Part shown: positions 1 through 57,457 of the stretch, in pieces | How positions within the stretch are numbered: position 1 is the stretch's first letter | How the letters are laid out: the number at the start of each line of letters is the position of its first letter | Source: Erythrobacter sp. | Lineage (GTDB): Bacteria; Pseudomonadota; Alphaproteobacteria; Sphingomonadales; Sphingomonadaceae | Reading direction: 5' to 3' | NCBI RefSeq assembly: GCF_023653175.1 | Contig: NZ_JAMNXL010000003.1 | Location: 1-57,457 of the forward strand | DNA length: 57,457 bases | The notes under the pieces: model-generated | Told to the model about the DNA's origin: nothing | Database searches by the model: none | The model's input: only the letters and a program-made list of their open reading frames with translations | Made by a program: the position numbers and the translations under genes

Positions 1-182
1 AGGTTGCGCCCGGTGCCGCAGGCGACCTCGAGCACCCGCATTCCGGGCCGCGCCGCCAGCCCCGCGATCAGCGTGTCGCGCCCGAACAGGTAATACTTGC
101 GCGTGAAGTCATAGATGTGGCGCTGGCCGCGATAGACCTCGTCCATCAGCGCGGCGTGCGAGGGGCGGGGAGCGGAAGCCAT
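1..182 (-). CDS. btaB: SAM-dependent methyltransferase, BtaB-like (diacylglycerylhomoserine N-methyltransferase), 3' end cut by window edge
   Basis: Reverse translation gives MASAPRPSHAALMDEVYRGQRHIYDFTRKYYLFGRDTLIAGLAARPGMRVLEVACGTGRN (SAM-binding motif I). The start overlaps the stop of the BtaA-like gene (TGATG). Confidence 0.75.
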   Translation of the reverse strand, partial: MASAPRPSHAALMDEVYRGQRHIYDFTRKYYLFGRDTLIAGLAARPGMRVLEVACGTGRN

Positions 183-1396
183 CACGCCAGCTCGTAGACA
201 TGGACGCCGCCATAGATCGACGAACGATCGCGGCGGGTGAGGTCGGCGGAGACCTCTTCAAGGTAGCGCCACTGCGACAGGATCGCATCGTCCAGGCGGC
301 CGGGCAGCAGGCTCGGCTCGGCAGCGGTGCGGAACAGCACCCGCGCGCCGGGGCGGCTGGCGCGGGTGATGCGGCTCCACAGGCCATCGAGCTGCTGGTT
401 GTTCATCCAGTCCTGCGCATCGAGCAGCACGAAGCGGTCCATGCTCGCCTCCTCGCGAGCCTCGATCCAGCCCACCATGTTGGCGCGGGTCACGTCGAGC
501 CGCCCGATCCGCTCGCGCATCGCCTCCCAGTTGGCGCGCTGGAGATAGGGCGGCAGGGCGGCGCTTTCCGAACGGTTGTAGCCGCGCCCGAAGGCCTGCC
601 AGGCGAAGTAGTTGTCCTTGACCTCGAAATCGCAGGCGAGCTTTTCGAGCCGGCGGCGCAACACTTCTGCCATGCGCTCGTCGCCCGCAAGGTGCTCGAA
701 CTGCGCAGGGGGGATGCCGAGGCCAAACAGCGAGGCGGGCTGATCGGTCAGCCAGCGGATGAACTTCTTCTCGAACACGGGCGCCAGCTCCTGCTCGAAC
801 ACCGCGCGCTGTTCCTCGAGCGTCTGGGCCTCGAGCAGCTTGCCGAGATCGATCTTGTAGAGCTTGGCAAAGACGTGGGCCAGGCCGATGAAATTGCCGA
901 GCAATCCCTGCCGGTAGATGCCGCGCGTGAAGTAGCTGATGCGCTTGCGCCCGCGGATGTCGCGCTTTTCCCAATAGGCGCGGCTTTCCTCGTCGAGATG
1001 GGGCGCGATCATGGTCTTGTAGACCGCCGCGTTCTCCTTGTGGTCGGCGTGCGCGAAGAAGCGGTGGAAGCGCTCGTAATTGGGCAGGTGGCGGATAGCC
1101 GCGATCTTGAGACGCCCGAGCGCCACATGCGCATGGTTCAAGTCGACCGCGGTCACGCTCTCCGGGTTCGCAGTGAGGTAGGACAGCGCGTTGCAGCTCC
1201 CGCTGGCGATGCACATGACGCGGCTGTCGGGCTGGATGTCGAGGCCCTCCATGTCGACCACCGGGTCTTCCCAGATCTGGGCATAGACCAGCCCCTTGAA
1301 GGCGAGCGCAAACGCCTTGTCGAGCAGCTTGTCGCCGACCTTTGCATCCTTGCGGATCACCGCGTCTTCGATGATCCGCTTTGCCTGAGTAGCCAT
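182..1396 (-). CDS. btaA: BtaA-like S-adenosylmethionine:diacylglycerol 3-amino-3-carboxypropyl transferase (DUF3419)
   Basis: 404 aa ORF with MEGLDIQPDSRVMCIASGSCNALSYLTANPESVTAVDLNHAHVALGRLKIAA and C-terminal YGGVHVYELA; DUF3419/BtaA family features; adjacent to the BtaB-like methyltransferase. Confidence 0.85.
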   Translation of the reverse strand: MATQAKRIIEDAVIRKDAKVGDKLLDKAFALAFKGLVYAQIWEDPVVDMEGLDIQPDSRVMCIASGSCNALSYLTANPESVTAVDLNHAHVALGRLKIAAIRHLPNYERFHRFFAHADHKENAAVYKTMIAPHLDEESRAYWEKRDIRGRKRISYFTRGIYRQGLLGNFIGLAHVFAKLYKIDLGKLLEAQTLEEQRAVFEQELAPVFEKKFIRWLTDQPASLFGLGIPPAQFEHLAGDERMAEVLRRRLEKLACDFEVKDNYFAWQAFGRGYNRSESAALPPYLQRANWEAMRERIGRLDVTRANMVGWIEAREEASMDRFVLLDAQDWMNNQQLDGLWSRITRASRPGARVLFRTAAEPSLLPGRLDDAILSQWRYLEEVSADLTRRDRSSIYGGVHVYELA

Positions 1397-1477
1397 AGGG
1401 GGAGGGGGTCCTTGCCGTTACGTCAAGCGGTTGTCGTATTCGCGATGCGTTTCGTCAATGTGACGGTTTCCACAGGC

Positions 1478-2452
1478 TTATGCGCCAGAAGCGATGGGCC
1501 CCGCAATCGTCGCCGCATAGGCCGCCGGATCGGCATTGCCGCCGGTGAGCATGATGACGGTGTCCGCGTCGACCGGCACCTTGCCCGCGAGAGCCGCCGC
1601 CAGCGCCGCCGCGCCGCCCGGTTCGACCACCAGCCGCAGCTCGGCAAAGGCAAAGCGCTGCGCCGCGCGCACCTCGTCGTCGGTGACGGTGACGCCGGGT
1701 TCGGCGCGGCCGCGCAGCAGGCCGAGGTTCAATGGCTTGGTGACGTTGGGCTGGAGCGCGTCGCAGATCGTCTTGGGCGCATCCGGCGCGGCATGGACCA
1801 GCTCGCCCTTCGCGATCGCCTGCCCGACCATGTCCCAGCCGACCGGCTCCACCGGATGCACCGCGCTGCCGGGCGCGCCGAGCGCCAGCCCGGCGGTCAG
1901 CCCCCCGCCGCCGCAGCACGCCACGATCCGCGACGGCGCATGACCGAGCTGCGCGGCGATCTCGATCGCGGCCGAGCCTTGCCCCTCGATCACCCATGGA
2001 TCGCCGAAGGCATGGACCAGCGAGCCGCCGCGCTCTTCGATCAGCCGCGCGGCCACCGCATCGCGGTCCTCGCCGGGGCGCTGGTAGAGCACCACCTCGG
2101 CGCCCAGCGCCTTGGTGTTGGCGAGCTTCACTTGCGGCGCATCATGCGGCATGACGATGGCCGCGCGGATGCCAAGCCGCCGCGCTGACCACGCAACGCC
2201 CTGCGCATGATTGCCCGACGACACGGCGACGACCCCCGCACGACGTTCCTCCTCCGTGAGGTTGGAAAGCCGCCACCACGCACCCCTGATCTTGAACGAA
2301 CCGATCGGTTGCAGCGTCTCGGCCTTCACCCAGGCGCGCACGCCCCTGATCTTGACCGGCAGCAGCGGGGTGGGTGGGAGGATCGCTGCAACCGATGCGG
2401 CGGCGGCGATCACGCCTTCCTGGGTTGGCATTCTGACATCGGCTTGGATCAT
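1478..2452 (-). CDS. PLP-dependent threonine/serine dehydratase family
   Basis: MIQADVRMPTQEGVIAAAASVAAILPPTPLL...GSFKIRGAWWRL (PLP lysine motif)...CCGGGGLTAG; start revised to ATG 2452. Confidence 0.85.
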   Translation of the reverse strand: MIQADVRMPTQEGVIAAAASVAAILPPTPLLPVKIRGVRAWVKAETLQPIGSFKIRGAWWRLSNLTEEERRAGVVAVSSGNHAQGVAWSARRLGIRAAIVMPHDAPQVKLANTKALGAEVVLYQRPGEDRDAVAARLIEERGGSLVHAFGDPWVIEGQGSAAIEIAAQLGHAPSRIVACCGGGGLTAGLALGAPGSAVHPVEPVGWDMVGQAIAKGELVHAAPDAPKTICDALQPNVTKPLNLGLLRGRAEPGVTVTDDEVRAAQRFAFAELRLVVEPGGAAALAAALAGKVPVDADTVIMLTGGNADPAAYAATIAGPIASGA

Positions 2453-2575
2453 TTGTCCCCTCGGCTGCGTTGGACTAACTGGTTGCCGCATTGCTTCTGT
2501 CCGAAAACCGGTTCCCACTTTTCGGAGCAATGCTTTAAGGCGCGCGCAAGATTCGCATCACGAAAGGTTCCTATC

Positions 2576-3802
2576 ATGTCGGCAGCTAAGTCCAGCACTG
2601 TTCTCGTCATCGGTGCGGGCGGGGTGAGTTCGGTCTGCGTCCACAAGATGGCGTTCAACCCCGAGATATTCCCCGAGATCCACCTCGCCAGCCGCACCAA
2701 GTCCAAGTGCGACGCGATCGCCGCGAGCGTCAAGGAGCGCTGCGGGCGCGATATCGCCACCTACGAGATCGACGCGGAGGAAGTCCCGGCGATGGTGCGC
2801 CTGATCCGCGAGACCGGCGCAGGGCTGGTGGTGAACCTCGCGCTGCCCTATCAGGATCTGCCGATCATGGACGCCTGCCTCGAAGCGGGAGTCGATTACC
2901 TCGACACCGCCAATTACGAGCCCAAGGACGAGGCCAAGTTCGAATATCACTGGCAGTGGGCCTATCAGGAGCGGTTCAAGGACGCGGGGCTGATGGCGCT
3001 GCTGGGGTCGGGCTTCGATCCGGGCGTCACCAGCGTGTTCACCATGTGGCTCAAGAAGCACAAGCTCAAGACCATCCGCCAACTCGACATCCTGGATTGC
3101 AACGGCGGTGATCACGGCCAGCATTTCGCGACCAACTTCAACCCGGAAATCAACATCCGCGAAGTGACCGCTCCGGCGCGCCACTGGGAGAACGGCGAGT
3201 GGGTCGAGACCCCGGCCATGTCCACCAAGGTCGGCTTCGATTTCGAGGCGGTCGGCCCCAAGAACATGTACCTGATGTATCACGAGGAGCTGGAAAGCCT
3301 CGCGAAGTTCGTCCCCGAACTCGAGCGCGCGCGCTTCTGGATGACCTTCGGCGATCAGTACATCACCCACCTCACCGTGCTCCAGAACGTCGGCATGACC
3401 AGCATCGAGCCGGTGCGCTATCAGGGCAAGGACATCATCCCGCTGCAATTCCTCGCCGCGGTGCTGCCCAAGCCCGAAACGCTGGGCGAGACCACCAAGG
3501 GCAACACCAATATCGGCGTGATCGCGACCGGCGAGGCGCTCGACGGTTCGGGCGAGAAGACGTTCTACATCAAGAACATCTGCTCGCACGAGGCGGCCTA
3601 TGAGGAGACCGGCAATCAGGCGGTCAGCTACACCACCGGCGTACCGGCGATGATCGGCGCGGCCATGATGGTGCGCGGGGATTGGCGCGGGGAGGGCGTG
3701 TTCAACATCGAACAGCTCGATCCCGATCCCTTCATGGACATGCTCAACGCTCACGGGCTGCCGTGGACGGTCGAGGAGATGGACGGGCCGGTCGGGTTCT
3801 AG
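2576..3802 (+). CDS. Carboxynorspermidine/carboxyspermidine dehydrogenase (saccharopine dehydrogenase family, LYS1-like)
   Basis: MSAAKSSTVLVIGAGGVSSVCVHKMAFNPEIFPEIHLASRTKSKCDAIA...; the supplied ORF start (2207) is upstream, ATG 2576 fits better; nspC-like gene lies downstream. Confidence 0.88.
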   Translation: MSAAKSSTVLVIGAGGVSSVCVHKMAFNPEIFPEIHLASRTKSKCDAIAASVKERCGRDIATYEIDAEEVPAMVRLIRETGAGLVVNLALPYQDLPIMDACLEAGVDYLDTANYEPKDEAKFEYHWQWAYQERFKDAGLMALLGSGFDPGVTSVFTMWLKKHKLKTIRQLDILDCNGGDHGQHFATNFNPEINIREVTAPARHWENGEWVETPAMSTKVGFDFEAVGPKNMYLMYHEELESLAKFVPELERARFWMTFGDQYITHLTVLQNVGMTSIEPVRYQGKDIIPLQFLAAVLPKPETLGETTKGNTNIGVIATGEALDGSGEKTFYIKNICSHEAAYEETGNQAVSYTTGVPAMIGAAMMVRGDWRGEGVFNIEQLDPDPFMDMLNAHGLPWTVEEMDGPVGF

Positions 3803-3833
3803 TATCGTCGGCCCTCTGATCGGGGGGCATCGG

Positions 3834-4319
3834 ATGGCAGTCGGGTGGCGCGATAATGCCTTTCAGCCGGGCAAGGCGCTTGCCGGGGCGATTGCCGACA
3901 GGTGGTCCTGGCTGACCAAGCGCGGCGACCTTGAGCCGTTCCTGTGCTCGATGCTTGGCGATGTCTTCGCCGCCGACGGGGACGGGCAGGTGCACTGGCT
4001 GTGCTGCTCGGCCGCCGATGTGCGGCAGGTCGCCGCAAGCCGCGCCGCGTTCGATGCGATTTGCGCGCGAGGCGGCGACGAGGTGGATGAGTGGTTTGGC
4101 CCAAAGCTCATCGCGCGGTTGCACGCGGCGGGCAAGGTCGCCGGGCCCGGTGAGGCCTATATGTTCCTCACGCTGCCGATTTTCGCCGAATGCAGCTTCG
4201 AGCCCGAGAATTTCAAGGTCATGTCGGTCAACGACGTTTTCATCGGGCTGGCAGAGATACATCAGCTCTATCTCGGGATTCCCGACGGCACCAAGGTGCG
4301 ACACTGGATTGTCGACTAG
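3834..4319 (+). CDS. DUF1851-like (Tdi1 immunity/GAD-related) hypothetical protein
   Basis: 161 aa; C-terminal GEAYMFLTLPIFAECSFEPENFKVMSVNDVFIGLAEIHQLYLGIPDGTKVR resembles DUF1851 proteins. Family call is from pattern memory. Confidence 0.55.
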   Translation: MAVGWRDNAFQPGKALAGAIADRWSWLTKRGDLEPFLCSMLGDVFAADGDGQVHWLCCSAADVRQVAASRAAFDAICARGGDEVDEWFGPKLIARLHAAGKVAGPGEAYMFLTLPIFAECSFEPENFKVMSVNDVFIGLAEIHQLYLGIPDGTKVRHWIVD

Positions 4320-4352
4320 CAGGAGGCGCGCTGCGCGACTATGGGCGCTGCC

Positions 4353-4433
4353 ATGCAAACCAAAGCCGGTGATCCGGGCGCCCCTGCCCATTTCGACCTG
4401 TCGCGTGTCGATGGAACCGCCTTTGGGTTCAAC
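4353..4433 (+). pseudogene. Diverged duplicate of the nspC 5' end (about 27 codons)
   Basis: MQTKAGDPGAPAHFDLSRVDGTAFGFN versus the nspC start MQTKAGDPGAFAQFDLSRVDSPAFVVD; 64/81 nt identical by hand alignment, with many of the differences at third codon positions. Confidence 0.8.
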
Positions 4434-5408
4434 GTGGTGTCGCTTTTCCGATCGCCAAGGCTGTCGGCGGGATTGGCTTTCTTGTCCATCGCCGCCTGCA
4501 GCGCGCCTCCTCCGCCGCGCGAAGAGTTGCCGACGCTCGCCGTCGACACCGGCTGGCCGACCATTCCCGCAGGCACCAAGTTCGGCGAGGTCAGCGGGGT
4601 TGATGTCGATGCGCAGGGCAATGTCTGGGTGCTCCACCGCGCCGGGCGCAAGTGGGAGGAACCCTTCCCGAAGGAGCCGATCCCCGAACCCACCGTCTTC
4701 AAGTTCTCGCCCGATGGCACGCTGCTCGCCCAGTGGGGCGCGGGTGTGTTCGTCATGCCGCATGGCATCTCGATCGACGCCGAGGGCAAGGTCTGGATCA
4801 CCGATGTGGCCCGCGAGCAGGTGTTCCGCTTCAGCGCAGAGGGCCGCCAAGAGCTGACCCTCGGCGAGCAGGGCGTCACCGCGCAGGACGCCGCCCATTT
4901 CGGACGCCCGGCGGACGTCGCCTTCCTGCTGGGCCGCGTCCTCATCGCCGATGGCTACGTGAACACCCGCGTCGCGGAAGTCTCGCCCGAGGGGGCGTTC
5001 ATCCGCGACTGGGGCGACTTCAAGGTCGCCCACGCGGTCGCTGTCGACGAGACCCGCATCTATGTCGCCGACCGCGAGAATGCGCGCATTCAGATCTATG
5101 ACCACGGCGGCAAACTGGTCGCCAGCTGGGCCTCGCCCGCCGGCAATCACACCTACGCCCTCAAGCCTTTGGGCGACGGGCGCGTGCTGGCGTTGGAGGG
5201 CCGCGACGGCGCCGACCGCAATGGCGCAGTGCTGCGCATCTATGCCGCGGGCGGCACCGCCGAGGCCGCTTACGACATCGGCCTGCCGGGCGACGACGCG
5301 AGCCTCGGGCATGATCTTGCGATCGGCCCGGACGGACATATCTACGCCACCGACGTCAATGGCGGACGTGTCGTGCGCCTTTCTCTTCCCTCCCGATCGG
5401 ACAAATAG
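4434..5408 (+). CDS. NHL/six-bladed beta-propeller lipoprotein (peptidyl-alpha-hydroxyglycine amidating lyase-like fold)
   Basis: GTG start at 4434 or 4437 gives VVSLFRSPRLSAGLAFLSIAAC|SAPPPP (lipobox), followed by NHL-type repeats (GVDVDAQGNVWVLHRAG, HGISIDAEGKVWITDVARE, VAVDETRIYVADRENARIQIYD, DLAIGPDGHIYATDVNGGRVVRL). The supplied ORF starts at 4341 inside the nspC-like fragment. Confidence 0.75.
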   Translation: MVSLFRSPRLSAGLAFLSIAACSAPPPPREELPTLAVDTGWPTIPAGTKFGEVSGVDVDAQGNVWVLHRAGRKWEEPFPKEPIPEPTVFKFSPDGTLLAQWGAGVFVMPHGISIDAEGKVWITDVAREQVFRFSAEGRQELTLGEQGVTAQDAAHFGRPADVAFLLGRVLIADGYVNTRVAEVSPEGAFIRDWGDFKVAHAVAVDETRIYVADRENARIQIYDHGGKLVASWASPAGNHTYALKPLGDGRVLALEGRDGADRNGAVLRIYAAGGTAEAAYDIGLPGDDASLGHDLAIGPDGHIYATDVNGGRVVRLSLPSRSDK

Positions 5409-5410
5409 CC

Positions 5411-6604
5411 ATGCAGACCAAGGCCGGTGATCCCGGGGCCTTCGCCCAATTCGATCTGTCGCGTGTCGACAGCCCCGCCTTCGTGGTCGACGCCGCGCGG
5501 CTGCGCGCCAATTGCCGCGTTCTGGCGGGCGTGCGCGATGCCGCCGCCGCAGACGGCGCGGACATCAAGGTCTTCGCCGCATTGAAGGCGTTCTCGATGT
5601 GGTCGGCAGCGCCGATCATCGGCGAATATCTCGACGGGGTCTCGACCTCGGGCCTGTGGGAAGCGCGCCTCGCGTCGGAGTTCTACGACGGCGAGATCGC
5701 GACCTACTCCGCCGCCTTCAAGCCCGAGGAGCTGGAGGAGATCTGCCGGCTGTCCGACCACGTGATCTTCAACTCGCCCTTCCAGCACCAACGGGCGCGC
5801 CTGATCCTCGACAACGCCGCAGCCAACGGCGCGCCGGTCAGCGTCGGCCTCAGGATCAACCCGCAGGTAGCAACCGGCGAGGTCGCCAAGTATGACCCCA
5901 GCGCCCCCGGATCGCGATTGGGCTTCCCGCTCGATCAGCTTACCGAGGAGCACATGGAGGGCGTCGAGGGCATCCACTTCCACAACCTGTGCGAACAGGA
6001 TTTCGAGCCCTTGAAGGCCACGTGGGACCGGGTGTTCGACGTGATCGAGCCCTTCTTCGAGCAGCTCAAATGGATCAACATGGGCGGTGGCCACCACATC
6101 ACCCGCGCCGATTACCAGCGCGAGGAGCTGGTGGAGTTCTTGCGTGACGCAGCCGCCGACACCGGCTGCCAGATCATCCTCGAACCCGGCGAGGCGGTCG
6201 CGCTCGACGCGGGCATTCTGGTCGGCACGCTGCTCGACACCCATTTCAACGAGATGCCGGTGGGGATCACCGACATCTCGGCGACCTGCCACATGCCCGA
6301 CGTGCTCGAAGCGCCCTATCGGCCAGCGATGCTCGGCGAGATCGTCGATGAGGGGCTTATCCCGATCCGTCTCGGCGGCCCCTCATGCCTCGCGGGCGAC
6401 GTGATCGGCGACTACCGCCTGCCGGTCCCCGCCGAGCCCGGCGCGCGTTTCGCCTTCCTCGACCAGGCGCATTATTCGATGGTGAAGACCAACACCTTCA
6501 ACGGGGTCGCGCTGCCGAGCATCTGGATGTGGGACAGCGAAACCGACGCGCTCGACTGCATCAAACGCTTCGACTACGCCGATTTCCGCGACCGGCTGAG
6601 CTGA
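5411..6604 (+). CDS. nspC: Carboxynorspermidine/carboxyspermidine decarboxylase
   Basis: Fold-III PLP decarboxylase with FAALKAFSMWSAAPIIGEYLDGVSTSGLWEARLASEFYDGEIATYSAAFKPEEL, GIHFHNLCEQ, GGGHHITR, LEPGEAVALDAG. Confidence 0.9.
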   Translation: MQTKAGDPGAFAQFDLSRVDSPAFVVDAARLRANCRVLAGVRDAAAADGADIKVFAALKAFSMWSAAPIIGEYLDGVSTSGLWEARLASEFYDGEIATYSAAFKPEELEEICRLSDHVIFNSPFQHQRARLILDNAAANGAPVSVGLRINPQVATGEVAKYDPSAPGSRLGFPLDQLTEEHMEGVEGIHFHNLCEQDFEPLKATWDRVFDVIEPFFEQLKWINMGGGHHITRADYQREELVEFLRDAAADTGCQIILEPGEAVALDAGILVGTLLDTHFNEMPVGITDISATCHMPDVLEAPYRPAMLGEIVDEGLIPIRLGGPSCLAGDVIGDYRLPVPAEPGARFAFLDQAHYSMVKTNTFNGVALPSIWMWDSETDALDCIKRFDYADFRDRLS

Positions 6605-6630
6605 GCTGGCGGGCGAGGGGGGACAGATAG

Positions 6631-7140
6631 ATGACCAGACTTCGGGCATTCGCGGCGGCGCTCGCCGTCGCCGGGGCAGCCGCGCCCGCGGCGGCGCAGG
6701 ATTACGATGCGAAGCGCATCGTCATGTCGGTCACCCAGGCCGATCTGGCTGCGACGGTCACCGCGCTCGGGCACAAGGTGAGGGAGACCGGCAAGCCCGG
6801 CGAGACCTATCTTGCCGCCGAAAGCGAGGACGGGATCGTCTACCTCCTGTTCGGCACCGCCTGCGACGTGAGCGGTGTGCCCGGCTGCCAGGGGGTGATG
6901 ATCCAGGCGCGCTTCGACCTTCCCGAGGGCACCAGTTTCGAGACCCTCGCCAAGGCCAACGACGCCCAGGCCGCGATCAGCGTCACCGCCGATTTCGAGG
7001 AGAAGTCGCTGGTCTTCACCCGCTATCACGTTCTCGATCAGGGGGTGACGATGGCCAATATCCGCGAGAACATCAACGTGCTGCTGAGCATCATCGGCGA
7101 TGCCTATCCGGTGGCAGCGGGCGAGGATGCGGGCGGCTAG
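6631..7140 (+). CDS. Secreted YbjN-domain protein
   Basis: Signal peptide MTRLRAFAAALAVAGAAAPAAAQ, then a YbjN-like fold (VTALGHKVRETG...YLLFGTACDVSG...FDLPEGTSFETLAKAND). Confidence 0.65.
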   Translation: MTRLRAFAAALAVAGAAAPAAAQDYDAKRIVMSVTQADLAATVTALGHKVRETGKPGETYLAAESEDGIVYLLFGTACDVSGVPGCQGVMIQARFDLPEGTSFETLAKANDAQAAISVTADFEEKSLVFTRYHVLDQGVTMANIRENINVLLSIIGDAYPVAAGEDAGG

Positions 7141-7141
7141 A

Positions 7142-7185
7142 GCGTTTTCGAGCCGGGTGAAATCACCCGGCGGCTCGAAAAACGC
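7142..7185. repeat. Palindromic extragenic element / candidate bidirectional terminator 1
   Basis: GCGTTTTCGAGCCGGGTGA-aa-TCACCCGGCGGCTCGAAAAACGC, arms near-perfect apart from a small indel. Confidence 0.7.
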
Positions 7186-7199
7186 GGTAAAACAATAGC

Positions 7200-7243
7200 C
7201 TAGAGCGGCCGGTCCGATGCAATCGGATCGGAAACCGCCCTAG
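7200..7243. repeat. Palindromic extragenic element 2, overlapping the DUF3137 gene stop codon
   Basis: CTAGAGCGGccGGTCCGATgcaATCGGATCggaaaCCGCCCTAG, nested inverted repeats between convergent genes. Confidence 0.65.
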
Positions 7244-8232
7244 AGCTCGCCCGAGCCTGCCGGGTTCTGCTCCAGCACCCGTCCGCGCTCGTTCTGGTTG
7301 ATCGCCAGCGCCAGCCCCGCCAGCGCCCCGAACTGGCGGGCGGCGCGCGCGGCGTTCTCGTGGTCCTTTGCGGCGTCCATCCCGCCGCTTTCGAACAGAT
7401 TGCCCGCCTCGATGGCGATGATCACCTCGCCGCGGGCGAACAACGCGCGAAGCTCGCGCGCCTCGAAGGCGCTTTCGAGCCGCAGCAGATGCTCGACATA
7501 GCTCGGATGCACCAGCACCCGCGCCTCGACCTGATCGTCGGAATAGAGCGCGAAGGTCTCGCCGAAAGCGGGGTGGACCTGGTCGACGCGGTCGAGGCGG
7601 TGCCCCTCGAAGCGGACATGATCGCTCGCGCCGCCGAGGCCCAGCCACTTGCGGTGCTTGCCCGCGCGTTCGAGCAGCGTCGTCGAATGGAACCGGCGGC
7701 CGAAGCTCATGCGGATGATCGGCCCCCTGAACACCGTCACCCAGCGCCGGTTCTTGCCCGAACCGCGCTGCTCTTCGAGATGACATTCGTAGAGGTCGAA
7801 ATCATGCCCCTCGAGCGTGCCATGCCAGCGATCCTCGAAGCTGGAGCGGTCGAAGCCGGGCAAGAGGCCATAGTTGCGCGCCGCCTCGAATTCGGGGCCG
7901 GGCTCGACCTCGGCGGCATAGGACAGGCCATGGCTGGCCGCGATTGCGCTGTTGATACCGGTCTTGATCGCCAGCTTTGCCGCGGCAATCGGGCGGTATC
8001 CCCACCAGGCCGCACCCGCGACGCCGGCGAAAGTTAGGATGCCTGACAGCTGCGTCGGCAGGGGGCTGAACCAGATGAAGGCGATCACCGGCATGAGGAT
8101 CACCGCGCCCCACACCCAGCGGTTCGTCGCCTGCTTCTTCGCGCTTTCGCGCATGCCGTTCTGCCCGGCAAGCCAATCCGCCAGGCCGCCCTGCATCAGG
8201 GCGTTGATATCCGATCCCACTGGTCCCGCCAT
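7240..8232 (-). CDS. DUF3137-family membrane protein
   Basis: 330 aa; two TM segments (WGAVILMPVIAFIWFSPLP, ILTFAGVAGAAWWGY) then GLLPGFDRSSFEDRWHGTLEGHDFDLYECHLEEQR; divergent from lemA as commonly seen. Confidence 0.75.
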   Translation of the reverse strand: MAGPVGSDINALMQGGLADWLAGQNGMRESAKKQATNRWVWGAVILMPVIAFIWFSPLPTQLSGILTFAGVAGAAWWGYRPIAAAKLAIKTGINSAIAASHGLSYAAEVEPGPEFEAARNYGLLPGFDRSSFEDRWHGTLEGHDFDLYECHLEEQRGSGKNRRWVTVFRGPIIRMSFGRRFHSTTLLERAGKHRKWLGLGGASDHVRFEGHRLDRVDQVHPAFGETFALYSDDQVEARVLVHPSYVEHLLRLESAFEARELRALFARGEVIIAIEAGNLFESGGMDAAKDHENAARAARQFGALAGLALAINQNERGRVLEQNPAGSGEL

Positions 8233-8305
8233 TATTTGCCGGTTAGCACCTCTCCCTTAACGAATATGCGCTAAGGAACGCGCAGAATTCAAGGAGGGCT
8301 TGCGC

Positions 8306-8878
8306 GTGATCGAGATTTTCGGCTGGCTGTGGACTTCGGCCATTCTGGTGATGGTGGTAGCGCTCGTCCTGCTCGCGATTGCCGCCTACAACAATCTCGT
8401 CGGCCTCAGGCAGAGCGTGCGGCAGGGGGTGGCCGATATCGATGCCCAGCTGCGCCAGCGGCATGATCTTATCCCCAATCTTGTCGAGACCGTGAAGGGC
8501 TATGCCGGGCACGAGGTGGCGACGCTCGAAGCGGTGATCGCGGCGCGCAATGCCGCCGCCAGCGGCGCACCGTCCTCGGGGGGCGAGCAGCAGCTGAAGA
8601 GCGCGCTCGGCAATCTACTGGCGCTGGGCGAGGCCTATCCCGACCTCAAGGCTTCCGCGAATTTCCAGTCGCTCCAGGGCGAGCTCGCCGATGTCGAGGA
8701 CAAGCTGGCTGCCGCCCGCCGCGCCCTCAACGCCGCGACCGCGCGCTTCAACGCCGCGCGCGAATCCTTCCCGGCGGTGCTGTTTGCCGGAATGTTCGGA
8801 TTCGCCGAGGCGGACTTCCACCGCCTCGACGCGAGCGAGCAGGGGACGGTCGACCAGGTGCCGCGGATCAGCTTCTGA
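8306..8878 (+). CDS. LemA family protein
   Basis: AYNNLVGLRQSVRQGVADIDAQLRQRHDLIPNLVETVKGYAGHE is the LemA signature; RBS aaggagg at 8291-8297 supports GTG 8306 rather than TTG 8300. Confidence 0.9.
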   Translation: MIEIFGWLWTSAILVMVVALVLLAIAAYNNLVGLRQSVRQGVADIDAQLRQRHDLIPNLVETVKGYAGHEVATLEAVIAARNAAASGAPSSGGEQQLKSALGNLLALGEAYPDLKASANFQSLQGELADVEDKLAAARRALNAATARFNAARESFPAVLFAGMFGFAEADFHRLDASEQGTVDQVPRISF

Positions 8879-8989
8879 TTCGGCTCCAGAACGGGGCCAA
8901 ACAGCGGATTTCCGGTCACATTCCGGTCGCGTTCGGGCTGTGGGCCGGATGATGTCTTCAAAAAGTAACATTTCCTCCCGGCGGGGTGC

Positions 8990-9115
8990 ATTTTTCATTT
9001 GCATTTCCCCCCCCAGGCCCTAGATGCGCCCTTCCGCTGCCCCAAGGGGACTTCCAAACCGCAAGGCAGCTTGTCGTTTTATGGTTTTCACAAACCGTTT
9101 TGGGGGTCCCTTGAG
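8990..9115 (+). promoter_or_regulatory. Structured 5' leader of ornithine decarboxylase, likely the alphaproteobacterial speF RNA motif
   Basis: Hairpins CAAG-gcag-CTTG (9062-9073) and GGTTT-tcac-AAACC (9083-9096); long-range CCCCAA (9040-9045)/TTGGGG (9100-9105) and GGGAC (9047-9051)/GTCCC (9106-9110). Position matches the published speF motif, but no covariance search was run. Confidence 0.6.
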
Positions 9116-9146
9116 TTGCACATCTATCCTGACGCACTGGCTGTAG
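9024..9146 (+). CDS. Upstream ORF in the ornithine decarboxylase leader (40 aa), candidate regulatory leader peptide
   Basis: ATG 9024 to TAG 9146: MRPSAAPRGLPNRKAACRFMVFTNRFGGPLSCTSILTHWL; overlaps the probable TTG start of the decarboxylase (9116) in another frame. Confidence 0.35.
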   Translation: MRPSAAPRGLPNRKAACRFMVFTNRFGGPLSCTSILTHWL

Positions 9147-10321
9147 TCCGCGACCTCCGTCCGGACGAACCCGTCATCCTCAATCGCCCGCACGCCGCGC
9201 GGCGCGCCGCCCGTTTCTTCGTCGAGAAGTTTCCGGGCAAGGTGCTCTATGCGGTCAAGGCCAACCCGGCGCCCGATCTGATCGAGGTGCTGTGGAGCGC
9301 CGGTGTCACCCACTATGACGTCGCCTCGATCACCGAGGTGCGGCTGGTGCGCGGCATCCTGCCTGACGCGGTGCTGTGCTTCATGCACCCGGTGAAGACC
9401 CCGGCGGCAATCCGCGAGGCCTATTTCGAGCACGGCGTGCGTACCTTCAGCCTCGACACATACGAGGAGCTGGAGAAGATCGTGGCCGCCTGCACCGATC
9501 CCGCGACCGGCGAGGCGCCGCGCGACCTGCGTCTGTGCGTGCGGCTGCGCGTATCTTCGGAATATTCCGAGCTCAGCCTCGCGTCGAAGTTCGGCTGCGA
9601 CCTCATCGAAGCGCCCCAGCTGCTCCAGCAGGCCCGCCAGCATTGCGACTGGCTGGGCGTGTGCTTCCATGTCGGCAGCCAGGCGATGACGCCCTTCGCT
9701 TTCGTGCAGGCATTGGACCGCACCCGTGCGGCGATTGCCGAGGCGTCGGTCGTGATCGACATGATCGATGTCGGCGGGGGCTTCCCGAGCGCCTATCCGG
9801 GGCTCGAACCGCCGCCGATGGAAGATTACTTCGCGATCATCGCCAAGCACTTCGAAAGCCTGCCGATCGCCTACAACGCCGAGCTGTGGTGCGAACCCGG
9901 CCGCGCGCTGTCGGCCGAGTATTCGTCGATGATCGTGCAGGTGAACAAGCGCCGTGACGAGGAGCTTTACATCAACGACGGTGCCTATGGCGCCCTTTAC
10001 GATGCCGCTCACGTTGCCTGGCGCTTCCCGGTGCGAGCGCTCGAGGACGACCTGATCGAGGAAGACGAGGATTTCGCCTTCTACGGCCCGACCTGCGACG
10101 ATGCCGACTACATGAAGGGCCCGTTCAAGCTGCCCGCCGACATCCAGGCGGGCGACTATATCGAAATCGGGATGCTCGGCGCTTACGGCGCGGCGATGAA
10201 GACCGGTTTCAACGGCTATGGCAATGCCCAGGTCGTGACCGTGCAGGACGAGCCGATGATGAGCCTGTTCAACGGCACCCGCGTGCGCGAGGCGACCGAC
10301 AACGTGGTGAGCCTGCGCTGA
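9116..10321 (+). CDS. Fold-III PLP ornithine/lysine decarboxylase
   Basis: LHIYPDALAVVRDLRPDEPVILNRPHAARRAARFFVEKFPGKVLYAVKANPAPDLIEVLWSAGVTHYDVAS...VDVGGGFPSAYPG-type motifs, WCEPGRALSAEY, YGPTCDDADYMKGPF. Start set at TTG 9116; the supplied ORF begins at 8999. Confidence 0.88.
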   Translation: MHIYPDALAVVRDLRPDEPVILNRPHAARRAARFFVEKFPGKVLYAVKANPAPDLIEVLWSAGVTHYDVASITEVRLVRGILPDAVLCFMHPVKTPAAIREAYFEHGVRTFSLDTYEELEKIVAACTDPATGEAPRDLRLCVRLRVSSEYSELSLASKFGCDLIEAPQLLQQARQHCDWLGVCFHVGSQAMTPFAFVQALDRTRAAIAEASVVIDMIDVGGGFPSAYPGLEPPPMEDYFAIIAKHFESLPIAYNAELWCEPGRALSAEYSSMIVQVNKRRDEELYINDGAYGALYDAAHVAWRFPVRALEDDLIEEDEDFAFYGPTCDDADYMKGPFKLPADIQAGDYIEIGMLGAYGAAMKTGFNGYGNAQVVTVQDEPMMSLFNGTRVREATDNVVSLR

Positions 10322-10327
10322 CCCTTT

Positions 10328-10360
10328 CCGCCGCTCCGCCCGTTGAGGGCGGGGCGGCGG
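10328..10360 (+). terminator. Stem-loop terminator after ornithine decarboxylase
   Basis: CCGCCGCTCCGCCC-gttga-GGGCGGGGCGGCGG followed by cgttt. Confidence 0.65.
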
Positions 10361-10497
10361 CGTTTACGCACATTTGTCACATAAATACCACAGGAATGAC
10401 AAGAAGCCCGCTTGGCGGCGCAATTTTGTTAGGCTTTGAGCCGCTTGCCGATAACTTTCCGGTCCAAACGATCATTCTGGCACCGAGGAAGCATATC

Positions 10498-13071
10498 ATG
10501 GCAATTCGCACCTCCTTCACCACCGGCAGCGCGCTTGTGGCCCTTGCGCTGGGCTGCGCGGCGCAGCCCGCCTTCGCGCAGGACGAGGCCGCCGGCGCCG
10601 AAACCGATCCCGCGGCCGTGGGTGACCCCATCATCGTCACCGGCACCCGCCGCACCGACCGCACGGTTTCCGAAAGCGCGGTGCCGATCGACGTGATCGG
10701 TTCCGATGCGCTGCTCAACCAGGGCACCACAGAGACCAACCGGCTGCTCAACAATCTCGTCCCCTCGTTCAATTTCCCGCAGCCCTCGCTGACCGACGGC
10801 ACCGATTCGCTGCGCCCGGCGACCTTGCGCGGCCTTGCGCCCGATCAGGTGCTGGTGCTGGTCAACGGCAAGCGCCGGCATTCTTCGGCGCTGCTCAACC
10901 TCAACGGTTCGATCGGGCGCGGCTCCACCGGCGTCGACATGAACACCATCCCGCCGCTCGCGATCGATCGCATCGAAGTGCTGCGCGATGGCGCGGCCTC
11001 GCAATATGGTTCGGACGCGATCGCGGGGGTGATCAACATCCAGCTCAGGAAGGGCCAGGGCGGGCGCGCGCAGGTCACCTACGGCAAGTACATTACCACC
11101 ATGGAGGACGTCGCCCAGGTCCAGAGCGTCGCGCCCACCACTGGGGCGAGCAACGATCCGGTGATCACCTATACCGGCGAGGACCGCAAGCGCCGCGATG
11201 GCGACACCGTCACCTTCGCCGCCAATTACGGTTTGCCGCTGGGCGACACCGGCTTCGTCAACATCACCGCCGAATACAAGGACCGCGATCCCACCAACCG
11301 CTCGGGCCCGGACATCCGCCGGCAATATTCCGGCGTGGGTGACGTCCGCGAGACCACCATCAATCGCTACAACCACCGGTTCGGTGACGGCAAGTCGGAG
11401 GACGTGAACCTGTTCGTCAACGCCGGCATCGATGTCGGGACAAGCTTCGAGCTCTATGCCTTCGGCAGCTATGGCAACCGCCAGGCCAACGGCGCGGGCT
11501 TCTACCGCCGCTCGCTCGACGCGCGCAACCGCGACTTCGCCAATGGCGGCGCGCCCTTCTATCCCGACGGGTTCCTGCCGCAGATCGATGCCGATATCGA
11601 GGATATCGCAGGGGTGATCGGGATCCGCGGCGAGACCGGCGGCTGGAACCTCGACCTGTCGGTCAACTACGGCAGCAACCGCCTCGATTACGGCGTTTCG
11701 AACAGCTGGAACGCCTCGCTCGGCGGGATCGCGAGCCCGACCGAATTCGACGCGGGCGGGCTGCGGTCGGGGCAGACCTCGGTCAATGTCGATGCCCAGC
11801 GCGACATCGACCTCGGCATCGGCGACAGCTCGATCGCCTTCGGGGGCGAGTGGCGCAACGAGAACTACAAGATCATCCCGGGCGAAGAGGCGAGCTACAT
11901 CGCTGGGCCCTTCACCTTCTCGAACGGCGCAGCGCCCGGCGCGCAGGTGTTCCCGGGCTTCCAGCCCTCCACTGCGGTTGACGCCTCGCGTGACAGCTTT
12001 GCCGCCTATGTCGAACTCGACACCGATCTGTCGGACATGTTCAACGTGCAGGTCGCAGGGCGCTACGAGCACTTCTCGGACTTCGGCGACACGCTCAACG
12101 GCAAGATCGCCGCGCGCTTCGAGCCTGTCGAAGGGATCGCCATCCGCGGTTCGGCCTCGACCGGCTTCCGCGCGCCGGGGATGGCGCAGCAGTTCTTCTC
12201 GACCACCTCTACCAACAATGTCGCGGGCGTCGGGTTGATCGAGATCGGCACCTTCCCGGTCAATTCGCCGATCGCAGTGGCGCTGGGCGCACAGCCGCTC
12301 GAGCCCGAGGAATCGGTCAACCTCGGCGGGGGGGTGGTGTTCACCATGGTCGAGGGCCTCAGCCTCACGGTCGATTACTACAACATCAAGATCACCGACC
12401 GCATCGTGCTGACCGAGAACCTGCAGGGCGCCGACGTGGTCGCGCTGCTGCAGGCGGCGGGCGTGGTCGGCACTTCGGCGCGGTTCTTCATCAACGGCAT
12501 CGACACCCGCACCGAGGGTCTCGATATCGTTGCGAGCTACCGCGTGCCCGATTTCGGCGCGGGCCGCTTCACGCTGACCGCGGGCTTCAACGTCAACGAC
12601 ACCGCGATCACCGACCGCAGGACATTCTCGGGCTTCGCCGCCCAGCGCCTGTTCGCGCGTCCGGAGAGCTTCCGCCTGACCGACGGGCAGCCGTCGAACA
12701 AGCTCAATATCGGGCTCGACTGGGACATGGCGCCGTTCGGCGCGAGCCTGCGGGCCAACCGCTTCGGTTCGGTGTTCCTGCCGATCGGTTCGAACAATGA
12801 TCTCACCATCGCCAAGGGCGCGGCCCCGGGCGATGTGACGCTGTCGCCCAAGTGGGTGGTCGATCTGGAAGCGCGCTACACGCTGATGGAGCGCGTCCAG
12901 CTGGCGGTGGGGGCGAACAACCTGCTCGACGAATACCCCGACCGTTTGCCCTTCGGCGTCGTCGGCGGATTCAATTTCGGCCAGAATCAAGCATTTCTGC
13001 CCTATTCCTCGCAATCGCCCTTCGGTTTCAGCGGGCGGTTCCTGTACGGGCGCGTCAGCGTCGAGTTCTGA
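10498..13071 (+). CDS. TonB-dependent outer membrane receptor
   Basis: Signal peptide MAIRTSFTTGSALVALALGCAAQPAFAQ; plug domain VTGTRRTDRTVSESAVPIDVIGSDALLNQG...GAASQYGSDAIAGVINIQL; C-terminal FSGRFLYGRVSVEF. Confidence 0.93.
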   Translation: MAIRTSFTTGSALVALALGCAAQPAFAQDEAAGAETDPAAVGDPIIVTGTRRTDRTVSESAVPIDVIGSDALLNQGTTETNRLLNNLVPSFNFPQPSLTDGTDSLRPATLRGLAPDQVLVLVNGKRRHSSALLNLNGSIGRGSTGVDMNTIPPLAIDRIEVLRDGAASQYGSDAIAGVINIQLRKGQGGRAQVTYGKYITTMEDVAQVQSVAPTTGASNDPVITYTGEDRKRRDGDTVTFAANYGLPLGDTGFVNITAEYKDRDPTNRSGPDIRRQYSGVGDVRETTINRYNHRFGDGKSEDVNLFVNAGIDVGTSFELYAFGSYGNRQANGAGFYRRSLDARNRDFANGGAPFYPDGFLPQIDADIEDIAGVIGIRGETGGWNLDLSVNYGSNRLDYGVSNSWNASLGGIASPTEFDAGGLRSGQTSVNVDAQRDIDLGIGDSSIAFGGEWRNENYKIIPGEEASYIAGPFTFSNGAAPGAQVFPGFQPSTAVDASRDSFAAYVELDTDLSDMFNVQVAGRYEHFSDFGDTLNGKIAARFEPVEGIAIRGSASTGFRAPGMAQQFFSTTSTNNVAGVGLIEIGTFPVNSPIAVALGAQPLEPEESVNLGGGVVFTMVEGLSLTVDYYNIKITDRIVLTENLQGADVVALLQAAGVVGTSARFFINGIDTRTEGLDIVASYRVPDFGAGRFTLTAGFNVNDTAITDRRTFSGFAAQRLFARPESFRLTDGQPSNKLNIGLDWDMAPFGASLRANRFGSVFLPIGSNNDLTIAKGAAPGDVTLSPKWVVDLEARYTLMERVQLAVGANNLLDEYPDRLPFGVVGGFNFGQNQAFLPYSSQSPFGFSGRFLYGRVSVEF

Positions 13072-13122
13072 TTGGCGGGCCGGAGCAGCGGGGCGAGGGC
13101 GCCTCGCTGCCTCGGCCAGCCC

Positions 13123-13641
13123 TTACAGCCGCACCTCGGCGACCTTGTCCTTGTAGTCCTGCTTGGGGTCGATCCCGATCAGCATCTTGATCCCCGCCAC
13201 CAGCGAGGAGGCGTCGACCCAGATCTCGGCTTCCTCGGCATCGAGGCGGATCAGCGCGATCTTGGGGTCGTCCTTGCCTTCGTACCAGGCCGCGACGAAG
13301 CGGTTCCAGAGCCGGTCGATGGTCGCGCGGTCGCGGGTGGTGGACAGCTGGCCGTGGACCGTCGCCCACACGTCATGCCCCTTGGAGGCGAAGTGCGCCA
13401 TCGCGCGCGGGCTTCCGCCGTCGAGCTCGGCCTGCTGGATCATGCGGTAGAGGTTGTTGTCGGTGGCGGTGAAGAACCACAGCGGGCCGTGGTAGTCGCC
13501 GTCAACATCCAGCTCGTCATCGAGCTGCGCTGTCATGGGACGGGCGTGGCCGTCCTCGCCCTCGGCCAGGCCGAGGAACATCGTCATGTCGCTGTTGAGC
13601 GCCTTCCAGAACTTGCGTCGGATCTCCGCGTCGGTCGCCAT
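13123..13641 (-). CDS. Pyridoxamine 5'-phosphate oxidase family / general stress FMN-binding split-barrel protein
   Basis: MTMFLGLAEGEDGHARPMTAQLDDELDVDGDYHGPLWFFTATDNNLYRMI...VDASSLVAGIKMLIGIDPKQDYKDKVAEVRL. Confidence 0.8.
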   Translation of the reverse strand: MATDAEIRRKFWKALNSDMTMFLGLAEGEDGHARPMTAQLDDELDVDGDYHGPLWFFTATDNNLYRMIQQAELDGGSPRAMAHFASKGHDVWATVHGQLSTTRDRATIDRLWNRFVAAWYEGKDDPKIALIRLDAEEAEIWVDASSLVAGIKMLIGIDPKQDYKDKVAEVRL

Positions 13642-13697
13642 GCCTGTCTCCTTCGTTGGGGACAGGCGCTAGCGCCGACGCGGAGGAAAAGTTCCGC

Positions 13698-14879
13698 TCA
13701 GAAGACCTCGAAGAGACCGGCCGCGCCCATGCCGCCGCCAATGCACATGGTGACGACCACATACTTGGCGCCGCGGCGCTTGCCTTCGATCAGGGCGTGG
13801 CCGGTGCAGCGCGCGCCGGTCATGCCGTAGGGGTGGCCGATCGAGATCGAGCCGCCGCTGACGTTGAGGATGTCGTTGGGGATGCCGAGCGTGTCGCGGC
13901 AGTAGAGCACCTGCACCGCGAAGGCCTCGTTCAGTTCCCACAGCCCGATGTCGTCCATCTTGAGGCCGGTTGCCTTGAGCAGCTTCGGGATAGCGAAGAC
14001 CGGGCCGATGCCCATCTCGTCGGGCTCGGTGCCCGCGACCGCCATGCCGACATAGCGGCCGAGCGGCTGGAGACCGCGTTGTTCGGCAATCTTGGCTTCC
14101 ATCAGCACGCTCGCCGAGGAACCATCCGACAGCTGCGAGGCATTGCCCGCAGTGATGCACATGCCCGGGCCCATCACCGGCTGGAGGCTCTGGAGGCCTT
14201 CGAGGGTGGTCTCGGGACGGTTGCCCTCGTCCTTGGAGAGGGTGATCTCCTTCTGCGAGACTTCCTTGGTCTCCTTGTCGACCACGTTCATGGTGACGGT
14301 GACGGGGACGATCTCGGCGTCAAGGCGCCCTTCGGCCTGCGCGGCGGCGGTGCGCATCTGCGACTGGTAGGCGTATTCGTCCTGCGCTTCGCGGCTGATG
14401 TTGTAGCGCTTGGCGACGGTCTCGGCCGTGCCGAGCATCGGCATGTAGACGTCCTTGTGCATCGCGATCAGCGAGCGGTCGGGCGAGACGCGCATCTCAG
14501 GGGTCTGGACGAGGCTGATCGAATCCTGCCCGCCGCCGACAACGATATCCATGTTGTCGACGATGATCTGCTTGGCGGCGGTCGAAATCGCCATCAGGCC
14601 CGAGGAGCACTGGCGGTCGATGGTCTGGCCGCTGACAGTGACCGGGCAGCCGGCACGCAGTGCGACCTGGCGGGCGATGTTGCCGGCCTGAGTCCCTTGC
14701 GTGAGGACGGTGCCCCACACCACATCGTCGATCTGGCCGGCCTCGATCCCGGCGCGCTCGATGGCCGGCGCGAGGCTGAGGGCGCCGAGCGTCGGCCCGG
14801 GCGTGGCATTGAAGGCGCCCTTGTAGGCGCGGCCGATGGGGGTGCGGGCGGTGGAAACGATAACAGCGTCACGTGCCAT
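13698..14879 (-). CDS. Acetyl-CoA C-acyltransferase (thiolase)
   Basis: [62 protein letters not shown] thiolase signatures. Confidence 0.93.
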
Positions 14880-14905
14880 GATAGGGGGTATCCTTGTTCT
14901 GAGGT

Positions 14906-15445
14906 TCAGTCGGGGAACCGTACCGCCCCGTCTTCGAGCGGCAGGTCGAGCGCGCCGCAGATCAGCGACACGCCGTGATAGAAGGCGGTGAGCTGGACGA
15001 TTTCGAGCACTTCTTCTTCCGAGAAGTGCGCCCGAAGGTCAGCCCAATGCGCGTCGGAGAGACGCTTTTCGTCGAGCAGGGCATCGACGCCGGCGATCAG
15101 TGCGGCCTCGCGCGCGGCCCACACCGGATCAGCGGCCGAGCCGTGCACCAGAGCGCGCTGCTGCGCCTCGTCGATGCCGGCTTTTTCCGCAAAGCCGCGG
15201 ATGTGGACGCCGTATTCGTACTCGCAGCCGCAGCGCGCCGTGGTGCGGTCGATCACCAGCTCGCGTTCGCGCAAGGCCAGCGGGCCGCGGTCGAGCATCG
15301 AGCCGGCGGTGAACTTGCCCCATGCGCGCTCGTGCTTGGCGAGCGTGGTGAACAGCTTCAGCGGCGGCGCACCGCGCATCAGCACGGCCATCGCCCGGGC
15401 GAAAGGCTCGGGGTAGGGCTCTGCGAGAGGTTCGATGCGCGCCAT
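14906..15445 (-). CDS. Carboxymuconolactone decarboxylase (AhpD-like) family protein
   Basis: [90 protein letters not shown]. Confidence 0.82.
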
Positions 15446-15450
15446 CGGGC

Positions 15451-15900
15451 TCACACGAAGTATTGTGTGATCCACTCGGCCATCAGCGCGGGCTTTTCCT
15501 CGCCCTCGATCTCGATGGTGATTTCGCAGGTTTGCTGCCACTGGCCGGGGCGCTTCTCGACCATTTCGGTGAGCTTCCAGTGCCCGCGGATGCGCTTGCC
15601 GGCGCGGACCGGGGCGATGAAGCGGGTCTTGTTGCCGCCGTAGTTGACGCCCATCTTCACGCCGTCGATGCGCGGAGCGCCGCCCTGGGCGCCGAGATAG
15701 GGGATCATCGACAGCGTCAGGAAGCCGTGGGCGATCGTGCCGCCGAACGGCGTCATCTTCGCCATCTCTTCATTGACGTGGATGAACTGGTGATCACCGG
15801 TCGCCTCGGCGAACTGGTTGATGCGTTCCTGGCTCATCTCGGCCCATTCGCTGGTGCCGATCACTTCGCCGACCTTGGCGGCCAAATCCTGCGGGTTCAT
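15451..15900 (-). CDS. MaoC family dehydratase
   Basis: WAEMSQERINQFAEATGDHQFIHVNEEMAKMTPFGGTIAHGFLTLSMIPYL hot-dog/MaoC motif. Confidence 0.92.
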   Translation of the reverse strand: MNPQDLAAKVGEVIGTSEWAEMSQERINQFAEATGDHQFIHVNEEMAKMTPFGGTIAHGFLTLSMIPYLGAQGGAPRIDGVKMGVNYGGNKTRFIAPVRAGKRIRGHWKLTEMVEKRPGQWQQTCEITIEIEGEEKPALMAEWITQYFV

Positions 15901-16003
15901 CAGGGCTCCTCCTTGTGTCCGCGAAGCCGCCCGATCCGTGGCCGACTTCGCTGTTTGCGCCGGGCTACATGGCGCAACACAAGGGGGAGCGCAACGTCCA
16001 GCG

Positions 16004-17386
16004 CTATGCCGCTACGGCACCGCGCATCTGGCCCGCGACCGCAGCCTTCCTTGCCGCGCTTCGCTCGAGCAGGCCGCGCGCCGAATCGATGCGCAGGCAA
16101 TAGGTGTTGAGGCCGATCTGGAGACCCACCAGCATCAGCATCACCGGCTGATAGGCGATCCCCTGGAACAGCGCCCCGACAAGGTAGATCAGCGCCCCCA
16201 TCTGCAACGCGGCGGCGAGCGGCGCGATCCAGCGGGTCGTCTCGTCCTCGGCCTTTTTCCAGCGGCGCTGGATACGCTCCATCTGCCACAGGCCCGTCAG
16301 GTGCAGCAGCAGCCACATGCCGAGCCCCGGCCAGCCCTGTTCGCCCAGCATTTCGAATACTGAGGAGTGGTAGGCCCGCGCCTTGTCCTCGACCTCGGTG
16401 TATTCGATTGTGGTGGTGTTCCCGTCGGTCTTCTTGACCGGCATGGTGTAGGTGAACTTGTTCGCGCGATAGGCATCGAACCCGCCGCCAAGGGGCTTGG
16501 TCTGGACATAGTCGAGCGTCCAGTTCCACACCGCCACGCGGGTCGAGGCGCTCTCGTCACCGCCGGGTTCGGCGATGGTCGCCATGCGGTCGTAATAGGA
16601 TTGCGGCAGGAAGGGCAGGGCGGTGAGCCCCAGCACGCCGGCCCCGGCGATGAACAGGATGCGCTGCTTCGAGTAGCGCAGCAGCAGCACCGCCAGCGCG
16701 GCAATGCAGAGCAGCCCCGTGCGCGCCTCGGTGCCGATCGGCACCAGCAGCGCGGAAAAGGTCAGTGCGGCGGCAAAGGCCGTCACCGTCCAGTGCTTGG
16801 GGAAGATCGTGCCGTGCTTGACGAACCACCACAGCAAGGGGATCAGCCCGATCGCCACGGTCGCCAATGTCGAGCTTTCGTAGATGCCAGAGTTGTCGTC
16901 GACGAAGAAATTGAGCTCGCCATAGCCGCCCCCGCCGGTCACCACCTTGAGGCCGGTGGCGATCACGATCATCGCCACGCTCAAGACCAGCGATAGCGCC
17001 AGGCCCTCGATCCGCGCGCGGGTGGTGAGGGTGAGGGGCAGGAAGATCGCGAAGAGCAGCGCCTTCCACACCCAGTCCCACTTGGTCTGCGCATCGAGCG
17101 GGAAATCGGCATTGGACGTGGTCCACCAGCAATAGAAGAGCAGGCCCAGCATCAGGCCCTGCCGCAAGGTGAAGCGCGCGCCCTCCTTGCGGTCCAAGGC
17201 CAGCCACCCGCCGAAGGCCGCGGCAAAGGCGATCAGCGACAAGGGCAGGGTGGTGATGATCGAATAGCCGATCCGCTGCGGCGCGAGGATGTCGATATAG
17301 ACATAGAGCAGCACCCACAAAAACGGGCGCCGGAGGCCGAGCAGCATGGCATAGGCGATGAAGACGAGGAAGAAGAGGTCCTTCAC
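16004..17386 (-). CDS. Exosortase A-system-associated putative O-glycosylation ligase (Wzy/O-antigen ligase-like)
   Basis: 460 aa multi-TM; LRRPFLWVLLYVYIDILAPQRIGYSIITTLPLSLIAF, WWTTSNADFPLDAQTKWDWVWKALLF, EARTGLLCIAALAVLLL, AYHSSVFEMLGEQGWPGLGMWLLLH. Confidence 0.83.
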   Translation of the reverse strand: MKDLFFLVFIAYAMLLGLRRPFLWVLLYVYIDILAPQRIGYSIITTLPLSLIAFAAAFGGWLALDRKEGARFTLRQGLMLGLLFYCWWTTSNADFPLDAQTKWDWVWKALLFAIFLPLTLTTRARIEGLALSLVLSVAMIVIATGLKVVTGGGGYGELNFFVDDNSGIYESSTLATVAIGLIPLLWWFVKHGTIFPKHWTVTAFAAALTFSALLVPIGTEARTGLLCIAALAVLLLRYSKQRILFIAGAGVLGLTALPFLPQSYYDRMATIAEPGGDESASTRVAVWNWTLDYVQTKPLGGGFDAYRANKFTYTMPVKKTDGNTTTIEYTEVEDKARAYHSSVFEMLGEQGWPGLGMWLLLHLTGLWQMERIQRRWKKAEDETTRWIAPLAAALQMGALIYLVGALFQGIAYQPVMLMLVGLQIGLNTYCLRIDSARGLLERSAARKAAVAGQMRGAVAA

Positions 17387-17598
17387 TGCGCCCTCTCGTC
17401 TGAATTTGCCCCGTGCTCGCCGCGCGCACGGCGGGCTTCGTTGCGGCCCAGGGCGCTGGCAGCCTTGCGGTTGCCGGCGGTCTCGGACTTGATGTCATCC
17501 AGCAGCGGGTCGACATCGAGCCCGTCGCGCAGCACCAGCCGCATCATCGCGACCGCGAGCAGGCCATGGCCGAGGGCAAGGGCGAAGGTGTCGATCAT
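17383..17598 (-). CDS. Small protein linked to the O-glycosylation ligase
   Basis: 71 aa MIDTFALALGHGLLAVAMMRLVLRDGLDVDPLLDDIKSETAGNRKAASALGRNEARRARGEHGANSDERAQ; overlaps the start of the ligase. Confidence 0.6.
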   Translation of the reverse strand: MIDTFALALGHGLLAVAMMRLVLRDGLDVDPLLDDIKSETAGNRKAASALGRNEARRARGEHGANSDERAQ

Positions 17599-17689
17599 GG
17601 GTCAGGCGGGTTCCGCAAGCGTCATGGGTGAGCCTTACTCCCAGCCAGTTGACGCGGCGTTAAGCACGCCTGCGATAGAGAACACGGCC

Positions 17690-18943
17690 ATGACCCGCGT
17701 CCTCCACGTCCTCGACCATTCGCTGCCGCTCCACAGCGGCTACACCTTCCGCACGCGCGCCATTCTGAAAGCGCAGGAGGGCCATGGGCTGGAGGTGCGC
17801 GGGATCACCGGGCAGCGGCACAATCTCGAGGCGGCCGTGACAGGCCGGTGCGAGGAAGCCGATGGGCTCATCTTCCACCGCACCCCCGGCACGCCCTCCG
17901 GCCCGGCACCCTTGCGCGAACTGGGCGAGATCGAGGCGCTGACCGCCGCGATTATCGGCCTCGCCGACGAATGGCGCCCCGACATCATCCACGCCCATTC
18001 GCCTGCCTTGTGCGGCGCGGCCGCGATGCGTGCCGCGCGGGCGCTGGGCGTGCCTTTCGTCTACGAGATCCGCGCCTTCTGGGAGGATGCCGCGGTCGGC
18101 AACCTGTCGGGCACCGAGGGCAACCTCAAATACCGGCTGACCCGTGCGCTCGAGACCAGCGTGGCGCGCGCGGCGGACGCGCTGTTCACCATCTGCCACG
18201 GATTGAAGGACGATCTGGCGTCGCGCGGCATTCCGGAGGCGCGCATCAATGTCATGCCCAACGGGGTCGACCTCGGCCTGTTCGGCGATCCGCTCCCGCG
18301 TGACGAGGCGCTGGCGGGCGAACTCGGCATCGCGCCGCAAGCGCCGGTGATCGGTTATATCGGCAGCTTCTATGCCTATGAGGGAGTCGACGATCTGATC
18401 GCCGCCATGCCGCTGCTCCGCCAATCGCACCCGGATGCGCGCCTGCTGCTGGTGGGGGCAGGGCCGATGGACGCAAGCTGGCGCGCCGCCGCCGCCGCGC
18501 TGCCCGAGCCTGCGGCCGTGATCTTCACCGGCCGCGTGCCGCACACCGCGGTGGAGCGCTACTATTCGCTGGTCGACGTGCTCGCCTATCCGAGGAAAGC
18601 GCAGCGCCTCACCGATCTGGTCACGCCCTTGAAGCCCCTGGAAGCCATGGCCCAGCGCCGCTTGGTCGCGGCATCAAGCGTCGGCGGGCACCGCGAGCTG
18701 ATCGAGGACGGGGTGACGGGCACGCTCTTTGCTCCCGACGATCCCGCCACCTGCGCCGCCGCGCTCGCCCGCCTGCTCGACAATCGCGGCGAATGGGAGG
18801 CGATGAAGGCGCGCGCGGTCGATCACGTGCGCACCCGCCACGACTGGGCCGGGAACGCGCGGCATTATCTCTCTGTTTACCATCTCTTGCTAGCCCATGG
18901 TGATACTGACGGCGCGCCGCGCGCTGTCGCACGCATGGGGTAG
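17690..18943 (+). CDS. Exosortase A-system-associated glycosyltransferase family 4
   Basis: MTRVLHVLDHSLPLHSGYTFRTRAILKAQEGHGLEVRGITGQRH...NVMPNGVDLGLF...VLAYPRKAQRLTDLVTPLKPLEAMAQRRLVAASSVGGHRELIEDGVTG. Confidence 0.88.
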   Translation: MTRVLHVLDHSLPLHSGYTFRTRAILKAQEGHGLEVRGITGQRHNLEAAVTGRCEEADGLIFHRTPGTPSGPAPLRELGEIEALTAAIIGLADEWRPDIIHAHSPALCGAAAMRAARALGVPFVYEIRAFWEDAAVGNLSGTEGNLKYRLTRALETSVARAADALFTICHGLKDDLASRGIPEARINVMPNGVDLGLFGDPLPRDEALAGELGIAPQAPVIGYIGSFYAYEGVDDLIAAMPLLRQSHPDARLLLVGAGPMDASWRAAAAALPEPAAVIFTGRVPHTAVERYYSLVDVLAYPRKAQRLTDLVTPLKPLEAMAQRRLVAASSVGGHRELIEDGVTGTLFAPDDPATCAAALARLLDNRGEWEAMKARAVDHVRTRHDWAGNARHYLSVYHLLLAHGDTDGAPRAVARMG

Positions 18944-18950
18944 TTGTCGC

Positions 18951-19925
18951 ATGGCAAAGGGGCGCAAGGGCAAGTCGGAGCAGGGCAAGCGCAAGACGAG
19001 CTTGCCGCGTCCGGCCCGCATGCCGCTCGCCGCGCACCGGGCCTTCGCGCCGCTGCTGGGCCTGTGGGGCCTGCTGCTCGGCGCGGGCATGGTCCTGGTG
19101 CTGCCGACCGCGATGGTCGAGCAGATGCTCCGCGGCACGCTGATCGGTACCTGGCCCGCCGCGCAGTCGGCGCTCGCCTGGATTGTCGGCGGTCTGCTCG
19201 GAGGGCTGTTGTTCGCCTTCGCCGCCTATCACCATGTCGGCGCGCGCCGCGGCGTGCGCAGTCCCTCGGTGGCCGAAATGGCCGCGCGCCGGGTGACCCC
19301 GATCAATCCCGCGCGCGACTTGGGCTCGCTGCGGCTCGACGATCCGGTCGAGACCATGCCCTTCACCACGCCCGCATGGCGCGATGCCGAAATCGGCGAT
19401 CCGCTGCCAGCGCCTGAGCCCGCTCCTGCGCCCGAGCCGCGCGAGCTCGATCTGGCCGATTTTGCCGAACTGTCCGGCCGCAACGCGGTGTGGGTCGAGG
19501 AGGCGGCGCCTGCCGCGCCCGCCGTGTCCCGACCCGCGCCCGCGCCGGTCGACCCCGCGCCCGCTGATCCGGTCGCAGCTATCGGCGCCCGAACCGCGCG
19601 CGCGGCCACGGCTGGCTTGCCCGTCCCGGGCACCGCCGCGCTTGCTCGCCTGCGCGCCGTGCCGGCCAGCGAATTGAGCCTCGCCGAGATGGTCGAACGC
19701 TTTGCCGCCGCGCTCCACGAGGTGCGCGAGACCGCGCCCGGCCGTAGTCTCGGGCCCGGCGATCTGGCCGCGCGCGAGGCGGCGCTGGGCGAGGCCCTCA
19801 AGGCGCTCGAGGCACTGAGCGGCAAGGGCCGTCCCGCGCCGCGCCTGCCGCGCCGCGACGAACCGCTCCACGCTGCGCGCGCCCGCTTCCAGTCGCACTA
19901 CGAGCGCGCCCGCGGGGCGGCCTGA
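18951..19925 (+). CDS. Hypothetical two-TM protein with Pro/Ala-rich C-terminal region
   Basis: MAKGRKGKSEQGKRKTSLPRPARMPLAAHRAFAPLLGLWGLLLGAGMVLVLP...; no confident family. Confidence 0.6.
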   Translation: MAKGRKGKSEQGKRKTSLPRPARMPLAAHRAFAPLLGLWGLLLGAGMVLVLPTAMVEQMLRGTLIGTWPAAQSALAWIVGGLLGGLLFAFAAYHHVGARRGVRSPSVAEMAARRVTPINPARDLGSLRLDDPVETMPFTTPAWRDAEIGDPLPAPEPAPAPEPRELDLADFAELSGRNAVWVEEAAPAAPAVSRPAPAPVDPAPADPVAAIGARTARAATAGLPVPGTAALARLRAVPASELSLAEMVERFAAALHEVRETAPGRSLGPGDLAAREAALGEALKALEALSGKGRPAPRLPRRDEPLHAARARFQSHYERARGAA

Positions 19926-20133
19926 GGTCGGGCCCGGGATGGGCTACATCGGCGCAAAAGCTGCAACCGACTGGGCCGGAACCTGCATGCCGCGCAATCA
20001 ACCTAAAGTCTGAATAGGTCTGCGAGAAATATTACTTCGCGCGACACCCTTGCCAAACCCGCTTCCTGTCGGCATGAGAGCCCCGAAAACGGGCAATGGC
20101 CACCCCGGGCGGGGGGCTGCGCCCGATAGACCT

Positions 20134-20191
20134 GCCAGAGGCGTGTTCCTTTGCATGAGCGATCATGCGAGTGAGGTTCGCGCCTCTCGGC
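20134..20191 (+). promoter_or_regulatory. Nested stem-loop in the gltB 5' leader
   Basis: Outer stem GCC-AGAGGCG (20134-20143)/CGCCTCT-c-GGC (20181-20191); inner perfect hairpin GCATGA-gcga-TCATGC (20153-20168); ends 24 nt before the gltB ATG. Confidence 0.55.
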
Positions 20192-20214
20192 ATCTGACAG
20201 ATCGGATTTGACGC

Positions 20215-24855
<4,641 letters not shown>

Positions 24856-24877
24856 TTTTCAGGAACGAGACAATACA

Positions 24878-26314
24878 ATGGGCAAGGAAACCGGATTTCT
24901 CGAGCTGGACCGCCGCGAGCGGGATTATCTAGATCCCCAGGAACGGCTGAAGAACTACCGCGAATTCGTCATCCAGCCGGATGATGCCACGCTGACGGGG
25001 CAGGCCTCGCGCTGCATGAATTGCGGCATTCCCTATTGCCACAACGGCTGTCCGGTGAACAACATGATCCCGGACTGGAACCACCTCGTCTACGAGGCGG
25101 ACTGGAAGCGTGCGCTCGACAACCTCCATTCCACCAACAATTTCCCCGAGTTTACCGGCCGCATCTGCCCAGCGCCCTGCGAGGCGGCGTGCACGCTCAA
25201 CATCATCGACCAGCCGGTGACCATCAAGTCGATCGAATGCGCGATCGTCGACCGCGGGTGGAAGGAAGGCTGGGTCAAGCCGCAGATCCCCGCCCAGAAG
25301 ACTGGCAAGTCGGTCGCGGTCGTCGGTTCGGGCCCGGCGGGCCTTGCCTGCGCGCAGCAGCTCGCGCGTGCCGGGCACAGCGTCACGGTGTTCGAGAAGT
25401 CGGACCGCGTCGGCGGCCTGCTCCGCTACGGCATTCCCGACTTCAAGATGGAAAAGCACCTCATCAACCGCCGCGCCCAGCAAATGGAAGCCGAAGGGGT
25501 GACGTTCAAAACCTCCAAGGAGGTCGGCGTCGACATCTCGTTCGCCAGCCTGAAGGAGAATTTCGACGCGGTGGTGCTGGCGGGCGGCGCGGAAGATGCG
25601 CGCGCGCTGGCGATCCCCGGCGCGGAAATGCCCGGCGTGCGGCTCGCGATGGAATTCCTCACCCAGCAGAACAAGCGCGTCGCGGGCGACGATGAATTGC
25701 GCGCTGCCCCGCGCGGCAGCCTGACTGCGACCGGCAAGCACGTGGTCGTGCTAGGCGGCGGGGACACCGGGAGCGACTGTGTCGGCACCTCGAACCGGCA
25801 GGGCGCTTTGAGTGTCACCCAGCTCGAGATCATGCCCAAGCCGCCGGAAAAGGAAGACAAGGCGCTGACCTGGCCCGATTGGCCGATGAAGCTGCGCACC
25901 TCCTCCAGCCACCAGGAGGGCGTCGAGCGCGACTGGGCGGTGCTTGCCAAGCGCGTGATCGGTGACGGCGAGAAGGTCACCGGGCTCGAATGCGTGCGCG
26001 TCGAGTGGGTAGACCGGCAGATGCAGGAAATCGCCGGCAGCGAATTCACCATCCCGGCCGACCTGATCCTGTTGGCGATGGGCTTCGTCGGCCCGCGCAA
26101 GGCCGGACTGCTCGAACAGGCGGGCGTCACGCTCGACCCGCGCGGCAATGTCGCGGCAGACACGAACAGCTATGCGACCAGCGAGCCCAATGTGTTCGCC
26201 TGCGGCGACATGCGGCGCGGGCAGAGCCTGGTCGTCTGGGCGATCCGCGAGGGCCGTCAGGCCGCACGCGCGGTCGACGAGGCGCTGATGGGGGTCTCCG
26301 AACTCCCGCGCTGA
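24878..26314 (+). CDS. gltD: Glutamate synthase small subunit
   Basis: [30 protein letters not shown]..., [71 protein letters not shown]. Confidence 0.97.
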
Positions 26315-26367
26315 GGCAGGCAGGCGCGCCTGATCCGCCGCGCGCCCGCCCCCCGCCGCGCGCGCGG

Positions 26368-28146
26368 TCAGGAGGGCTTGAACTTCTGCTTGTGCCCGGG
26401 CTTCTTGGCGTAGGCGGGCTTGCCCGGATTGGGGCCGCTGCCCGGCTTGACGAACCCGCGCTGCGGCGGCTTGGCCTTGACGAAGGCATTGTCGGCGCCG
26501 CTGCGCGAGGGGCGGCGCTGGCGGTTGCTGCGCGCCGCTTCGCGCGGGCCGGCGTCCGAGCGTTCGATCCGCACCGACTCCTCGTCGCCCTCGCCCTCGC
26601 CGGTGCGCGCGGCTGTGGCGGCATACTTGTCGGCGAGTGCACGCGGAATCTGGAAATAGGTCTCGGCCTGCCCGATGCGGATTGCGCCGATCTCCCCGCG
26701 CGTCACGTGCCCGCGGCGGCAGATCAGCGGCAGCAGCCAGCGCGGGTCGGCGCCGTCGCTGCGGCCGATCTCCATCCGGAACCACACCGTGTCCTCGAAA
26801 CCGGGACGATGGCGCTCCTTCTGCGCCTCGCGGCTGTTGGCGACGATCTCCTCGGGCTCGGGCATCCGCGCGCGGTGGGCGTGGACAAGCATCGCGGCGA
26901 TGTCTTCGGGCGAGCGCTCGGCGAGCAGGCGCTGGGCGAGCTCGCGGTCGGCCTCGTCGAACTCGGTGGGCGCGAGGAGCTTGCCGAGCAGGCGCTCGCG
27001 GTCGCGCTGCGCGATCATCTCGCGGTCGGGCACGTCCTGCCACTCGGCATTGATACCGGCGCGGCCGAGCATCGCCTCGACCCGGCGGCGGGCGGAGAAG
27101 GGCACGATCAGCACCGCCACCCCCTTGCGCCCGGCACGCCCTGTGCGGCCCGAACGGTGCTGGAGCGTTTCGGCGTCGCGCGGCAGCTCGACATGGACGA
27201 CGAGGCTCAGCCCCGGCAGGTCGATCCCGCGCGCGGCAACATCGGTCGCCACGCAAACGCGGGCGCGGCCATCGCGCAGCGCCTGCAGCGCCTGATTGCG
27301 CTCGCCCTGCGAATGCTCGCCCGACAGCGCCACGACTGCAAAGCCGCGCTCCTGCAAGGTCGCGTGGAGGTGGCGCACCTTTTCACGCGTGGCGCAGAAC
27401 AGGATCGCGGTTTCCGCCTCGTGGAAGCGCAGCAGGTTGACCACCGCGTTCTCGACCTCGGGCGGGGAGACGGTGACCGCCTGATAGGCGATGTCGCCAT
27501 GCCCGCGGCCGCCTTCGCTGATCGTGGCGATGCGCAGCGCGTCGGTCTGGTAGCGCCGCGCGAGCGCCTCGATTGGGCGCGGCATGGTGGCCGAGAACAG
27601 CAGGGTGCGGCGGGTGTCCGGGGTGCCGTCGAGGATCGCTTCCAGTTCTTCGCGAAAGCCCATGTCGAGCATCTCGTCGGCTTCATCGAGCACCGCGACG
27701 GCGAGGCCGGAGAGGTTCAATGCCCCGCGCTCGAAATGGTCGCGCAGGCGGCCGGGCGTGCCAACCACGATCGCCGGGCCCGAGTTCAGCACCTTGCGTT
27801 CGGCCGAGGGGTTCATGCCGCCCACGCAAGTGGCCACGCGCGCGCCGGTGCGCTGGTAGAGCCATTCGAGCTCGCGGCTGACCTGCAGTGCCAGCTCGCG
27901 GGTCGGGGTGATGACCAGCGCCAGCGGGGCTTGGACAAAGCCGATCCGCTCCTCGCCGCCCAGCAGCTCGGGCGCCATCGCGAGACCGAAGGCGACCGTC
28001 TTGCCCGAGCCGGTCTGCGCCGAGACGACAAGGTCGCGCCCCGCCGCTTCAGGCTCGAGCACAGCGGCCTGCACGCTGGTTGCGGCCTCGTAGCCGCGTT
28101 CTTGCAGCGCGGCGGCGAGGGAGGCGGGAAGGGTGGGGAATGTCAT
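26368..28146 (-). CDS. DEAD/DEAH-box ATP-dependent RNA helicase with DbpA-type C-terminal region
   Basis: MTFPTLPASLAAALQERGYEAATSVQAAVLEPEAAGRDLVVSAQTGSGKTVAFGLA...VLDEADEMLDMGF...SATMP; Arg/Lys-rich tail. Start ATG 28146 rather than 28323. Confidence 0.9.
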   Translation of the reverse strand: MTFPTLPASLAAALQERGYEAATSVQAAVLEPEAAGRDLVVSAQTGSGKTVAFGLAMAPELLGGEERIGFVQAPLALVITPTRELALQVSRELEWLYQRTGARVATCVGGMNPSAERKVLNSGPAIVVGTPGRLRDHFERGALNLSGLAVAVLDEADEMLDMGFREELEAILDGTPDTRRTLLFSATMPRPIEALARRYQTDALRIATISEGGRGHGDIAYQAVTVSPPEVENAVVNLLRFHEAETAILFCATREKVRHLHATLQERGFAVVALSGEHSQGERNQALQALRDGRARVCVATDVAARGIDLPGLSLVVHVELPRDAETLQHRSGRTGRAGRKGVAVLIVPFSARRRVEAMLGRAGINAEWQDVPDREMIAQRDRERLLGKLLAPTEFDEADRELAQRLLAERSPEDIAAMLVHAHRARMPEPEEIVANSREAQKERHRPGFEDTVWFRMEIGRSDGADPRWLLPLICRRGHVTRGEIGAIRIGQAETYFQIPRALADKYAATAARTGEGEGDEESVRIERSDAGPREAARSNRQRRPSRSGADNAFVKAKPPQRGFVKPGSGPNPGKPAYAKKPGHKQKFKPS

Positions 28147-28376
28147 GGGGAGGGGGCTTTTCTTGGAAGCGGAACGCCCTCCGCACGGGGGCGCGGGATC
28201 GGGCGGATTGCCGGGGGGTGAGGGGCCATTGCGGACGTCACCCCGCAGGAACAAGCGCGCCCATAGCGACAAAAGCGGCTCTTGGCCTGTCAAAAGTGAT
28301 GCGCGCCGGAAATGAATGCGCACACGGGGGGCGGGCCGAGCGCGAGGGGGAGGGAGGATTGCCGCCGCGCGGCGCG

Positions 28377-28682
28377 CTAGCCGAGGCGGTTCGGCGTCGG
28401 ATCGCCGCGCTCGATGATCAGCTGTTTGCGCGCCTCGGTCAGGCAGCCTGCATAGATCGCTTCGATCTCGCCCCGCGCGCGCCCGGTTCGCCCGGCGAGG
28501 AGGGTGATCAGGCCATCTGCATCACGCAGCGCAACCTCCTCCACCAGCGCGGCCTCGTCGATCCCGAGGGCGCGGGCCAGCAGGCGGGTTGCCCGCACCC
28601 GCTGCCGGAAATCGAAGTCCATGAGCCGCGCGGACTCGAACTCCTCCTTCTTGCGCATCGCCTTGCCGAGGTCGAACACCAT
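28377..28682 (-). CDS. Hypothetical protein, 101 aa
   Basis: MVFDLGKAMRKKEEFESARLMDFDFRQRVRATRLLARALGIDEAALVEEVALRDADGLITLLAGRTGRARGEIEAIYAGCLTEARKQLIIERGDPTPNRLG; start chosen at the internal ATG. Confidence 0.55.
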   Translation of the reverse strand: MVFDLGKAMRKKEEFESARLMDFDFRQRVRATRLLARALGIDEAALVEEVALRDADGLITLLAGRTGRARGEIEAIYAGCLTEARKQLIIERGDPTPNRLG

Positions 28683-28781
28683 GCAGCGCAATATAGGGGG
28701 TGCCCGCGCAGGCTCAATTGTGCGGAGCGCAGTGCGAGCGAAAAAGTGACGCGCCCGCGCCAGGCCTTGCCCCGTCTCCAC

Positions 28782-28799
28782 TACTGTATTAATGCAGTA
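28782..28799. promoter_or_regulatory. 18-bp near-perfect palindrome, candidate operator
   Basis: TACTGTATTAATGCAGTA, one mismatch, 23 bp upstream of the ATG of the next gene. Confidence 0.5.
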
Positions 28800-28822
28800 A
28801 CGCACCAAGAGGGGGAACAGGC

Positions 28823-29707
28823 ATGAGACTTCTGAAGGCACTCGCCGGGATCGCAGCGCTGCTTGCGGCGCCCGTGCTGGCCGATGACGCATCGGGGGCG
28901 CAAGGCCCGTCCGATCGCGCATCCGAGCCTGTGCAGGTCATGATCCTGGGGACGTATCATTTCGCCAATCCCGGGCGTGATGTGGCCAACATGGAAGTCG
29001 ACGATGTCCTCGCGCCCAGGCGGCAGGCGGAGATTGCTGCATTGGTTGTCAGTCTTGCCGAATGGGCGCCCACCAGGATCTTGGTCGAGGACGAGGCTGA
29101 GCCGCCGACGCTCGCCTTGCCCGCCTTTGCTCAGGCGGACGCGCTGCTGGCGACATCGCGCAGCGAGAGCGTGCAGATCGGCTTTCGCCTCGCGCGGCAG
29201 CTCGGCCATCAGGCTGTCTATGGCTTTGACGAGCGAGGGGGGCAGGGCGAGCCCGATTACTTCCCGATCGGCAAGGTGCAAGCCTTCGCCGAGGCAAACG
29301 GGATGACGGATGATCTTGGGGCGATATTCGCCGAGGTCCAGGCCCTGTCGGCCGAGCAGCAGGAGCAACTGGCAAGGCAGTCGATCGCCGAATCGCTCTT
29401 CGTTCACAATGACGGCGCGGGTTTGGCACGGATGCACGACCGCGCCTATTACGCGATGCTCCGCTTCGGCAACGGCAAGGCGCAACCCGGCGCGGAGCTC
29501 AACGCTTACTGGTACATGCGCAACGCGAAGATGTTCGCCAAGATCGCCATGCTTGCGCAGCCGGGGGACCGGGTGCTCGTGATTGCGGGCAGCGGTCATG
29601 CCACGTGGCTGAGGCATTTCGCCGAGCACATGCCGGGCTTCGCGCTTGTCGAAGCGATGCCCTATCTCGAGCGTGCGGCGACACGTCTGCGCGCCGCTGC
29701 GCCCTAG
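28823..29707 (+). CDS. Secreted DUF5694-family (TraB/GumN-like) protein
   Basis: Signal peptide MRLLKALAGIAALLAAPVLAD; VMILGTYHFANPGRDVANMEVDDVLAPRRQAEIAALV...VLVIAGSGHATWLRHF. Confidence 0.75.
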   Translation: MRLLKALAGIAALLAAPVLADDASGAQGPSDRASEPVQVMILGTYHFANPGRDVANMEVDDVLAPRRQAEIAALVVSLAEWAPTRILVEDEAEPPTLALPAFAQADALLATSRSESVQIGFRLARQLGHQAVYGFDERGGQGEPDYFPIGKVQAFAEANGMTDDLGAIFAEVQALSAEQQEQLARQSIAESLFVHNDGAGLARMHDRAYYAMLRFGNGKAQPGAELNAYWYMRNAKMFAKIAMLAQPGDRVLVIAGSGHATWLRHFAEHMPGFALVEAMPYLERAATRLRAAAP

Positions 29708-30402
29708 CCCTCGTCAAACCCCACGAACCGCGCAGCCTCGTCGACGCGTCTGCGCAAGCTCACCACCGCGTTCGCCGGGAAGTCGGGATCGGGCCAGCCC
29801 AGCGCGACCGCTTTCATGATCACCTGATCCTCGGGGACGCCGGCGTGTTCGCGCACCACCGGGCTTTGCATGATGCCTTGCGAGTTGATCACGCAGCCCA
29901 GCCCCTTCGACCATGCGGCATTGACCAGCGCGGTCGTCACGGCGCCGCAATCGAAGGCGGTGTCGTCGCTGCCCGAAAGCTCGCGGTCATAGGTGACGAT
30001 CACGCAGACGGGCGCGTCGAACTGGCGGAAGCCGCGCAGCACCCAGTCCTGCCGGGCGTCCTTGTCGTCGCGGGCGATGCCCATTGCGCCGAACAGCTGC
30101 TTGGCGACTTCGACCTGCCGTTCGCGGTGGACGCCGGCGAAGGCCTCGCCGCGGCGGAATTCGCGGCTGTCGGGCTCGCCTGCGAGGATGCGTTCGGTGT
30201 TGCCGCGCCGGATGCGGTCCAATGGCTCGCCGGTGATGACGTGGAAGTGCCAGGGCTGGGTGTTCATCGAGGTCGGCGAGCGCATCGCCATCGCCAGAAT
30301 ATCCTCGATCAGCGCGCGCGGGACGGGCTTGTCGAGGTAGCCGCGAATGCTGCGCCGCCCGAGCACCACCTCGGCGTAAGTCTGGTCAGGCGTGCCGCCC
30401 AT
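29704..30402 (-). CDS. Nitroreductase family protein
   Basis: YAEVVLGRRSIRGYLDKPVPRALIEDILAMAMRSPTSMNTQPWHFHVITGEPLDRIR; DCGAVTTALVNAAWSKGLGC. Confidence 0.9.
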   Translation of the reverse strand: MGGTPDQTYAEVVLGRRSIRGYLDKPVPRALIEDILAMAMRSPTSMNTQPWHFHVITGEPLDRIRRGNTERILAGEPDSREFRRGEAFAGVHRERQVEVAKQLFGAMGIARDDKDARQDWVLRGFRQFDAPVCVIVTYDRELSGSDDTAFDCGAVTTALVNAAWSKGLGCVINSQGIMQSPVVREHAGVPEDQVIMKAVALGWPDPDFPANAVVSLRRRVDEAARFVGFDEG

Positions 30403-30464
30403 TTTCGCTCTCTCCCTTGCGTGTTGCCGCAGCGGCTAGCGCAAGGGAGAGGGCTTGCAAAGGG

Positions 30465-31502
30465 TCAGCGGCGTGCGACGACGACGCCGGCGATTTCGAA
30501 AGTCTCGCCGTTCGCGTTCTGTTGCGACCTTGCGTAGAACGTGAAGCCTGCTTCGCGGCCCTGTGGCCCGAAAAAGGCCCCGGAAAATTTCGAGACGATG
30601 TCCTGGATGCCGCCCGTAACGAAATTGCCCTCGAACAACTTGATCGCAGGCGTGCCCGCATTGGCGATCGTTCCGGTGCCGGCGGTGAGCGCGGGGAGCG
30701 CGGTGGTGGTCGCCGCGAGCGAGCCATCGGGGAGGATTTCGCGGCCCACCAGCTGGATCGACATGCTCACAGTGCCTGCCTGGCCGTTGACGGCAAGGGT
30801 CGCGGTACTGTCGGTCAGCGCGAAGGTTCCGAGGCGCTGGCCGAAACCAACCCGCGTGGCGGTGCCGAGGACGTTGAGCGAGGTGTAGGGCGTGGAAGCC
30901 GCGGGCAGGGTGTCGGCGGCAACCGTCGGCACGCCGTAGACGCACAGCCGGTCGGCGCGGTCCGAATCCGCGACGCCGACCGCCGCGATATCGGTCTGGA
31001 GGAGGGTGCGCAGGTATTCGGTGGCAAAGCCCGTCTGCTGCCCGTTCCGCAGCGCCAGTTCGAGCGAGCGGCCCGCCGTCACGCGGCGATAGAGCGTGGT
31101 GTTGGCAGGCGGGCTGGCGGCGAGATCGGCCGGCCCGAAGGTGAAGATGGTCTGCTGGGACGGGTTGGTCAGCTCTCCCTCGACAAAAGACCACGTGCTC
31201 GCCGCCGCGTCGAACCGCAATTGGGTGCGTTCGCCGAAGGGGATTTCGGAATCTGCCCTGAAGTTCGGGCTGAACTGGCGGCTGAAGCTGTAGAAGGCGC
31301 AGCCCGCCTCGAACTGCTGGTTGCCGGTCAGCTGCGCGATGGTGCTGTAGGTCGGTGTCGGGCTGGGTGAGGGTGTCGGAGTCCCGCCGCCGCCGCCACC
31401 ACCGCCGCCGGTCGGAGGCGCAGATCCGCCGCTGTCGCCGCCGCCACATGAGGCAAGCAGGGCACAGCCGATGACGAAGGCAAGACGACGCGACCAAAGC
31501 AT
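30465..31502 (-). CDS. Putative surface lipoprotein with poly-Gly/Pro-Thr linker and transferrin-binding-protein-like beta-barrel C-terminus
   Basis: Lipobox MLWSRRLAFVIGCALLASC|GGGDSGGSAPPTGGGGGGGGGTPTPSPSPTPT; C-terminal FSGAFFGPQGREAGFTFYARSQQNANGETFEIAGVVVARR resembles the TbpB-type barrel ending. Confidence 0.6.
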   Translation of the reverse strand: MLWSRRLAFVIGCALLASCGGGDSGGSAPPTGGGGGGGGGTPTPSPSPTPTYSTIAQLTGNQQFEAGCAFYSFSRQFSPNFRADSEIPFGERTQLRFDAAASTWSFVEGELTNPSQQTIFTFGPADLAASPPANTTLYRRVTAGRSLELALRNGQQTGFATEYLRTLLQTDIAAVGVADSDRADRLCVYGVPTVAADTLPAASTPYTSLNVLGTATRVGFGQRLGTFALTDSTATLAVNGQAGTVSMSIQLVGREILPDGSLAATTTALPALTAGTGTIANAGTPAIKLFEGNFVTGGIQDIVSKFSGAFFGPQGREAGFTFYARSQQNANGETFEIAGVVVARR

Positions 31503-31619
31503 GAAAAATCCCCTTCTGATTCGCCGCCAAGTCCAGCCGCGGCGCGGCCACATCTTATGCGACAGCCGCCCGGGCGCAACGGTTCCGCTCTGAAATCAGG
31601 GGGATTTCTGATTGCATGA

Positions 31620-31770
31620 CACCGCCATGCGGTGCCGCGCTAAGGGCCGAAAACCGCGCCTTGCCGGCCCGTGCCAAGGCATCCTGTGAGGTTACGGGCA
31701 GGTGCGAGAAAGCGGGGCACCGTTGCCCTTGCGACGCACCGCCTAAAGGCTGCGTCGCCCAGGCTGCGTC
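31620..31770. other. Orphan multi-hairpin intergenic region, candidate structured RNA or repeat element
   Basis: Hairpins CACCGC-cat-GCGGTG (31620-31634), GCCTTG-N11-CAAGGC (31658-31680), GGGCA-ccgt-TGCCC (31715-31728), GCGACGCA-cc-GCCTaaAGGC-TGCGTCGC (31731-31758); direct repeat AGGCTGCGTC at 31747-31756 and 31761-31770. Confidence 0.4.
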
Positions 31771-31812
31771 AGGGCCGATCCCGGTCAGCATGCGCGGCGC
31801 GGGTCATGGCGA

Positions 31813-32262
31813 TCATGCAGGCTTGGTCATCGCGCGGATCTCGGAAAAACCGTTCCAGTCGGGATCGTCGAAGGCCTGCAACTCCAGCGGATATGGCCCC
31901 AATCCGCGCAGAGCCGCGCTGAACTCTTGCACGAATGAATCGACGTCCGGCGTGTAGAACCGCCATTCGCGGGTTCCGTCTCGCGTGACGATCGCAACGC
32001 CGCTGCCCCACCACTTGTCGGCATCGCTCGCTTCGAGGATGCGATCCTCGAATTCGTCCATCGCCGCCATCGCCGCATTGGTCGGCAGACCCGAGCCTTC
32101 GCGCGCCTCGAACGACCAGCGGACCAGCACCAGCTTGTTGAACAACGCGCGATCGGCATCGGAGGGCTGTCCGGACCGGAACCGCGCGATGATCAAGCCG
32201 TTTTCTGTCTCACCGCTGGCCAAAGCCCATTGGTCGGACGGGAAGATGCCCGACCCGCTCAC
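31813..32262 (-). CDS. DUF695-like protein, translationally coupled to hemA
   Basis: GTG start at 32262 overlaps the hemA stop (GTGA); [75 protein letters not shown]... Confidence 0.7.
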
Positions 32263-33479
32263 GCCGCTTCCGCCAGCTCCAGCTCCAGCCGGTCCCAGAT
32301 CTCGACCAGCGCGCTCGTAAGCTCGTCCATCATCGGTTCGGTGTGGTGCGGGCCCGGGGTGAAGCGCAGCCGCTCGGTGCCGCGCGGCACGGTGGGGAAG
32401 TTGATCGGCTGCACATAGACGCCGTATTCGGCGAGCAGTATATCGCTGATCTTCTTCGCGCGTACCGGATCGCCGACCATCAGCGGCACGATGTGGGTGA
32501 CCGAATCCATCACCGGCAGGCCCGCTTCGGCGAACTTCAGCTTGAGCAGTGCGGCGGCGCGCTGCTGGGCGTTGCGCTCGACAGCACTTTCCTTGAGGTG
32601 CCGCACCGAAGCGAGCACGCCTGCGACCAGCACGGGCGAGAGCGAGGTGGTGAAGATGAAGCCCGGCGCATAGGAGCGGATGCAATCCACCACCTTGGAA
32701 GACGCAGCGATATAGCCGCCCATCACCCCGAAAGCCTTGCCGAGCGTTCCTTCGATGATGTCGATCCGGTGCGCCGCACCGTCACGCTCCGAAATCCCGC
32801 CGCCGCGCGCGCCGTACATGCCGACCGCGTGGACCTCGTCGATATAGGTGAGCGCGTTGTATTTTTCGGCCAGGTCGCAGATCGCGTGGATCGGGGCGAC
32901 GTCGCCGTCCATCGAATAGACGCTTTCGAAGGCGATCAGCTTGGGCGTGTCGATGTCGACGCTGGCGAGCAGTTCTTCGAGATGGGCCACGTCATTGTGG
33001 CGGAACACCATCTTCTCGCAGCCCGAATTGCGGATGCCGGCGATCATGCTGGCGTGGTTCAATTCGTCGGAGAAGATCACGCAGCCCGGCAGCAGCTTGG
33101 CGAGCGTGGAGAGCGTCGCATCGTTCGAGACGTAGCCCGACGTGAACAGCAATGCTGCGTCCTTGCCGTGGAGGTCGGCAAGCTCTGTCTCGAGTTCGAC
33201 ATGGAAGTGGGTGTTGCCGCCAATATTGCGGGTGCCGCCCGAGCCTGCGCCGACATCGTGCAGCGCGGCTTCCATCGCGCCGATCACCTTGTCGTGCTGG
33301 CCCATGCACAGATAGTCGTTCGAGCACCACACGGTGATCGGCTTGGGGCCGTTGTGGCCGTGGAAGCAGCGCGCGTTGGGATAGGCGCCCTTATTGCGCA
33401 TGATGTCGATGAAGACGCGGTAGCGGCCCTCTTCGTGCAGCCGGTCGATCGCGGAATCGAAAATCTGGTCGTAGTTCAC
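32259..33479 (-). CDS. hemA: 5-aminolevulinate synthase
   Basis: [38 protein letters not shown]...[12 protein letters not shown]...[23 protein letters not shown]...[18 protein letters not shown]; start GTG 33479. Confidence 0.95.
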
Positions 33480-33659
33480 TCGCGTCTCGCTGCTCTCGCG
33501 GCCGCCTTGCGGTTGGGGGCGGTCGCTACGTTCCTGCCTGGGATCTTTTGTCCCGCCATAACGCCCGAGAGGGCGGTTGGTTTCGCCGGTATTTAAGGGG
33601 CGGGCGTCGCTTTTGCTATCATGATCTTTGCGAGTGTTTCGCAAGCGATGGTGCGCGGA

Positions 33660-34472
33660 TCAGAACGCTTCCGCCGCCCCGAAGCCGCGCTGCGCGAGGG
33701 CCCCCTCGAGGCCCGCCGCCCCGGCGAGCGGCCCGGTGACGACGAACCGGTCGGGGCCGGGGGAGGGCGCGAAGCTCTGCCCTTCGAGCAGATGCGCAAT
33801 GCGCCGCGCAATGCCGTCCGCGCCATCGACCTGGCGCACGCCGGTGCCGAAGGCCGCCGCCAGCTCCTCGGCGAGCAGCGGGAAGTGTGTGCAGGCGAGC
33901 ACCAGCGTGTCGATGCTACCGTCGCCCGCTCCCGAACCCGCCATCGCGGTGAGGCGGTCATGCACGTCCGCGATCAGTGCCGGATCGACCGGCTTCCCGC
34001 GCAGCTTGGCCTCGGCGGCCTGCACCAGGCCGGGGGCGGCGACCCGCAGCAGGCGCTTGCCTTGAGCGAATTGTGTCTCGAGATCATCGACATAGGCCTG
34101 GCGGATCGTCGCCTCGGTGCCGACCAGCCCGATCGTGCCGGTCTCGGTCAGTGCCGCGGCGGGCTTGATCGCGGGGACTGTGCCGACCACCGGGATCTCG
34201 AGCACATCGCGCACCATGCCCAGCGCGATGGTGGAGGCGGTGTTGCAGGCGATGCAGGCGAGGCGCGGCTGCCAGCGCTCCGCCAAACGCCCGAGCAACC
34301 CCGCCACCCGCGCGGCGATCTGCGCCTCGGTCTTGGTGCCATAGGGCAGGCCCGCAAGGTCTGCCGCGTAGATCACCGGGGCATCCGGCAGCACCTTGCG
34401 CAGCGCGTCATAGACGGTCAGCCCGCCGACGCCGGAATCGAACAGGAGAACGGGGGCGGAGGGTTCGGCCAT
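33660..34472 (-). CDS. murI: Glutamate racemase
   Basis: LLFDSGVGGLTVYDALRKVLPDAPVIYAADLAGLPYGTK...CIACNTASTIAL...LACTHFPLLAEEL. Confidence 0.93.
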   Translation of the reverse strand: MAEPSAPVLLFDSGVGGLTVYDALRKVLPDAPVIYAADLAGLPYGTKTEAQIAARVAGLLGRLAERWQPRLACIACNTASTIALGMVRDVLEIPVVGTVPAIKPAAALTETGTIGLVGTEATIRQAYVDDLETQFAQGKRLLRVAAPGLVQAAEAKLRGKPVDPALIADVHDRLTAMAGSGAGDGSIDTLVLACTHFPLLAEELAAAFGTGVRQVDGADGIARRIAHLLEGQSFAPSPGPDRFVVTGPLAGAAGLEGALAQRGFGAAEAF

Positions 34473-34506
34473 CGACTTGGGGCGATGGCCGAGGTGGTGC
34501 GTGCGG

Positions 34507-35268
34507 TCAACTCTGCGGCGAGGGAATGACCTTCAAGATCGACTTGATCTCGATGCCCATCTCAGCCCAGTGGGCTTCGCTCCACTTGGCGTATTCGGCG
34601 AGCGAGATGCGGCCATCCTTGTCCGCGTCAGCATCGGCGTAGAATTCTGCGACCTGTTTGGGGTCGGTGCCGTCGCCGATGACGGCTGAGCCTTCGACCC
34701 GCTCGGTGCCCGACCCTTCCGCGAATTCGACCGTGACGAAAGGCGATTCCGGGTCTTCCAGGAAGCCGCTCTTGTCCGCATCGACATACGCGAACACGCG
34801 GTCGATGCGACCGTCGATTTCGATTTCGATCTCGATTTCGGTGGGGGTGGCAGCGGCAGAGGCAGCAGCGGTGACAGCGGCGAGGTCTTCATCGGCGGCG
34901 GAGGGCTGCACCCCGGATGTAAAAGCGAGGGCAAGAACAAGGGCAAGCGACATGGCGACAGCTCCAAATACGATGGGTCGATGACGCCATGTTGGGCGCA
35001 GGAGTGCGGGTGGGGCTAGGTCCGGCGCGGTGGTTACGGCCTGACCGTACCCCTCGGCAGCGCCGTCGGCCTCTGCCAGCATCCGCGCCGCCTCCAGCGA
35101 GCTTCTCGCCCCGAGCTTGGTGCGCGCCATCTTGAGCCGCTTTTCCACCGCGTGATGCGTGATGCCGAGATCGAGCGCGATCTCCTTGGCCGACTTGTGG
35201 TCGAGCCACGCGCGCAGCGCCTCCTTTTCGCGTTCGGTCAGCCGCGTAATCGGGTTATTTGCCTCCAT
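34507..35268 (-). CDS. LuxR-type HTH protein with single TM and C-terminal EF-hand pair
   Basis: LTEREKEALRAWLDHKSAKEIALDLGITHHAVEKRLKMARTKLGARSSLEAARML (LuxR HTH); TM IVFGAVAMSLALVLALAFTSG; EF-hand loops DADKSGFLEDPE and DADKDGRISLAE. Confidence 0.85.
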   Translation of the reverse strand: MEANNPITRLTEREKEALRAWLDHKSAKEIALDLGITHHAVEKRLKMARTKLGARSSLEAARMLAEADGAAEGYGQAVTTAPDLAPPALLRPTWRHRPIVFGAVAMSLALVLALAFTSGVQPSAADEDLAAVTAAASAAATPTEIEIEIEIDGRIDRVFAYVDADKSGFLEDPESPFVTVEFAEGSGTERVEGSAVIGDGTDPKQVAEFYADADADKDGRISLAEYAKWSEAHWAEMGIEIKSILKVIPSPQS

Positions 35269-35389
35269 GCGCGCAAACCTAGCGGCTGGGACGAGGGCGC
35301 GAAAGTATGGTCGGACCGTAATCGCTTCCGCCCGGGCCGTTGCGGCACATTGGCTTAGACGAATCGAGCGGGGAAGCTATGAGAGCGCC

Positions 35390-35980
35390 ATGGAACTGAT
35401 ATTCGCCGCGGTCCTGGGCTTTGCCATGGGCTCGATCCCCTTCGGCCTGATCCTCACCCGCGCCGCCGGGCTTGGCGATGTGCGCAAGATCGGCAGCGGC
35501 AGCATCGGCGCGACCAATGTGCTGCGCACCGGCAACAAGGGGCTGGCGGCGGCGACCGTGCTGCTCGATGCGGCCAAGGCGGTTATCCCGGTGCTGGTCG
35601 CCAAGGCGATCTGGCCCGGCACCGAAGGTATTGCGGCCGTCGCGGCGGTGGCGGGGCATTGCTTCACGCCTTGGCTCGCCTTCAAGGGCGGCAAGGGCTT
35701 TGCAAGCGCGGCTGGAGCGCTCGGGGCGCTGGCGTGGCCGGCGATGCTCGCCTGTGCCGCGATCTGGGGCATGACGCTGTTCCTCAGCCGGATTTCATCG
35801 GTGTCCTCGCTGGTCAGCGTGGTGGCCGCGCCGCTGGTGGCGTGGGCGCTGGGCTATCCGCAGGTGATCGCGCCGCTCCTCGCCATTTCCGCCATCGTGA
35901 TCTTCCAGCACCGCGCCAATATCGGCCGGCTGATGCGGGGGGAGGAGCCCCGTGTGGGTTCTTCCTCGGCCAAGCCGTGA
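35390..35980 (+). CDS. plsY: Acyl-phosphate glycerol-3-phosphate acyltransferase
   Basis: MELIFAAVLGFAMGSIPFGLILTRAAGLGDVRKIGSGSIGATNVLRTGNKGLAA, AFKGGKGFASAAG. Confidence 0.93.
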   Translation: MELIFAAVLGFAMGSIPFGLILTRAAGLGDVRKIGSGSIGATNVLRTGNKGLAAATVLLDAAKAVIPVLVAKAIWPGTEGIAAVAAVAGHCFTPWLAFKGGKGFASAAGALGALAWPAMLACAAIWGMTLFLSRISSVSSLVSVVAAPLVAWALGYPQVIAPLLAISAIVIFQHRANIGRLMRGEEPRVGSSSAKP

Positions 35981-35996
35981 TGCGGGGCCGCCTCTG

Positions 35997-37130
35997 ATGG
36001 AGAGCACGGGGTCGCAGCCAACGCTCTCACAGCAAGAAGCCTTCGCGCGCATTCGCCTGCTGCGCTCGCCCAATATCGGCCCCGTCAGCTACCGGCAGCT
36101 CATCGCCCGCTTCGGCACGGCGGGAGCCGCTCTGGACGCGCTCCCCGATCTCGCCAGCCGGGGGAGGGGGCCATACCGCCCCGCCAGCGCGACAAGCATC
36201 GAGCGCGAAGTGCTCAGCCTTCGCAAGGCGGGCGGGCGCTACCTGTTCCACGATCAGCCCGATTACCCCGCGCTGCTGGCAGAACTGGACTCTGCCCCGC
36301 CGATCCTCACCTGCCGCGGCAATCTGGCGCTGGCGTCCGCGCCCTGCGTCGCGCTGGTCGGTGCGCGCAACGCCAGCGCCGCCGCCGTCAAGCTCGCCCG
36401 CGATTTCGCCGCCGCGCTCGCCGAGGCGGGGTTCACCGTGGTCTCGGGCCTTGCGCGCGGGATCGACGGCGCGGCGCATGAGGGCGCCTTCCCGCACACC
36501 ATCGGCGTGATCGCCAGCGGGATCGACATCGCATACCCCCCGCAGCACACCGAACTTCAGGAGCGCATCGCTTGCCACGCCCTGCTGATCGCCGAGCAGC
36601 CCCCCGGCACCGAGCCGCGCGGACGGCATTTCCCGTCGCGCAACCGCATCATCGCCGGGCTCGCCTCGGGCACGCTGGTGATCGAGGCCGCACCGCAATC
36701 GGGCAGCCTCATCACCGCGCGGCTGGCGGGCGAGGCGGGGCGCGAGGTGATGGCGATCCCCGGCTCCCCGCTCGATGCCCGCAGCCTCGGGTGCAACCAG
36801 CTGATCCGCGACGGCGCGGTGCTGGTGCAGACGCCCGACGAGGTGGTCGAGCTGCTCGAGAGTTTCACCGGCGCGCCGCGCTCGCGCTTCCGCGTCGCCG
36901 ACAGCCCGTCGGACTTCGACTATGCCGAACTCGCCAAGCTCGACTGGGGCGAGGCGCGGGCCGATTTCAGCCACGATATCGCCCACCTGCTGACCAACGC
37001 CCCGGTGGAGATCGACGAACTCATCCGCCAGACGCAGGCCACCGCTGCCGAGGTGCACATGGCGCTGCTCGAACTGGAACTGGCAGGCGAGCTGGTGCGC
37101 GAGGCGGACGGGACGGTGCGGCGACAATGA
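35997..37130 (+). CDS. dprA: DNA-processing protein DprA
   Basis: FARIRLLRSPNIGPVSYRQLIARFG; VALVGARNASAAAVKLARDFAAALAEAGFTVVSGLARGIDGAAHEGA; FPSRNRIIAGL. Confidence 0.95.
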   Translation: MESTGSQPTLSQQEAFARIRLLRSPNIGPVSYRQLIARFGTAGAALDALPDLASRGRGPYRPASATSIEREVLSLRKAGGRYLFHDQPDYPALLAELDSAPPILTCRGNLALASAPCVALVGARNASAAAVKLARDFAAALAEAGFTVVSGLARGIDGAAHEGAFPHTIGVIASGIDIAYPPQHTELQERIACHALLIAEQPPGTEPRGRHFPSRNRIIAGLASGTLVIEAAPQSGSLITARLAGEAGREVMAIPGSPLDARSLGCNQLIRDGAVLVQTPDEVVELLESFTGAPRSRFRVADSPSDFDYAELAKLDWGEARADFSHDIAHLLTNAPVEIDELIRQTQATAAEVHMALLELELAGELVREADGTVRRQ

Positions 37131-37345
37131 CCCCGTCACGCCGCGCCGCCATCATCCTCGTTGTGTCAGCGGTCTGGTTCCGCGGCTTCCTGTTTGTGAT
37201 CGATTGGGCAAAGGCCCTGATCGGCCTGGTGTGGGCTTACGATGCGATCGGCTGGATGGTCAAAGTGGTCTATCCCGTCGTAGCAATAATGGGGCTGCTG
37301 GTCGGACTCGTTCAGGCACAGCCGCCCAGATGGATCGACTGGTAG
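37127..37345 (+). CDS. Small membrane protein, possibly prematurely terminated by an amber codon
   Basis: MTPSRRAAIILVVSAVWFRGFLFVIDWAKALIGLVWAYDAIGWMVKVVYPVVAIMGLLVGLVQAQPPRWIDW*; starts in an ATGA overlap with dprA; reading continues in frame as VVLCGAALAAAIFYIPI* to 37399. Confidence 0.6.
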   Translation: MTPSRRAAIILVVSAVWFRGFLFVIDWAKALIGLVWAYDAIGWMVKVVYPVVAIMGLLVGLVQAQPPRWIDW

Positions 37346-37415
37346 GTGGTTCTGTGCGGCGCCGCTTTGGCGGCCGCCATCTTCTACATTCCGATCTGAC
37401 CGCGCTCGTTCCGCC

Positions 37416-37976
37416 TCACCCCTTCGCTACGATCACCCCGCAGGCCTGCCGCCCGCCGCTCGAGGCCATGGTCTTGTAGTCGTCGGTCGCGGCGTGGATC
37501 ATGATCGATGCGCCGTCTTCATCGTGGAGCGTGTAGGGCAGGGCCTCGCTCACCGGGCCGTGGATGGTGAGATCGGGGACGAAGAATTCGGCCATCGCGG
37601 TGCCGTCGGCGGCGACATCGAGGTTGGGCAGATCGCCCGCGTGATAGCCGCCGGGCGCGTGGAAGCCGTGCTCGGTGGAGGCCGGGTTGAAGTGGCCGCC
37701 GGCGGCCATGAAGTCGGGGGCGCAGGCGCCGGTCTGGTGAATGTGCAAGCCGTGCTTGCCGGCCGGGATCCCCTTGACGGCGACGGCCACCACCACGCCG
37801 TGCTCGGTCTGGGTGAAGCTGATCGTCCCCACGTCGGTGCCATCGGCGAGGCGCATCGTGGCAACGGTCGCAGCTTCAACCTTGCCTTCGTGATGATCCG
37901 CCAGCAGCGGCGCGGAAAGCGCGGTTGCAGCCACAAGGGCGAGGGCAGGGCGGGCGAGGCGGGGAAGAAGTTTCAT
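37416..37976 (-). CDS. sodC: Cu/Zn superoxide dismutase
   Basis: GKHGLHIHQTGACAPDFMAAGGHFNPASTEHGFHAPGGYHAGDLPNLDV; GASIMIHAATDDYKTMASSGGRQACGVI. Confidence 0.93.
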   Translation of the reverse strand: MKLLPRLARPALALVAATALSAPLLADHHEGKVEAATVATMRLADGTDVGTISFTQTEHGVVVAVAVKGIPAGKHGLHIHQTGACAPDFMAAGGHFNPASTEHGFHAPGGYHAGDLPNLDVAADGTAMAEFFVPDLTIHGPVSEALPYTLHDEDGASIMIHAATDDYKTMASSGGRQACGVIVAKG

Positions 37977-38196
37977 GTTCGGGTCTCCATTATCCTGACA
38001 CGTCCGATCCGGTTCGATCGTTGACGCAGCGGCACATCATCACCCGACCCAGAGCGGCGGCGCACTTGCTTCGATCAGTCTTCTGCGCCACCGGCAGGCG
38101 CGATGCAATCGCGTTAACGGGCGGCTTGACGGCACGCTCCGGCGCGCCCCACCATCGCGCGTACGTACACGTAAGGGATATCCAAAGCTCACCATC

Positions 38197-40800
38197 ATGC
38201 AGCTTGTCATCGTAGAATCGCCGGCCAAGGCCAAGACCATCGAGAAGTATCTGGGCAAGGACTTCAAGGTTCTCGCCTCCTACGGCCATGTCCGCGATCT
38301 GCCGCCCAAGGATGGCAGCGTCGATCCCGAAGCGGATTTCGCGATGGAGTGGGAACTCTACCGCGACAAGCAGAGCCGCTTCAAGGAAATCGCCGATGCG
38401 GCCAAGGGCGCGACCCGCCTAGTCCTCGCCACCGACCCCGACCGCGAGGGCGAGGCGATCAGCTGGCACGTGCAGGAGCTGCTCGCCAAGCGCAAGGCGC
38501 TCCCCAAGCTGGTCGAGCGCGTCACATTCAACGCGATCACCAAGCAGGCCGTGACCGAGGCGATGGCGCGCCCGCGCGAGCTCGATCAGCCTCTGATCGA
38601 CGCCTATCTGGCGCGGCGCGCGCTCGACTACCTGTTCGGCTTCACCCTCTCGCCGGTGCTGTGGAGGAAGCTCCCCGGCGCGAAATCGGCAGGCCGCGTG
38701 CAATCGGTCGCGCTGCGCCTGATCGTCGAGCGCGAGCGCGAGATCGAGGCCTTCCGGGCGGAGGAATACTGGAGCGTGCTTGCCAAGTTGCAGCACGACG
38801 GCACCGAGTTCGACGCTCGGCTCGTCAAGTTCAAGGGCGTGAAGCTGGAGCGCCTGAGCCTCGGCAATGCCGGGATCGCCATGGAGGCCAAGGCGGCGGT
38901 GGAAGCCGGGCGCTTCACGGTCGAGGGTGTCGAGACCAAGCCGGTCAAGCGCAACCCCGCGCCGCCCTTCACCACCTCGACCTTGCAGCAGGAGGCCGCG
39001 CGCAAGCTCGGCTTCTCGGCGCAGCACACGATGCGGCTCGCGCAGAGCCTCTATGAGGCGGGCGCGATCACATACATGCGTACCGACGGGGTGCAGATGG
39101 ACATGAGCGCGATTCTGGCCGCGCGCGATGCCATCGCGGCGCGCTTTTCCGAGGATTACCGTCCCGAAAAGCCGCGCATGTACAGCACCAAGGCCAAGAA
39201 CGCGCAGGAGGCGCACGAGGCGATCCGCCCCACCGATTTCACCCGCGAACGTGCAGGCGCTGGCGACGAGGGCAAGCTCTACGACCTCATCTTCAAGCGC
39301 GCGATGGCGAGCCAGATGGCGACCGCGCTGCTCGAACGCACCACGATCACCTTGCGCGATGCGACCGGCCAACACGAGCTGCGCGCGACTGGCCAGGTGA
39401 TCCGCTTCCCGGGCTTCCTCGCGGTCTATCAGGAAGGCCTCGACGACAGCGAGGACGAGGATGGCGGTCTGCTGCCGCAGATGAAGGCGGGTGACATGCC
39501 CGCCAAGCGCGCCGTCGAAGCCACCCAGCACTTCACCCAGCCGCCGCCGCGCTTTTCCGAAGCCAGCCTCGTCAAGCGTCTGGAAGAGCTGGGCATCGGG
39601 CGGCCTTCCACCTACGCCTCGACCATCCAGACCCTGCGCGACCGCGCCTATGTGCGGATGGAGAAGAACCGCTTCTTCGCCGAGGAAAGCGGCCGCCTGC
39701 TGACCGCCTTCCTCGAACGCTTCTTCCCCACCTATGTCGCCTATGATTTCACGGCGGGGATGGAGGACGAGCTCGACGTCGTTTCCGACGGGCGCGAGGA
39801 TTACAAGCTGCTGCTCGCCCGCTTCTGGAAGGATTTCAAGCCCAAGGCCGACGAGGTGATGGAGAAGCTGCCCTCGGAAGTGACCGAGGCGCTGGACGAA
39901 TATCTCGCCGACTTCCTGTTCCCCCCGCGCGAGGACGGCCACGACCCGCGCGCTTGCCCGCTGTGCGCCAGCGAGGGCCGCGCCTATGGCCGGCTGAGCT
40001 TGCGCGGCGGCAAGTTCGGCGCTTTCGTCGCCTGCGCCAATTACCCGGAATGCAAATTCACCCGCCGCTTCGCCCAGCCGGGCGGCGAGGGTGAGGACGG
40101 CGCGGAGGACGGCATCCTCGGCCAGCACCCCGAGACCGGCGAGAACATCCTGCGCAAGACCGGGCGCTTCGGCCCCTATGTCGAGATGGGCGAGGGCAAG
40201 GAAGCCAAACGCGCGAGCATCCCCAAGGACCTTGATGATTTCGGGCTCGACTGGGCGGTGAAGCTGCTCGATCTGCCGCGCATCATCGGTGCGCATCCCG
40301 ACACCGGGCTCGACATCGAAGCCAATATCGGGCGTTACGGGCCGTACCTCAGGCATGACGGCAAGTATGGCAAGCTGACCAATACCCGCGAGGTGTTCGA
40401 GGTCGGGATGAACCGGGCGGTCGATATCCTTGCCCAGGCCGCCAATCGCGGCGCGGCGGGCGCAGGGCGCGGCAAGGCCGAACCCATCGCGGCGCTCGGC
40501 CCCCACCCCACCAGCGGCGGCGAGATCAAGGTCATGCCCGGACGCTATGGCCCCTATGTCACCGACGGCACCACCAACGCCACCATCCCGCGCGACACCA
40601 AGCCCGAGGACGTAACGCTGGAAGCCGCGATCGAACTGATCGATGCGCGTGCGGCCAAGGCGCCTGCGGCCAAGAAGGGCAAGAAGAAGGCCGCGCCCAA
40701 AAAGGCTGCTCCGAAGAAGGCTGCTGCCAAGAAAGCGCCCGCGAAAAAGCCCCCCGCCAAGGCGAAGGCAAAGACGGGGGCTGCGGCTGCGGCGAAGTGA
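38197..40800 (+). CDS. topA: DNA topoisomerase I
   Basis: MQLVIVESPAKAKTIEKYLGKDFKVLASYGHVRDLPP; TYMRTDGVQMD; C-terminal zinc/Top1-C repeats and a Lys/Ala/Pro-rich tail. Confidence 0.97.
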   Translation: MQLVIVESPAKAKTIEKYLGKDFKVLASYGHVRDLPPKDGSVDPEADFAMEWELYRDKQSRFKEIADAAKGATRLVLATDPDREGEAISWHVQELLAKRKALPKLVERVTFNAITKQAVTEAMARPRELDQPLIDAYLARRALDYLFGFTLSPVLWRKLPGAKSAGRVQSVALRLIVEREREIEAFRAEEYWSVLAKLQHDGTEFDARLVKFKGVKLERLSLGNAGIAMEAKAAVEAGRFTVEGVETKPVKRNPAPPFTTSTLQQEAARKLGFSAQHTMRLAQSLYEAGAITYMRTDGVQMDMSAILAARDAIAARFSEDYRPEKPRMYSTKAKNAQEAHEAIRPTDFTRERAGAGDEGKLYDLIFKRAMASQMATALLERTTITLRDATGQHELRATGQVIRFPGFLAVYQEGLDDSEDEDGGLLPQMKAGDMPAKRAVEATQHFTQPPPRFSEASLVKRLEELGIGRPSTYASTIQTLRDRAYVRMEKNRFFAEESGRLLTAFLERFFPTYVAYDFTAGMEDELDVVSDGREDYKLLLARFWKDFKPKADEVMEKLPSEVTEALDEYLADFLFPPREDGHDPRACPLCASEGRAYGRLSLRGGKFGAFVACANYPECKFTRRFAQPGGEGEDGAEDGILGQHPETGENILRKTGRFGPYVEMGEGKEAKRASIPKDLDDFGLDWAVKLLDLPRIIGAHPDTGLDIEANIGRYGPYLRHDGKYGKLTNTREVFEVGMNRAVDILAQAANRGAAGAGRGKAEPIAALGPHPTSGGEIKVMPGRYGPYVTDGTTNATIPRDTKPEDVTLEAAIELIDARAAKAPAAKKGKKKAAPKKAAPKKAAAKKAPAKKPPAKAKAKTGAAAAAK

Positions 40801-40806
40801 GGGCGC

Positions 40807-40850
40807 GAGCGGCCCGAAACGCCGCTCCGCCCGCGCGGGCGTTGATAAAA
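40807..40850 (+). terminator. Candidate terminator after topA
   Basis: GAGCGGC-ccgaaac-GCCGCTC then palindrome CGCCCGCGCGGGCG followed by ttgataaaa. Confidence 0.45.
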
Positions 40851-40897
40851 CATAAAGCATTTGCCCCCTAGAGTCGCGGACAGACGAGGGCTGCGCC

Positions 40898-41200
40898 GTG
40901 ATCGAAATCGAAGTCCAGAACGAAACCCATCAGACCCAGAGCCGGATCCGCTTTGCCGCGGTGCCGCGCATCGGCGAAGGCTTGCGCCTGCGCGAGCCGG
41001 ACGGCATGTGGGCGAGCTATGACGTGATCGACGTGTGGTACCAGAAGGCCGAATTCGGCGATGTCTGGATGCCCTATCTCCACGTCCGCGTGACGCCCGG
41101 CGAGATGGTCGGCACGCTCGAGGCGGACGATCCCTATTCGGACGACTACGCCGCGCGCGGCTATGAACAAGGTTACGCATCGATGGGCGGGGGTCATTGA
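40898..41200 (+). CDS. Hypothetical protein, 100 aa
   Basis: MIEIEVQNETHQTQSRIRFAAVPRIGEGLRLREPDGMWASYDVIDVWYQKAEFGDVWMPYLHVRVTPGEMVGTLEADD; directly upstream of a response regulator. Confidence 0.7.
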   Translation: MIEIEVQNETHQTQSRIRFAAVPRIGEGLRLREPDGMWASYDVIDVWYQKAEFGDVWMPYLHVRVTPGEMVGTLEADDPYSDDYAARGYEQGYASMGGGH

Positions 41201-41201
41201 C

Positions 41202-41906
41202 ATGCAGAATCTGATCAAGCGCAATACCGGCCCGCACCGCCACGCTCCCGGCGATGGCAAGACGCTGGCCGAAAAGCTCGCGCAGAACGAGGCGATGCTG
41301 GCCGCCGCCGCCGAGGAAAGCGCCGCGCGCGTCGCGGCCGCCACCGCTGCTCCGGCGCCCGAGGCCCCGGCTGATGCGTATGCTGCCCCGCAGCCGCCCA
41401 AGCCCGCCGCCCCGGCTGCCGCCGCTCCGGCCGCCGCCGCTCCCGGCGCGGTCGACCCCGACGACACCGCCGCGATCGTCGCTGCCGCCAAGGCGATGCG
41501 CGATCGCTACTCCGGCCGGCCCGCCCCTGCCGCCGCAGTCGCCAAGACCTGCCTGATCGTCGACGACAGCCGCGTGATCCGCAAGGTTTCCAGCAAGATC
41601 GCGATCAGCCTCGGCTACGTGCCCGTAGAGGCCGAGAACGGCGAGGAAGCGCTCGCCCGCTGCAAGAAGTCGATGCCCGATCTGGTGCTGACCGACTGGA
41701 ACATGCCCGAAATGGACGGCATCGAGTTCGTCACCAAGCTGCGCAGCATCCCCACGCCCAAGGAGCCAGTGGTGGTGTTCTGCACCTCGAACGGCGAGGC
41801 CAAGGACATCCACGACGGCATCGCCGCGGGCGCGGATGACTACATCGTCAAGCCCTTCGACGAGGCGGCGCTCAAGGCCAAGCTGGAGAAGCTGGGGCGG
41901 GGTTGA
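41202..41906 (+). CDS. Response regulator: Ala/Pro-rich N-terminal region plus CheY-like receiver domain
   Basis: CLIVDDSRVIRKVSSKIAISLGYVPVEAENGEEALARCKKSMPDLVLTDWNMPEMDGIEFVTKLR...VKPFDEAALKAKL. Confidence 0.92.
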   Translation: MQNLIKRNTGPHRHAPGDGKTLAEKLAQNEAMLAAAAEESAARVAAATAAPAPEAPADAYAAPQPPKPAAPAAAAPAAAAPGAVDPDDTAAIVAAAKAMRDRYSGRPAPAAAVAKTCLIVDDSRVIRKVSSKIAISLGYVPVEAENGEEALARCKKSMPDLVLTDWNMPEMDGIEFVTKLRSIPTPKEPVVVFCTSNGEAKDIHDGIAAGADDYIVKPFDEAALKAKLEKLGRG

Positions 41907-41915
41907 GGCGGCAGG

Positions 41916-42176
41916 TCAGACCCTGCGGCCGCGGACCAGATTGAGCACCAGCAGCAGCAGGACCGAGCCGAGCAAAGAGACCGCGATCGCGCTCAGGCTG
42001 AGATCGCCGCTCATGATGTTGCCGCCGCCGATATAGGGATTGAGCAGAAAGCCGGCTACCAGCGCGCCGACAATCCCGACGACGACATTCATCACGATAC
42101 CGCCGCCGCCGCCGACAAGCATGCTGGCAACCCAGCCGATCAGGCCGCCCACGATCAAAAGAATTATCAGGTTCAC
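41916..42176 (-). CDS. GlsB/YeaQ/YmgE family stress-response membrane protein
   Basis: MNLIILLIVGGLIGWVASMLVGGGGGIVMNVVVGIVGALVAGFLLNPYIG. Confidence 0.88.
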   Translation of the reverse strand: MNLIILLIVGGLIGWVASMLVGGGGGIVMNVVVGIVGALVAGFLLNPYIGGGNIMSGDLSLSAIAVSLLGSVLLLLVLNLVRGRRV

Positions 42177-42288
42177 AGCTTTTCTCCCTGCGTTGCCCCT
42201 TCATACCGCAGGAAGGTCAGCCTTGTTCCGTGCCAGTGCGAACAACGCCCGGGGGAGCGCTTTGACGGGCCGCAGCAATCGCGGCGCA

Positions 42289-43014
42289 TCAACCGTAAGG
42301 CCGGATCCGTTCGTGGAGATAATTTCCGTCGAAGCCGGCAATCTCGGCGAGCTTGCTGGAATTGATGATCTTGAGCGACCCCTGGCTCAGTTCCATGACC
42401 TCGGCCCTCTTGAGCTCTCGCAGCACCCGGTTCACATGCACCGGGGTCAGCCCGAGCGCATCGGCCAGCACAAGCTGGGTCAGCGGCATCTTGCATTCGT
42501 CATCGGACGCCAGCCCGATGTTGCGCATGCGGATATAGAGTTCGCACATCAGATGCGCCACGCGTTCCACGCTTTTGCGCCGCCCCATGCTGGCAATCCA
42601 CGATCGCAAGATGCTCTGATCGACGAGTTGCGACCACCAGAATGCCTGCGTCAGGTTCGGCATTGCCTGAATCAGGACCTCCATTTCGGCCCGTGGCAAG
42701 GACGCGACGCTCGCCTTCGTCAACGTCATGATGCTGTGATCGATCGCCTGAAGGATGGCGATGTGGATGTCGCAGAAATCACCGGGAAGCAGGAACGAGA
42801 TGATCTGCCGTCCGCCGTCAGGCAAGATCTTGTAGCCGCAGGCCCAGCCGTCAAGGATCACGAACACCGGATCGGGGTCATCGCCTTCACGGATGAGGTG
42901 ATGTCCAGCGGGAAACTCGCGCACGTTTTTGCATGCCGCAGCAAGCAACGTCGTTTCGGCGTTACCTAAATCGCTGTATCCACTAAGGTGCCTGATGAGC
43001 GCGTTCGACGTCAT
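42289..43014 (-). CDS. Crp/Fnr family transcriptional regulator
   Basis: MTSNALIRHLSGYSDLGNAETTLLAAACKNVREFPAGHHLIREGDDPDPVFVILDGWACGYKILPDGGRQIISFLLPGDFCDI...LTQLVLADALGLTPVHVNRVLRELKR. Confidence 0.9.
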   Translation of the reverse strand: MTSNALIRHLSGYSDLGNAETTLLAAACKNVREFPAGHHLIREGDDPDPVFVILDGWACGYKILPDGGRQIISFLLPGDFCDIHIAILQAIDHSIMTLTKASVASLPRAEMEVLIQAMPNLTQAFWWSQLVDQSILRSWIASMGRRKSVERVAHLMCELYIRMRNIGLASDDECKMPLTQLVLADALGLTPVHVNRVLRELKRAEVMELSQGSLKIINSSKLAEIAGFDGNYLHERIRPYG

Positions 43015-43051
43015 TGTTGTCCGCCTGTCTATCAGGATGAATCGGCGATCA

Positions 43052-43075
43052 GGTTGATCCAAATTGTGCTCAACC
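43052..43075. promoter_or_regulatory. Inverted repeat, candidate regulator binding site
   Basis: GGTTGA-tccaaattgtgc-TCAACC between divergent genes. Confidence 0.4.
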
Positions 43076-43174
43076 GGAAAATTGCGCCCATAATCGCTGC
43101 CAGAGTTACAAAAATTCTGCAAACGCGCGCCACCATCTGATCCGCCCAAATCTATATTTGTTAGGCCCCACGGC

Positions 43175-43447
43175 ATGAGCCCGATTATTTATGACGACGA
43201 AGACATCGCTGACCGGTCAGAGCCCGATGCGCACGGGCAGGCGGCGCTATTGCTGGCGGAAAGCATTCTGCACGCCCTGGTGGAAACGCAGGCGCTTTCC
43301 CCGGCTGAGGCGATTTCGGTCATCGACACAACCTGCAACGTCAAGGTCGAGGTGGCTGAGCGGGCCGGGGAGTCGAGCAAGAGGATGAACGAGTCCCTGT
43401 CTTTGCTCCGCCGCATTTCCAATAGCTTCAAGGCGGACCTAGATTGA
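43175..43447 (+). CDS. Hypothetical protein, 90 aa
   Basis: MSPIIYDDEDIADRSEPDAHGQAALLLAESILHALVETQALSPAEAISVIDTTCNVKVEVAERAGESSKRMNESLSLLRRISNSFKADLD, divergent from the Crp-like gene. Confidence 0.65.
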   Translation: MSPIIYDDEDIADRSEPDAHGQAALLLAESILHALVETQALSPAEAISVIDTTCNVKVEVAERAGESSKRMNESLSLLRRISNSFKADLD

Positions 43448-43504
43448 GGGGTAAGGTGAAAATAATTGTTGTAAACTACCTTGATATGCCTCGTCCAAAA
43501 CGGA

Positions 43505-43519
43505 AGCGATTTTATCGCT
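43505..43519. promoter_or_regulatory. Perfect inverted repeat upstream of the second Crp-like gene
   Basis: AGCGAT-ttt-ATCGCT; nearby direct repeat GATCATAA at 43520-43527 and 43559-43566 in an AT-rich spacer. Confidence 0.4.
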
Positions 43520-43586
43520 GATCATAATCCAAATCAATCATCAATGAATTTAATTTGCGATCATAAGCTTCCGAATCAGGGGGAGC

Positions 43587-44336
43587 ATGCAAATGCCCAA
43601 TGCATTTCTAAGCCGCTTGCAGAGTCGAGCACATTTACAGGAAAGTGACACGAAGATCATCGAGGATCTTTGTCACAAGACCCGCAAGATACCGTCCAAG
43701 CAATACCTCTCCCGTGGTGGTCAGGGCGCGCTGAGTTTCTCGGTCCTCCTGAGCGGCTGGGCTGCGCGCTTTCAGGTCGTGAGAAATGGCGGTCGACAAA
43801 TCACGCAGTTGCTTCTTCCGGGCGACGCGTTCGATTATGACCCGCATTCGAGTGATGAGGCTGTCGACGAAATCGTCACGCTCCATGATTGTGCGGTCGT
43901 GAATATCAATTACACGGAGATTTATCGTGCGATTGAAGGTTCACCAGCCATTCGCAGCGCCATGTTGAATTATGGATGCATGGAGAATGCAATCTTCGCC
44001 TCATGGGTGGTCAATATCGGCCGCCGTGATGCCTATGAGCGGATGGCCCATCTCATCTGCGAACTGCAACACCGCCTGACAATTGACGATGCCGGCGAGG
44101 TCGAGAATGAATTCCTGTTCCCGCTGACACAGGAGGATCTGGCGGACGTGCTCGGGCTTACCCCGGTTCACATCAACCGCAAGCTGCAGATGCTGCGAGA
44201 AAACGACATGATCAGGCTGCGTTCGAAGCGGATGACGATCCTGAACCTTCCCGGGCTCAAGAAAATCGCCGGCTTCAATCCCTCCTACCTGACGTCGCGG
44301 AATTCTGTCCAAGACCGGTGGGCGGTGCATGCCTGA
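43587..44336 (+). CDS. Crp/Fnr family transcriptional regulator, paralog of the 42289-43014 gene
   Basis: VLLSGWAARFQVVRNGGRQITQLLLPGDAFDYD...NIGRRDAYERMAHLICELQHRL...PLTQEDLADVLGLTPVHINRKLQMLRENDMI. Confidence 0.9.
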   Translation: MQMPNAFLSRLQSRAHLQESDTKIIEDLCHKTRKIPSKQYLSRGGQGALSFSVLLSGWAARFQVVRNGGRQITQLLLPGDAFDYDPHSSDEAVDEIVTLHDCAVVNINYTEIYRAIEGSPAIRSAMLNYGCMENAIFASWVVNIGRRDAYERMAHLICELQHRLTIDDAGEVENEFLFPLTQEDLADVLGLTPVHINRKLQMLRENDMIRLRSKRMTILNLPGLKKIAGFNPSYLTSRNSVQDRWAVHA

Positions 44337-44344
44337 CAAGCGCT

Positions 44345-45280
44345 CTAGCGCACCCAATCGAGCCCGATCTCCTCGAACAATTCCTTGTCCTCGGCCCAGT
44401 TCTCCAGCACCTTGACGTGCAGGAACAGGTGCACCTTCACGCCCAGCACCTCCATCAGCTCCGCCCGCGCCGCCGCGCCGATTGCCTTGATCTTCGAGCC
44501 CCCCTTCCCGAGCACGATTGCGCGCTGGTTGTCGCGGGTGACGACGATCTGCTGGTGGATCTCGACAGAGCCATCGGGACGCACCTCGTAACGTTCGGGG
44601 CGCACGGCGCTGTCGTAGGGCAGTTCCTCGTGGAGCTGCTGGTAGAGCTGTTCGCGGGTGATCTCGGCGGCGAGCAGGCGTTCGGAGGCGTCGGAAACCT
44701 GGTCCTCGGGGTACATCCAGTCGCCGGCCGGCATCAGCGCGGCGAGCGCGTCCTTCAGTTCGGGCACGCCGTCGCCGGTGAGCGCCGAGATGAAGTAGAT
44801 CTCGGCAAAGTCGACCTTGGCCGAGAGATCCTGCGCGAGCGCCAGCAGCGGCTCCTTCTTGGCGCGGTCGACCTTGTTGAGGACGAGGATCTTGCGCTCG
44901 GGGCGGGCGGCGAGCGTCTCCAGCAGCGGCTCGAGTTCATGGCGGCGCTGCTTGATCGGATCGACCATTAGCAGCACCGCATCGGCGGCTTCCGCGCCCT
45001 CCCAAGCCGCGCTCACCATCGCGCGGTCGAGGCGGCGCTTGGGGGCGAAGATGCCTGGGGTGTCAACAAGGATCATCTGCGTGGGCGCGCCGTCCAACTC
45101 GTGCAGGGCGATGCCGAGCATTCGCGCGCGGGTCGTCTGCGCCTTGGCGCTGGTGATCGCGACCTTCTGGCCGACGAGGGCGTTGACGAGGGTCGACTTG
45201 CCGGCATTGGGCGCGCCGAGCACGGCAATCACGCCGCAGCGGGTGGGGGCGGAGGATTGGGGAGGGGGGGTGTCGCTCAT
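44345..45280 (-). CDS. era: GTPase Era
   Basis: VIAVLGAPNAGKSTLVNALVGQKVAITSAKAQTTRARMLGI; VDTPGIF; KH domain IVLGKGGSKIKAIGAAARAEL. Start ATG 45280. Confidence 0.95.
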   Translation of the reverse strand: MSDTPPPQSSAPTRCGVIAVLGAPNAGKSTLVNALVGQKVAITSAKAQTTRARMLGIALHELDGAPTQMILVDTPGIFAPKRRLDRAMVSAAWEGAEAADAVLLMVDPIKQRRHELEPLLETLAARPERKILVLNKVDRAKKEPLLALAQDLSAKVDFAEIYFISALTGDGVPELKDALAALMPAGDWMYPEDQVSDASERLLAAEITREQLYQQLHEELPYDSAVRPERYEVRPDGSVEIHQQIVVTRDNQRAIVLGKGGSKIKAIGAAARAELMEVLGVKVHLFLHVKVLENWAEDKELFEEIGLDWVR

Positions 45281-45446
45281 GCCGCGCCCATATCCGTTTG
45301 CACGCTGCTTGTCGAAGGGCACTATGTCGGTGGTTGTCGGTTCGTGGCCATGCAGTAGCCCTGCCGTTAGGGGCGCCGTGTGGCGAGGCACCAGTGTTTC
45401 TGCTTTGCAGAGCTTCGCTTCCACGTGAAGCATTACGTGAACAAAC

Positions 45447-46142
45447 TCACCCGAACTGTTCGAGGAAGGCCTTGGCGGCGAGCCTTTCGGCCTCGCCCTT
45501 GCTGGTCGCGGTCGCCTCAGCGCTGCCCACGTTCTTGACCGTGACGCGGACGGTGAAGCGCGCCGCGTGATCGGGGCCGGCGCGGTCGGTGACCTCGTAG
45601 AGCGGGGCCATGCGGCGGTTGCCTGCGGCCCATTCCTGCAGCGCGCTCTTGGGATGCTTGGCCTTGCCGACATCGCCTTCCAGCTCGTCGGTCCACAGGC
45701 GGTAGATGAGGGCCTGGGCGGCGTCGAAGCCGTGGGCGATGAAGCAGGCGCCGATCAGCGCCTCCATCACGTCGCCGAGGATCTTGTCGCTGTCCGCCCC
45801 GCCATCGTCGCGCGCCTGCTTGCCGAGGCGGATGTGAACGGGCAGCCCGATGGCGCGTGCGATCCGCGCGCAGGTCGCCCCGCTGACCAGCGCATTGAGG
45901 CGCTGCGAGAGGCGGCCCTCGGGCGCGTCGCCGGCGCGGAACAGCCACGCAGCGACCGACAGGCCGAGGACGCGGTCTCCAAGAAATTCAAGGCGTTGGT
46001 AATCGGTTGCCTCGGCGCCCGAGCCGTTGAAGCTGCCATGGGTCAGCGCCTCGAGCCACGGGGCGTCGGAACCGGGTGCGGGTGCGAAGCCCTGTGCTTC
46101 GAGCCAGGCGCGGGTTTCGGCGGCAAGGGCGCGCGCGGTCAC
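45447..46142 (-). CDS. rnc: Ribonuclease III
   Basis: LTHGSFNGSGAEATDYQRLEFLGDRVLGLSVAAWLF; KILGDVMEALIGACFIAHG; dsRBD. GTG start at 46142 overlaps the lepB stop. Confidence 0.94.
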   Translation of the reverse strand: MTARALAAETRAWLEAQGFAPAPGSDAPWLEALTHGSFNGSGAEATDYQRLEFLGDRVLGLSVAAWLFRAGDAPEGRLSQRLNALVSGATCARIARAIGLPVHIRLGKQARDDGGADSDKILGDVMEALIGACFIAHGFDAAQALIYRLWTDELEGDVGKAKHPKSALQEWAAGNRRMAPLYEVTDRAGPDHAARFTVRVTVKNVGSAEATATSKGEAERLAAKAFLEQFG

Positions 46143-46978
46143 AGCATGTTCCCGATCCGGTCCCAGCGCGCGGCCGAGAACCATGACACGGGGTTGAGCC
46201 AGTCGGCGCTGCCGTCGGTCGACCACACGATCACCGCAGCGCGGCCGACCAGCAGGTCCTGCGAGACGAACCCCACGCCCTCGCCCGCCAAGGCGGGGAA
46301 GCGGCTGTCCATCGAGCTGTCGCGGTTGTCGCCCATCACGAACAGGGTGCCGGGGGGCACGACCCTTTCGGCAAAAGCGTCGGCCTGCCACGGGCCGAAA
46401 TCGAGCACGGTGTAGGCGCGCCCGCCCGGCAGGGTCTCGCGGAACGCCTTGTAGCGGCACACTTGCCCGGCGCCCACGGCAGCAGGTTCGGCCTCGCCGC
46501 CCCAGGCGCAGTCGGTGTTGGGCGAGAGCGGGACGAGCACGTCGGGAGCGGGCACGCGCGGCACCCGCGTGCCGTTCAGCACCACCTCGCCGCCCACCAC
46601 CGCCACCCGGTCGCCCGGCAGGCCGATCACGCGCTTGATGTAGTCGCGCTGGTCGATGGGATGCTTGAAAATCGCGATGTCCCCGCGCTCCGGCGTGCCC
46701 GGCAGCAGCCGCCCGCCGGGCAGCGCAAGGTCGAATGGCAGCGAGTGGCGCGAGATGCCGTAGGGCCACTTGGCGGCGAGCAGATAGTCGCCGTTCATCA
46801 GCCGCGGCAGCATGGACTCCGAGGGAATGGAGAAGGGCGAGAAGATGAAGGTGCGGAACACCAGCACCAGCGCCAGCAGCTTGACGAGGAACCATGCGAA
46901 GCTGCCCCAGCCGTCGCTCGCGCGGGCATCTGATGCGGCGGGCGGCGATCCCCTGAGCGATTGGGTCTTAACATCCAT
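46139..46978 (-). CDS. lepB: Signal peptidase I
   Basis: FRTFIFSPFSIPSESMLPRLMNGDYLLAAKWPYG; RGDIAIFKHPIDQRDYIKRVIGLPGD; VPPGTLFVMGDNRDSSMDSR. Confidence 0.94.
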   Translation of the reverse strand: MDVKTQSLRGSPPAASDARASDGWGSFAWFLVKLLALVLVFRTFIFSPFSIPSESMLPRLMNGDYLLAAKWPYGISRHSLPFDLALPGGRLLPGTPERGDIAIFKHPIDQRDYIKRVIGLPGDRVAVVGGEVVLNGTRVPRVPAPDVLVPLSPNTDCAWGGEAEPAAVGAGQVCRYKAFRETLPGGRAYTVLDFGPWQADAFAERVVPPGTLFVMGDNRDSSMDSRFPALAGEGVGFVSQDLLVGRAAVIVWSTDGSADWLNPVSWFSAARWDRIGNML

Positions 46979-47027
46979 CGTCCCAGCCCTTACTCGCAGC
47001 CGCACACTTGCGCAAAGGGGAACACGT

Positions 47028-48581
47028 ATGGGCGGTATGGCAGGCGGAGACGCGGTGGCGGCGGCATGGGCGGCGTTGCGCGGATTGCCTCACCCGAAGC
47101 TTGCCGCGCTGTTCGCCGCCGATCCGGCGCGGCACGAGACGCTGACCCGCCAGATCGCATGGCCGGTCGCGCCTGGCAGCGAGGCCGAGGCGGGGATGCT
47201 GATCGATTTCTCCAAAACCCACCTGTCGGACGAGGCGCTGGTCGCCTTTGAAGCGCTCGCCGGGGCCGCGGGCTTCGGGGCCGCGCGGGAAAAACTGTTC
47301 GGCGGCGGGATCGTCAACCCCACCGAAGGCCGCGCCGCCACCCACGGCGCGCTGCGCGGCAGCGGCACGCCCGCGCAGGTGGAAGAGGCCGAGGCGCTGC
47401 TCGCGCGCATGGGCATGCTGGTGGAAGCCATTCACGAGGGCGCTTTGGGTGAGGTCAAGCACTGCATCGCGATCGGCATCGGCGGTTCGGCGCTGGGCCC
47501 GGCGCTCGCCATCGACGCGCTGACCCGCGATCTGGCGCTGGTCGATGTCCACGTGGTCTCGAATATCGACGGCCTTGCATTGGAACAGGCCTTTGCCGCC
47601 TGCGACCCCGAGACTACGCTGATCGCGGTCGCCTCCAAGACCTTCACCACCATCGAGACCATGACCAACGCCGCGAGCGCGCTGAAGTGGCTTGCCGACA
47701 ATGGCGTCGAGGATCCGGGCGGGCGCGTGGTCGCGCTCACCGCCGCGCCTGAAAAGGCGGTCGCATGGGGCGTGGACGAGACCCGCGTGCTCCCCTTCCC
47801 CGAGAGCGTCGGCGGGCGCTATTCGCTGTTCTCGAGCATCGGCTTCCCCATCGCGCTCGCGACCGGCATGGACGAGTTCCGGGCGATGCTGGCGGGGGCC
47901 AAGGCGGTCGACGATCATTTCCGCGAGACCGAGGGCCGCGCCAACGCGCCGCTGCTCGCCGCCTTCTGCGACCAGTATTACACGCGCCTGCGCGGCTGCC
48001 AGACCCGCGCGGTCTTCGCCTATGACGAGCGGCTCGCGCTCCTGCCCGACTATCTCCAGCAGCTCGAGATGGAATCCAACGGCAAGAGCGTGACTGCCGA
48101 GGGCGTGGCCGTAGACGGGGCGACCGCGGCGGTGACCTGGGGCGGGGTGGGGACCGATGGGCAGCACGCGGTGTTCCAGCTGCTCCATCAGGGCACGCAC
48201 CTCATCCCGGTCGATTTTCTGGTGAGCATCGCGCCGGGCGACGATCTCGACCCGGCGCATCACCGCATCCTGCTGATGAACTGCCTCGCGCAAGGCGCGG
48301 CGCTGATGGCGGGCAAGACCTCGGACGACCCCGCGCGCGCCTATGCTGGCGACCGGCCCTCGACCACCTTCCTCCTCGACGATTGCGACGCGGCGACGCT
48401 GGGCGCGCTGATCGCCTTCCACGAACAGCGCACCTTTGCGAACGCGGTGCTGATGGGGATCAACCCCTTCGACCAGTTCGGGGTGGAGCTGGGCAAGGCA
48501 ATCGCCAAGCAGATCGAGAGCGGGGAAGGCAGCTTTGACCCAAGCACCCGCGCGCTAATGGCGGCGGCGGGGTTGGGGTAA
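47028..48581 (+). CDS. pgi: Glucose-6-phosphate isomerase
   Basis: IGIGGSALGPALAIDAL; VASKTFTTIETMTNA; GGRYSLFSSIGFPIAL; NPFDQFGVELGKAIAKQI. Confidence 0.95.
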   Translation: MGGMAGGDAVAAAWAALRGLPHPKLAALFAADPARHETLTRQIAWPVAPGSEAEAGMLIDFSKTHLSDEALVAFEALAGAAGFGAAREKLFGGGIVNPTEGRAATHGALRGSGTPAQVEEAEALLARMGMLVEAIHEGALGEVKHCIAIGIGGSALGPALAIDALTRDLALVDVHVVSNIDGLALEQAFAACDPETTLIAVASKTFTTIETMTNAASALKWLADNGVEDPGGRVVALTAAPEKAVAWGVDETRVLPFPESVGGRYSLFSSIGFPIALATGMDEFRAMLAGAKAVDDHFRETEGRANAPLLAAFCDQYYTRLRGCQTRAVFAYDERLALLPDYLQQLEMESNGKSVTAEGVAVDGATAAVTWGGVGTDGQHAVFQLLHQGTHLIPVDFLVSIAPGDDLDPAHHRILLMNCLAQGAALMAGKTSDDPARAYAGDRPSTTFLLDDCDAATLGALIAFHEQRTFANAVLMGINPFDQFGVELGKAIAKQIESGEGSFDPSTRALMAAAGLG

Positions 48582-48827
48582 GCGCGTATTCGATTGACTT
48601 TCGGCCCGCCTGCGCCCACACGGCCCCCATCGAAGCGCGCTAGCCATGCGTGAAGCGGCGGACCTCTCCAAAAAATGTCCGCCCCGGCCGCGCCTCGGTT
48701 CTACCCCAAGACTTCCCTTTTCACGCGGGCGGTTTCAACCCCCGCGCCGCGCGTGGCGTGCCTTCGTGGACGATTGAGTCCGGGGCAGCCCAGCGCGCGT
48801 CGCAGATTATTTGCGAGTTACATCAAC

Positions 48828-50435
48828 ATGACCACTTTTGCTGACCTCGGGCTGTCGCAGCCCGTGCTTCAGGCCCTCGACATGAAGGGCTACACCATTC
48901 CCACCCCGATCCAGGCGCAGGCGATCCCAGCCGTGCTCAAGGGCCGCGACCTTCTCGGGATCGCGCAGACCGGCACCGGCAAGACTGCCGCTTTCATGCT
49001 CCCCAGCATCGACCGGCTGCGTGAGGCGGACAAGCCGATCCCGTTCAAGTCCTGCCGCATGCTGGTGCTCGCCCCGACCCGCGAGCTTGCCGTGCAGATC
49101 GCCGACAGCGCCAAGGATTATGGCGCGCTGGCGGGCCTCAAGGTCCAGTGCATCGTCGGTGGCACCTCAGTGGGCAAGGATCGCAACAAGCTCCATCGCG
49201 GCACCGACATTCTGGTCGCGACCCCGGGCCGCCTGCTCGACCTGATCGACCAGAAGGCGCTAAATCTGGCGGGCATCGAAATTCTGGTGCTCGACGAGGC
49301 TGACCAGATGCTCGACCTCGGCTTCATCCACGCGCTGCGCAAGATCCGCGAGCTCGCCCCCAAGGATCGCCAGACGCTGTTCTTCAGCGCGACCATGCCC
49401 AAGGCGATCAAGGAGCTGGTGAGCGGGTTCTGCAACAACCCCGTGCAGGTCTCGGTCACGCCGGAAAGCACCACCGCCGAACGCATCGACCAGTACCTCT
49501 TCATGGTGCAGCAGGACGAAAAGCTCAGCTTGCTCGAAATGATCCTCAAGGGCCGCCACACGGTGCCGGGCACCGTCGAACGCGTGTTGATCTTCACCCG
49601 TACCAAGCACGGCGCGGACCGGGTGGTGAAAAAGCTCGAACAGGCGGGCATTCCGGCCAACGCGATCCACGGCAACAAGTCGCAGCCCCAGCGCCAGCGC
49701 GCGCTCGAGGATTTCCGCAAGGCCCGCGTGCCGGTGCTGATCGCGACCGACGTTGCCGCGCGCGGGATCGACATTCCGGGCGTCAGCCACGTGATCAATT
49801 ACGAGCTGCCCAACGTGCCCGAACAATATGTCCACCGCATCGGGCGGACCGCGCGTGCGGGCAAGAGCGGGATCGCGATCGCCTTCTGTGCCGAGGATGA
49901 ACGTGCCTATCTCAAGGACATCCGCAAGACGACCGGCGCCGAGCTTGAGCGTCTGCCGCTGCCCGACAACTTCCGCGCGGTGGTGGAAGGCGAGGGGCCG
50001 GAAAAGCCTGCTCCCCGCCAGCCGGTCAAGCGCGTGCAGGCCCGTCCGCTCGGGCAGCGCGGGGCCGCCAAAGGTGACCGCCGCCCCGAACAACGCGGCG
50101 AGCGTCGTCCGCAGCAGGGCGAACCGCGCCGCGCAGAAGGCGACCGCCGTCCGCAGGGCGGGGAGCGTCGTGCGGAAGGCGAACGTCGCCCGCCGCAGAG
50201 TGATCGCAAGCCGCAGGGCGAACGTCGGCCTGCCGATGCACCTGGCGGTGATCGCCGTGCCTTTGGCGGTGCCAAGCCCGGCGGTAACGGCGGCAATGGC
50301 GGCGGCCAGCGTCACCCCGGCGGCGGGCGTCCGGCCGGTAGCGGCGGTGGCAACGGCGGCGGAGGCAACCGCGGTCGCGGTCGTCCCGGTGGTGGTGGTG
50401 GTGGCGGGGGTCGTCCCCGCGCCGCGCAGGGCTGA
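48828..50435 (+). CDS. DEAD-box RNA helicase with long Arg/Gly/Gln-rich low-complexity tail
   Basis: MTTFADLGLSQPVLQALDMKGYTIPTPIQAQAIPAVLKGRDLLGIAQTGTGKTAAF; DEADQMLDLGF; C-terminal GDRRPEQRGERRPQQGEPRRAEGDRRP... and poly-Gly. Confidence 0.93.
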   Translation: MTTFADLGLSQPVLQALDMKGYTIPTPIQAQAIPAVLKGRDLLGIAQTGTGKTAAFMLPSIDRLREADKPIPFKSCRMLVLAPTRELAVQIADSAKDYGALAGLKVQCIVGGTSVGKDRNKLHRGTDILVATPGRLLDLIDQKALNLAGIEILVLDEADQMLDLGFIHALRKIRELAPKDRQTLFFSATMPKAIKELVSGFCNNPVQVSVTPESTTAERIDQYLFMVQQDEKLSLLEMILKGRHTVPGTVERVLIFTRTKHGADRVVKKLEQAGIPANAIHGNKSQPQRQRALEDFRKARVPVLIATDVAARGIDIPGVSHVINYELPNVPEQYVHRIGRTARAGKSGIAIAFCAEDERAYLKDIRKTTGAELERLPLPDNFRAVVEGEGPEKPAPRQPVKRVQARPLGQRGAAKGDRRPEQRGERRPQQGEPRRAEGDRRPQGGERRAEGERRPPQSDRKPQGERRPADAPGGDRRAFGGAKPGGNGGNGGGQRHPGGGRPAGSGGGNGGGGNRGRGRPGGGGGGGGRPRAAQG

Positions 50436-50544
50436 TCCGCGCGGCATTGCGACTTTAGTCTGAAATACTGGATTTCGGGCCCCGATGGTTGCCGCCATCG
50501 GGGCCTTCGCCCATATGCGCTTGCGACTAATCGGGAGCGGCGCA

Positions 50545-51897
50545 ATGGCTGACGAATACGACTATGATCTCTTCACCATCGGCGCAGGCTCGGGCGGGGT
50601 GCGCGCCAGTCGCATTGCCGCCGCCCACGGCGCGCGTGTCGCGGTCGCCGAGGAGTACCGCGTCGGCGGCACTTGCGTCATCCGCGGCTGCGTGCCCAAG
50701 AAGATGCTCGTCTACGGCGCGCACTTCGCCGAGGACCTCGTCGACGCCCAGCATTTCGGCTGGACCATCGGCGAGAAGAGCTTCGACTGGGCGGCCTTGC
50801 GCGATCATGTGCAGAAGGACGTTAGCCGGCTCGAGGGGCTCTATGGGCAGACCCTCGGCAACCACAATGTCACCATCTATGCCGAGCGCGCGACGATCAC
50901 CGGGACGCACGAGATCACGCTGGCGAGCGGCAAGGTGGTTACTGCCAAGTACATCCTCGTTGCCACCGGCGCGCGCCCGCTGGTGCCGAGCTTCCCCGGC
51001 AGTGAGCATGTCATCACCTCGAACGAGGCGTTCCACCTGGGACAGCTCCCGCGCCGCATCCTGATCGCCGGCGGGGGCTATATCGCCAATGAATTCGCCG
51101 GGATCTTCAACGAATTCGGCTGCAAGGTGACGATCGCCAACCGCTCGGACACGATCCTGCGGAGCTACGACGCTTCCCTACGCGACCGGCTACTCCAGAT
51201 CTCGATGGTCAAGGGCATCCACTTCCTCTTCAACACCGAGTTCGAGAGTATCGAAAAGCAAGCTGATGGCACGCTGCTGGTCAAGCTGACCGGGCAGGAG
51301 CCGGAAGAATATGACGCGGTGATGGTCGCCACTGGGCGCGTGCCCAACACCGAAGGGCTCGGGCTCGAGGCAGTCGGCGTCGAACTCGGCAAGAAGGGCG
51401 AGATCGTGGTCGATGCCTTCAGCAAGACCAACATCGACCACATCTATGCCGTGGGCGACGTGACCGACCGAGTGCAGCTCACCCCCGTGGCGATCCGCGA
51501 GGGCCAGGCCTTTGCCGACAGCGTGTTCGGCGAGGGCGAACCCTATGCGGTCGACCATTCCTGCGTGCCCAGTGCCGTCTTCAGCCACCCGCCCATCGCC
51601 GCTGTCGGCCTGACCGAAAGCGAGGCGCGCAACACGCTCGGCAATATCAAGGTTTACCAGTCGGACTTTCGCCCGATGAAGAACGTGGTCGCCGGGCGCA
51701 ACGAGCGCAGCCTCTACAAGATGATCGTCGATGCCGCGAATGACCGGATCGTCGGCATCCACATGATCGGCCCCGAAGCGCCCGAAATCATGCAGGCCGC
51801 CGCGATCGCGGTGAAGGCGAAGCTCACCAAGGCCGATTTCGACGCGACGGTGGCGATCCACCCGACTATGGCCGAGGAACTGGTGCTGTTCAAATAG
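50545..51897 (+). CDS. gor: Glutathione-disulfide reductase
   Basis: DYDLFTIGAGSGGVRASRIAAAHGARVAVAEEYRVGGTCVIRGCVPKKMLVY; C-terminal VAIHPTMAEELVLFK. Confidence 0.94.
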   Translation: MADEYDYDLFTIGAGSGGVRASRIAAAHGARVAVAEEYRVGGTCVIRGCVPKKMLVYGAHFAEDLVDAQHFGWTIGEKSFDWAALRDHVQKDVSRLEGLYGQTLGNHNVTIYAERATITGTHEITLASGKVVTAKYILVATGARPLVPSFPGSEHVITSNEAFHLGQLPRRILIAGGGYIANEFAGIFNEFGCKVTIANRSDTILRSYDASLRDRLLQISMVKGIHFLFNTEFESIEKQADGTLLVKLTGQEPEEYDAVMVATGRVPNTEGLGLEAVGVELGKKGEIVVDAFSKTNIDHIYAVGDVTDRVQLTPVAIREGQAFADSVFGEGEPYAVDHSCVPSAVFSHPPIAAVGLTESEARNTLGNIKVYQSDFRPMKNVVAGRNERSLYKMIVDAANDRIVGIHMIGPEAPEIMQAAAIAVKAKLTKADFDATVAIHPTMAEELVLFK

Positions 51898-51921
51898 GGG
51901 CGCGCCAGAGGGGGATCGGCG

Positions 51922-52644
51922 ATGAACGTAAATGGCAAGGCGGTGCTGCTGACCGGCGGCAGCGCAGGCATCGGGCGCGAGATCGCGCGGCAATTGCAGG
52001 CCAAGGGCGCAGCTGTGCTGCTCACCGGGCGCGATCCTGCGCGGCTGGCGGCGATGGCGGCGGAAGGGTTCGAGACCCTCGCCGCCGATCTGTCGAGCGC
52101 GGCGGGCGTCGATGCGCTGGTCGCAGGCCTGGGCGAGCGGCCGGTTGATATTCTCATCAACAATGCCGGCCTCGGCGTGGCGCATGATGTGCGCAATGCC
52201 TTGCCCGATCCCGATGCGGCGGACGGGTGTCTTTATGCCAACCTATCAGCGCCGATCCGCCTGATCTCCGCGCTGCTCCCGCGCCTGCGGGCCCGGCCGG
52301 AAGCGGCGATCATCAACGTCACCAGCGGCCTTGCGATCGCGCCCAACACCGCCAGTTCGGTCTATTGCGCCAGCAAGGCGGGCCTGCGCTCCTACACCAT
52401 GGCCCTGCGCGCGCAGCTGGCGGGCGAGCCGATCCACGTGATCGAGGCGCTGCCGCCGGTGGTCGACACCCAGATGACCGCCGATCGCGACATGTCCAAG
52501 ATGCCGCCGCAGGAATGCGCCCGCCAGATCATCGCAGCGCTGGAGAACAATCGGCCCGAGGCCAATGTCGGCATGGTGAAGCTGCTGCGCGCGGTCTATT
52601 CGCTCTCGCCCGCACTGGCGCGCAGTGTGATGCGGCGGTTCTAG
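51922..52644 (+). CDS. SDR family oxidoreductase
   Basis: GKAVLLTGGSAGIGREIARQLQAKGAAVLLTGRDPARL; NNAG; SSVYCASKAGL (YxxxK). Confidence 0.9.
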   Translation: MNVNGKAVLLTGGSAGIGREIARQLQAKGAAVLLTGRDPARLAAMAAEGFETLAADLSSAAGVDALVAGLGERPVDILINNAGLGVAHDVRNALPDPDAADGCLYANLSAPIRLISALLPRLRARPEAAIINVTSGLAIAPNTASSVYCASKAGLRSYTMALRAQLAGEPIHVIEALPPVVDTQMTADRDMSKMPPQECARQIIAALENNRPEANVGMVKLLRAVYSLSPALARSVMRRF

Positions 52645-53744
52645 GCGCCGAGGCGGGCGGGCGAGAAGGTCTTGAACGTCAGCCCCGCCTCCGCCGCGTC
52701 CTCGGGGAAGGGCAGTCCCAGCGCCGCCGCCGCCGCGACCCGCGAGAGGGCAGGGGCAGTCTGGAACCCCGCGCCGCCTTGCCCGGCACACCATATGAAC
52801 CCCGCCGCGCCCGCCGCCGCGCCGATCACCGGCAGCTCGTCCGGGGCAAAGCTCCTGAGCCCCGCCCAGCTGTGGCTGATCCGGCGGATGGTTAGAGTAG
52901 TGGCCTGCTCCACCCGGTCCGCGGCGATTGCCTTGTCGAGCTCCTCGGCGGCCGCATCGCAGGGGTCGGACGGGGTCTGGTCCATGTGCGACGCCAGCAA
53001 CTGCCCCCGGCCTTCGGGGAGCAGGTAGAAGCCTTCGCCCACCGTCTTGGTGAAGGGCCAGCGGCTGACATCCTCGTCTTGCGGAGCGGCGAAGCTGATG
53101 ACCGTGCGACGGCGCGGTTCGATGCCCACCGGCGTCACGCCCGCCATCCGCGCGATCCCGTCCGCCCAGGCTCCGGCGGCGTTGACGAGGATCGGGGCGG
53201 AAAAGTCCCCCGCCGGGGTCGTGAGCCGCCACACATCGCCCTCGTGCGCGATTGCGCTCACCCGCGCCCCTGTCACCAGCGCACCGCCCGCCGCCTTGAG
53301 CGCCGCCGCGTGGGATTGGAGCATCGCGTGAGTATCGAGCTTCAGCGATCCATGGTCGATCAGCGCCGCGGCACAGGCCTCCGCCCGCAACACCGGCATC
53401 AGCCCGCGCGCTGCATCGGGGCCGACGCGGGTGTAGTTACAACCGAACTGGTGGTGCACCTCTTCCAGCGCATCAAGCGCGGCGATCTCGCCTTCCGCAG
53501 CAATATGCAGCGCCGGGTGGAGGCCGCCATGCTCCGCCAGCGCGCCCATGCTCAGCGCGGTGAGCGTGCGCACCACCGTCTCGCCCAGCCCGTAATGCGC
53601 AAAGGCCACCGAGCGACCCGAGGCGTGGTAGCCGGGCGCGCTCTCGGCCTCGAGCACCGTTACCGCAGCATGGGGCGCGATCCGAGCGGCTACCGACAGC
53701 CCCGCGATCCCGCCGCCGATCACCAGCACATCACTCCGCTTCAC
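52641..53744 (-). CDS. FAD-dependent oxidoreductase (DAO family)
   Basis: DVLVIGGGIAGLSVAARIAPHAAVTVLEAESAPGYHASGRSVAF; C-terminal GQGGAGFQTAPALSRVAAAAALG. Confidence 0.9.
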   Translation of the reverse strand: MKRSDVLVIGGGIAGLSVAARIAPHAAVTVLEAESAPGYHASGRSVAFAHYGLGETVVRTLTALSMGALAEHGGLHPALHIAAEGEIAALDALEEVHHQFGCNYTRVGPDAARGLMPVLRAEACAAALIDHGSLKLDTHAMLQSHAAALKAAGGALVTGARVSAIAHEGDVWRLTTPAGDFSAPILVNAAGAWADGIARMAGVTPVGIEPRRRTVISFAAPQDEDVSRWPFTKTVGEGFYLLPEGRGQLLASHMDQTPSDPCDAAAEELDKAIAADRVEQATTLTIRRISHSWAGLRSFAPDELPVIGAAAGAAGFIWCAGQGGAGFQTAPALSRVAAAAALGLPFPEDAAEAGLTFKTFSPARLGA

Positions 53745-53837
53745 TCGCTACCTCCCGCCACTTTTGCCACGTTGACGCCCCGCGCGCGCTAAGGCAACGC
53801 GTGTCGACAAGAGACCGCCCAAGAGAGGATCGCCGCC

Positions 53838-55370
53838 GTGTCCGCCAACATCGCCGAAATGGAACGCCGCCGCGAAGCTGCCCGGATGGGCGGGGGGGCC
53901 AAGCGCATCGAAGCCCAGCACGCCAAGGGCAAGCTGACCGCGCGCGAGCGGCTCGATGTGCTGCTCGACGAAGGCAGCTTCGAAGAGATCGACACCTATG
54001 TCGAGCATGACTGCATCGACTTCGGCATGGAGACCCAGCGCATCCCCGGTGACGGGGTAGTGACCGGCAGCGGCACCATTAATGGCCGGCTGGTCTATGT
54101 CTTCTCGCAGGATTTCACCGTCTTCGGCGGCTCGCTGTCCAAGCGCCACGCGGAGAAGATCTGCAAGGTGATGGATACCGCGATGAAGGTCGGCGCGCCG
54201 GTGATCGGCCTCAACGATTCGGGCGGGGCGCGGATTCAGGAAGGCGTTGCTTCGCTGGGCGGCTATGCCGAGGTTTTCCAGAGGAACGTGCTGGCAAGCG
54301 GCGTCATTCCCCAGATCAGCCTCATCATGGGGCCGTGCGCGGGCGGGGCGGTCTACAGCCCGGCGATGACCGACTTCATCTTCATGGTGAAGGATTCGAG
54401 CTACATGTTCGTCACCGGCCCGGACGTAGTGAAGACCGTCACCAACGAGGTCGTGACGCAGGAGGAACTGGGCGGGGCGATCACCCACACCACCAAGACC
54501 TCGGTTGCCGATCTCGCCTACGAGAACGATATCGAGGCGCTGCTCGCCACCCGGCGCTTCGTCGATTTCCTGCCGCTCTCCAACCGCGAGGCGGTGCCCG
54601 AACTGCCCACCAGCGACCCGTGGGACCGGCTGGAGATGAGCCTCGACACGCTCATCCCCGACAACGCCAACCAGCCCTACGACATGCACGAGGTCATCAC
54701 CAAGGTGCTGGACGAAGGCGATTTCTTCGAGATCCAGCCAGCGCACGCGGGCAACATCATCTGCGGCTTCGGCCGGGTGGAGGGGCGCACCGTCGGCGTG
54801 GTGGCCAACCAGCCGATGGTGCTGGCAGGCGTGCTCGACATCAATTCCTCGAAGAAAGCCGCGCGCTTCGTGCGCTTCTGCGACGCCTTCGAGATCCCGA
54901 TCCTGACGTTTGTGGACGTCCCCGGCTTCCTTCCGGGCACCGCGCAGGAGCTGGGCGGGATCATCAAGCACGGGGCCAAGCTGCTCTTCGCCTATGCCGA
55001 GGCGACCGTGCCCAAGATCACCGTCATCACCCGCAAGGCTTACGGCGGGGCCTATGACGTGATGGCGAGCAAGCACCTGCGGGGCGATTTGAACTACGCA
55101 TGGCCCACGGCGGAAATCGCGGTGATGGGCGCGAAGGGCGCGGTGGAGATCATCTTCCGCTCCGAAAAGGACGACCCCGCCAAAATCGCCGAGCGGACCA
55201 AGGAATACGAAGACCGCTTCGCCAACCCCTTCGTGGCGGCATCGCGCGGCTATATCGACGAGGTGATCCACCCGCACTCGACCCGCCGCCGGATCGCGCT
55301 GGGGCTAAGGAAGCTGCGGACGAAGCAGTTGGAGAACCCGTGGAAGAAGCATGACAATATTCCGCTATGA
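53838..55370 (+). CDS. pccB: Acyl-CoA (propionyl-CoA) carboxylase beta subunit
   Basis: Carboxyltransferase domain; [93 protein letters not shown] start. Confidence 0.93.
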
Positions 55371-55624
55371 GTGACTTTTATCTCATACTTGGGGCTGGAT
55401 CGCTCTGCCTACTTGCCGTCTCCTTGCTCTCATGGCGGAAGGCATCCGAGGCTAATGCGTCCGGCGAGTTGATTGTCAGAACCGCCGGGCTAATGCCGGA
55501 ACTCGTTATCAGGCGCGTTGATAATCCAAAACGCTTCGCAGCCGAATTGATGTTCCTGCGCCTCGTTCCAGGGACAGCATTTGTTGCTAGCTGTATTGGA
55601 ATTTTGATGATGGGAATCTTGTGA
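55367..55624 (+). CDS. Small two-TM hypothetical membrane protein
   Basis: [85 protein letters not shown]; overlaps the pccB stop and the mce start. Confidence 0.65.
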
Positions 55625-56076
55625 TGAAACTCGGCCGCTTGAACCACATCGGGGTCGCCACGCCCTCCATCGCGGACTCGATTGTGTTCTACCGCGACGT
55701 GATGGGCGCGACCAAGATTCACACGCCGTTCGACCTGCCCGAACAGGGCGTGAAGGTTTGCTTCGTCGACACCCCCGGCGCGGACGGGGCGATGAATGGC
55801 ACGCAGATCGAGCTGATCGAGCCGCTGGGGGAGAACTCCACGCTGGCAGGCTTCATCGCCAAGAACCCCTTGGGCGGGCAGCATCACCTGTGCTTTGAGG
55901 TGCCCGACATCGCCGAGGCCCGCAGCGAGTTCGAGGCGCTCGGCAAGCGCATCCTCGGCCCCACGCGGATCGGCGCGCACGGCACCCCTATCTTTTTCGT
56001 CCATCCCAAGGACATGGGCGGCATGCTTACCGAGATCATGGAGACCCCGCGCGAGGATGCGCACTGGTCGAATTGA
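55624..56076 (+). CDS. mce: Methylmalonyl-CoA epimerase
   Basis: [52 protein letters not shown]...LGGQHHLCFEVPDI...AHGTPIFFVHPKDMGGMLTEI. Confidence 0.93.
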   Translation: MKLGRLNHIGVATPSIADSIVFYRDVMGATKIHTPFDLPEQGVKVCFVDTPGADGAMNGTQIELIEPLGENSTLAGFIAKNPLGGQHHLCFEVPDIAEARSEFEALGKRILGPTRIGAHGTPIFFVHPKDMGGMLTEIMETPREDAHWSN

Positions 56077-56084
56077 GAACAAAC

Positions 56085-56171
56085 CCCCGCCCCGGACTTG
56101 ATCCGGGGCCCAGCTTCTTTTGACACCGGTGCAGAAGAAAGCGGGGCCCCGGCTCGGTGGCCGGGGCGGGG
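56085..56171. repeat. Inverted pair of extragenic palindromic units
   Basis: CCCCGCCCCGG (56085-56095) pairs perfectly with CCGGGGCGGGG (56161-56171); inner CCGGGGCCC/GGGCCCCGG. Confidence 0.75.
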
Positions 56172-56191
56172 AAATAAAGAGGTTGAAAAGA

Positions 56192-56977
56192 ATGTCCTAC
56201 GAAACCATCCGCGCTGAACGCGAAGGCCCGCTGCTCACCATCACCCTCAACCGCCCGGAGCGGCTCAATGCCATGCCGCCGAAGATGGCGGACGAGTTGG
56301 GGCAGGCGTTCTACGACCTCGGTGACGCGCGCGCAGTGCTGATCACCGGCGAGGGCAAGGGTTTTTGCTCGGGCGCGGACCTCTCCGCACGCGGCGACGG
56401 CAGCGCGCTGAGCGGCAAGGGCGGTAGCCATGAGGCGCTGATCAATCACTACAACCCCGCGATCAGCCAATTGCTGCGCGCGAGTGTGCCGGTGATCTGC
56501 GCGGTCAACGGCCCGGCGGCAGGTGTGGGGTGCAGCCTCGCGCTGGCGGCGGATTTCACCATTGCCGCCAAGAGCGCCTACTTCCTGCAAGCCTTCGTCA
56601 ACATCGGCCTCGTGCCCGATGGCGGCTCGACCTGGCTGCTGACCCGCGCCATCGGCCGCGCGCGCGCCACGCGGATGATGATGCTGGGCGAGAAGATTTC
56701 CGGCCAGCAGGCCGAGGAATGGGGTCTCGTCTACAAGTGCGTCGAGGATGCCGACCTGATGACCGAGGCGCGCGCGCTGGCCGAGAAGCTCGCGAACGGC
56801 CCGACGATCGCCTACGCCACAATGAAGCGCAACATCGCCACCGCGCTCGACCAGAACCTCCAGATGGTGCTGCTCGCCGAGGCCGAGGGCCAGCGCATCG
56901 CGGGCGCGACGAAGGACGCGATGGAGGGCGGCATGGCCTTCCTCCAGAAGCGCAAGGCGGAGTTCAAGGGTCAATAG
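56192..56977 (+). CDS. Enoyl-CoA hydratase/isomerase
   Basis: LLTITLNRPERLNAMPPKMADELGQAF; GEGKGFCSGADLS; CAVNGPAAGVGCSLALAADFTIAAKSAYFLQAFVNIGLVPDGGSTWLL. Confidence 0.93.
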   Translation: MSYETIRAEREGPLLTITLNRPERLNAMPPKMADELGQAFYDLGDARAVLITGEGKGFCSGADLSARGDGSALSGKGGSHEALINHYNPAISQLLRASVPVICAVNGPAAGVGCSLALAADFTIAAKSAYFLQAFVNIGLVPDGGSTWLLTRAIGRARATRMMMLGEKISGQQAEEWGLVYKCVEDADLMTEARALAEKLANGPTIAYATMKRNIATALDQNLQMVLLAEAEGQRIAGATKDAMEGGMAFLQKRKAEFKGQ

Positions 56978-57001
56978 TCGGCCAGACTATTGACCCGCAG
57001 C

Positions 57002-57062
57002 CCCCGCGAAGGCGGGGGCCCAGCTTCCTTTTGCGCCATGGATGCTGAAACAAGTTCAGCAT
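57002..57062. repeat. Extragenic repeat element with two hairpins
   Basis: CCCCCGC-gaag-GCGGGGG then GGGGGCCCAGCTTCCTTTTG (matches the 56105 unit), then ATGCTGAA-acaag-TTCAGCAT (57042-57062). Confidence 0.7.
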
Positions 57063-57079
57063 GACGGGATTATAGAGTG

Positions 57080-57457
<378 letters not shown>

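Follow-up and report, generated by a model that had tools for sequence, protein, structure and literature searches.

The decarboxylase locus and its leader

The analyzed stretch of DNA (57,457 nucleotides of contig NZ_JAMNXL010000003.1, Erythrobacter sp.), here called the window, carries a gene whose product, as predicted from its sequence, is a pyridoxal-phosphate decarboxylase, an ornithine decarboxylase (ODC). In a PDB comparison, its best relatives are lysine/ornithine and ornithine decarboxylases, and the ODC frame is conserved from approximately codon 2 on. About 2.5 kb upstream, on the same strand, a carboxynorspermidine decarboxylase-like gene is located (5411–6604). It matches TIGR01047 with 360.7 bits, below the cut-off of 409, and may represent a second polyamine-pathway decarboxylase near the ODC gene. 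The ODC leader comprises a probable promoter, a structured RNA element with a Shine–Dalgarno (SD) sequence, two UUG start codons, and a mini-ORF of 11 codons that overlaps the start of the enzyme gene (Table 1). It corresponds to the odc1 (uORF-25-1) motif published by Brewer et al. (2021, RNA Biol 18:2417, PMC8632094).

The 24-nt 3′ core of the leader, TTTTGGGGGTCCCTTGAGTTGCAC, was found without mismatch in 103 Sphingomonadales contigs. With the decarboxylase protein as query, matches with E up to 1e-60 were obtained in 241 out of 301 genomes of the order, and the upstream DNA was taken for 100 further loci from this search.

Table 1. Features of the ODC leader region; positions refer to the window.
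Feature	Position	Strand	Remarks
Probable promoter	8999..9026	+	TTGCAT (8999–9004), 16 nt, TAGATG (9021–9026); includes ATG 9024
Whole leader element (odc1 motif)	9034..9118	+	Covariance model R1, 81.9 bits, one copy in the genome
Pseudoknot helix, 5′ strand GCUGCC	9036..9041	+	Pairs with 9065–9070
Long stem, 5′ strand GGGACUUCCAA	9047..9057	+	Pairs with the SD strand
Near-invariant loop ACCGCAA between the two helices	9058..9064	+	Alignment and loop counts
Pseudoknot helix, 3′ strand GGCAGC	9065..9070	+	Pairs with 9036–9041
Long stem, 3′ strand UUGGGGGUCCC	9100..9110	+	Contains the Shine–Dalgarno sequence GGGGGU (9102–9107)
Mini-ORF, 11 codons (UUG AGU UGC ACA UCU AUC CUG ACG CAC UGG CUG UAG)	9111..9146	+	Conserved start and stop
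Ornithine decarboxylase (ODC)	9116..10321	+	Start UUG 9116; Pfam PF02784 and PF00278
Selected mini-ORF stop codon	9144..9146	+	164 UAG, 24 UGA, 6 UAA in 194 of 197 unique leaders

Structure of the leader RNA

The covariance model R1, which was built partly from the window sequence, detected one copy per genome and, among 289 alphaproteobacteria, only in the family of the window organism; weak hits in other alphaproteobacterial families (E 0.002–0.1) were taken as noise. On comparative evidence, the two helices of the leader form an H-type pseudoknot. In the pseudoknot helix, 99.0% of the cells are paired and four of the six pairs have changed on both sides, with CUGCC/GGCAG, CAGCC/GGCUG, and CCGCC/GGCGG as covarying forms; the compensated CAGCC/GGCUG helix was seen in five genomes matched by one IUPAC pattern. 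The quality of the pseudoknot helix was reached by none of 500 shuffles, and sliding the partner strand worsened every measure. In 173 out of 173 unique leaders, the 5′ strand of the long stem pairs with the SD strand over 6–15 contiguous positions, mostly 11–14, compared to mostly 3–6 for shuffled loops; the SD is thereby buried. These pairs were counted by a script and not from alignments, because the rows with GGGAC and GGGGAC were out of register. The changes GGGGG/GGAGG and UUCC/UCCC preserve the pairing, and in some relatives the SD sequence reads GGAGGU. The predicted pairing of the leader SD with the anti-SD amounts to −9.6 kcal/mol. Since the pseudoknot-free fold of the single strand is not unusually stable (z −0.51), the support for the RNA structure is comparative.

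Several variations of the element were observed. In the window (9062–9073) and in relatives, the 3′ strand of the pseudoknot is also able to form a hairpin of the type CAAGG-CAG-CCUUG (mean 4.7 bp vs. 3.0 bp with shuffled downstream sequence), which would allow for a competing OFF/ON conformation. In several lineages (L027, L028, L030, L150, L151, L156, L161, and L173), the 5′ pseudoknot strand is separated from the GGGAC strand by an additional small hairpin. One ODC leader (L182 in G327, positions 249–303) is devoid of the pseudoknot half and retains both UUGs and the mini-ORF stop, which indicates that parts of the element can separate.

Probable promoter and the upstream part of the frame

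A strict scan for sigma-70 promoters found nothing, and the promoter was instead judged by a position-anchored comparison of the leaders. Among 211 related leaders, the best −35/−10 pair has a mean score of 7.7 out of 12 (6.0 for shuffles), and the best match ends mostly 8–11 nt before the pseudoknot helix. Given this distance, transcription is predicted to start near 9032–9036, which is 3′ of ATG 9024. An ATG at this position is often present because TATATG is a frequent form of the −10 hexamer in these leaders.

In the original prediction, ATG 9024 was the start of a 40-codon uORF running through the whole structured leader. The ORF from ATG 9024 to TAG 9146 (+) does exist with exactly the translation given there, and it ends 31 nt into the decarboxylase gene (TTG 9116) in another frame. 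Its length is unremarkable, as 67 ORFs of at least 30 amino acids overlap the 7 kb around the locus. As a transcribed unit spanning the leader, it could not be upheld, since ATG 9024 lies inside the probable −10 hexamer. An open in-frame ATG in the −10 zone is present in 30 out of 211 related leaders, any in-frame ATG (e.g., 9081) between the pseudoknot and UUG 9111 in 58 out of 211, and in L025, L027, L030, and L116 upstream stops come within 3–5 codons of UUG 9111. Thus, close relatives with a conserved RNA structure show stops and frame changes in the 5′ part of the frame and not in its 3′ part. The 5′ two thirds appear to be spurious, the 3′ end (UUG 9111 to UAG 9144) is real, and the start is to be sought at UUG 9111 and not at ATG 9024 or 9081, which gives a length of 11 codons and not 40. 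Although the window and a minority of its close relatives have the 40-codon frame open, the full uORF starting at ATG 9024 is hardly credible as the functional unit: this ATG is probably untranscribed, it is kept in frame in few leaders, and the frame is interrupted in the four relatives named.

Start codons and conserved stop of the mini-ORF

UUG 9111 lies 5 nt upstream of the decarboxylase start UUG 9116, out of frame with it, and is the only start codon in the mini-ORF frame that is common to the leaders. In the protein-derived set of 119 same-family genes, with offsets counted from the decarboxylase start, UUG(−5) was found in 118, UUG(0) in 119, and the stop at +28 in 117; the degenerate leader L188, which was not parsed by the pattern, is outside these 119. 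The constancy of UUG(−5) is unexplained by pairing alone, because the facing 5′ strand varies.

The mini-ORF stop is located exactly 28 nt into the decarboxylase gene in 194 out of 197 unique leaders, a count which, like the other leader counts, overstates the independent evidence because related sequences share ancestry. The out-of-frame ORF overlapping the decarboxylase start and ending at 9146, as originally predicted, is real and selected. The stop is built via GTA|G, CTG|A, CTA|G, GTA|A, ATA|G, and TTA|G; among the stop-forming codons, GTA, CTA, and ATA are rare in the gene bodies (2.8% of Val, 1.2% of Leu, and 0.5% of Ile codons, respectively). On a tree of 121 full-length genes, for the building of which the N-terminus was left out, the stop state shows no Fitch change (0 in 121 genes), whereas other common out-of-frame stops mostly show 12–24 changes and a few are intermediate (4–7). 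An out-of-frame stop at codon 184 shows two changes, presumably because its codons themselves are fixed. In the same tree, the third position of the stop-forming codon changed twice, compared to a gene-body mean of 22. Of the aberrant leaders, L023 carries a 15-nt in-frame insertion and still terminates in the mini-ORF frame. In L223, the loss of one spacer base has changed the frame, and a UGA follows after 10 codons from the displaced UUG. The stop is lost in the degenerate leaders L172 and L188; in L172, the mini-ORF frame stays open for 22 codons.

Selection on rare codons was rejected as the reason for the stop conservation, because the CTG|ATT group makes the stop with a common codon. 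An invariant RNA motif was rejected as well, since the only common feature is the identity as a stop (UAG, UGA, or UAA). A programmed frameshift from the mini-ORF into ODC was also discarded; it would require a −1 shift, and there is no conserved slippery heptamer. On comparative grounds, the conservation of the stop shows that translation of the mini-ORF frame occurs at a relevant frequency; it is no demonstration of regulation.

A second out-of-frame stop, in the other frame, is located at +14 (9130–9132 in the window) and is UGA, UAG, or UAA in 73% of the leaders. It was often gained and lost (19 changes) and is probably a by-product of Pro-Asp and His-Ser codons.

Conservation of the encoded peptide

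Altogether, 129 distinct mini-ORF peptides were seen. At the C-terminus, many different residues precede the stop (WL, RL, RP, TG, WS, WV, WG). The first codons (LSC) are conserved, but they overlap with invariant RNA. Length variants comprise 9 codons (L073, L094, and their relatives) and 16 codons (L023). Any change at a third position of the enzyme gene within the overlap alters the peptide, because these sites are second positions of the mini-ORF. They changed 16.6 times per site; the gene-body value is 22.2, and equally low values are reached by 13% of the gene-body windows. Judged from this variation, a conservation of the peptide beyond what the ODC frame imposes is absent.

The interpretation as an arrest peptide like the enterobacterial SpeFL was not supported by these comparisons. 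The core RKAACRF-MVFTNRF, on which it was based, lies 5′ of the conserved ORF in a stretch without a conserved frame, and the conserved ORF itself encodes a freely varying peptide. Local alignment of SpeFL (sequence from the E. coli K-12 record) with the 40-amino acid ORF gave a score of 25 (shuffled mean 17.5; p = 0.044, uncorrected, in one hand-picked comparison), and the resemblance is confined to the stretch without frame conservation. For the mini-ORF peptide LSCTSILTHWL, local alignment against shuffles revealed no likeness to SpeFL (p = 0.38). A conserved peptide was not found in the mini-ORF family either. The combination of a conserved stop at a conserved distance with a free peptide sequence favors an RNA-controlled choice between the starts over a SpeFL-like arrest peptide.

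Proposed mechanism and alternatives

We consider it probable, with some reserve, that the odc1 leader sets how often ribosomes start in the decarboxylase frame by an RNA-controlled choice of two starts, with an abortive ORF of fixed length at the unproductive one. The transcript would begin at the leader element, and the pairing of the pseudoknot loop with the SD strand in the long stem would make ribosome entry dependent on the fold. Once freed, the SD could serve two UUGs in different frames, located 4 nt (UUG 9111) and 9 nt (UUG 9116) downstream, and the RNA fold with its near-invariant ACCGCAA loop would bias the choice. If UUG 9116 is chosen, the enzyme would be made; if UUG 9111 is chosen, a throw-away 11-mer would result, ending at the stop at 9144, with the ribosome occupying the start region of the enzyme gene. 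The selected feature of the mini-ORF would be its end position and not the encoded sequence. Since termination is selected and the sequence is not, the uORF most likely takes ribosomes and quickly releases them at the start region. A regulatory signal may shift the balance, probably a metabolite of the polyamine pathway, as guessed from the gene identity.

The dual starts, the SD, the helices, the selection on the stop, and the lack of peptide conservation come from the present analysis; the use of both starts, the uORF/main ORF ratio, and the effects of the mutations M4–M6 are taken from the literature on a homologue in E. coli. In lacZ fusions of this Sphingomonas homologue, initiation was observed at both UUGs, with the uORF approximately 3-fold above the main ORF (PMC8632094). 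A ribosome translating the overlapping ORF would compete for TTG 9116, in agreement with the original prediction that it could control access to this start. Mutations at conserved positions beside the pseudoknot (M4–M6) abolished main-ORF expression, and the uORF was spared by M4 and M5; the start-codon mutants M1–M3 showed that each frame depends on its own start, and both frames were expressed higher in minimal medium (PMC8632094). These reporter data were obtained in E. coli at low expression (PMC8632094).

Three other explanations of the conserved stop were weighed. If the mini-ORF were an arrest peptide like SpeFL, its translation would stall on ornithine or a polyamine, and a ribosome at the stop 28 nt into ODC would cover the start. 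A parallel exists in the mammalian AdoMetDC uORF, which is stabilized by polyamines. The conserved stop within steric reach of UUG 9116, the putrescine-forming enzyme encoded downstream, and the peptide conservation reported by Brewer et al. (PMC8632094) all fit such a function. However, the C-terminal residues before the stop are highly variable, the wobble sites of the overlap evolve at nearly gene-body rates, the mini-ORF is devoid of SpeFL similarity, and 11 residues hardly reach the exit tunnel, which together make stalling improbable. Termination-coupled reinitiation, in which ribosomes ending at 9144 slide back to UUG 9116 so that the uORF feeds ODC, would take advantage of a stop just 28 nt past the main start; a backward slide of 28 nt would be unusual, though, and the published mutants M1–M3, in which each frame depended on its own start (PMC8632094), argue against it, so that we regard it as very improbable.

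The stop might also be a matter of housekeeping, with mis-initiation at UUG 9111 being unavoidable near one SD, the stop merely ending out-of-frame translation, and the RNA alone being regulatory. This would account for selection on the stop without selection on the peptide, and the frame open for 22 codons in the degenerate leader L172 is in accordance with it. The exact stop position, however, is retained by most family members, including leaders that already have a stop at codon 10 (L073, L094, L097, L104, and L118), and the spare UUG is near-invariant, although one substitution would remove it. We therefore consider housekeeping alone unlikely, if still worth keeping in mind.

The published reading of odc1 allowed for a functional peptide or for an RNA-guided choice of the start; the comparative result separates the two, as the stop and its distance are strongly selected and the peptide is not. 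The matter concerns the control of the first committed step of polyamine synthesis. The mini-ORF stop can be removed by a single-base change, GTA to GTC, which is synonymous for the enzyme.

A divergent odc1-like ODC leader was observed in two genera of another Sphingomonadales family (L292 in G049 and L293 in G090). Both sequences share an identical 37-nt island, CGCCTCTTGCCGAATCGGGCCTTCGCAACGTCGGCAAC, and, by inspection, can form the same topology (UUGCCGA/UCGGCAA, with the loop GGGCCUUC opposite GGAGGUCCC). They contain a double AUG start (AUGA-AUG) within GGAGGUC[CU]CAUGAAUG and a 6-codon overlapping ORF in the other frame, whose UAG stop is present in both sequences despite a change of the overlapped ODC residue (Thr to His). 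A class-wide pattern search found no further relatives of this leader, which is a lead, as just two sequences are known. It is conceivable, at somewhat less than even chances, that odc1 is one of a larger group of start-choice switches that act on putrescine synthesis independently of a peptide. In such switches, a pseudoknot would shift ribosomes between close starts in different frames, and the decoy ORF would function by its fixed length.

Comparison with known systems

No Rfam family matched at the gathering score in the window, and none matched at E up to 5 in the region 8700–9400; odc1 is absent from Rfam 15. The speF RNA of Rfam is another alphaproteobacterial ODC leader. Like the window leader, it precedes a decarboxylase gene in the same class, but the window leader is without an Rfam match. 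With SpeFL, the window shares a small ORF before an ornithine decarboxylase gene. SpeFL, however, comprises 34 amino acids and is encoded 257 nt upstream of speF, which it does not overlap, whereas the window mini-ORF has 11 codons and overlaps the enzyme start out of frame; it shares with SpeFL neither a conserved peptide nor sequence similarity.

Within the collection of papers searched, no later paper mentions the odc1 motif. For odc1, Brewer et al. described a pseudoknot, a buried SD, two UUG starts, and an 11-amino acid uORF, and proposed a control by start choice (PMC8632094). They also reported a high conservation and a constant length of the uORF peptide, as an observation and not as a defining criterion (PMC8632094); a role of the peptide is therefore conceivable. 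In the wider sample analyzed here, a conserved peptide as published was not found beyond the ODC frame, and the mini-ORF varies, with lengths of 9 (L073/L094) and 16 codons (L023) and an altered frame in L223. The architectural features described for odc1 are present in the window. The leader is located directly 5′ of the ODC gene of an alphaproteobacterial host, the right shoulder of the extended stem holds the ribosome binding site, and the 5′-terminal nucleotides form the pseudoknot with the loop near the 5′ end. The two UUGs are separated by 2 nt (UUG 9111–9113, AG, UUG 9116–9118), and the uORF encodes 11 amino acids (LSCTSILTHWL, stop 9144–9146). No feature of the window contradicts the assignment to odc1.
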